39,126 nt of DNA. Origin: Bacteroidota bacterium (GTDB lineage Bacteria > Bacteroidota > Bacteroidia > Bacteroidales > GCA-2748055). This document shows positions 1 through 39,126 of the stretch, in pieces. The notes beneath the pieces are model-generated. The model had not been told where the DNA came from, searched no databases, and worked only from the letters and a program-made list of their open reading frames with translations. The stretch spans positions 1 through 39,126 of the forward strand of contig QMPQ01000006.1 of the NCBI GenBank assembly GCA_003648635.1, given 5' to 3'. The position numbers were made by a program, and so were the translations under genes. Positions within the stretch are counted from its first letter, which is position 1. Every line of letters begins with the position of its first letter.

Positions 1-51
1 ATTGGCCGAAGGCGGAGTATGTGGAGGGCAAACATTTGGACTACGACTAGC

Positions 52-151
52 ACATAACAATTCACTAAAACCGACCGCAACGCGTGTCACGCTCTTCGCA
101 GAAAAGGCAAAGCCCGCGCCACGCTACGGCGGCTTAGTTCCACCGTTCTAT
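52..151 (+). repeat. attC-like site 1 (100 bp): R'' ACATAAC ... R' GTTCTAT, crossover between 145 and 146
   Basis: ACATAACAATTCACTAAAACCGACCGCAACGCGTG...CACGCTACGGCGGCTTAGTTCCACCGTTCTAT; imperfect inverted repeat with an unpaired A in CCGaCCG/CGGCGG; resembles the aadA-type attC layout (TAACAATTC..AAGCCGAC..GCGGCTTAA..GTTAG). Confidence 0.85.
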
Positions 152-259
152 GGTTTGCATTAATGAAAGAATTTACCCCTTTCTGACCAGTTCCTCTTGC
201 CAGGATTAATAAATGTCGAGTAATGTTAAAACAGAGTCTTTTGCAATAAAAAATACCGT

Positions 260-1387
260 ATGAAAAAGAAAGGTGTATCAAGAAGAGATTTTATGAAGCT
301 TGGAGTCTGCAGCACACTGGCACTTGGTTCGGGCGGTATAATAAATAGTTGTGGGAAAGAATTAGTTAGCGAACCGAGCTCGGTCCCGCAGATTAATGCC
401 TCAGTTGCCGCTATCAAAGGAAACAACCTGGATTCCATGACCCGGGATGCCATTGAAGCCATAGGAGGAATGGATTCGGTGGTCAATGAAGGTGAAACTG
501 TATTCATCAAACCGAATTTTGTTACCTTCCCCTGGGCGCAGTATAATAATTGTTTTCATATCGGGGAGTGTACTAAACCGGAAATCCTTATTGCCACCGC
601 CGAAGAGTGTCTGAAGGCCGGAGCCAGTGAGGTGATAATCGGTGATGGTTCTCAGATGAAAACTTTCGACTGGAACTATTCATACACATTGGATGGAGGC
701 ACCAACCTGGTAAAAGAAGCTGCCAGGCTAAACCAGGAATACGCTGGGACTATTACCCTGTCATGCCTGGAAGTAGATCATCCCTGTACCCATGAAATAC
801 CCTCCAGTATCCACCCTTCCGGTATATTCCTGGTCTCAGGTGTTTACGAAAAAGCAGATAAGATTATTTCCATACCTGTGGCCAAGACCCACCAATGGGC
901 CCAGCTTACACTGGCATTAAAAAATTTCATTGGTGTGCTTTCTATTTCAGAATATGGAACGGATTTGGGAAGCCATTGGGACAGGGGGCAACTCCATATT
1001 AACCCAAAGGCCATTGACCATTCAAGTGTACGTGCCATATCTCAGGCAATTATAGACATTGTCGCTGCAAAAAAACCCGATCTTACCCTCATTGATTTCT
1101 CCATAGGACTGGAAGGAAATGGTCCTTCGACAGGTGCGGGCGGAACAACAGTAAATGTGAAAGACCGATTGGGTAAATGGCTAATACTGGCCAGCAGGGA
1201 TATTATGGCTGCGGATGCAACTGCAGCCCGGGTAATGAATCATCATGTTCCTTCCATTAAACAGTTGACCATGGGATATGAAATGGGGCTTGGAGAAATA
1301 AATAAGGAATCGATCGAGATGATAGGGGAAAGTCTCCCGGGCATTGTAATGCAATGGGAAGCAGCATCCCTGGCAAATTCTCTTTAA
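260..1387 (+). CDS. DUF362-type protein with twin-arginine (Tat) signal
   Basis: ORF with N-terminal SRRDFMKLGVCSTLALGSGG Tat-like signal; body FIKPNFVTFP..., EVIIGDG, KTHQWAQLTLALKNFIGVL typical of DUF362. Confidence 0.75.
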   Translation: MKKKGVSRRDFMKLGVCSTLALGSGGIINSCGKELVSEPSSVPQINASVAAIKGNNLDSMTRDAIEAIGGMDSVVNEGETVFIKPNFVTFPWAQYNNCFHIGECTKPEILIATAEECLKAGASEVIIGDGSQMKTFDWNYSYTLDGGTNLVKEAARLNQEYAGTITLSCLEVDHPCTHEIPSSIHPSGIFLVSGVYEKADKIISIPVAKTHQWAQLTLALKNFIGVLSISEYGTDLGSHWDRGQLHINPKAIDHSSVRAISQAIIDIVAAKKPDLTLIDFSIGLEGNGPSTGAGGTTVNVKDRLGKWLILASRDIMAADATAARVMNHHVPSIKQLTMGYEMGLGEINKESIEMIGESLPGIVMQWEAASLANSL

Positions 1388-1397
1388 GCGACAATCT

Positions 1398-2408
1398 ATG
1401 ATCCTCAGGATGAAAATATCTATCATTTTAGTATTTGTTTTTTTGTCATGTTACGGTTGTGCCAAGAATGGCAATGATCTTATGGACCCGCCCGATTCAC
1501 CAAGCAGCAATGATCCTCCTGAAGTAACCCTGACATGGGTGTCTTCTGCCAGGCCTCCCGGAGGCAGCCTGCATATTGCAAGGACCACAAGCAACGGAAA
1601 AACATCTCAGATCACCTACCTTACCGATTCGCCCTATAACGACTACAAGCCGGTGATCAGCCCGGACAGCACGAAAATTGCGTTCTTCAGGGCATACAAT
1701 GAAGGCGGGAATTTCTTTTTGTGGAATTCGTCAATCTGTGTGATGAATGCCGATGGCAGTGATTTGCGGGAGTTGACTGGCCATGAGTTTATGAATACTG
1801 AACCATACTGGACCCGCGATGGGACCAACTGCATTACATGGTCACGTATGATCCACTCTTCTGAAGGTACCTTTGGAACCTATGTGTACAGGACCGGCAT
1901 GGAGGATAGCCCGGGCGATGAGGTACAGATCTCGGCCACCAACTGGGAATGGGGCAACAGTAGCCTGAGGGATGGACGAATGTTCGTAAGCCGTGGCGGT
2001 GCTCATTTTCTATTAAATCCTGATCCTGGTGGAAATCCTGGATATGAGGAGATCAGCTACCCCGATTCCTATCATTATCTGCACAAGGTGACAATCTCAA
2101 ATGACGAGACCATGATCGCTTATATGAAGAAGATTGATCCAGATGGGGATGATTACCTGGGTTCGCAGATCGTTTATGCAAACCTGGATGCCTCGGTCCC
2201 GGCCATCACAAATGAAGTAGTGTTCGTGCCGAAAAATGAAAATAAGTTCAGCTGGTATGTCAGCATTTCACCTGATAACAACTACCTGATCTATGCGGAA
2301 GACGGCAAAATTATGATTCACGACGTGGAAACGGGTAAAAACAGCCAATTCTCAACTATGAAAGAGGTGGAATACCGCTATCCCACTTTTGATGGTAGTG
2401 TGAAGTAA
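1398..2408 (+). CDS. Lipoprotein with TolB/PD40-like beta-propeller repeats
   Basis: Signal peptide ending LSCYGC (lipobox); repeated motifs KPVISPDSTKIAFF, ICVMNADGSDLRELT, VSISPDNNYLIYAEDG. Confidence 0.7.
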   Translation: MILRMKISIILVFVFLSCYGCAKNGNDLMDPPDSPSSNDPPEVTLTWVSSARPPGGSLHIARTTSNGKTSQITYLTDSPYNDYKPVISPDSTKIAFFRAYNEGGNFFLWNSSICVMNADGSDLRELTGHEFMNTEPYWTRDGTNCITWSRMIHSSEGTFGTYVYRTGMEDSPGDEVQISATNWEWGNSSLRDGRMFVSRGGAHFLLNPDPGGNPGYEEISYPDSYHYLHKVTISNDETMIAYMKKIDPDGDDYLGSQIVYANLDASVPAITNEVVFVPKNENKFSWYVSISPDNNYLIYAEDGKIMIHDVETGKNSQFSTMKEVEYRYPTFDGSVK

Positions 2409-2510
2409 AAACCGGGCAACAACCATGAGAATTTTCCGAGGCTTCTACTCAGCCTGTGTTTGTTCCCTTGCCTCGGTAACACTTAAGCAAGTCAGCGTAT
2501 GAAAATGGAC

Positions 2511-2610
2511 ATAGAACAATTCACTAAAACCGACCGCAACGCGTGTCACGCTCTTCGCAGAAAAGGCAAAGCCCGCGCCACGCTACGGCGGCTTAGTTCT
2601 ACCGTTCTGC
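2511..2610 (+). repeat. attC-like site 2 (100 bp): R'' ATAGAAC ... R' GTTCTGC, crossover between 2604 and 2605
   Basis: Nearly identical to site 1 in the ~85 bp between the simple sites; R'' is the reverse complement of the R' half at 145-151. Confidence 0.88.
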
Positions 2611-2685
2611 GATCTATAATAAGGGATGTAAATAGTTGAGAGGTACGTTTGTTTAGAAGTTGTGTGCTATACTTAAAAAAGAGAA

Positions 2686-3129
2686 ATGGAAATGAATAAA
2701 GTAAATATAATAGGTGCTAGTCTATCTGTAATGATATTAAGTATTTGTAGCTTAGTTTTTATTTTCAGATTACTAGGGCACCAAAAAGTTGAATATTGGC
2801 TTGGATGTATTCTGATACTAATGACAATACCTCTGACATTTCTTTTGATCACTGCAAAACAATTTCAAAGACCTCCTATCTACTACATCCAAATAGGAAT
2901 AATGATTGCATTCCTAATTATAGAATTATTCTTAGATTACATATACAAGCTGGAATTTCGAAAGGTTACATGGATTACTGTTATATACCTTGTCTTATTC
3001 TTTGGTGGAACTGGTGGAATGATAGGCATTGCCACAGAGGCTGGTCGGATTTGGATGATAGCCGCCGTGGTATTGTTCCTTATTATGACAACTTTAGCAT
3101 TTGTTCAACGGGCAATAACAGGAATGTAA
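2686..3129 (+). CDS. Small integral membrane protein, unknown function
   Basis: 147-aa ORF, about four hydrophobic segments; first gene of cassette 2. Confidence 0.6.
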   Translation: MEMNKVNIIGASLSVMILSICSLVFIFRLLGHQKVEYWLGCILILMTIPLTFLLITAKQFQRPPIYYIQIGIMIAFLIIELFLDYIYKLEFRKVTWITVIYLVLFFGGTGGMIGIATEAGRIWMIAAVVLFLIMTTLAFVQRAITGM

Positions 3130-3272
3130 CATACTTTTATAACCAAAGAACAAAATACTGGTCAATTGTATATTTCGTAACAGCTTGATTATGAATACTA
3201 ATTTCCACCTTTAGTCAAGAGAGGTTTCAAAATAACGTATTAAATTGAGGATACCTTAACAGCTAAATTGAT

Positions 3273-4130
3273 ATGAATACGATAAGATTAAAGGACGGCC
3301 GCCAATTAGCCTTCGAACAATATGGGGCTGAAAATGGAATTCCTGTAATTCAGCAACATGGTCTTGGCGATTCCAGACTGGCCAGACATCCAGATAATAA
3401 GCTTACAATTGAAGCTGGAATAAGGCTAATAACGGTAGACAGGCCTGGATATGGGGAATCATCTCCACATTCAGGAAGAACTTTCCTGAATTGGGTACCT
3501 GATATTGAACAACTTGCTAATCAACTTAAAATTGACAAATTTGGTGTAATGTCTCATTCTGGGGGCTCACCTTATGCATTAGCAATCGCCTATAAACTTA
3601 AAGACAGAGTTACCAAAGTTGTACTGGTTTCACCACTAGGTCCATTAAATGTCCCTGGTGTTTCGGAAACAATGCATAAGAGTTTTGGCTTTTTAATGAA
3701 ACTAGGATGGCTTAAACCCCTGATTATAATGGCCGGCAAAAGCGAAGCAAAAAGAGCCAATTCAGATATTGTAAAATATGCTGATAACTGGCTTAAAGAA
3801 TCTCCAGAGCCGGATAAAATATTATTCACCAACCAAGCTTTACGAAAAATGTTTGAAGACGGAATGAAAGAGGCTTTCAAACAAGGAGCAGCAGGTTGGG
3901 TGGGTGATGTTTTTGCTGGTAAAAATTGGAGATTCACCCCAGAAGAAATTCAAATCCCTGTTAAAATCTTCCATGGAAGTGCGGATGAGCTGCTTTTTGC
4001 TGAAATGGGAAAAAGACTGGCACAACGATTGCCTCATGCTGATTTCCAATTATATGAAGGGGAGGGGCATTATTGCATTTTTAAGCATTGGTCCGAAATA
4101 TTGAGAACCTTTTCCCAGGCTCAAGAATAG
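3273..4130 (+). CDS. Alpha/beta hydrolase
   Basis: HGLGDSR, DRPGYGES, nucleophile elbow SHSGGSP, FHGSADELLF, C-terminal GEGHYCIF. Confidence 0.85.
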   Translation: MNTIRLKDGRQLAFEQYGAENGIPVIQQHGLGDSRLARHPDNKLTIEAGIRLITVDRPGYGESSPHSGRTFLNWVPDIEQLANQLKIDKFGVMSHSGGSPYALAIAYKLKDRVTKVVLVSPLGPLNVPGVSETMHKSFGFLMKLGWLKPLIIMAGKSEAKRANSDIVKYADNWLKESPEPDKILFTNQALRKMFEDGMKEAFKQGAAGWVGDVFAGKNWRFTPEEIQIPVKIFHGSADELLFAEMGKRLAQRLPHADFQLYEGEGHYCIFKHWSEILRTFSQAQE

Positions 4131-4300
4131 TTTTTTATAGATTTTCAATTTCTGGCCCCGTTTTCATTATTTTATCAATAAATAGTAGCCCGGAGGATGA
4201 ACACTAGCAAATAGGAGCCGGAGAAGTTGTTCAGTGTGAATAGAAGAAATATCCAGATGGTATACGCATAGTCATAGCGGGCAAAGATGACAATAAGATC

Positions 4301-4357
4301 GCAGAACAAATCATTAAAGCCGACCGCTATCGCGGCGGCTTAGTTCCACCGTTACAC
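4301..4357 (+). repeat. attC-like site 3 (57 bp, short form): R'' GCAGAAC ... R' GTTACAC, crossover between 4351 and 4352
   Basis: GCAGAACAAATCATTAAAGCCGACCGCTATCGCGGCGGCTTAGTTCCACCGTTACAC; AAGCCG(A)CCGC-TATC-GCGGCGGCTT hairpin with one bulged A; R'' matches the R' half at 2604-2610. Confidence 0.9.
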
Positions 4358-4407
4358 TGAATGCGAAGAACATGACTGATATTCCCTCTATCACACATTA
4401 ATAGGTA

Positions 4408-4428
4408 GAGGTCGCAATCTGCGACCTC
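4408..4428. promoter_or_regulatory. Palindrome 15 bp upstream of the ORF6N start (candidate operator or RNA hairpin)
   Basis: GAGGTCGCA-ATC-TGCGACCTC, 9-bp perfect arms; near-identical copy inside the gene at 4664-4684. Confidence 0.5.
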
Positions 4429-4442
4429 AAAAAAGCCAACCT

Positions 4443-5294
4443 ATGGATAATCCAAAGCCAATCGTATTCTCTGGGAAGGAAGTAATAGAAATAACAAAAA
4501 CTTCAATAAGGACTATTCGGGGTCAGGAGGTAATTATCGCAGCTGATGTGGCCAATATTTATGGAGAAACCACTAAACGAATAAATGAGCGTGCCAAGCG
4601 ACATCCTGGAAAATTCCCACCAGATTTCATGTTTCAGCTTTCAAAACAGGAATTTGAAGATTTGAGGTCGCAGTCTGCGACCTCAAAGGTAGGTCGAGGT
4701 GGCACCCAATATCTGCCATATGCATTTACAGAACATGGCGTTTTGCAGATTGCAAATTTGATTATTACGGAACTGGCTGATTCCGTAAGTGTCTTTGTAA
4801 TCAGGGCTTTCGTGGAAATGCGAAAAACATTAATTGCACAACAAAAGGCATTAGTCAGTGCGAGTAAAACGGGATCCGAAATCCCGAAGGCAGCTATACT
4901 ACACAGGGAACTACTACCTAAATTACAAACTACAATTGGGCGTATTCTTGAAAGTGTAATAGACACTGAGAAAGGAACTACGGTAAAAGATGAAGCACTA
5001 GACATTCTTAAAGAATCAATAAGTCATCTTAAGGAACAACTGAGACAAAAAGGACTTCAAAACGAAGAGATTACAGCACGAGTCTCGAAGCTATTGGCAG
5101 AGGCGGAGAATCATCGTGCTACTGCGCGCAAGACTAGGGCAGAATCCGAACAAATCGAATTCATGAACACAATCAGAAAGCTTCGATTGGTTCTAGAAGC
5201 GCAACTAATTATGGCCTCAGAAGAAGGCCCTAAGGACAACCAGAAGCTAAAGGAGCTTATTGAGGTTCTAAAAAACGTTGCGAAGAAATATTGA
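4443..5294 (+). CDS. ORF6N domain-containing protein
   Basis: IRGQEVIIAADVANIYGETTKRINERAKRHPGKFPPDFMFQLSKQEFEDLRSQSATSK...GGTQYLPYAFTEHGVLQIANL; coiled-coil-like C-terminus. Confidence 0.85.
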   Translation: MDNPKPIVFSGKEVIEITKTSIRTIRGQEVIIAADVANIYGETTKRINERAKRHPGKFPPDFMFQLSKQEFEDLRSQSATSKVGRGGTQYLPYAFTEHGVLQIANLIITELADSVSVFVIRAFVEMRKTLIAQQKALVSASKTGSEIPKAAILHRELLPKLQTTIGRILESVIDTEKGTTVKDEALDILKESISHLKEQLRQKGLQNEEITARVSKLLAEAENHRATARKTRAESEQIEFMNTIRKLRLVLEAQLIMASEEGPKDNQKLKELIEVLKNVAKKY

Positions 5295-5334
5295 ATATGG
5301 AATTTAAGGCCGATCCTTTACTTTGGGCTTCTCA

Positions 5335-5434
5335 GTGTAACAATCACATTAAGCCGACCGTAACGCGTGTCACGCTCTTCGCAACAAAAGCAAATCCCGC
5401 GCCACACTACGGCCGCTTAATTCCACCGTTCTGC
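5335..5434 (+). repeat. attC-like site 4 (100 bp): R'' GTGTAAC ... R' GTTCTGC, crossover between 5428 and 5429
   Basis: GTGTAACAATCACATTAAGCCGACCGTAACGCGTG...CACACTACGGCCGCTTAATTCCACCGTTCTGC; R'' is the reverse complement of R' at 4351-4357; diverged copy of sites 1 and 2. Confidence 0.86.
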
Positions 5435-5505
5435 GATCAATAGTAAGGGATGGAAATAGTCGAGATGTACGTTAATATTGAAATTGAAACCTAAAAAATC
5501 AGAAA

Positions 5506-6522
5506 ATGATTAGAAATAATTGTGTATATCTACTGATGTTAACAGCAATAATCTTGCAATCTTGTAATTTCCAAGTTGATAAAACTGATGGGTATACCAT
5601 TAAAGGAAGTATTGAAGGAATAAACAGTGGGAAAGCTTTTTTAGCAAAAATTGATTTAGTTACCAACGAACGTGTTGATATCGATTCAGCAGAAATTCAA
5701 AATGGGAAATTTACTTTTTCTGGAAAGGTTGAAAGCCCATATTTACATACTATATTTATTAATAACAAGTTAAGCAAAATTCATTTTTTCCTTGAAAATA
5801 ATGATATTGAAATCTTTGCAGATATCAATAATTTAGAACATGCTAAAATAACTGGTTCAAGAGAAGATAGTTTATTTCATTCTTACAAAACAGAGGATAT
5901 TTTTGACAGAAAAACAGGAATGGAAATAATGTTAAATTATCCTGACTATTCATTTGCAGCTTTTACAGCATATTATCAGTTTCAAATACATAATATTCAT
6001 GCCGATACTTTAGATATAATAATGCAGGGGTTTAAAGAATCCGTTGACAAAACAGTTTACTATAAACATTTAGTTAAGTTATATAATACCTTAGAGAGAG
6101 TTGCTATTTCTAAACCAGCTCCAGAGTTCACAATACCTGACACAAAGGGAAATTTAATTCGCTTAGACGATTTCAAAGGTAAATATGTATTAATCGATTT
6201 TTGGGCTTCCTGGTGTGCACCTTGCAGAGCGGCTAATCCCAAGCTGGTGCATATTTACAACACTTTTAATAAAAGAAATTTTACTATAGTAGGAATTTCA
6301 GTAGATAGAAATAAAGATGGGTGGATTAAAGCAATTCAAACAGATGAACTTCCGTGGACAAATTTATCAAACTTAAAGGGTTGGGATGAAGTATCTAATA
6401 TTTATGGGGTAAAAGCGATTCCGCAGAATTTTTTACTTGATCCCAATGGGATCATCATAGATAAAAATATTGAAATTGACAATATGATCGAAAAACTAAA
6501 TATAATATTGCCTGTAAGCTAA
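5506..6522 (+). CDS. Thioredoxin-fold TlpA/ResA-like thiol-disulfide oxidoreductase with DUF4369-like N-terminus, lipoprotein
   Basis: Signal with LQSC lipobox; YTIKGSIEGINSGKAFL (DUF4369-like); FKGKYVLIDFWASWCAPCRAANP with CxxC motif. Confidence 0.85.
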   Translation: MIRNNCVYLLMLTAIILQSCNFQVDKTDGYTIKGSIEGINSGKAFLAKIDLVTNERVDIDSAEIQNGKFTFSGKVESPYLHTIFINNKLSKIHFFLENNDIEIFADINNLEHAKITGSREDSLFHSYKTEDIFDRKTGMEIMLNYPDYSFAAFTAYYQFQIHNIHADTLDIIMQGFKESVDKTVYYKHLVKLYNTLERVAISKPAPEFTIPDTKGNLIRLDDFKGKYVLIDFWASWCAPCRAANPKLVHIYNTFNKRNFTIVGISVDRNKDGWIKAIQTDELPWTNLSNLKGWDEVSNIYGVKAIPQNFLLDPNGIIIDKNIEIDNMIEKLNIILPVS

Positions 6523-6579
6523 CATTTCGAATGAAATTTCTTATTGCAGAAGACAATTTCAACGATCCCCCTTTACCAC

Positions 6580-8748
6580 CTATTCGATCCGGAACAATAA
6601 GCTGATCAGGTCTTCTGTATCACTACTCGATCCTATGTATGCCTGGTATTCCATATGCTCCAATTCCCATTTATTACTATCAGGATTATACCACCTGATT
6701 TTCTCAAATGGACAGGTAAGGGTCACCCGTCTTGTTTCCCCGGGTTCCAGAGCTAAGCTCTGAAAACCTTTGAGGAGCTTATGCTCCCGCTCTACCGCTG
6801 AATTGTCGAATCCTATGTAGAGCTGCATGACCTGGTCACCGGCTAATTTGCCTGTATTGCACACATTCACTGATACGTCCACATGATCTTCAAACACCTG
6901 TACCACAGCACTGTCATGGGTGAATGTGGTATAGGATAGTCCGAATCCGAAAGGAAAAGCAGCTTTGTTCCCGTCATGATCCAACTTGATATAACCATGG
7001 AAGCGATCATAGCTAGTTTCCAGGGCCAGCCTGTCAAATTCGGGGTAATGACTTTCATCAGCTGCTACAGTAAAAGGGAGTTTTCCACCCGGATTCACAT
7101 CTCCAAAAATGGTTCTGGCAATGGCTGTTCCTCCTTCCATACCTGGGTAGAATGCATGGATGATCCCGTTTATTCTGTCCTTCCATTCCTCCACGATAAT
7201 GGCGCTACCCCCGATAAGGACCGCAACGGAGTTCTCATTCTCCGGACCTACCTCCTGCAGCAGATGACTTTCATTCTCATGAAGCCTGATACTCTTACGG
7301 TCACCACCTATCTCGTTACCTCCCATATCGATATATTCTCCTTCATCACCATGATCATAACCAACCACAAAGATCACTGCATCGGCCTGACGGGCCAGTT
7401 CTTTTGTCCTTTCAATATCCTCCCCAGGTTCAAATGTAAAAGTTATATCCCTGCCGTATTGTGTCTGCAATCCCTGCATGGGGGTAATCACATACTTGGG
7501 GATCACCCGGCTTGAACCATGGTCACCGATATTCTCCGTCACAGCAAGCCTTCCGACCACCAGCACATCCTTCATTTTTGCCGGATCCAGGGGTAGAACA
7601 CCACCATTATTCTGCATCAGGACCATCGATTTTTCTGCCGCTTCCTGGGCTAGTGCAATATGATCGCTGCTGCCGATCAGTTCTTCCGGATATTCATTCA
7701 TCGGATCGGGTGCCGATTCTAATTTCAGTATGGTCCGCACAACCCGGAAAGCGCTCTCATCAATCACACTCTCTGTGACATCACCTGCCTCAACAGCTTT
7801 TAGAAGCTTTTTTCCATAATCCTGTATTGCAGGCATCTCTATATCCATTCCGGCGTTGGCGGCCAAATCAGTGTGATGTATCCCCCATAAAAAATCGCTG
7901 ATGGTAAATCCCTTAAAATTCCAGTCCTCCCTGAGAACCGTTGTGAGCAGATGTGGACTTTCACAGCACTGGTTACCCCGGAAGAGATTGTAGGCTCCCA
8001 TTACACTTGCTGCACCCTGATCAATGCACTCTTTGAAATGTGCCAGGTAAACTTCACGAAGTACCCTTTCATCAGCCTCCACATTGATCTTGAATCGGGT
8101 ATTCTCCTGGTTGTTTAATGCATAATGCTTTATACAGGCCATTACATTATGGTTCTGAACACCTTTCATTAATGAACTTCCCATTTGTCCAAGCAAATAG
8201 GAATCTTCACCGTAGGCTTCCTGGGCTCTGCCCCCGGCAGGATGGCGCAACAGGTTAATGCATACACCTCCGAAGTAATTTCCCTGATTGGCACGTATCT
8301 CTTTTCCGATTGCTTCTCCCACCCTGTACTCGAGATCCCGATCAAATGTGGCTGCCCGGGCCATGGCCACAGGAAAACAGGTGGACTCGCCACTGACCAT
8401 GCCCCGCGGGCCATCGAAGAAGCGCATGGACGGGATTCCCAGTCGTTCATTCCCCCCTGCCTGATATGCTTCCTGATTATATCGCATGCCATCGCTAATC
8501 ATTTCCGCAAGCATCTTAGGCATGCTTAACACGGGTGTCATCATCTCTACTTTCTCTTTGACCGACATTTGATCTACCAGCTCCCTTGCCTTCTGATCTA
8601 TCTGTTCTTCTGCAATGGCCTTCCTTTCAAGCGCAATGATATCAGGCTTAGTATTTATTCTCAAGACCATGTATGTCGCAATGAGGATAACAACCAGCGA
8701 CAGGATGATGAAAAGGATTCTTTTGAGGATTTTTTTTAGTGTTTTCAT
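6580..8748 (-). CDS. Glycoside hydrolase family 3 protein (beta-glucosidase/xylosidase type)
   Basis: ACIKHYALNNQE, GFTISDFLWG nucleophile region, GGKLPFTV, C-terminal fibronectin III-like domain; N-terminal membrane anchor. Confidence 0.88.
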   Translation of the reverse strand: MKTLKKILKRILFIILSLVVILIATYMVLRINTKPDIIALERKAIAEEQIDQKARELVDQMSVKEKVEMMTPVLSMPKMLAEMISDGMRYNQEAYQAGGNERLGIPSMRFFDGPRGMVSGESTCFPVAMARAATFDRDLEYRVGEAIGKEIRANQGNYFGGVCINLLRHPAGGRAQEAYGEDSYLLGQMGSSLMKGVQNHNVMACIKHYALNNQENTRFKINVEADERVLREVYLAHFKECIDQGAASVMGAYNLFRGNQCCESPHLLTTVLREDWNFKGFTISDFLWGIHHTDLAANAGMDIEMPAIQDYGKKLLKAVEAGDVTESVIDESAFRVVRTILKLESAPDPMNEYPEELIGSSDHIALAQEAAEKSMVLMQNNGGVLPLDPAKMKDVLVVGRLAVTENIGDHGSSRVIPKYVITPMQGLQTQYGRDITFTFEPGEDIERTKELARQADAVIFVVGYDHGDEGEYIDMGGNEIGGDRKSIRLHENESHLLQEVGPENENSVAVLIGGSAIIVEEWKDRINGIIHAFYPGMEGGTAIARTIFGDVNPGGKLPFTVAADESHYPEFDRLALETSYDRFHGYIKLDHDGNKAAFPFGFGLSYTTFTHDSAVVQVFEDHVDVSVNVCNTGKLAGDQVMQLYIGFDNSAVEREHKLLKGFQSLALEPGETRRVTLTCPFEKIRWYNPDSNKWELEHMEYQAYIGSSSDTEDLISLLFRIE

Positions 8749-8799
8749 GACAGACCAGAATTGGTGTTGAATCAGGGCAAGTTATAATAATTTCTTCAA

Positions 8800-8816
8800 T
8801 GTGGCAAAATGTCACA
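8800..8816. promoter_or_regulatory. Imperfect palindrome in the divergent GH3 / Nudix-regulator intergenic region (candidate operator)
   Basis: TGTGGCAAAATGTCACA (TGTGnCA...TGnCACA), just upstream of a TAnnTTTG-type -7 box (TATCTTTG, 8826-8833). Confidence 0.45.
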
Positions 8817-8858
8817 ATGATTTTTTATCTTTGGAAAAACAAGATATATATTCATCCC

Positions 8859-9629
8859 ATGGAATTAAAAGATCTGAGAAGTATTTCCATTTGGAAAAAA
8901 GAAAAGTTGGAACTAAATATCTCGGTGGATTGTGTTCTTTTAACCGTCCGGGATAAAAAACTAAAGGTTCTACTCAACATGCCTTTTCCTGAAGTTGGTT
9001 ATTTCTTACCTGGGGGTTTTATTATGACCGATGAGGATGCAGATGCCGCAGCTATAAGGATCCTGCATCAACGAACCGGACTTGATCATATTTATCTAAA
9101 GCAATTCAGAGCTTTTTCCGATCCTGGCAGGTTCTCATATCCGACCCTGTTCCGTAACATCGGTTGGGAGAAACACTTGATGGAAGAGCTTCATACTCTG
9201 TCCGAAAGGATGATCTCCATAGGATATTTTGCCCTGGTGAATGCAGAATTGATTCAACCTACAGGTGGCGACTTTCAGGAGAGCACCACCTGGGGAGATA
9301 TTGAACACCTGCCGGAACTTAACTTCGATCATGAATTGATCATTACCGAGGCGGTTGATGCTTTGAGGAGAGAGTTGTATTTCAGACCAGTTCTTTATAA
9401 CCTGTTGCCGGAGAAATTCACCATGCCTGAACTTCAGAATTTGTATGAGATCATTCTCGGGAAGCCCCTGGACCGGGGAAGCTTTCAGAGAAAAATGCTT
9501 CGATGGGATGTCTTTGAGCGGCTTGAAGAAAGAAGGTCTGGCGTGGCCCACAAAAGGCCTTTCCTTTACCGGTTCAACAAGGAGAAATACACAACAGCAT
9601 TGCAAAAGGGTATCCATTTCGCCATATGA
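8859..9629 (+). CDS. Nudix-domain transcriptional regulator (NrtR/AraR-like)
   Basis: Nudix-like N-terminal domain (VDCVLLTVRDKKLKVLLNMPFPEVGYFLPGGFIMTDEDADAAAIRILHQRTGL) and winged-helix C-terminus (FTMPELQNLYEIILGKPLDRGSFQRKML); ATG at 8859 preferred over the ORF start at 8799. Confidence 0.75.
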   Translation: MELKDLRSISIWKKEKLELNISVDCVLLTVRDKKLKVLLNMPFPEVGYFLPGGFIMTDEDADAAAIRILHQRTGLDHIYLKQFRAFSDPGRFSYPTLFRNIGWEKHLMEELHTLSERMISIGYFALVNAELIQPTGGDFQESTTWGDIEHLPELNFDHELIITEAVDALRRELYFRPVLYNLLPEKFTMPELQNLYEIILGKPLDRGSFQRKMLRWDVFERLEERRSGVAHKRPFLYRFNKEKYTTALQKGIHFAI

Positions 9630-9710
9630 TCCATCCTGTGATACAGTTTCGGTTTATGCCGACTAACTGGATTCCTTTTCTTTCCTTAGAAGTATGATTA
9701 ATTTTACTTC

Positions 9711-9857
9711 ATGCAACGAACCATCCACATATCCACCCCCGCCCACAACGGGCTCTAGGATATCACCAGGCAAGTGGAGGCCATCGTGGCTGAATCAGGT
9801 GTCCAAACCGGTCTGGTCAATGTCTACGTTCAAGGTGCAACGGCAGGGATTATGATT
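9711..9857 (+). pseudogene. Truncated yjbQ-like fragment with in-frame stop at 9756-9758
   Basis: Translates MQRTIHISTPAHNGL*DITRQVEAIVAESGVQTGLVNVYVQGATAGIMI, matching 42 of 49 positions of the N-terminus of the intact gene at 10586; homology stops at 9857. Confidence 0.85.
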
Positions 9858-9937
9858 CTTTTCACTTTTCGAAGGGCATAGTACTGCAATTTTGCAAAAC
9901 TCTCGTTGTTCAATGAAAAAGCTATATCTTTGATACC

Positions 9938-10228
9938 ATGAGAAGTATTCATGAAATAAGAACTACTTTGAGTAATCATCGGAATCATTTATTCCAGGCG
10001 TACCCAATAAAATCCATTGCGATTTTCGGTTCGTATTCCAGGGAGGAGAACACTGCTGATTCTGATCTGGATATTCTCGTAGAATTCAACGATAAAATTG
10101 GAATTCGTTTCATCGATCTTGCAGATGAGATCGAAGAAATCGTTGGTCTTAAAGTTGATCTTGTTTCAAGAAATGGTATTAAGGAAAGATATTTAAAGGC
10201 TATTGATCCTGATTTGATCTATGTCTAA
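9938..10228 (+). CDS. mntA: MntA-type minimal nucleotidyltransferase antitoxin
   Basis: GSYSREENTADSDLDILVEF = GSxxR...DxD nucleotidyltransferase motif; overlaps the downstream HEPN gene. Confidence 0.85.
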   Translation: MRSIHEIRTTLSNHRNHLFQAYPIKSIAIFGSYSREENTADSDLDILVEFNDKIGIRFIDLADEIEEIVGLKVDLVSRNGIKERYLKAIDPDLIYV

Positions 10229-10577
10229 GCGAGATTCACTATTGCTTTTACAGGATATGTTGGAATCAGCGCAGAAAATAAAGCGCTATACCAATGGCTC
10301 AGACTATGAGGCTTTTCTTTCAGACGATAGAACGGCAGATGCTGTGGTTCGGAATTTTGAGATTATAGGTGAAGCAGCAAATCGCCTTGATCAAGAGCTC
10401 AGAGATTCATATCCAGGAATTGAATGGACCAGAATACGTGGATTTCGGAACCGTATCGTTCATGATTATTTTGGGATTGATTATCGTATCGTTTGGGAAA
10501 TTATTGAATCTTATCTGGATGATTTAATAGGTACGCTGGAAACTATCATTGATGAGCTAAATGACGCCCAGGCCTAG
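10221..10577 (+). CDS. hepT: HepT-type HEPN (DUF86) toxin
   Basis: FRNRIVHDYFGID contains the RX4HXY HEPN motif; NFEIIGEAANRL typical of DUF86. Confidence 0.88.
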   Translation: MSKRDSLLLLQDMLESAQKIKRYTNGSDYEAFLSDDRTADAVVRNFEIIGEAANRLDQELRDSYPGIEWTRIRGFRNRIVHDYFGIDYRIVWEIIESYLDDLIGTLETIIDELNDAQA

Positions 10578-10585
10578 AATAAACA

Positions 10586-10999
10586 ATGCAGCTAACCATC
10601 CAGATCAGCACCCCCGCCCACAACGGGCTCTACGACATCACCCGACAGGTTGAGGACATTGTTTCGGAGAGCGGTATCCAATCCGGCCTGGTCAACGTCT
10701 ATGTCCAGGGTGCCACCGCCGGAATCATGATCCAGGAGAACTGGGATGATTCTGTCCAAAATGATGTGGTAGCACTGCTAAACAAACTGGTCCCTGCCGG
10801 TGTCTGGGAGCATGACCATCAGGACAACAATGGCGATTCACACCTGAAAGCTGGTATTGTAGGGCCCCAGGAGACCATTCCTATTGTGGATGGGAAGATG
10901 GGGCTTTCCACCTGGCAGAATATTTTTCTTTGTGAATTTGATGGCCCCAGGGAACAGCGGAATATCATGATCACAGTGATGGGTATTGAACCATCGTGA
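10586..10999 (+). CDS. yjbQ: YjbQ family (UPF0047) protein
   Basis: STPAHNGLYDITRQVEDIV, VNVYVQGATAGIMIQENWD, GDSHLKAGIVGPQETIPIVDGKMGLSTWQNIFLCEFDGPREQR. Confidence 0.9.
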   Translation: MQLTIQISTPAHNGLYDITRQVEDIVSESGIQSGLVNVYVQGATAGIMIQENWDDSVQNDVVALLNKLVPAGVWEHDHQDNNGDSHLKAGIVGPQETIPIVDGKMGLSTWQNIFLCEFDGPREQRNIMITVMGIEPS

Positions 11000-11027
11000 C
11001 CATAAAGCTGTTCTATTAAAAACCCAC

Positions 11028-11465
11028 ATGATGAATCACCAACTTGAAGTAAAGAAGACCATTGAGATCACTGCATCACTCATGGAAGTATGGCATGCAC
11101 TAACGGACCGGGAGACTGTGAAGAAGTACTTTTTTGGAACCGAGGCCATCTCCGATTGGGAGGAAGGCAGTCCACTTGTTTTCAGAGGAGAATGGGAGGG
11201 GAAATCCTATGAGGATAAAGGGACCATCCTGGAAGCTATTCCGGGAGAGATGCTGAAGTATGATTACTGGAGCGGATTCTCCGGATTGGAGGATAAACCT
11301 GAGAACTATTCAGTGGTGACCTATACCTTGGAGCAATCGGTCGACGGAACGATCGTGGAACTAAGACAAAAGGGATTTGCCGGTGAAGAGGCCCTGGCCC
11401 ACGCAGAAGGTGGCTGGGCTATGGTACTGGACAATCTGAAGAAGCTTCTGGAGACTTATAGCTAA
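11028..11465 (+). CDS. SRPBCC (AHSA1-like) domain protein
   Basis: VKKTIEITASLMEVWHALTDRETVKKYFFGTEAISDWEEGSPLVFRGEWEGKSYEDKGTILE; internal ATG at 11028 preferred. Confidence 0.82.
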   Translation: MMNHQLEVKKTIEITASLMEVWHALTDRETVKKYFFGTEAISDWEEGSPLVFRGEWEGKSYEDKGTILEAIPGEMLKYDYWSGFSGLEDKPENYSVVTYTLEQSVDGTIVELRQKGFAGEEALAHAEGGWAMVLDNLKKLLETYS

Positions 11466-11965
11466 AGCTGGGCAGTAAAGTGGAGCTCATCCACCCCGGC
11501 CACTTCGGCCAGGTTTTCCAGCAGGTCGCTTTCCATGCGTCCGCGCACATGCACCAGTACATTATCATCGCCTCCAACAATGACAACCAGATCCCTGATT
11601 TTACCCTTTTTTTCCCTGACTGCGATGATTACATCCTCATCTCCGTCATGCACTTCCAGCATTAGATGATAACCACTACCCAAATTGGTAATGTTCATCT
11701 CCTTTGCGAAATTAACTCCCGGATACAGATGTGCTTCTTCGATTGTAAGCACAGTTACAGACTTTAAGGACCTTAACAACTTTCTCTCCGGCCCTTCAAG
11801 ATCAGCAATAGCACCGGCGAACCTCATGACAAACCCGGGGATCCGGAGGGCCACTACCCCTTCCTCTCCTTTGTAGTCATAATAGATATCGTTAAATCCG
11901 TTGGGCTGGGCATATAGAGAAACGCTGAAAGCGATAATAAATGCCGAGAATATTAATTTTTTCAT
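11462..11965 (-). CDS. DUF4252 domain-containing secreted protein
   Basis: Signal peptide; GVVALRIPGFVMRFAG..., VHDGDEDVIIAVREKKGKIRDLVVIVGGDDNVLVHVRGRM typical of DUF4252. Confidence 0.75.
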   Translation of the reverse strand: MKKLIFSAFIIAFSVSLYAQPNGFNDIYYDYKGEEGVVALRIPGFVMRFAGAIADLEGPERKLLRSLKSVTVLTIEEAHLYPGVNFAKEMNITNLGSGYHLMLEVHDGDEDVIIAVREKKGKIRDLVVIVGGDDNVLVHVRGRMESDLLENLAEVAGVDELHFTAQL

Positions 11966-12004
11966 GATGTTCGTCTTTGGGTTTCTGTAATTAAGACGAA
12001 CATC
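11966..12004 (-). promoter_or_regulatory. 12-bp perfect inverted repeat directly abutting the DUF4252 start codon
   Basis: GATGTTCGTCTT (11966-11977) / AAGACGAACATC (11993-12004), 15-nt spacer; on the minus strand the stem ends at the ATG (11963-11965). Confidence 0.65.
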
Positions 12005-12015
12005 TCCCCATCTTG

Positions 12016-12981
12016 TTACAGCAAAGAGTCCTTTGATTCCTGTTTTTTTTGAAGAGAGGCCAGATTGCTTTTTAATTTATTATAACCGGCCCTTTGTACA
12101 GCCGATTCAGGGAATAGAAGCTTGTACTCCTCCCTGCTCAGGTTTTGCCATCTCTCCAGTGACATTTCTAACAGTCCTCCTTCCGGGTTGAAAGCAGGTT
12201 CGTGGTGATTCTCTGCTTTTCGGTTCCAGGGGCACACATTCTGACAGATATCACATCCAAACACTCTTCCCGATAATTCCCCTTCAATTTCAGATGAGAT
12301 CTCCCCTTTGTTTTCGATGGTCTGATAGGAGATGCATCGCTCCGAATCAATGCTTCGCGTGTCCAGGATGGCCTGTGTAGGGCAGGCTTCAATGCACCGG
12401 GTACAGCTACCACAAAAGTCACTTTCCGGAACCTGCATATATTCCAGCTCCAGGTTCAGAATGATTTCCCCGATAAAGACAAAAGATCCGGCCGAACGGG
12501 AGATCAGCATGGAATTTTTTCCGATCCAGCCCAATCCGGCCCTTTTGGCGCAGGCCCGATCCAGTACAGGTGCCGAATCTACAAAAACTCTCCCTTCTGC
12601 TTCCGGATGCATCGATTTGATAAAATCGAACAGCAGATGCATCTTATCTTTCATCACAAAGTGGTAATCTTTACCATAGGCGTATTTCGACAGTATGGGT
12701 GCTTCCGGATCTGACTGAACCCTGTCTGTATAATAGTTGTAGAGCAGGGAGATAATAGTCCTGGCCCCTTCCACCAGAATGGTGGGATCGGTGCGTTTCT
12801 CGAAATGATTGGCCATATAGCCCATGCGTGCATGATGGCTATCCTGGAGCCATGCGTTCAGCCGTCGAGCATCTTCGGGCAAGGCTTCTGCCCTCGAAAA
12901 ACCACATCCGGCAAATCCTATCTCCAACGCCTTCTTCTTGATGGCCGCCGAGAACTCAGCTATGGATTTATCCTGATTCAC
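12016..12981 (-). CDS. queG: Epoxyqueuosine reductase QueG
   Basis: GKNSMLISRSAGSFVFIGEIIL, two 4Fe-4S motifs CGSCTRCIEACPTQAI and CDICQNVCPWN. Confidence 0.93.
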   Translation of the reverse strand: MNQDKSIAEFSAAIKKKALEIGFAGCGFSRAEALPEDARRLNAWLQDSHHARMGYMANHFEKRTDPTILVEGARTIISLLYNYYTDRVQSDPEAPILSKYAYGKDYHFVMKDKMHLLFDFIKSMHPEAEGRVFVDSAPVLDRACAKRAGLGWIGKNSMLISRSAGSFVFIGEIILNLELEYMQVPESDFCGSCTRCIEACPTQAILDTRSIDSERCISYQTIENKGEISSEIEGELSGRVFGCDICQNVCPWNRKAENHHEPAFNPEGGLLEMSLERWQNLSREEYKLLFPESAVQRAGYNKLKSNLASLQKKQESKDSLL

Positions 12982-13008
12982 ACGTGCTAGAAATAATCAA
13001 GCTAGTTA

Positions 13009-13332
13009 CTACAACAGGCCCAGTTCAAGTTTGGCCTCCTCTGTGAGCATGGATTTATCCCACTGAGGTTCAAACACCAGGTTGATAAGGGTCTTTTCCA
13101 CCTCCTCCAGAGCATTGACCGCATTCTCTACGTCCATCATAAGTATATCCACCATGGGACAATTGGGCGCGGTTAGAGTCATTTCAATCTTGGCCTCTTT
13201 CTGATCGGTGTACTCGATCTCATAGATCAGTCCCAGGTCATATACATTCACAGGGATCTCCGGGTCGTACACTGTTTTCAGTGCCTCCACAATCTTTCCT
13301 TCTATCTCTAAAAAATCCAGTGATTCGCTCAT
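13009..13332 (-). CDS. MIP18/DUF59 family Fe-S assembly protein in suf operon
   Basis: VYDPEIPVNVYDLGLIYEI, MTLTAPNCPMVDIL. Confidence 0.9.
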   Translation of the reverse strand: MSESLDFLEIEGKIVEALKTVYDPEIPVNVYDLGLIYEIEYTDQKEAKIEMTLTAPNCPMVDILMMDVENAVNALEEVEKTLINLVFEPQWDKSMLTEEAKLELGLL

Positions 13333-13769
13333 GCTTCCTTGTTTTGGTTCTCTTTGGCCTGGTAGGCCATTGCATACAGCCGCATCTTTTTCACCATAGC
13401 CAGTAATCCGTTGGAGCGTGTGGGGGAGAGGTTCTGTCGCAGACCGATCCCGTCAATAAAGAAGAGATCATTCTCCAGAATCTCGGCCGGTGTGCGATTG
13501 TTCATCAGTTTGACCAGCAGTGCCACAATGCCTTTGACAATAATAGCATCGCTATCGGCATTAAATTGCAGTTTCCCGTCTTCCAGGTCGGCATGGAGCC
13601 AGACTTTTGACTGGCAGCCATTGATCAGGTATTCGCTGGTGCGGTATTTTGGATCGATGGAAGGGAGGTCGTTTCCCAATTCAATCAGATAGTTATATCG
13701 ATCGAGCCAGTCCTCAAACACCGAAAACTCCTCTACTATATCCTTTTGTGTCTCGTTAAAATCTGTCAT
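13329..13769 (-). CDS. sufE: SufE sulfur acceptor protein
   Basis: DRYNYLIELGNDLPSIDPKYRTSEYLINGCQSKVWLHA. Confidence 0.92.
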   Translation of the reverse strand: MTDFNETQKDIVEEFSVFEDWLDRYNYLIELGNDLPSIDPKYRTSEYLINGCQSKVWLHADLEDGKLQFNADSDAIIVKGIVALLVKLMNNRTPAEILENDLFFIDGIGLRQNLSPTRSNGLLAMVKKMRLYAMAYQAKENQNKEA

Positions 13770-13781
13770 GATATATTCTTC

Positions 13782-15002
13782 TTATGAGAGCATCTCCTTT
13801 GTCCTTTGAATCCCAATAACCAGGGCGTCCACTTCCTCCATGGTATTATAGAACACCAGGGAAGCCCTGATGGTTCCCTCAATTCCAAAATGATCCATGA
13901 CCGGCTGGGTACAGTGGGTGCCGGTTCGGACAGCAATGCCCATCTTATCAAGGATCATAGCTGCGTCATAGGTATGGATACCATCCAGCAGAAAGGAGAA
14001 GACCGAAATCCTATCTGGCGCATTGCCGTAAATCTTCAATCCCTGAATCTCTCCAAGTTTTTCCAGGGTATAGCTGCTTAGCTTCTTCTCGTACTGGCCA
14101 ATTGCCTGGAATCCGATGGACTGAAGGTAATCAAGTGCAGCAGCCAGGCCAATGGCTCCTGTGTAGTTGGTGGTCCCGGCTTCAAATTTAAATGGCAAAG
14201 AGTTGTAGGAGGTTCCGTCAAATCTTACCTGGTCCACCATATCGCCACCGCCCTGGTAGGGAGGAAGCTCCTCTAGCATGGCTTCCTTTCCGTAAAGGAC
14301 TCCAGAACCGGTAGGACCAAAAATCTTATGGGAGGAGAAGACATAAAAGTCACAATCCAGTTCCCTCACATCCACCTCACCATGCTGAACCATCTGTGCA
14401 CCATCGAGCAGAACCGGGATTCCCCTGGCATGAGCCTTCCGGATCACCTCTTTTACAGGATTAATGGTAGCCAGGGAGTTGGAGGCATGCGTCAGGGCCA
14501 CGATCCTGGTCTTGTCAGTAAGCAGCTCATCCAGTTTTTCAAGATTCAGCTCGCCATTATCGTTGAATGGAATGACCTTCAAAATCGCTCCTTTGCGCTC
14601 ACATAGCATTTGCCAGGGGACAATATTGGAGTGGTGTTCCATTTCCGAGATAAGAATCTCATCCCCGGATTTTACATACTTTTCACCAAAGGAGAAAGCT
14701 ACCGTGTTGATCGAACCTGTGGCTCCACTGGTGAAGATAATCTCCTGGGTGGAAGCAGCATTTAGAAAGGCCCGGACCGTCTCCCTGGCCGATTCATAAC
14801 GACCAGTCATCTGCTCACTCAGGTAATGAATGCCGCGATGGATGGAGCTGTTCTGAGTCTCCTGCAAGTCCCTTACGGTGTCGATCACCACCCGTGGTTT
14901 CTGGGTGGTGGCCCCGTTATCGAGATAGATCAAAGGCTTATTATACACCTGCTGTTGCAGTATGGGAAAATCACTCCTGATCTGATTTATGTTAAAGCCC
15001 AT
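13782..15002 (-). CDS. sufS: Cysteine desulfurase SufS
   Basis: YLDNGATTQKP, SEMEHHSNIVPWQ, FSSHKIFGPTGSGVLYG, RTGTHCTQPVM. Confidence 0.95.
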   Translation of the reverse strand: MGFNINQIRSDFPILQQQVYNKPLIYLDNGATTQKPRVVIDTVRDLQETQNSSIHRGIHYLSEQMTGRYESARETVRAFLNAASTQEIIFTSGATGSINTVAFSFGEKYVKSGDEILISEMEHHSNIVPWQMLCERKGAILKVIPFNDNGELNLEKLDELLTDKTRIVALTHASNSLATINPVKEVIRKAHARGIPVLLDGAQMVQHGEVDVRELDCDFYVFSSHKIFGPTGSGVLYGKEAMLEELPPYQGGGDMVDQVRFDGTSYNSLPFKFEAGTTNYTGAIGLAAALDYLQSIGFQAIGQYEKKLSSYTLEKLGEIQGLKIYGNAPDRISVFSFLLDGIHTYDAAMILDKMGIAVRTGTHCTQPVMDHFGIEGTIRASLVFYNTMEEVDALVIGIQRTKEMLS

Positions 15003-15013
15003 GATCCTCTGTA

Positions 15014-16366
15014 TTAATGCTCACAGTGCATGGCACAGTTATTACATCTGGAGAGCTCCCCGCGAAGCCTCTTGCTGACCAGATCGGTGATCCGTACCTG
15101 CAGCGAGAGTTGCTTGATTTTGGAGATCACATCCCAGGTAAATGCATCCATCAGCATCAGCCGGCTTTCCTCTTTAGGAATTCCTCGCGACTGCAGATAG
15201 AAGAGGGCCTCTTCATCAATTTGTCCAACTGTTGCACCGTGACTGCATTTCACGTCGTCGGCATAAATCTCCAGTCGAGGCTTGGTTTGCATCTTAGCTG
15301 TATCTGAAAGCAGAATATTGTTATTGGTCTGGAAGGCTTCAGTCTTCTGTGCATCGGGATGCACATGGATCTTTCCGTTGAAAGCACCTGTGGAAATATC
15401 GTCCAGCACCCCTTTGTAATACTGATTGCTGGTGCAGTGCGGTTTGCTGTGCTCAATCACCGTATAGTTGTCCACATGCTGCATCTTATCGGTGAGAAAG
15501 AGTCCCAGTGCACTGGTTTCGGCTCCCTCTCCCTCCATATTGATCCGCAGGTTATTTCTGACTATCCCCCCATGCAGGGTAATGGTTCCATGCTGACAAC
15601 GGGAGTTACGATCCTGGCTGATCCAGGTGTTAGTTACCTGACAGGAATTGTTGTGTTCATTCTGCAGTCGCAGCAGGTCCATGTCCGCATTCTCACCGGT
15701 ATAAACTTCGGTTACCGAATTGGTTAAAAACATATGGGGACTCAGGGTGTGGTCACAGATGATTACCTGTGCCGCAGCATTGCGCTCCAGCACTAAGAGG
15801 TTCCGGTGCTGAACCATCTGATTCTTGTCCGAGAGCAGTAGATTGATGATCTGGATAGGCCGTTCCATCCGGATCCCTTCCGGAACATAGAGGAAAATTC
15901 CATCCTGTGAAAAAGCAGTATTCAGCGCTACAAATGGTTCATCGTCTGTAGGAGCATTTTTCCCAAGGTATTTTTCTACCAGATCGGGGAACTGGGCTAT
16001 AGCCTCTTTCAGCCCTCCGTAGATAATGCCGTTATCCAGCTTAGTAAGAATTCCCTCACCATTTTGGTGGAAGAAGCCATTCAATACGGTCAGAACGTTG
16101 GAGTCCAGCAGGGGAACATCGCAACTGAAGATTTCGGAGTCGTCGAAGTGGATCTGCCGGGGCTGAAAATCAAAGGAAAGTTTCCCGTCAAACGCGGGCT
16201 CCAGGTGGGTATATTTATACCGCTCCTCTTTGCGCCCGGGGAACCCATCACGCTGAAAAGCTTTTATAGCTGCATCACGCAACTCTTTCAGGAACAGCGG
16301 GTCTTCTTTTCCGATCTGCTCCCTGTTTTGTTGAAACAGCTCCAGGTATTTATCAGTCGTTTGCAT
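15014..16366 (-). CDS. sufD: Fe-S cluster assembly protein SufD
   Basis: SufBD-family C-terminus (HPDAQKTEAFQTNNNILLS, KCSHGATVGQIDEEALFYLQSRGI); start chosen at the Met of MQTTDKYLELF, overlapping sufC. Confidence 0.92.
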   Translation of the reverse strand: MQTTDKYLELFQQNREQIGKEDPLFLKELRDAAIKAFQRDGFPGRKEERYKYTHLEPAFDGKLSFDFQPRQIHFDDSEIFSCDVPLLDSNVLTVLNGFFHQNGEGILTKLDNGIIYGGLKEAIAQFPDLVEKYLGKNAPTDDEPFVALNTAFSQDGIFLYVPEGIRMERPIQIINLLLSDKNQMVQHRNLLVLERNAAAQVIICDHTLSPHMFLTNSVTEVYTGENADMDLLRLQNEHNNSCQVTNTWISQDRNSRCQHGTITLHGGIVRNNLRINMEGEGAETSALGLFLTDKMQHVDNYTVIEHSKPHCTSNQYYKGVLDDISTGAFNGKIHVHPDAQKTEAFQTNNNILLSDTAKMQTKPRLEIYADDVKCSHGATVGQIDEEALFYLQSRGIPKEESRLMLMDAFTWDVISKIKQLSLQVRITDLVSKRLRGELSRCNNCAMHCEH

Positions 16367-17117
16367 CAACTTCCTGTTTGATCCAGTCATATCCGTGCTC
16401 TTCCAGCTCTCTGGCCAGCGATTTATCGCCCGATTTTACAATGCGCCCCTTGTAAAGTACGTGTACCACATCGGGAACAATATAGTCCAGCAAACGCTGG
16501 TAGTGGGTAATGATAATGGTGGCATTTTCGGGTGAACGTAGTTTATTAACTCCATTGGAAACAATGCGCAGGGCATCAATGTCGAGACCCGAATCGGTTT
16601 CATCCAGTATGGCCAGCTTTGGCTCAAGGAGTGCCATCTGGAAGATTTCATTTTTCTTTTTCTCACCTCCTGAAAATCCTTCGTTCACCGAACGGTTTGT
16701 CAGGTCAGAATCTATCTCAACGATCTTTTTCTTTTCCCGCATTAATTTCAGGAATTCGCCAGCGGGCAGGGGATCCTGCTCCCTGTACTTCCGCATGGAG
16801 TTGATGGCAGTCCGCAGGAAATTGACCATGCTTACCCCAGGAATCTCTACCGGGTACTGGAAACCCAGGAAGATCCCTTCCCTGGCCCTGTCCTCCGGAC
16901 TTAACTCGGTAAGGTCCTTCCCTTCATAGAGAATCTTTCCGTTGGTGATGTTGAAATAGTCACGTCCGGCAAGCGCAGAGGCGAGGGTGCTTTTTCCTGA
17001 GCCGTTGGGCCCCATAATGGCATGAACCTCACCGGCCTTGACCGACAGGTTGATCCCCTTCAGGATCTCTTTATCTTCGATACTAACTTTTAAATCCTTT
17101 ATCTCTAGCATACTCAC
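16353..17117 (-). CDS. sufC: SufC ATPase
   Basis: Walker A GPNGSGKSTL, SGGEKKKNEI, LAILDETDSGLDIDAL. Confidence 0.95.
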   Translation of the reverse strand: MSMLEIKDLKVSIEDKEILKGINLSVKAGEVHAIMGPNGSGKSTLASALAGRDYFNITNGKILYEGKDLTELSPEDRAREGIFLGFQYPVEIPGVSMVNFLRTAINSMRKYREQDPLPAGEFLKLMREKKKIVEIDSDLTNRSVNEGFSGGEKKKNEIFQMALLEPKLAILDETDSGLDIDALRIVSNGVNKLRSPENATIIITHYQRLLDYIVPDVVHVLYKGRIVKSGDKSLARELEEHGYDWIKQEVDAND

Positions 17118-17144
17118 TTCGTTCGTGTTAACTTACTAACTTTT

Positions 17145-18590
17145 CTAGCCTACACTCCCTTCCAGCGTAATGGCTAATAATTTTTGTGCCTCCACTGCAA
17201 ATTCCATGGGCAACTTATTCAGTACCTCCTTGGCATAACCGTTTACGATCAGGCTGATGGCATTTTCGGTATCGATGCCACGCTGATTGCAGTAAAAAAT
17301 CTGATCTTCCCCAATTTTGGAGGTGGTGGCTTCATGCTCTACAACGGCACTCGGATTGTCTACCTCCAGGTAAGGGAAGGTGTGTGCCCCGCATTTGTCA
17401 CCCAGCAAAAGGCTGTCGCACTGGGAATAATTTCGTGCATTCTTGGCCCCTTTCAGCACCTTCACCAGTCCGCGGTATGAGTTTTGGCTCTTTCCGGCAC
17501 TGATCCCTTTTGAGATAATGGTGGAACGGGTGTTTTTACCTATATGGATCATCTTGGTTCCTGTATCGGCCTGCTGGTAGTTGTTGGTCACCGCCACCGA
17601 GTAGAATTCACCCACCGAGTTCTCTCCTCTCAGAATACAGCTGGGATATTTCCAGGTGACTGCAGAACCGGTCTCCACCTGCGTCCAGGAGATCTTGGAG
17701 TTGTCTCCTTTGCAGATCCCCCGTTTGGTTACAAAATTGAATATGCCACCTATGCCATTCTTATCGCCCGGGTACCAATTTTGTACTGTAGAATATTTGA
17801 CTTCGGCATTTTCCATGGCCACGATTTCCACAATGGCTGCATGCAGCTGGTTCTCGTCACGCATGGGAGCAGTGCAACCCTCCAGGTAGCTCACGTAGGA
17901 GTCGTCCTCGGCCACAATCAGAGTGCGTTCGAACTGACCTGTATTGGCAGCATTGATCCGAAAGTAGGTGGAAAGTTCCATGGGACAGCGCACCCCCTTG
18001 GGAATGTAACAAAAGGATCCATCACTGAAAACAGCCGAATTGAGGGCCGCAAAATAATTGTCCGTATAAGGAACCACAGAACCCATATATTTCTTAATCA
18101 GGTCGGGGTGGTTTTTAACCGCTTCGCTGAACGAGCAGAAGATGATCCCCTTGTCGGCAAGGGTATCCTGGAAGGTGGTTTTCACTGAGACACTGTCCAT
18201 GACCGCATCCACAGCCACTCCGGCCAGCTGTTTCTGCTCCTCCAGGGGGATTCCCAGCCTGTTAAAGGTATCGAGCAGTTCTGGGTCCACCTCATCCATG
18301 TTTTCATATTTGGCCCCCTGTTTGGGAGCTGCATAATAGATAATGTCCTGGTATTGGATTTCCGGGATCTTCAGGTGTGCCCACTCGGGCATCTTCATGG
18401 TCTGCCAGTGTCTGAACGCCTTCAGTCTTGATTCGGTAAGCCATTCCGGCTCCTCTTTTTTGGCAGAGATGATCCTGACCACCTCTTCATTCAAACCCTT
18501 TGGAATGGTCTCAGTATCTATGTCGGTTTGGAATCCAAACTTATAATCGCTACCCGTTACCTCGTTTAATATCTTCTCCTGATCTGTCAC
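17145..18590 (-). CDS. sufB: Fe-S cluster assembly protein SufB
   Basis: [42 protein letters not shown]; strong SufB family signature. Confidence 0.96.
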
Positions 18591-18732
18591 TGTTCCACAT
18601 GTTTTGGGTAATGTCTGGCCCTTGCTAATTGAAATAAGATTAATTTAAAATAGAGCCCAAATATACAAAAACTTGTTCTTACATTTGTATTACAACAGGC
18701 CAATCAAATTGTTCAGCAAATAAAATTTTATT

Positions 18733-19770
18733 ATGATCCCAAAAAAGATCCGTACCATTGAAGAAATGGGGGAATTCGGACTCATCGACCACCTTACTTC
18801 GGGCTTTGTAAACAGACAGGAAAGTACTCATATTGGAGTGGGAGATGATGCCGCCGTGATCGATCACGGGACCTATGTACAGGTGATCACCACCGACTTG
18901 CTATTGGAAGGGGTTCATTTTGACCTGGTTTACACCCCCCTGAAGCATCTGGGCTACAAGGCTGTTGTGATCAACCTTTCGGATGTTTATGCCATGAATG
19001 CTGCTCCACGTCAGATTACTGTTTCTCTTGGAATCTCAGGAAAATTTTCTGTGGAGTCGCTGGAAGAGTTTTACGCAGGGGTGAAACTGGCCTGTGAAAA
19101 GTTTAATGTGGACCTGGTTGGAGGCGATACTTCCGGTTCAATGACAGGATTGGTGATTACGGTAACGGCCATTGGGACAGCTCTCAAGGAGGAACTGACC
19201 CTGCGTAGTAAAGCGCTTAACAATCAGCTGATCTGCGTTACGGGCAATCTGGGCGCAGCCTTTATGGGGCTTAAGATACTGGAGCGGGAAAAACAACTTC
19301 ATTCGGAGGATCCCGATTTCCAGCCCGAGCTTAGCGGCTATGATTATATCCTGGAACGCTACCTGAAGCCGGAGCCCAGGGTTGATGTGCTGCTGGCCCT
19401 GAAGGAGGCTGGCATTGTGCCCGCTGCCATGATAGATATATCGGACGGACTCGCATCGGAACTTCTCCATATTTGTAAAGCTTCAGAATGCGGATGCCAG
19501 GTATATGATGAGCGTATCCCTATGGCAGAAGAGACCAAAGAGACTGCCGGGGAGTTTCAGATGGAACCCATGGTGGCAGCTCTGCATGGGGGAGAGGATT
19601 ACGAACTGCTCTTTACTGTTCCCCTCTCCGACTTCGATAAAGTCTCAGCCCTTGAGGGGGTGACTGTAATTGGAAACATCACTGATAAGAAGGGATCGGC
19701 CCTGCTGGTGGGCAATGATGGGAATGCCATTCAGTTGCAGGCACAGGGGTGGGGGGCCCGGGAAGAATAA
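18733..19770 (+). CDS. thiL: Thiamine-monophosphate kinase ThiL
   Basis: GVGDDAAVID, DLLLEGVHFDL, NLSDVYAMNAAPRQ, VGGDTSGS, DISDGLASEL, GEDYELLFTV. Confidence 0.94.
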   Translation: MIPKKIRTIEEMGEFGLIDHLTSGFVNRQESTHIGVGDDAAVIDHGTYVQVITTDLLLEGVHFDLVYTPLKHLGYKAVVINLSDVYAMNAAPRQITVSLGISGKFSVESLEEFYAGVKLACEKFNVDLVGGDTSGSMTGLVITVTAIGTALKEELTLRSKALNNQLICVTGNLGAAFMGLKILEREKQLHSEDPDFQPELSGYDYILERYLKPEPRVDVLLALKEAGIVPAAMIDISDGLASELLHICKASECGCQVYDERIPMAEETKETAGEFQMEPMVAALHGGEDYELLFTVPLSDFDKVSALEGVTVIGNITDKKGSALLVGNDGNAIQLQAQGWGAREE

Positions 19771-19784
19771 GCAATCAGACGCAC

Positions 19785-19913
19785 ATGACCATCAGAAACT
19801 TTAACATCATATGGATCATCGATTACCTGAAAGCAAATGAAGAAGACATCTGGGTGGCTCCCCTGGCAGAAATAGTCTCCTATGTCGGTTCCTTCAGGAA
19901 ACAGGCAGAGTAA
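19785..19913 (+). pseudogene. Remnant resembling the C-terminus of a polysaccharide deacetylase
   Basis: 43-codon ORF MTIRNFNIIWIIDYLKANEEDIWVAPLAEIVSYVGSFRKQAE*; DYLK.NE.DIWVAPL.EIV.Y resembles the deacetylase C-terminal motif; no catalytic domain. Confidence 0.45.
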
Positions 19914-19932
19914 TTTTCGGAATCCGGTACTG

Positions 19933-21504
19933 CTACATGCGCTTGATCTGGCGTGCTTCCGGATCCCATTCAGTCCGACAATTCTCACGGTAGCTTATGT
20001 CTGCCATGGCAATGACTACACCCTCCTCAAAAGCTTTCTCTATATTGGCCGAGGGAGTACCGCCATTTCGGATACAATCCAGCCATTCCTTTAGGTGCAG
20101 GTGGGTCACGTCCCATTCCTGTCCGCCGATGCTCGTGGAAGTGAGTCCTCTGGAAGCATAGTACTGGGCTGTGGCCGAACTTACTGCATCAACAACACTT
20201 GCAGGACGGGATCCCTGGAGCAGTTCCAGCATAGGGGACCCGGAGTCAACAAGGCCTCGTTCCAGCAGGTCGGCGAATTGTCCGGAACTTCCGTCGGGAA
20301 CCACCGAAAGGGTTCCACCCATTGTCATGGCTGCATCCTGTCCATAGATGGTCCTTCCCCTGGCCTTTGATGAAGTCAGGTTGGCACTGTAAGTAAGGGT
20401 AAGGTCCTTATGTGGGTACTCGAATGTGGTATGCAGCATATCGGGCATATCGCCAAATTCCTTATAAGTATACTGTCCTCCCGAAGAAAAAACCGTTTTT
20501 GGAATCCCCATATCAAGCAGCTGATTTACTGCATCGTATTCGTGCGAGAAGAGCTGACCGAACAGAATCGTGTCATAGTCAAAATAACGGGCCCAGCTGT
20601 AAAAGCGCCGGATGCTGAATGGGACCTCAGGGGCCTTGCCCAGCCACTGTTTCCAGTCGATGCTCTGGGCGTTTCCCGTTTTGGTATTGCCATCACTGTC
20701 CACATGCCGAATCCAGGCCCCGTTGGGGGAGTTCCGGTTGGTGGTGGTTTCCACGTGGGAGATCTTGCCCATTAGTCCGCGCTTGTAAATCTCTTTGGCG
20801 ACCTGGAAGGCTGCGGTCTGCGGATACTGGTGTCCCTGCTGGAAGACAAGCTCGCTGTTTTTCAAAACCTCATAGGTGGCATAGATTTCTTCCTCCCGGT
20901 GGATCAGGCTTTTTTCGCAGTAAACATGTTTCCCTGCCTGTATGGCATCGATGGCCATTTGTGCATGGTGGTGGTCAGGCGTGGCGATAATGATCGCATC
21001 AATGTCGGGATCGGCGAGCATGTCATGGTAATGACGGAATCGTTTTACGGGATGTCCGGAGGCAAATCGACCCCCGGTATGAATGTCATAGGCCGCTGTG
21101 GCCAACCCAAATTCGGCATGGAGGTCAAATACATCACAGATCCCGGTGATGGCCACGTTGAGGTTCCCGTCCCGGATCTGTGCATCCAGCGATCCGTTTC
21201 CCACGGTCTGGTCAAATTTGGATTTCTCCAGGAATCCCAGGGCACTGGCGAGCTGGGGACCCCGTATTCCGAAACCAACAATCCCCAGCCGGATCAGTTC
21301 ACCCTGCTGGTGAGTTATTGGCTTTATAGCATTCATCAGATCCTCGAGGCCCAGTTCCCGGACGATCTCCTCCTGGATATTGTGGCTGTCATCGTAAGAT
21401 GTTTTTCTGAAAATCTGAATTCCAAGGGCACCAAGTACGGGAATCCCTGCCAGTGCTTTTAACATATTTCTTCTATCTATTCCGGAGTTGTTCTCTGAGC
21501 TCAT
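19933..21504 (-). CDS. Gfo/Idh/MocA family oxidoreductase with Tat signal
   Basis: DRRNMLKALAGIPVLGALG Tat-like signal; LGIVGFGIRG; DAIIIATPDHHHAQMAIDAIQAGKHVYCEKSLIH. Confidence 0.92.
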   Translation of the reverse strand: MSSENNSGIDRRNMLKALAGIPVLGALGIQIFRKTSYDDSHNIQEEIVRELGLEDLMNAIKPITHQQGELIRLGIVGFGIRGPQLASALGFLEKSKFDQTVGNGSLDAQIRDGNLNVAITGICDVFDLHAEFGLATAAYDIHTGGRFASGHPVKRFRHYHDMLADPDIDAIIIATPDHHHAQMAIDAIQAGKHVYCEKSLIHREEEIYATYEVLKNSELVFQQGHQYPQTAAFQVAKEIYKRGLMGKISHVETTTNRNSPNGAWIRHVDSDGNTKTGNAQSIDWKQWLGKAPEVPFSIRRFYSWARYFDYDTILFGQLFSHEYDAVNQLLDMGIPKTVFSSGGQYTYKEFGDMPDMLHTTFEYPHKDLTLTYSANLTSSKARGRTIYGQDAAMTMGGTLSVVPDGSSGQFADLLERGLVDSGSPMLELLQGSRPASVVDAVSSATAQYYASRGLTSTSIGGQEWDVTHLHLKEWLDCIRNGGTPSANIEKAFEEGVVIAMADISYRENCRTEWDPEARQIKRM

Positions 21505-21514
21505 GCTGCGAAGA

Positions 21515-21997
21515 TTATGTGTTATACTTTTTTCGAAGAGTGTCCAGCCCGAAACTTCTGGAAAGAGGGGTCACTGCCAGATAGAGCAGTGCAACTGCTT
21601 CGATAAGGGTTTTATTTACCATCAGGTAGTTCCCCTCCATGGGGCCACTAAGGTCCATTCCTATGAAAGGTGGATTGAAAAGGTAGTAGAGAAGGAGCAG
21701 GAGGGCTCCTGAAATGGAGGCGGCCCGGGTGAAGAGCCCCAGGATCAGTCCCAGTCCAATAGCGATCAGTCCCCATGTATTCAATGCATCCACGGTGTTC
21801 AGCACAGCGGAGTTGGAAATAATCCACTCTGACAAACCGGAGAAGATCCACTGCGAATTGGCCAGGAAGCCCAATGAGGACCATTCAGGGTGGATCAGTT
21901 TGTGGAGGCCTTCATAAAGGAAGTGCCATCCGATGAGAAAACGCAGGGCAACTAGAGTACCCTGCTGCCATTTCAATTCTTTGCTCCGGATCTCCAT
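21515..21997 (-). CDS. DoxX family membrane protein
   Basis: ALRFLIGWHFLYEGLHKL..., GLIAIGLGLILGLFTRAASISGALLLLLYY. Confidence 0.85.
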   Translation of the reverse strand: MEIRSKELKWQQGTLVALRFLIGWHFLYEGLHKLIHPEWSSLGFLANSQWIFSGLSEWIISNSAVLNTVDALNTWGLIAIGLGLILGLFTRAASISGALLLLLYYLFNPPFIGMDLSGPMEGNYLMVNKTLIEAVALLYLAVTPLSRSFGLDTLRKKYNT

Positions 21998-22117
21998 AAG
22001 GGATTTTTCAAGATGAGGTCGATACCAATATTATTTCACGAGCTCAAATGTAGAAAATACTGCTTGAGATTCAATGGTCTTTTATGTGATTGTGAGAGAC
22101 GGATTTTCCGCGCTTAG

Positions 22118-22909
22118 TTATTCAGACTTCCCGTCGAAGTAGCCCCTTATGATTCCTCTTTTTGAAGCGCGGACAAAAAGGATTACCTCATCCCGTTCTT
22201 TGGAGGCGGGCAGATTGGCTTCCACAAACTCCATGGCATCGGAAATATTCAAGCCTCGCTGGTATAGAATCCGGTAGACCTCCTGGATGGCATAGATGGT
22301 TTCGTTGGTAAAGCCGCGGCGACGCAGGCCAATGGAGTTGATCCCCGTAAATGAGATGGGTTCTCTTCCTGCCATGGCAAAGGGAGGTACATCCTTGTTT
22401 ACCTTGCTGCCCCCCTGTATCATCACATGGGTCCCGATGCGGACAAACTGGTGGACCAGGCTACCCGGGCTCACAATGGCCCAGTTATCCACTTCCACCT
22501 CACCTGCCAGAGCGGCGTAGCTCCCCATGATCACCCTGTCCTGGAGGATACAATCGTGGGCAATATGCACATAGGACATAATCATGCAATCCTTTCCCAC
22601 AACGGTTCGGTCATTGGCTTTGGTCCCCTTGTTTATGGTCACATACTCACGGATAATGGTATTGTCCCCAATCTCTGCAGTAGTAATTTCTCCTTCAAAT
22701 TTTAAGTCCTGCGGATCACCCGAAATTACCGCCCCTGGAAATATCTGAACATTTTTCCCGATCCTGGCACCATTCATAATGACCGCGTTTGGACCGATCC
22801 AGGTTCCCGATCCAATCTCTACATCCTCATATATGGAGGCAAAAGCATTTACTTCAACATCGTCGGCGATCTTCGCCCCGGCATGTACATTTGCCTGCTT
22901 ACTAATCAT
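22118..22909 (-). CDS. lpxA: UDP-N-acetylglucosamine acyltransferase LpxA
   Basis: Hexapeptide repeats; GDPQDLKFEGE, TIREYVTINKGT, MSYVHIAHDC. Confidence 0.95.
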   Translation of the reverse strand: MISKQANVHAGAKIADDVEVNAFASIYEDVEIGSGTWIGPNAVIMNGARIGKNVQIFPGAVISGDPQDLKFEGEITTAEIGDNTIIREYVTINKGTKANDRTVVGKDCMIMSYVHIAHDCILQDRVIMGSYAALAGEVEVDNWAIVSPGSLVHQFVRIGTHVMIQGGSKVNKDVPPFAMAGREPISFTGINSIGLRRRGFTNETIYAIQEVYRILYQRGLNISDAMEFVEANLPASKERDEVILFVRASKRGIIRGYFDGKSE

Positions 22910-24305
22910 TGTCTTTATTTTTTACGATCTGCGCCATTAGTTCGCCTTCCATGGCCAGCTTGTTGCCAACGAAAATTTCTGCATATACAAGTGCAATGCC
23001 ACGTCTGATCGGTTCCAGCAAATCTACTTTGATTATGAGTGTATCGCCGGGAATTACTTTTCTTTTGAATTTTACCTTTTCGATCTTCAGGAAATAGGTG
23101 GAGTAGTTTTCAGGATCGGGTACGGTTCCCAGTACCAGGATCCCTCCCACCTGGGCCGCTGCTTCAATCTGCAAGACCCCTGGCATCACTGGCTCCTCTG
23201 GAAAATGGCCGGTAAAGAAGGGTTCATTGGTCGTAACGTTTTTGATACCTACCACCGATTTCTCGTCCAGGTGGATTACCTTGTCAACCATCAGAAAGGG
23301 GTAGCGGTGCGGCAGCCTTCTTTTCACCTCATTGATATCGATAAGAGGTTCAAGATTGGGATTATATACAGGAATTTGTTTCTGAAGAGCCTCCTTTTTC
23401 ATTACCTGCCGAAGCGCCCTGGCAAATTCGTTGTTGCTCTGGTGTCCCGGGCGGGTGGCAATAATTTTGGCCTTGAACCATCGTCCCACCAGGGCCAGGT
23501 CACCAACCAGATCCAGGAGCTTGTGCCTGGCAGGTTCATTAGGAAAACGCAGGTCCACATTGTTGAGGATCCCTTCGGGCTGGACACTGATATGTGGTTT
23601 GTTGAACAGATCGGCCAGACGGTCCAGCTCTTTCTGCTCCCACTTACGGTCCACTATCACAATGGCATTGTCCATATCTCCGCCCTTTATCAGGTTGTTC
23701 TTGGCCAGGTACTCCAGTTCGTGAAGGAAAACAAAGGTGCGACAGGGGGCAATTTCTTCTTTAAAATTTTTTACCTCATCCAGGGAGGCATACTGGTTAC
23801 CCAGGAATTTGGAGTTGTAGTCGATCAGCACACTGATGCTCTGAATCTTATCAGGATAGGCGATGATATGGATGCCGTTCTCCTCATCGTAGTACTCCAC
23901 CTTTTCCTTCAGTATAAAGTACTTGCGGTTGGTGGTCTGATCCACTGCCCCGGTCTTGTCAATAGCATCTGCAAACTCCCGTGCACTGCCATCCAGGATG
24001 GGTGCTTCAGGTCCGTCCACCTCCACCAGCACATTGTCGATGCCCATTCCCACAAAGGAGGCAAGCACATGCTCAATGGTTGAGACCCGGGCTCCGTTCT
24101 CTTCCAGAACAGTTCCACGTGTAGTTTCCACCACATTTTCTGCCAATGCATTGATCAGGGGTTGTCCGGGGAGATCGGTGCGTTTAAAGATGTATCCGTG
24201 ACTATCGGGTGCAGGTAGGAAGGTCATATTGACCTCAACACCTGTGTGGAGACCTTTTCCTTTAAAAGATATAGGTGCCTTAAGTGTTCTTTGTTTTTCC
24301 GCCAT
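22902..24305 (-). CDS. lpxC: Bifunctional LpxC deacetylase / FabZ dehydratase fusion
   Basis: LpxC: GKGLHTG, TIEHVLASFVGMGIDNV, HKLLDLVGDLAL; FabZ: LPHRYPFLMVDKV, TGHFPEEPVMPGVLQIEAAAQ. Confidence 0.95.
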   Translation of the reverse strand: MAEKQRTLKAPISFKGKGLHTGVEVNMTFLPAPDSHGYIFKRTDLPGQPLINALAENVVETTRGTVLEENGARVSTIEHVLASFVGMGIDNVLVEVDGPEAPILDGSAREFADAIDKTGAVDQTTNRKYFILKEKVEYYDEENGIHIIAYPDKIQSISVLIDYNSKFLGNQYASLDEVKNFKEEIAPCRTFVFLHELEYLAKNNLIKGGDMDNAIVIVDRKWEQKELDRLADLFNKPHISVQPEGILNNVDLRFPNEPARHKLLDLVGDLALVGRWFKAKIIATRPGHQSNNEFARALRQVMKKEALQKQIPVYNPNLEPLIDINEVKRRLPHRYPFLMVDKVIHLDEKSVVGIKNVTTNEPFFTGHFPEEPVMPGVLQIEAAAQVGGILVLGTVPDPENYSTYFLKIEKVKFKRKVIPGDTLIIKVDLLEPIRRGIALVYAEIFVGNKLAMEGELMAQIVKNKDND

Positions 24306-24350
24306 AAATCGAGGTCAAAGATATAAAATAAAGACGAATCGGATTAATGC

Positions 24351-25385
24351 TTATTGTGTTAGCCCGTCAACCTTCCGTTCAAGCTCGCTGATCTGTTCGC
24401 GCAATTTAGGCAGGTTGCGGAAAAGCAGGTAACTGCGCTGGTAAGGCCCGAATTCAAAAGCAGGAGAACCCTGGATTACGATGCCTTCTTCCTTGATGTC
24501 TTTGGTGATTCCAGACTGGGCAGCAATTTTAACTCCGCTGGCAATGTTGATATGCCCGATGAGACCCACCTGTCCTCCAAACATGCAATTCTTCCCCACT
24601 TTGGTGGAACCCGATATACCGCTCTGGGCGGCAATAACCGTATTCTCATCCACATCCACGTTGTGGGCAATCATGACCAGGTTGTCCAGTTTCACCCCTT
24701 TCCGGAGAACGGTAGCACCCATGGTGGCGCGGTCCACCGTGGTGTTGGCCCCAATTTCCACATGGTCCTCTATAATCACTTTGCCCACCTGTGGAACCTT
24801 CTCATAATTGTTATCCTGGTTGGGAGCAAATCCAAATCCGTCCCCGCCAATGATGGCACCGGCATGGATCACACACTGGGCACCGATCACACACCCTTCG
24901 TATACCTTGACTCCGGGATGGAGTATGGTACCTTCCCCGATCTTCACATGGTCGCCCACATAGACCTGGGGATAGAGTTGCACCTTGTCACCTATGGATG
25001 CGTTTTCAGAAATAACTGTGAAATCTCCCACATAAAGTTCTTTTCCCAATGAAGCTGAATCCGATACGGAGGCCATTTTGCTTATCCCGCTCTTCCTTGG
25101 CTTGCTTTGTTCGTAGAGCCTGAGTAGGGCTGCAAAGGATTCATAAGCGTTTTCAACCCTGACAAGGGTGGCACTGATAGCTTTCTGAGGCTGAAAATCA
25201 GCATTTACAATGACAATGGAAGATTGCGTATCGTAGATGTACTTTTCATATTTCGGATTGGCTAGGAAGGATAGAGTTCCGGGCTTTCCCTCCTCTATTT
25301 TGCTAATGTCGGTGACGGTGGCTTCGGGCTTGCCTTCCACCGTTCCTTTGAGGAATTCAGCGATAACAGATGCAGTAAAATTCAT
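24351..25385 (-). CDS. lpxD: UDP-3-O-acylglucosamine N-acyltransferase LpxD
   Basis: IGGDGFGFAPNQDNNYEKVPQVGKVIIEDHVEIGANTTVDRATMG. Confidence 0.95.
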   Translation of the reverse strand: MNFTASVIAEFLKGTVEGKPEATVTDISKIEEGKPGTLSFLANPKYEKYIYDTQSSIVIVNADFQPQKAISATLVRVENAYESFAALLRLYEQSKPRKSGISKMASVSDSASLGKELYVGDFTVISENASIGDKVQLYPQVYVGDHVKIGEGTILHPGVKVYEGCVIGAQCVIHAGAIIGGDGFGFAPNQDNNYEKVPQVGKVIIEDHVEIGANTTVDRATMGATVLRKGVKLDNLVMIAHNVDVDENTVIAAQSGISGSTKVGKNCMFGGQVGLIGHINIASGVKIAAQSGITKDIKEEGIVIQGSPAFEFGPYQRSYLLFRNLPKLREQISELERKVDGLTQ

Positions 25386-25412
25386 TCAGCTTAATTTTAT
25401 ATGTGCTTAACT

Positions 25413-26660
25413 CTATTCTTTTTCTTTAATGAAACGGGGGTAGCAAAGGAAATATTTTCGTACAGTTTTAGAAAGTACCGATATGTTCAGGATATCTGAA
25501 GCCTCTGCAATATCACGTGTATTACCATGCTTATCCATTATGGTGATCCGGTCGTCCATGTCACTGTATGCATAGTTGCTTATACTGTCCGATACTACCA
25601 GGTATTCAGCCTCCCGGGGGCTCATGTTAAGGTGCTCCCTCACACGGCCCCTGATCTCTGCAACACGATCAGCACTGAAGCTTTGCTTGTCCAATTCTAC
25701 CGAAAACAACTTCCGGTTGATCACTCCATTCGCTAACATAGACAACACCCTGTCCGAATTGTTGCACCAGACTTTTGCCGAGGCAAGAATATCATCGTCA
25801 TCGAGCAGGGAAAACTGTTCCAGTGAGACCTGCTTCTGCGCCTGAAGGAAGTAAGCCAGGGCGGGAGTGGCGAATAGCTTCTCTCCCCCGGATGTAAGAG
25901 TTTGTGCCCTTTTCAACATCAGCACCAGCACCTGTTCGGAGGCCACCACGGTGCGGTGAAGATAGACCTGCCAGTACATCAGCCTTCTGGCAATAAGAAA
26001 TTTTTCAATGGAGTAGATTCCTTTTTCTTCGACCACCAGCTGGTCATTGAGCACATTCAACATCTTAATGATCCGGTCCGATCCGATCACGCCTTCGGTT
26101 ACCCCTGTGAAAAAACTGTCACGCTTCAGGTAGTCGAGGCGGTCCATGTCGAGCTGACTGCTTACTAGCTGGTGCAGGAATTTTTTTGGGTAACGATTCC
26201 TGAAGATTTCAATGGCCATACTTAGTTCTCCCCGGAACTCCTTATTGAGCTGCTCCATCAACAAGAGGCTGATTTCCTCATGGGTGGTGTTCTTGATCAG
26301 ACTGTGCTCCAGGGAATGTGAGAAAGGTCCGTGTCCGATATCATGCAAGAGGATGGCAATGGTTACCGCCCTGGCTTCTTCATCGCTAATTGTGTGACCC
26401 TTGGAACGTATCACCTCAATGGCCAGACCCATGAGGTGCATAGCTCCCACGGCATGCTGGAAGCGAGTATGATTGGCACCCGGATAGACAAAATGTGTTA
26501 GCCCCAGCTGCCTGATTCTTCTCAGACGCTGGAAAAGAGGGTGTTCAATCAGGTCAAAGATCAGATCGTATGGAATCTTAATAAATCCATAAACGGGATC
26601 ATTGATGATTTTCAGCTTATTGGTGGAAGAGTAGTTCCCCATTTGGGTTCTTTGTGGCAC
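25413..26660 (-). CDS. HD domain phosphohydrolase
   Basis: LIEHPLFQRLRRIRQLGLTHFVYPGANHTRFQHAVG, LLHDIGHGPFSHSLEH. Confidence 0.9.
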   Translation of the reverse strand: MPQRTQMGNYSSTNKLKIINDPVYGFIKIPYDLIFDLIEHPLFQRLRRIRQLGLTHFVYPGANHTRFQHAVGAMHLMGLAIEVIRSKGHTISDEEARAVTIAILLHDIGHGPFSHSLEHSLIKNTTHEEISLLLMEQLNKEFRGELSMAIEIFRNRYPKKFLHQLVSSQLDMDRLDYLKRDSFFTGVTEGVIGSDRIIKMLNVLNDQLVVEEKGIYSIEKFLIARRLMYWQVYLHRTVVASEQVLVLMLKRAQTLTSGGEKLFATPALAYFLQAQKQVSLEQFSLLDDDDILASAKVWCNNSDRVLSMLANGVINRKLFSVELDKQSFSADRVAEIRGRVREHLNMSPREAEYLVVSDSISNYAYSDMDDRITIMDKHGNTRDIAEASDILNISVLSKTVRKYFLCYPRFIKEKE

Positions 26661-26717
26661 AAAATTATGTTTTTATTGTCATAATCGTGTTTGTATCAGC
26701 GAAAAAACGATCTGTTT

Positions 26718-26748
26718 TTTGCAAATTTCATGATTTTATGTACTTTTG
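26718..26748 (+). promoter_or_regulatory. Bacteroidota-type sigma-A promoter for rimP-nusA-infB
   Basis: TTTG (26718-26721) - 19 nt - TACTTTTG (26741-26748), matching TTTG/TAnnTTTG with the expected spacing. Confidence 0.65.
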
Positions 26749-26810
26749 CGCTGTCGTTGGAAGAGATTTGTTCTGGGGGGCTTTTGTCCCCTATTTTATT
26801 ACCAAAAAAA

Positions 26811-27236
26811 ATGATTACGACCGAGCTTATTACAGAACTGATTGCGCAACACCTTGAGGGAGGCGATGTTTTCCTTGTGGAAGTTGTTGTAAGGCCTGGG
26901 AATGCCATCAGGGTCCATGTGGATAGTCCGGATGGAATCGCCATTGACGAGTGTGTAAAGATTAGCCGTTTTGTGATTGATTCACTGGACCGCGATGAGG
27001 AAGATTATGCATTGGAGGTAAGTTCACCCGGATTGGGTGGCAGCTTCAAGGTAAAGCAACAGTATGAGAAGAATGTGGGTCGTGATATCGAGGTTCTTTA
27101 TACAGATGGCATCAAGGTAAAAGGCAAACTGGTCTCGGTGGAAGAGAATGGAATTGTCTTGTTGGTAAATGGTGACGACGAAGAGATAGGTTTTGAAGAT
27201 ATCAAAACTGCAAAAACAATAATATCATTTAATTGA
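26811..27236 (+). CDS. rimP: Ribosome maturation factor RimP
   Basis: VHVDSPDGIAIDECVKISRFV, YALEVSSPGLGG; ATG at 26811 preferred over the upstream ORF start. Confidence 0.88.
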   Translation: MITTELITELIAQHLEGGDVFLVEVVVRPGNAIRVHVDSPDGIAIDECVKISRFVIDSLDRDEEDYALEVSSPGLGGSFKVKQQYEKNVGRDIEVLYTDGIKVKGKLVSVEENGIVLLVNGDDEEIGFEDIKTAKTIISFN

Positions 27237-27251
27237 TTCAATAGTTGAGCA

Positions 27252-28487
27252 ATGGAAAATCTTAATTTGATAGAGACATTTTCCGAATTTAAGGAATTAA
27301 AGAACATCGACCGGGTGACCATGATGAGTGTCCTTGAGGATGTATTCAGGGGCATGTTGCTGAAGAAATACGGGACCGATGAGAATTTTGACATCATTAT
27401 CAATATCGACAAAGGCGACTTTGAGATTTGGAGAAACCGTGAAGTGGTTGAGGATAATGATGTGGAAGATGCAGCTGTGCAGATTACTCTGACCAGGGCC
27501 AAGGAGATAGACGATGATTACGAGGTGGGTGAAGAGGTGACCGACGAGGTAAAACTGGGTGATTTTGGAAGACGCGCTATCCTGGCTCTGCGACAGAACC
27601 TCTCTGCGAGGATCATGGAGCTGGAGAAGAATCATCTGTACAACAAGTACAAGGATCGCATAGGTGATGTGGTTACCGGTGAGGTATACCAGGTGTGGAA
27701 AAGAGAGATACTGATCCTGGATGATGAAGGTAATGAACTGATTTTGCCCAAGGCAGAGCAGATTCCCTCCGACTATTTCCGAAAAGGAGATACCATCCGT
27801 GCGGTTGTGGTAAAGGTGGATATGCGCAATGCCAATCCCCTGATTATACTTTCCAGAACCTCACCCATATTTCTGGAGCGTCTGTTTGAGTTGGAGGTTC
27901 CGGAGATTTTCGACGGACTGATCACCATCAAGAACATTGTAAGGGTTCCTGGTGAAAGGGCCAAAGTAGCTGTGGAGTCTTACGATGAACGAATTGATCC
28001 GGTTGGTGCCTGTGTGGGCATGAAAGGATCCCGCATCCATGGCATTGTCAGGGAACTTAAGAATGAAAACATCGATGTCATCAACTATACAAGCAACGTC
28101 CAGTTATTTATTACACGGGCGCTGAGTCCAGCCAAGATCACATCCATTAAGCTGGATGATGAGGAGAAGCGTGCAGAAGTTTACCTGCAGCCCAAGGAGG
28201 TAAGCCTGGCCATTGGCAAGGGTGGTCTGAATATCAAACTGGCCAGTCAGCTCTCGGGATATGAGATTGATGTATATCGTGAATCGAACGAGGACGATGA
28301 GGATGTGAACCTCGAAGAATTTGCTGATGAAATTGAAAGCTGGGTTCTGGATGAATTAAAGGCAATCGGATGCGATACTGCCAAATCGGTACTGAACCTG
28401 AGTGTAGCGGACCTGGTCAAAAGGACCGACCTGGAAGAGGAGACCATTTCGGACCTGGTCAATGTGCTTAAAGCAGAATTTGAATAG
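27252..28487 (+). CDS. nusA: Transcription termination/antitermination factor NusA
   Basis: RVPGERAKVAVESYDERIDPVGACVGMKGSRIHGIVREL; KH domain KEVSLAIGKGGLNIKLASQLSGYEIDV. Confidence 0.95.
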   Translation: MENLNLIETFSEFKELKNIDRVTMMSVLEDVFRGMLLKKYGTDENFDIIINIDKGDFEIWRNREVVEDNDVEDAAVQITLTRAKEIDDDYEVGEEVTDEVKLGDFGRRAILALRQNLSARIMELEKNHLYNKYKDRIGDVVTGEVYQVWKREILILDDEGNELILPKAEQIPSDYFRKGDTIRAVVVKVDMRNANPLIILSRTSPIFLERLFELEVPEIFDGLITIKNIVRVPGERAKVAVESYDERIDPVGACVGMKGSRIHGIVRELKNENIDVINYTSNVQLFITRALSPAKITSIKLDDEEKRAEVYLQPKEVSLAIGKGGLNIKLASQLSGYEIDVYRESNEDDEDVNLEEFADEIESWVLDELKAIGCDTAKSVLNLSVADLVKRTDLEEETISDLVNVLKAEFE

Positions 28488-28493
28488 ATTTAT

Positions 28494-31478
28494 ATGGCTG
28501 AAAGAAAGGCAACAAGGCTTAGCAAGGCTGCCAGGGAGTTTAACGTGGGGATTTCCACCATCGTTGAATTTCTTGGAAAGAAGGGACATGAGATCGATTC
28601 CAATCCAAACAATAAATTGGATCCGGATCTGTATGAACTCCTGCAGGAGGAATATAGTACAGATCTGAATGTTAAGAAAGAATCAGAGAAACTGACCCTC
28701 AAGAACCTTAGAGAGAGGCAGGAGTCGCTCTCGTTGGATGATGTCCCGGAAGCAGCCGAACAGGAGGAATCCGAAGAGTTAATTATTACCGATCATACCA
28801 CAGATGCGGCTGATACAGCAGCACCGGTAGTGGAAAAGGAGGCCCCGGTCTCTAAAGAGGAGCCTGAGCCTGAGAAGGAGAAGCCAGTTGTTGAAGAAAC
28901 TGCTGAGCCTCCTAAGGAGTCCAAAGAGGAAAAAGCAGAACCAAAGGCTGAAAAGAGTAAAAAGTCTGAGGAGCCTGAGAAGAAAGAGGAAGAAGCTGAG
29001 TCAGTTGAAGGAGGTCCCAGGGTTGTTGGAAAAATCGACCTGGACTCCATGAATCAGAAGACTCGTCCCAGCAAGAAGTCTAAGGCTAAGAGTGAAGAAG
29101 CTGAAGGCAAAGGAGAGGAGAAAGCAGAGGCTGGAAAGAAAACAAAAGCTGTAGCGAAGGAGAAGGCTGTAAAGAAGGAAGCCGAAAAAACTGAAAAGGT
29201 TGAGGCCAAAGAAACTCCTGAAGCTCTACCTGAGGAAAAAGTGGCAGAACAGCCTGAAGCAACAAAAGAGCCAGATGCCGGAGTAAAGGAGACGAAGACC
29301 AAGAAAGAATCTGAGGAGGAGTCAAACCTGATACCCACGCGAGTGGAGAAACTGACCGGTCCGACTGTTGTTGGTAAGATTGAGCTTCCAAGGAAAAGAG
29401 AACCCAAGAAAAAACCTGTGGCATCCAGTAAGGATGACCAGAACCTCGACCAGAAGAAAAAGAGAAAACGGATCAAGAAGGAAAGTGGTCCGGTAGATAT
29501 TGACCGGCAGAAACAGGCGGGTGCAGCAAGAGAAAGGGGAGGAAAGAAGAGGAAGCGTGGCACCAGGCCGGAGGTCAATGAAGAGGATGTACAGAAGCAG
29601 ATAAAGGATACCCTGGCCAAACTCACGAACAAAGGATCCAAATCAAAAACATCCAAATACAGGCGCGAGAAGCGCGATGCCGTACAGGCCAAGTTGCAGG
29701 AGGAAAGCGATCAGCTTGAGCAAAGACAAAATGTCTTGCAGGTAACTGAGTTTGTCTCAGTTAGTGAGTTGGCTTCCATGATGAGTGTTCCGCCCACAGA
29801 GGTGATTCAAACTTGTATGAACCTGGGGCTGTTTGTTTCCATCAACCAGCGTCTCGATGCGGAAACCATGTCATTGGTAGCCGATGAGTTTGACTTCAAG
29901 GTTGAGTTTGTTAGTGTGGATGTGGTGGCATCAATCCAGGATGAAGAAGATGCACCGGAAGATTTGCTTCCAAGACCTCCTATTGTGACCGTTATGGGTC
30001 ATGTGGACCATGGAAAAACCAAACTACTGGATGTGGTTCGTGATGCCAATGTGGTTGCAGGTGAAGCAGGAGGCATCACCCAGCATATCGGGGCTTACAG
30101 TGTGAAACTGGATGATGGACGTAGGATCACTTTCCTTGATACACCAGGTCACGAAGCATTTACGGCCATGCGTGCCAGGGGTGCAAAGATTACCGATGTG
30201 GCCATTATCGTAGTAGCTGCCGATGACGGGGTGAAGCCTCAAACAGTGGAGGCCATCAATCATGCCGCCGCCGCAGGAGTGCCCATTGTTTTTGCCATTA
30301 ACAAGATAGACCTTCCCGCAGCCAACCCGGAAAAGATTAAGGACGAACTAGCCCAGATGAACTATCAGACAGAGGACTGGGGAGGCAAGTACCAGAGTCA
30401 GGAAATTTCGGCCAAGGGAAATGTGAATATTGAAGAATTGCTTGAGAAGGTATTGCTGGAGGCCGAGTTACTGGATCTGAAGGCCAATCCTGAAAAAGCA
30501 GCACGAGGAACCATCATTGAATCGACTCTTGACAAGGGAAGGGGAAATATTGCCACCATCCTGGTTGAGTCGGGTACTCTGGAGATTGGAGATGTGGTAC
30601 TGGCCGGGCAACATTTTGGTCATGTAAAGGCCATGTTCAATGAAAGAGGAAAGAAAATAAAAACTGCAGGGCCATCCACTCCCGTCCTTATACTGGGGCT
30701 GAATGGAGCGCCACAGGCTGGTGAGAGTTTCAATGTCATGGATACCGATAAAGAGGCCAAGGAAATTGCTAACAAACGCGAACAATTGCAGCGTGAGCAG
30801 GAACTGAGGACCACCAAGCATATTACGCTGGATGAAATTGGACGCCGGATTGCCATTGGTAACTTCCAGGAGCTGAATGTAATCGTGAAGGGTGATGTGG
30901 ACGGATCCATTGAGGCTCTCTCCGACTCGCTTATTAAGCTGAGTACAGATGAGATCCAGGTCAATATCAAGCACAAGGCTGTGGGACAGATCTCGGAATC
31001 TGACATCCTGCTGGCTGCAGCATCCAATGCCATTGTGATTGGATTCCAGGTAAGGCCTTCACTTAGTGCCAGAAAGCTGGCAGAGAAAGAGCAAATCGAT
31101 ATTCGTCTCTATTCCATTATCTACGATGCGATTGAAGAGGTGAAGGCAGCCATGGAGGGTATGCTTGCTCCGGAGATCAAAGAGGATATCATTGGAACCC
31201 TGGAGATCCTGGAGGTATTCAAAATCACCAAGGTAGGAACCATTGCTGGCTGTATGGTCAGAGAAGGCAAAATCAGGAGAAACTCCAAGGTGCGGCTTAT
31301 CAGGGACGGTATTGTGGTCTACAGTGGAGAGCTGGGAACGCTGAAGCGTTTCAAGGATGAAGCCAAAGAAGTGGTTTCCGGTCTTGAGTGTGGATTGAAC
31401 ATTGAAAATTTCAACGATATCAAGGTTGGGGATATGGTTGAGGCTTATGAGGAAACAGAGTTGAAAAAAACCCTCTAA
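28494..31478 (+). CDS. infB: Translation initiation factor IF-2
   Basis: [37 protein letters not shown]; long K/E-rich N-terminal extension. Confidence 0.97.
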
Positions 31479-31523
31479 GCGCTCTTTCGATTTTAGTATA
31501 TTAGCATACCAAAGCATTATGGT

Positions 31524-32105
31524 ATGTATGAATATATAGAGGGAGAATTTGTTGAGAAAAGTCCAGCACATCTGATTGTTCAGGCAGGCCATATGGCCTA
31601 CTACATTCACATTTCAGTTTTCACCTATAGCCAGGTCAGTAGCCAGAGCTCGGGAAGAATTTACCTCCATTTTGTGGTCAGGGAAGATGCCCAGATTCTT
31701 TATGGTTTCGGCGGCCGGGAGGAGCGTGAGATCTTCAGAATGCTTATTTCGGTCTCCGGTGTAGGTGCCAATACGTCCCGCCTGATCCTCTCTTCACTTT
31801 CACCGGATGAGATAAGCCAGGCTATTCTGGCCGGAAACGTTTCAATTTTGCAGGGAATTAAAGGGATTGGGGCCAAATCTGCCCAACGGATTATTATTGA
31901 CCTGAAAGACAAGCTTGGGAAAGGTGCAGGAATAGATGAATTATTCTTTTCGCAGGACAATACCAGCCGCGATGAAGCGTTATCTGCTTTAGTGGCACTG
32001 GGTTTTCCAAAGAAAACTATTGAGAAGACTGTGACCCGCATTTTATCAGAGCAGCCGGAACTTTCTGTAGAGGAGGTAGTGAAGGCTGCCTTGAAGTTTA
32101 TGTAG
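31524..32105 (+). CDS. ruvA: Holliday junction branch migration protein RuvA
   Basis: MYEYIEGEFVEKSPAHLIVQAGHMAYYIHIS, HhH motifs ISVSGVGANTSRLIL and IKGIGAKSAQRIIIDLKDKL. Confidence 0.94.
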   Translation: MYEYIEGEFVEKSPAHLIVQAGHMAYYIHISVFTYSQVSSQSSGRIYLHFVVREDAQILYGFGGREEREIFRMLISVSGVGANTSRLILSSLSPDEISQAILAGNVSILQGIKGIGAKSAQRIIIDLKDKLGKGAGIDELFFSQDNTSRDEALSALVALGFPKKTIEKTVTRILSEQPELSVEEVVKAALKFM

Positions 32106-35100
32106 TGAACCATCGACATAATCACATATTCTTGATTGTCTTTGGATTCCTGCTGGCAATAGGAGCGAATGCCCAGGATTCCACCTTACATTTTCCTTTT
32201 TCTGATAAGGGCTCTTATCCCCTCTCGATCTCCGGACAAAGTTCCCCGCTCTACCTGCAAAATCCATCCAATATCAAATCGCAGGTCTTTTATGACCCCT
32301 TGACCAAGAAGTACGTGTTCACCGAGACCATGGGAAGCTGGAACTACAGGACTCCTACCACGATGACCATGAATGAGTTTCAGCGATATGAGCTCAATCA
32401 ACAGGTGAAGGATTACTGGCGAATGAAAGCAAGTGGATCCTCCCTGGAACAACAGCTCTCCTTTATTCCTCCTATCCAGGTAGGTGGAGAGGCATTTGAT
32501 AAACTTTTTGGATCCAATGTGATCAACATCATTCCTACCGGTTCTGCAGAGCTGATCTTCGGGTTTAACCTGAGCAAACAGGATAATCCCAACATTAGCG
32601 AGAAACTTAGAAGTGTTCCCTCTTTCACTTTTGATGAAAAGATTATCATGAATGTGGCAGGCTCCATCGGCAATAAGATGACCATGGATATCAGCTACAA
32701 TACGGAAGCCACTTTCGATTTTGAGAACCAGACCAAGTTGGAGTACACGGGGGAGGAGGATGAAATCATCAAGAAGATTGAGGCTGGAAATGTGAACCTG
32801 TCTGTACCAGGTTCATTGATTAACGGTAGCCAAAGCCTGTTTGGTTTTAAAACGGAGCTGCAATTTGGTAAACTGACGGTGACCAGTGTATTTTCTCAGC
32901 AGAGGGGTGAATCGTCGGTGATCACTGTGGAGGGTGGTGCACAATTGAGCGAATTCTCCATCACGGTGGATGACTACGATGTTAACAAGCACTACTTTTT
33001 ATCGGATTACTTTCGAGAGAACTATAACAAAGCAATGTCACGCCTTCCGATTATTACCTCCGATGTGACTGTCACACGTATCGAGGTATGGGTCACCAAT
33101 AAGACCACCAACTTTGAACAGTCCAGGAACATTGTAGCGGTAAATGACCTGGCTGAACCTTATCCAATGTTTTACATGCGCGATCCGGGTCAGACAGGAA
33201 ATTACCCCAGGAATGAACTGAATAATGCCTATGAGGAGCTTACCACCACCCATTCGTCCATCAGGGATATCAAGAATGTGACCACAGAACTGGAGGGTGC
33301 AGGCCTGGTTCTGGGAATAGATTATGAGAAGGTTGAAAATGCAAGATTGCTTACTCCAAGAGAATATACCTTCAATGACAAGCTGGGTTATATCTCCCTG
33401 AATACGGCCCTGAATACCGATGAGATCCTGGCAGTGGCCTATGAGTATACTTACAGGGGCCAGACCTTCCGGGTGGGTGAGCTTTCCCAGGCAAGCGGAA
33501 TCTCTGCGCCATCATCTTTGATGATGAAGTTGATAAAGCCCACCAATTATACCCCCAGAGCTTATACCTGGGACCTGATGATGAAAAACGTCTATGCACT
33601 TGGGGCCTACCAGGTGGTTGAGGACGAGTTTACGCTGGATGTGCTTTACCGCGACGATGAAACTGGGAACTCTGTCAATTATCTTCCTGGCGGCGACCTG
33701 GATAAAACCATATTAATCAGGTTGTTGAATCTGGACAATATGAACTCACAGCGCGATCCCTATCCGGATGGCATTTTTGACTACATGGAAGGTACCACTA
33801 TCATTTCCTCCAATGGGAGGGTTTTCTTCCCTCTGCTGGAGCCCTTCGGATCGGACCTGGCAAAGATTTTTAATGACAGCCTGGATGGAGAGCAGGCGGA
33901 TGCAGCCATAGACAAGTATGTGTTTCAGGAACTTTATGATTCTACCAAAACCAAAGCCCAACAAATGGCAGAGAGGAACAAATTCCTGATTGCAGGGCAG
34001 TATTCCTCTACAAACGGTTCGGAGATTATGCTAAACGCCATGAATGTTCCTCAGGGTTCGGTAAAAGTAACTGCAGGTGGACGGGAGTTGATGGAGGGTG
34101 CTGATTATACAGTGGATTATATGCTTGGCAGGGTTACCATCATCAACCAGGGAATCCTTGAATCTGGCACGCCCATTCGGATCTCCCTGGAGAACCAGTC
34201 CCTGTTTAACTTCCAGACAAAGACCCTGGTAGGTAGCCATCTCAACTATAAAATTTCGGATAATTTTAACCTGGGGGCCACTGCCATGCACCTGACCGAG
34301 AAGCCCCTGACCCAGAAGGTGAATGTTGGGGATGAACCCATCTCCAATACCATATGGGGACTCAATGGTAATTATAGCGTTGAATCTCAGCTCCTTACCA
34401 CAATGGTAGACTGGCTTCCCTTCCTGGAAACCAAGGCACCTTCCTCCTTCACGGTTGTGGGTGAGTTTGCACAACTGATACCGGGACACTCAAGTGCCAT
34501 TGGGAAAGAAGGGGACGCCTATTTAGATGATTTTGAAGGCAGTGAAACATCCATTGATCTAAAGCAATTCTCCTCCTGGAAACTTTCCAGTACTCCAAGG
34601 GGATTTTTCCCGGAAGCCGAATTGAACAACAACAGGGCCTATGGATATAACCGTGCACGGCTTGCCTGGTACCATATCGATCCACTCTTTCTAAACCCCG
34701 ACTCACGGACCCCCGACTATATGAAGAACAATCCTGACTATATGTCCAGTGCCTACGTATATGAGGTGTATGAGACGGATATTTTTCCCTTCAAGGAGAA
34801 TCCAAACGGGATCCCCACCAGGATATCCGTATTGAACATGTCCTTTTATCCTGAGGAACGGGGGCCCTACAACTATGATTATGAGAGAATAGGACAGGAG
34901 GGTGAATTGCTGGAACCCGAGGCAAGGTGGGGAGGAATCATGAGAGAGATTTATTCCAGCGATTTTGAACAATCCAATGTGGAGTTTATTGAATTCTGGT
35001 TGATGGATCCCTTTGCTGAGATGCCGGATCATGGTGGAGGAGAGCTGTATTTCAACCTGGGGAATATCTCCGAGGATGTATTGAAAGATTCCAGGAAGAT

Positions 35101-38100
35101 TTTTGAAAACGGACTACCCACCTCAGAAGTTGTTGAAAAAGTGGACACCACTGTTTGGGGCCGCATCCCCCTGACACAATCCCTGGTACAAGGATTTAGT
35201 GCAGGCGATGCGACACGGAAATTCCAGGATGTAGGACTGGACGGAGTCTCCTCCTTATATTCCGGCGATGAGGTTAGTTTCTTCTCCCAGGAGTCCGACG
35301 ATTACCTCGGCCAGATAGAATCGCGTTACAGTTCAGGTCTATTAAGCCAGGAAGCCAGGAATGCCATCTTCCTGGATCCCTCATCGGACGATTACAGTTA
35401 CTACCGAAGCACCGTCTATGATGGTGAGCAGGCAGGGATTCTGGAACGCTACAAGAAATATAACAACCAGGAGGGCAACTCACCCAGTGACCAGGACAAT
35501 CCGGAATCTTATCCCACTTCAGGGACCTCCCTTCCGGACATTGAGGATATTAACCGGGACAATACTCTGAGCGAAGGAGAGAGTTATTACTCCTACCGTG
35601 TGGACATCAATAAAAGCGATATGCAGGTGGGCCGAAACCACATTGTGGATAAGGTGATCGATAAAGTCATATACCAAAATGGGGAGGAGGCCGATGTAAC
35701 CTGGTATCAGTTCAGGATTCCCATTTTTGACTATGAGGATGTTGAAGGAGACATCAGCGATTTTAAAACCATCCGTTTCATGCGGATGTTTATGACTGGA
35801 TTTGAGGATACCACCTTCCTGAGGTTTGCCAAACTGGACCTGGTTCGTGGGGAGTGGAGGCGCTATATGCAGCCGCTTACCCAGGGAGGTGAAGATTGGA
35901 CAGGGGTGGAGCCTTCATTTGGTGAACTGACCATTTCTGCTGTTAATATTGAAGAGAATTCAGGGAAGGAACCGGTTAACTATGTGCTTCCTCCGGGATT
36001 CTCCCGTCAGATTGATCCCACACAGCCCCAGCTCAGACAGCTGAATGAGCAGTCCATAGTTTTAAAAGTGAATGAGCTGGCTGATGGAGATGCCAAGGCT
36101 GCCTATAAGAATACGGAAATCGATATGAGGCAGTATAAGAAATTACAGATGGAAGCTCATGCTGAGGCCCTGGTAGGAGAATATCTGGAGAGCAACGAAT
36201 TGGTGGCTTTTATCAGATTGGGAACCGATTTTAAGGACAACTACTACGAATATGAAGTTCCCCTGGAACTTACACCTCCCGGGAGGTATAACAATGACAG
36301 TGATGCGGATCGCTTGATTGTATGGCCGGATGGCAACAGGTTCGAGGTGGTGCTGGATGATTTTACGGAGGTAAAACAGGACAGGAACAGGGCCATGAAT
36401 GATCCGGAAAGCGAGGTGACCATCAGTACGATATATACAGTGATTGACCAGAAAGGAAACCGTATGTCGGTCAGCGGAAACCCAAATCTGAGCAGCGTTC
36501 GTACCATCATGATCGGAGTGCGCAATCCCAAAGCAGGAGACAATCCCTATGGTCCTGACGACGGATTGCCCAAGTCGGGTGAGATATGGTTGAATGAGTT
36601 ACGTCTCTCCGATTTCAACGAGAACGGAGGTTGGGCAGCCAAAGGAAGGGCCACCCTGAAACTGGCTGATTTTGGAAATATCACCTTTGCCGGGAACACC
36701 AGTCAGCCCGGCTTTGGGAGCATTGAACAGAAGGTTCAGGAGCGGCAGCAGGAGCAAATCATTCATTACAACGTTTCCTCCAATCTGCAGATGGGGAAAT
36801 TCTTTAAACAGGAGAGCGGGGTCAACATACCTGTTTTTATGAATTACTCCAAAGCCATTGTGAATCCCGAGTACAACCCACTGGATCCAGATATTCTATT
36901 GAAAGAGGCTATTGATGAGGCAGAGACCGACGTAGAACGCGATTCAATTGTTCGCAATGCCAGGGATATGGTGGAGAGAAAATCATTTGCCGTCACCAAT
37001 GTCAGGATGAACAAAGCGGGGACAAAGAAGCACTTCTATAGCCTGTCCAATTGGTCCACCAGCTTTTCTATGAACGAAATGGCAAGCTATAGTCCCAACC
37101 TGAGCTACTACAATACCAGGAAGGTCAGGGGGAATATCTCTTATAATTTCAATACAAGGCCCACAAATGTCCAGCCCTTTAAATCGGTTAAATGGATGAA
37201 TTCAGACTGGCTGCGCCTGATCAAGGATTTCAATTTTAATGTTACCCCATCCAGGATCTCTTTCCGAACCGATTTGGACCGTTACTATCTGGAAAAGGAG
37301 GTCAGGAACATCAACAATCCCGATTATTATGTGAAACCCACCTTTAAGAAGGATTTTTACTGGAACCGTTTTTTTGATTTAAAATTTGATATCACCAAGA
37401 ATCTTCGCTTTGATTTCTCCTCTGCACATAATGCCCGAATTGATGAGCCCGAAGGCCGCTGGAATCATGATTATGGGTGGGAGGCGCTCAGGGACACAAT
37501 TTTGAATTTTGGACGGGCTACCAGCTATTATCAACAGTTCAATACCTCTTATACCATTCCGATTAACAAGATCCCCCTGCTTGACTGGACCTCGGCCAGT
37601 GTCAGGTATAATGGAACCTACGGGTGGGATGTAGGTCCCATTATCCCTGATGATCCAATCTGGGGACCTATTCACCTTGGAAACACCATCAAGAACTCCA
37701 ACACAATTCAGTTGAACGGACAATTGAATTTTGTAAACCTCTACAACAAAGTTCCATACCTGAAGGATATCAATGCCAAATACCGTAATGCCCAAACCAG
37801 GGCCCGGGAGGCCAAGACCAGGACCAAGACCAGGATCTTCAACGATGAGAATATTTACCTGCGGGAGGGCCGGAGCCGCTATGTGGTGCACAACCTGAAG
37901 ACGGAAGATATTCTTGTCGAAGTATTCGACGAGAACATGCAACCCGTAGAAGTAAGCATTGAGATTCTCAGCAATACACGAATTCGAATCACCTCGCAAA
38001 AGGCTATCCGGAATGCTCGGGTGAAGGTGACAGGCACCATCGAAAAAGGGGAGAGCCCACTGATCATTATTGCAGAAACCACGGTAAGAATCCTGATGAG

Positions 38101-39126
38101 TGTGCGTACCCTGAATCTGACCTATTCAACTAGTGGAGGAACCTTGATGCCCGGTTATAATTACGGCATTAATAATTTTGGATTCGGAACCTATACGGGT
38201 GGTGGACAAATGGAACCGGGCTGGGGTTTCATTGCTGGATGGCAGGATCAGGATTACGCATACAAGGCCTTTGAAAGAGGTGCGCTCACTACTGATCGGA
38301 ACCTTAACGAAGCCTACGCCATGAACCATACCGATCGGTTTACCGCCAGGATGAGTATAGAGCCCTTTAACGGCTTGAAAATTGACCTGACTGGTAACCG
38401 GATGTACTCCTCTAACTTCTCGGAATATTATACTGCCCTCCCGAATGGCTCACTACCTGCCGATTCGGCAAGGGGAACCCTTTATAGCGGAAATTTCAGC
38501 ATGTCTTACATCACCCTGGGAACCGCATTTGAGAAGATAGATGAGAATGTGGAGTCCTCCGATGCCTTTGACCTCCTTAAGAATGAGTACAGGGCAACCA
38601 TCTCACAACGCCTGGGTAGCGATTACACCAATAATAGTGGGGTGGTACTTCCTCCTGACAGTACCAATACAGACTATGTATCAGGGTATGGGCCCACCTC
38701 ACAGGAGGTGCTTATTCCGGCCTTCCTTGCCGCATATGGTGGCAGGTCGGCAGACAATATCCCAATGACCGTCATTAAATCGATTTGGGAGATAATGCCC
38801 AACTGGCAGGTACGTTTCGACGGATTGGGAAAAATTCCGGCATTTCAGAGAGTTTTGAACTCAATTGTAATGAATCACGCCTATCGCTCCAGCTATAGCG
38901 TGGGATCCTTTATCAATAATCCCTTTTATATAGCCGACACCATCAGCGGGGTGCCCATAATTACGGACCTGCAGGGGAACTTTATGGTGGAACAGAATAT
39001 CAATGTCGTGAGCATCAATGAAAGTTTCAGTCCTTTGTTTGATCTCAATATGGACTGGAAAAACAGTCTGACCACCCGTATTGAATACAAACGATCCAGA
39101 ACCGTGGCCATGAATATGTCCAATAC
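32105..39126 (+). CDS. sprA: SprA (gliding motility / type IX secretion translocon), 3' end beyond window
   Basis: Continuous frame from GTG at 32105 (VNHRHNHIFLIVFGFLLAIGANAQDST) to the window end with SprA-type sequence (GSAELIFGFNLSKQDNPNIS, MDISYNTEATFDFENQTKLEYTG, PNWQVRFDGLGKIP...FQRVLNSIVMNHAYRSSYSVGSF). Start codon uncertain. Confidence 0.92.
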   Translation, partial: MNHRHNHIFLIVFGFLLAIGANAQDSTLHFPFSDKGSYPLSISGQSSPLYLQNPSNIKSQVFYDPLTKKYVFTETMGSWNYRTPTTMTMNEFQRYELNQQVKDYWRMKASGSSLEQQLSFIPPIQVGGEAFDKLFGSNVINIIPTGSAELIFGFNLSKQDNPNISEKLRSVPSFTFDEKIIMNVAGSIGNKMTMDISYNTEATFDFENQTKLEYTGEEDEIIKKIEAGNVNLSVPGSLINGSQSLFGFKTELQFGKLTVTSVFSQQRGESSVITVEGGAQLSEFSITVDDYDVNKHYFLSDYFRENYNKAMSRLPIITSDVTVTRIEVWVTNKTTNFEQSRNIVAVNDLAEPYPMFYMRDPGQTGNYPRNELNNAYEELTTTHSSIRDIKNVTTELEGAGLVLGIDYEKVENARLLTPREYTFNDKLGYISLNTALNTDEILAVAYEYTYRGQTFRVGELSQASGISAPSSLMMKLIKPTNYTPRAYTWDLMMKNVYALGAYQVVEDEFTLDVLYRDDETGNSVNYLPGGDLDKTILIRLLNLDNMNSQRDPYPDGIFDYMEGTTIISSNGRVFFPLLEPFGSDLAKIFNDSLDGEQADAAIDKYVFQELYDSTKTKAQQMAERNKFLIAGQYSSTNGSEIMLNAMNVPQGSVKVTAGGRELMEGADYTVDYMLGRVTIINQGILESGTPIRISLENQSLFNFQTKTLVGSHLNYKISDNFNLGATAMHLTEKPLTQKVNVGDEPISNTIWGLNGNYSVESQLLTTMVDWLPFLETKAPSSFTVVGEFAQLIPGHSSAIGKEGDAYLDDFEGSETSIDLKQFSSWKLSSTPRGFFPEAELNNNRAYGYNRARLAWYHIDPLFLNPDSRTPDYMKNNPDYMSSAYVYEVYETDIFPFKENPNGIPTRISVLNMSFYPEERGPYNYDYERIGQEGELLEPEARWGGIMREIYSSDFEQSNVEFIEFWLMDPFAEMPDHGGGELYFNLGNISEDVLKDSRKIFENGLPTSEVVEKVDTTVWGRIPLTQSLVQGFSAGDATRKFQDVGLDGVSSLYSGDEVSFFSQESDDYLGQIESRYSSGLLSQEARNAIFLDPSSDDYSYYRSTVYDGEQAGILERYKKYNNQEGNSPSDQDNPESYPTSGTSLPDIEDINRDNTLSEGESYYSYRVDINKSDMQVGRNHIVDKVIDKVIYQNGEEADVTWYQFRIPIFDYEDVEGDISDFKTIRFMRMFMTGFEDTTFLRFAKLDLVRGEWRRYMQPLTQGGEDWTGVEPSFGELTISAVNIEENSGKEPVNYVLPPGFSRQIDPTQPQLRQLNEQSIVLKVNELADGDAKAAYKNTEIDMRQYKKLQMEAHAEALVGEYLESNELVAFIRLGTDFKDNYYEYEVPLELTPPGRYNNDSDADRLIVWPDGNRFEVVLDDFTEVKQDRNRAMNDPESEVTISTIYTVIDQKGNRMSVSGNPNLSSVRTIMIGVRNPKAGDNPYGPDDGLPKSGEIWLNELRLSDFNENGGWAAKGRATLKLADFGNITFAGNTSQPGFGSIEQKVQERQQEQIIHYNVSSNLQMGKFFKQESGVNIPVFMNYSKAIVNPEYNPLDPDILLKEAIDEAETDVERDSIVRNARDMVERKSFAVTNVRMNKAGTKKHFYSLSNWSTSFSMNEMASYSPNLSYYNTRKVRGNISYNFNTRPTNVQPFKSVKWMNSDWLRLIKDFNFNVTPSRISFRTDLDRYYLEKEVRNINNPDYYVKPTFKKDFYWNRFFDLKFDITKNLRFDFSSAHNARIDEPEGRWNHDYGWEALRDTILNFGRATSYYQQFNTSYTIPINKIPLLDWTSASVRYNGTYGWDVGPIIPDDPIWGPIHLGNTIKNSNTIQLNGQLNFVNLYNKVPYLKDINAKYRNAQTRAREAKTRTKTRIFNDENIYLREGRSRYVVHNLKTEDILVEVFDENMQPVEVSIEILSNTRIRITSQKAIRNARVKVTGTIEKGESPLIIIAETTVRILMSVRTLNLTYSTSGGTLMPGYNYGINNFGFGTYTGGGQMEPGWGFIAGWQDQDYAYKAFERGALTTDRNLNEAYAMNHTDRFTARMSIEPFNGLKIDLTGNRMYSSNFSEYYTALPNGSLPADSARGTLYSGNFSMSYITLGTAFEKIDENVESSDAFDLLKNEYRATISQRLGSDYTNNSGVVLPPDSTNTDYVSGYGPTSQEVLIPAFLAAYGGRSADNIPMTVIKSIWEIMPNWQVRFDGLGKIPAFQRVLNSIVMNHAYRSSYSVGSFINNPFYIADTISGVPIITDLQGNFMVEQNINVVSINESFSPLFDLNMDWKNSLTTRIEYKRSRTVAMNMSN

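Follow-up and report, generated by a model that had tools for sequence, protein, structure and literature searches.

The window, i.e., the whole stretch of 39,126 nucleotides analysed here, opens on an integron cassette array. The repeats that separate its gene units are genuine integron recombination sites (attC), the cassettes have defined borders and fit their own ends as circles would, and elsewhere in the same genome there is a complete integron with its attI, along with two intI genes in all. The region is almost certainly the far end of an integron in the chromosome, presumably served by an IntI encoded in the same genome. In the proposed mechanism, each cassette, made up of one or two genes plus one attC, would be excised as a circle through attC × attC recombination by that IntI, a tyrosine recombinase. 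The circle would then be inserted at attI (or at an attC). IntI would act on the folded bottom strand, cutting between the G and the TT of the crossover triplet.

Position 1 of the window is the first base of contig C6, which belongs to a fragmented, metagenome-type assembly (4.13 Mb, 416 contigs) from an uncultured member of the Bacteroidales. Four direct repeats share the sequence CGGCGGCTTAGTTCCACCGTT with 90–100% identity, at 127–147, 2586–2606, 4333–4353, and 5410–5430 (Table 1). An earlier note, made from the letters alone, had placed four crossover points here, and a GTT lies exactly at each, to the base (145–147, 2604–2606, 4351–4353, and 5428–5430). Its four same-orientation structured repeats, all on the + strand, are the same four that an attC covariance model matches, and the R''–L''–L'–R' architecture with a bulged A (CCG-A-CCG) is seen in the sites. 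Two parts are conserved: the right arm, GGCTTAGTTCCACCGTT, and the bulged-A left arm. The left arm of site 3 has two unpaired bases, like a canonical site.

Table 1. Cassettes and attC sites at the start of the window.
Feature	Position	Strand	Basis
Cassette 0, 3' end and attC; cut by the contig start	1..145	+	C6 begins at 1; attC model match
Cassette 1 (2459 bp): DUF362 protein 260–1387, PD40 lipoprotein 1398–2408	146..2604	+	Start/R'' complementarity; Pfam
Cassette 2 (1747 bp): membrane protein 2686–3129, alpha/beta hydrolase 3273–4130	2605..4351	+	Start/R'' complementarity; Pfam
Cassette 3 (1077 bp): ORF6N protein 4443–5294	4352..5428	+	Start/R'' complementarity; Pfam
Probable remnant of a further cassette: DUF4369-AhpC/TSA gene 5506–6522	5429..6522	+	Cassette-2-like start; no attC at end
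attC site 1	53–151 (model match 55–152)	+	R'' CATAAC 53–58; crossover G145/T146; repeat, folding, covariance model
attC site 2	2510–2611	+	Crossover G2604/T2605; repeat, folding, covariance model
attC site 3, short form (~60 bp)	4297–4357	+	Folding, covariance model E = 7e-12
attC site 4	5332–5434	+	Crossover G5428/T5429; repeat, folding, covariance model

The covariance model was trained on ten long sites only, from the present genome and one relative. Run on the 39-kb window, it returned at E ≤ 1 only the four sites (4e-27, 2e-26, 1e-22, and 7e-12) and no fifth attC. The score of the short site is independent, as that site was absent from the training set. Rfam at gathering thresholds gave zero matches within the window. 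When folded as single-stranded DNA, the bottom strand is much more stable than the top strand at three sites (−18.9 vs. −12.2, −20.7 vs. −15.5, and −17.4 vs. −11.0 kcal/mol), and the short site is a tie (−12.4 vs. −12.0 kcal/mol).

The four attC delimit three cassettes, and Pfam agrees with the gene assignments of the note (DUF362, PD40, small membrane protein, alpha/beta hydrolase, ORF6N, and DUF4369-AhpC/TSA). The note took all the flanking units for captured cassettes; this holds for the three units bounded by attC. No attC lies behind the TlpA-like unit that follows position 5428, so this unit is at best a cassette remnant. A 148-nt repeat (2515/5339) continues beyond the crossover, the unit after 5428 starting like cassette 2. 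An identical start of ~50 nt, GTTCTGCGATCnATAnTAAGGGATGnAAATAGT, heads otherwise unrelated cassettes, in the window at 2605–2662 and 5429–5486 and elsewhere at L020:17691–17740 and L161:7690–7744; it may be a promoter or leader. A palindromic 24-nt sequence, GAGGTCGCAnTCTGCGACCTCAAA, occurs upstream of the ORF6N gene (4408–4431) and again within it (4664–4687). The ORF6N protein matches the PADLOC candidate family PDC-S05 (E = 3e-39), and the gene may therefore be a candidate defence gene. Across the genus, cassette genes include toxin-antitoxin genes (MNT/HepT, ParE, AbiEii-like), an acetyltransferase, a methyltransferase, a glyoxalase, and secreted proteins.

The strongest evidence is the complementarity between the two ends of each cassette. 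Once a cassette closes into a circle, its own first bases complete R'. It follows that R'' should pair with the start of its own cassette, not with that of the next one. The start of cassette 1, GTTCTATG, pairs with R'' CATAGAAC at 2510–2517 (8 bp); that of cassette 2, GTTCTGCGATCT, with R'' AGATCGCAGAAC at 4296–4307 (12 bp); and that of cassette 3, GTTACACTGA, with R'' TCAGTGTAAC at 5332–5341 (10 bp). Measured on 24 cassettes, from contigs of five genomes in the genus, this match extends on average 4.96 nt beyond the GTT, as against 1.19 nt after re-pairing, and none of 20,000 permutations reached as high a value. The R''/R' pairs that are adjacent in the standing arrays fit over a mean of only 1.31 nt. 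The cassettes are thus discrete circularisable units, in keeping with a former circular state of each.

The note placed intI and attI off the window, to the left, if they existed at all. Neither is found on the window's contig; two full-length IntI genes lie elsewhere in the genome, on C66 and C135. With the integron-integrase model, whose cut-off is 265 bits, they reach 414 and 408 bits. Along its whole length, the C66 protein can be aligned with the structure of the Vibrio integron integrase VchIntIA (2A3V; residues 4–315, E = 2e-88), and the RHRY catalytic residues and the IntI-specific insert fall in line. C66 carries a complete integron. Its attI lies ~500 bp from intI, in divergent direction, and is followed by three attC of the window's family. 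The crossover of this attI is marked by comparison with a relative, G008: the two agree through GCAGTAGAATATATGTT, which ends in GTT, and differ immediately after. The attI for the window's array is absent from the assembly. A DNA polymerase IV gene lies near intI on C135 (L021:7013–8077). In G003 the same gene (L172:3491–4555) adjoins a GSCFA gene, and of intI only a fragment persists, which gives this integron locus the look of a decayed one.

C66 was considered as the upstream half of the window's array and rejected. A nearly identical contig, L027, shows that the C66 array gives way to a truncated yjbQ and then to a transporter gene of the chromosome, so that C6 is not its continuation. 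No overlap was found between the ends of the contigs C6, C66, C135, and C301. Synteny suggests instead that C135 and C6 flank one integron locus, their contigs not being joined in the assembly. GSCFA lies on the intI contig in C135, where three other genes separate it from intI, and in G006, G008, G013, G015, and G017, and QueG adjoins the array in C6. G011 yielded no full intI; there, a single contig has GSCFA and QueG 8 kb apart. In G015, one contig ends with intI next to GSCFA, and another starts with an array next to yjbQ-QueG. It is the arrangement in G011 and G015 that points to C135 and C6 as the two flanks. In G016 the integron has the opposite direction, with intI beside QueG.

The array might also be an orphan attC cluster (CALIN), that is, cassettes left behind after the platform was lost or inverted, with no link to an integrase. 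We consider this doubtful, yet the best placed of the alternatives. It would account for a contig without intI and for the loss of attC from the last unit, and C66 itself has attC on the opposite side of its intI (864–919, 2816–2900, and 10060–10114). However, C135 stops 189 bp upstream of the intI start, where the array should begin, and the synteny of G011 and G015 places the C135 intI and the window's array in the same interval. Under the favoured reading, a chromosomal integron divided between contigs, we infer that the C135 integrase, or that of C66 in trans, works on the window's array, and recombination may still be taking place. In no pair of strains were the window's cassettes seen to be gained or lost.

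That integron DNA of another organism was binned or assembled into this genome is very improbable. In its favour, the assembly is of metagenome type, in 416 contigs, and C66 matches a contig of the congeneric genome record JAOZUK at 99.97% identity along 9.9 kb. Against this, one contig holds both the array and core genes of Bacteroidota (QueG, Suf, and InfB), which bears out the note's placing of the array beside core genes in a Bacteroidota chromosome. In addition, the same attC and IntI families recur in independent assemblies of the genus, and the Bacteroidales IntI form a clade of their own.

The reading of the repeats as REP or MITE-like elements inserted between genes by chance fits their form, imperfect palindromes of about 100 bp, but is refuted by the cassette-specific match of each unit's start to its own end and is next to impossible given that all copies have a single orientation and lie only at gene-unit borders, that the right arm is conserved up to the crossover with the sequence changing immediately afterwards, and that intI, attI, and the same sites stand together on C66. 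The note had named a randomly inserted repeat family in relatives, together with failure to match an attC model, as grounds for giving up the integron; the sites do match, and they occur only at cassette joints.

The comparison with related genomes that the note proposed shows that congeners have the same attC family with other cassettes. The attC model has matches in half of the genus (9 of 18 genomes), up to 18 sites per genome and up to 10 on one contig in the longest array as assembled. The attC regions of the window match in 6 of 17 congeners, and the gene bodies of cassettes 1–3 are found in none of the 17, except for weak ORF6N matches. This difference in cassette content is one between species only. 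An IntI above the cut-off is encoded by 6 of the 18 genomes in the genus (the present one among them), by none of 10 other genomes of the family, and by 6 of 393 genomes sampled from the order, two of the six belonging to the present genus. The frequency in the order is about 1%. A tree built from 86 IntI unites the Bacteroidales sequences in a single clade with support 100/100 and a long stem (0.45). The IntI of G294, from the same order, clusters with those of Proteobacteria and seems to have been acquired separately. The single Rhodothermia IntI in the tree falls outside the Bacteroidales clade.

A second feature of the locus concerns yjbQ. Fragments of its 5' end (the first ~146 nt) are found in the window at 9711–9856 and at the end of the C66 array (L027:3042–3190), and a full yjbQ at 10586–10999 terminates the series of fragments and modules in the window. 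Further fragments lie beside or near GSCFA in G006, G007, G015, G016, and G017, and in tandem in G011 and G015 (L190, G015:C20: 2621, 3528, 4823, 6578). Nearly all end at codon 48–52 and continue into a common tail, ATTCnnTnTGATAnnCCCTCTTTT, with an information content of 16.9 bits vs. 6.6 bits when shuffled (0 of 5000). Small modules such as MNT/HepT lie between fragments. In the window, an MntA/HepT-like toxin-antitoxin pair (9938–10577) stands between the fragment and the full yjbQ, its scores of 46.0 and 55.5 falling under the NCBIfam cut-offs of 60 bits. No recombinase gene was noticed in the modules examined between fragments. Among 28 genomes of the family, the fragments are limited to the present genus. 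No mention of yjbQ as an integration site was found in the literature searched. The pattern looks like repeated site-specific insertion into yjbQ, at a hotspot that also houses the integron. Modules of ~0.7–3 kb would be added successively, each leaving a yjbQ 5' fragment and the conserved ~30-nt tail. Only tentatively, and with some scepticism, do we propose that an ancient Bacteroidales integron lineage is housed in this genus inside a second, undescribed accretion system at yjbQ codon ~49.

The integron system described here shares with the sedentary chromosomal integrons of Vibrio and Xanthomonas an IntI with the integron insert, an attI with GTT, like-orientated cassettes, related attC, and toxin-antitoxin pairs among the cassettes. 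Unlike those, its host belongs to Bacteroidales, its IntI forms a separate clade, the arrays are short as assembled, and the cassettes are long, some with two genes. With mobile class 1 integrons it shares attC with two unpaired left-arm bases and the GTT crossover; the short site (4297–4357) resembles the aadA-type attC. In contrast to class 1 integrons, there are no resistance genes, no similar attC-like DNA was found in the plasmid collection searched, and the IntI scores 313 bits, below the class 1 type equivalog cut-off of 435. The Salinibacter ruber M1 integron (PMC9024848) is likewise reported as a complete integron from the Bacteroidetes/Chlorobi group, though probably of a different class.

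The integrase is under SOS control in Proteobacteria. Both groups of Bacteroidetes LexA orthologs are reported missing from Bacteroidales (PMC8565304), and an SOS-controlled integrase would therefore need another explanation there. The integron as a kind is already known, and integrons have been reported for Bacteroidota (PMC8618304, PMC9668308). In surveys of finished genomes they were frequent among Gamma- and Betaproteobacteria and almost missing from Bacteroidetes, where at first only In0 elements and later one complete integron, that of S. ruber, were recorded (PMC9024848). For the Bacteroidales clade, its attC family, and the locus, no description was found in the literature searched, a search that most subscription papers fell outside. 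What we describe is thus an established means of gene capture, with an old integrase branch of its own, in an order from which few cases are known. That the Bacteroidales lineage is native and monophyletic and has an attC family to itself shows that gene capture by integrons has long been at work in the order.
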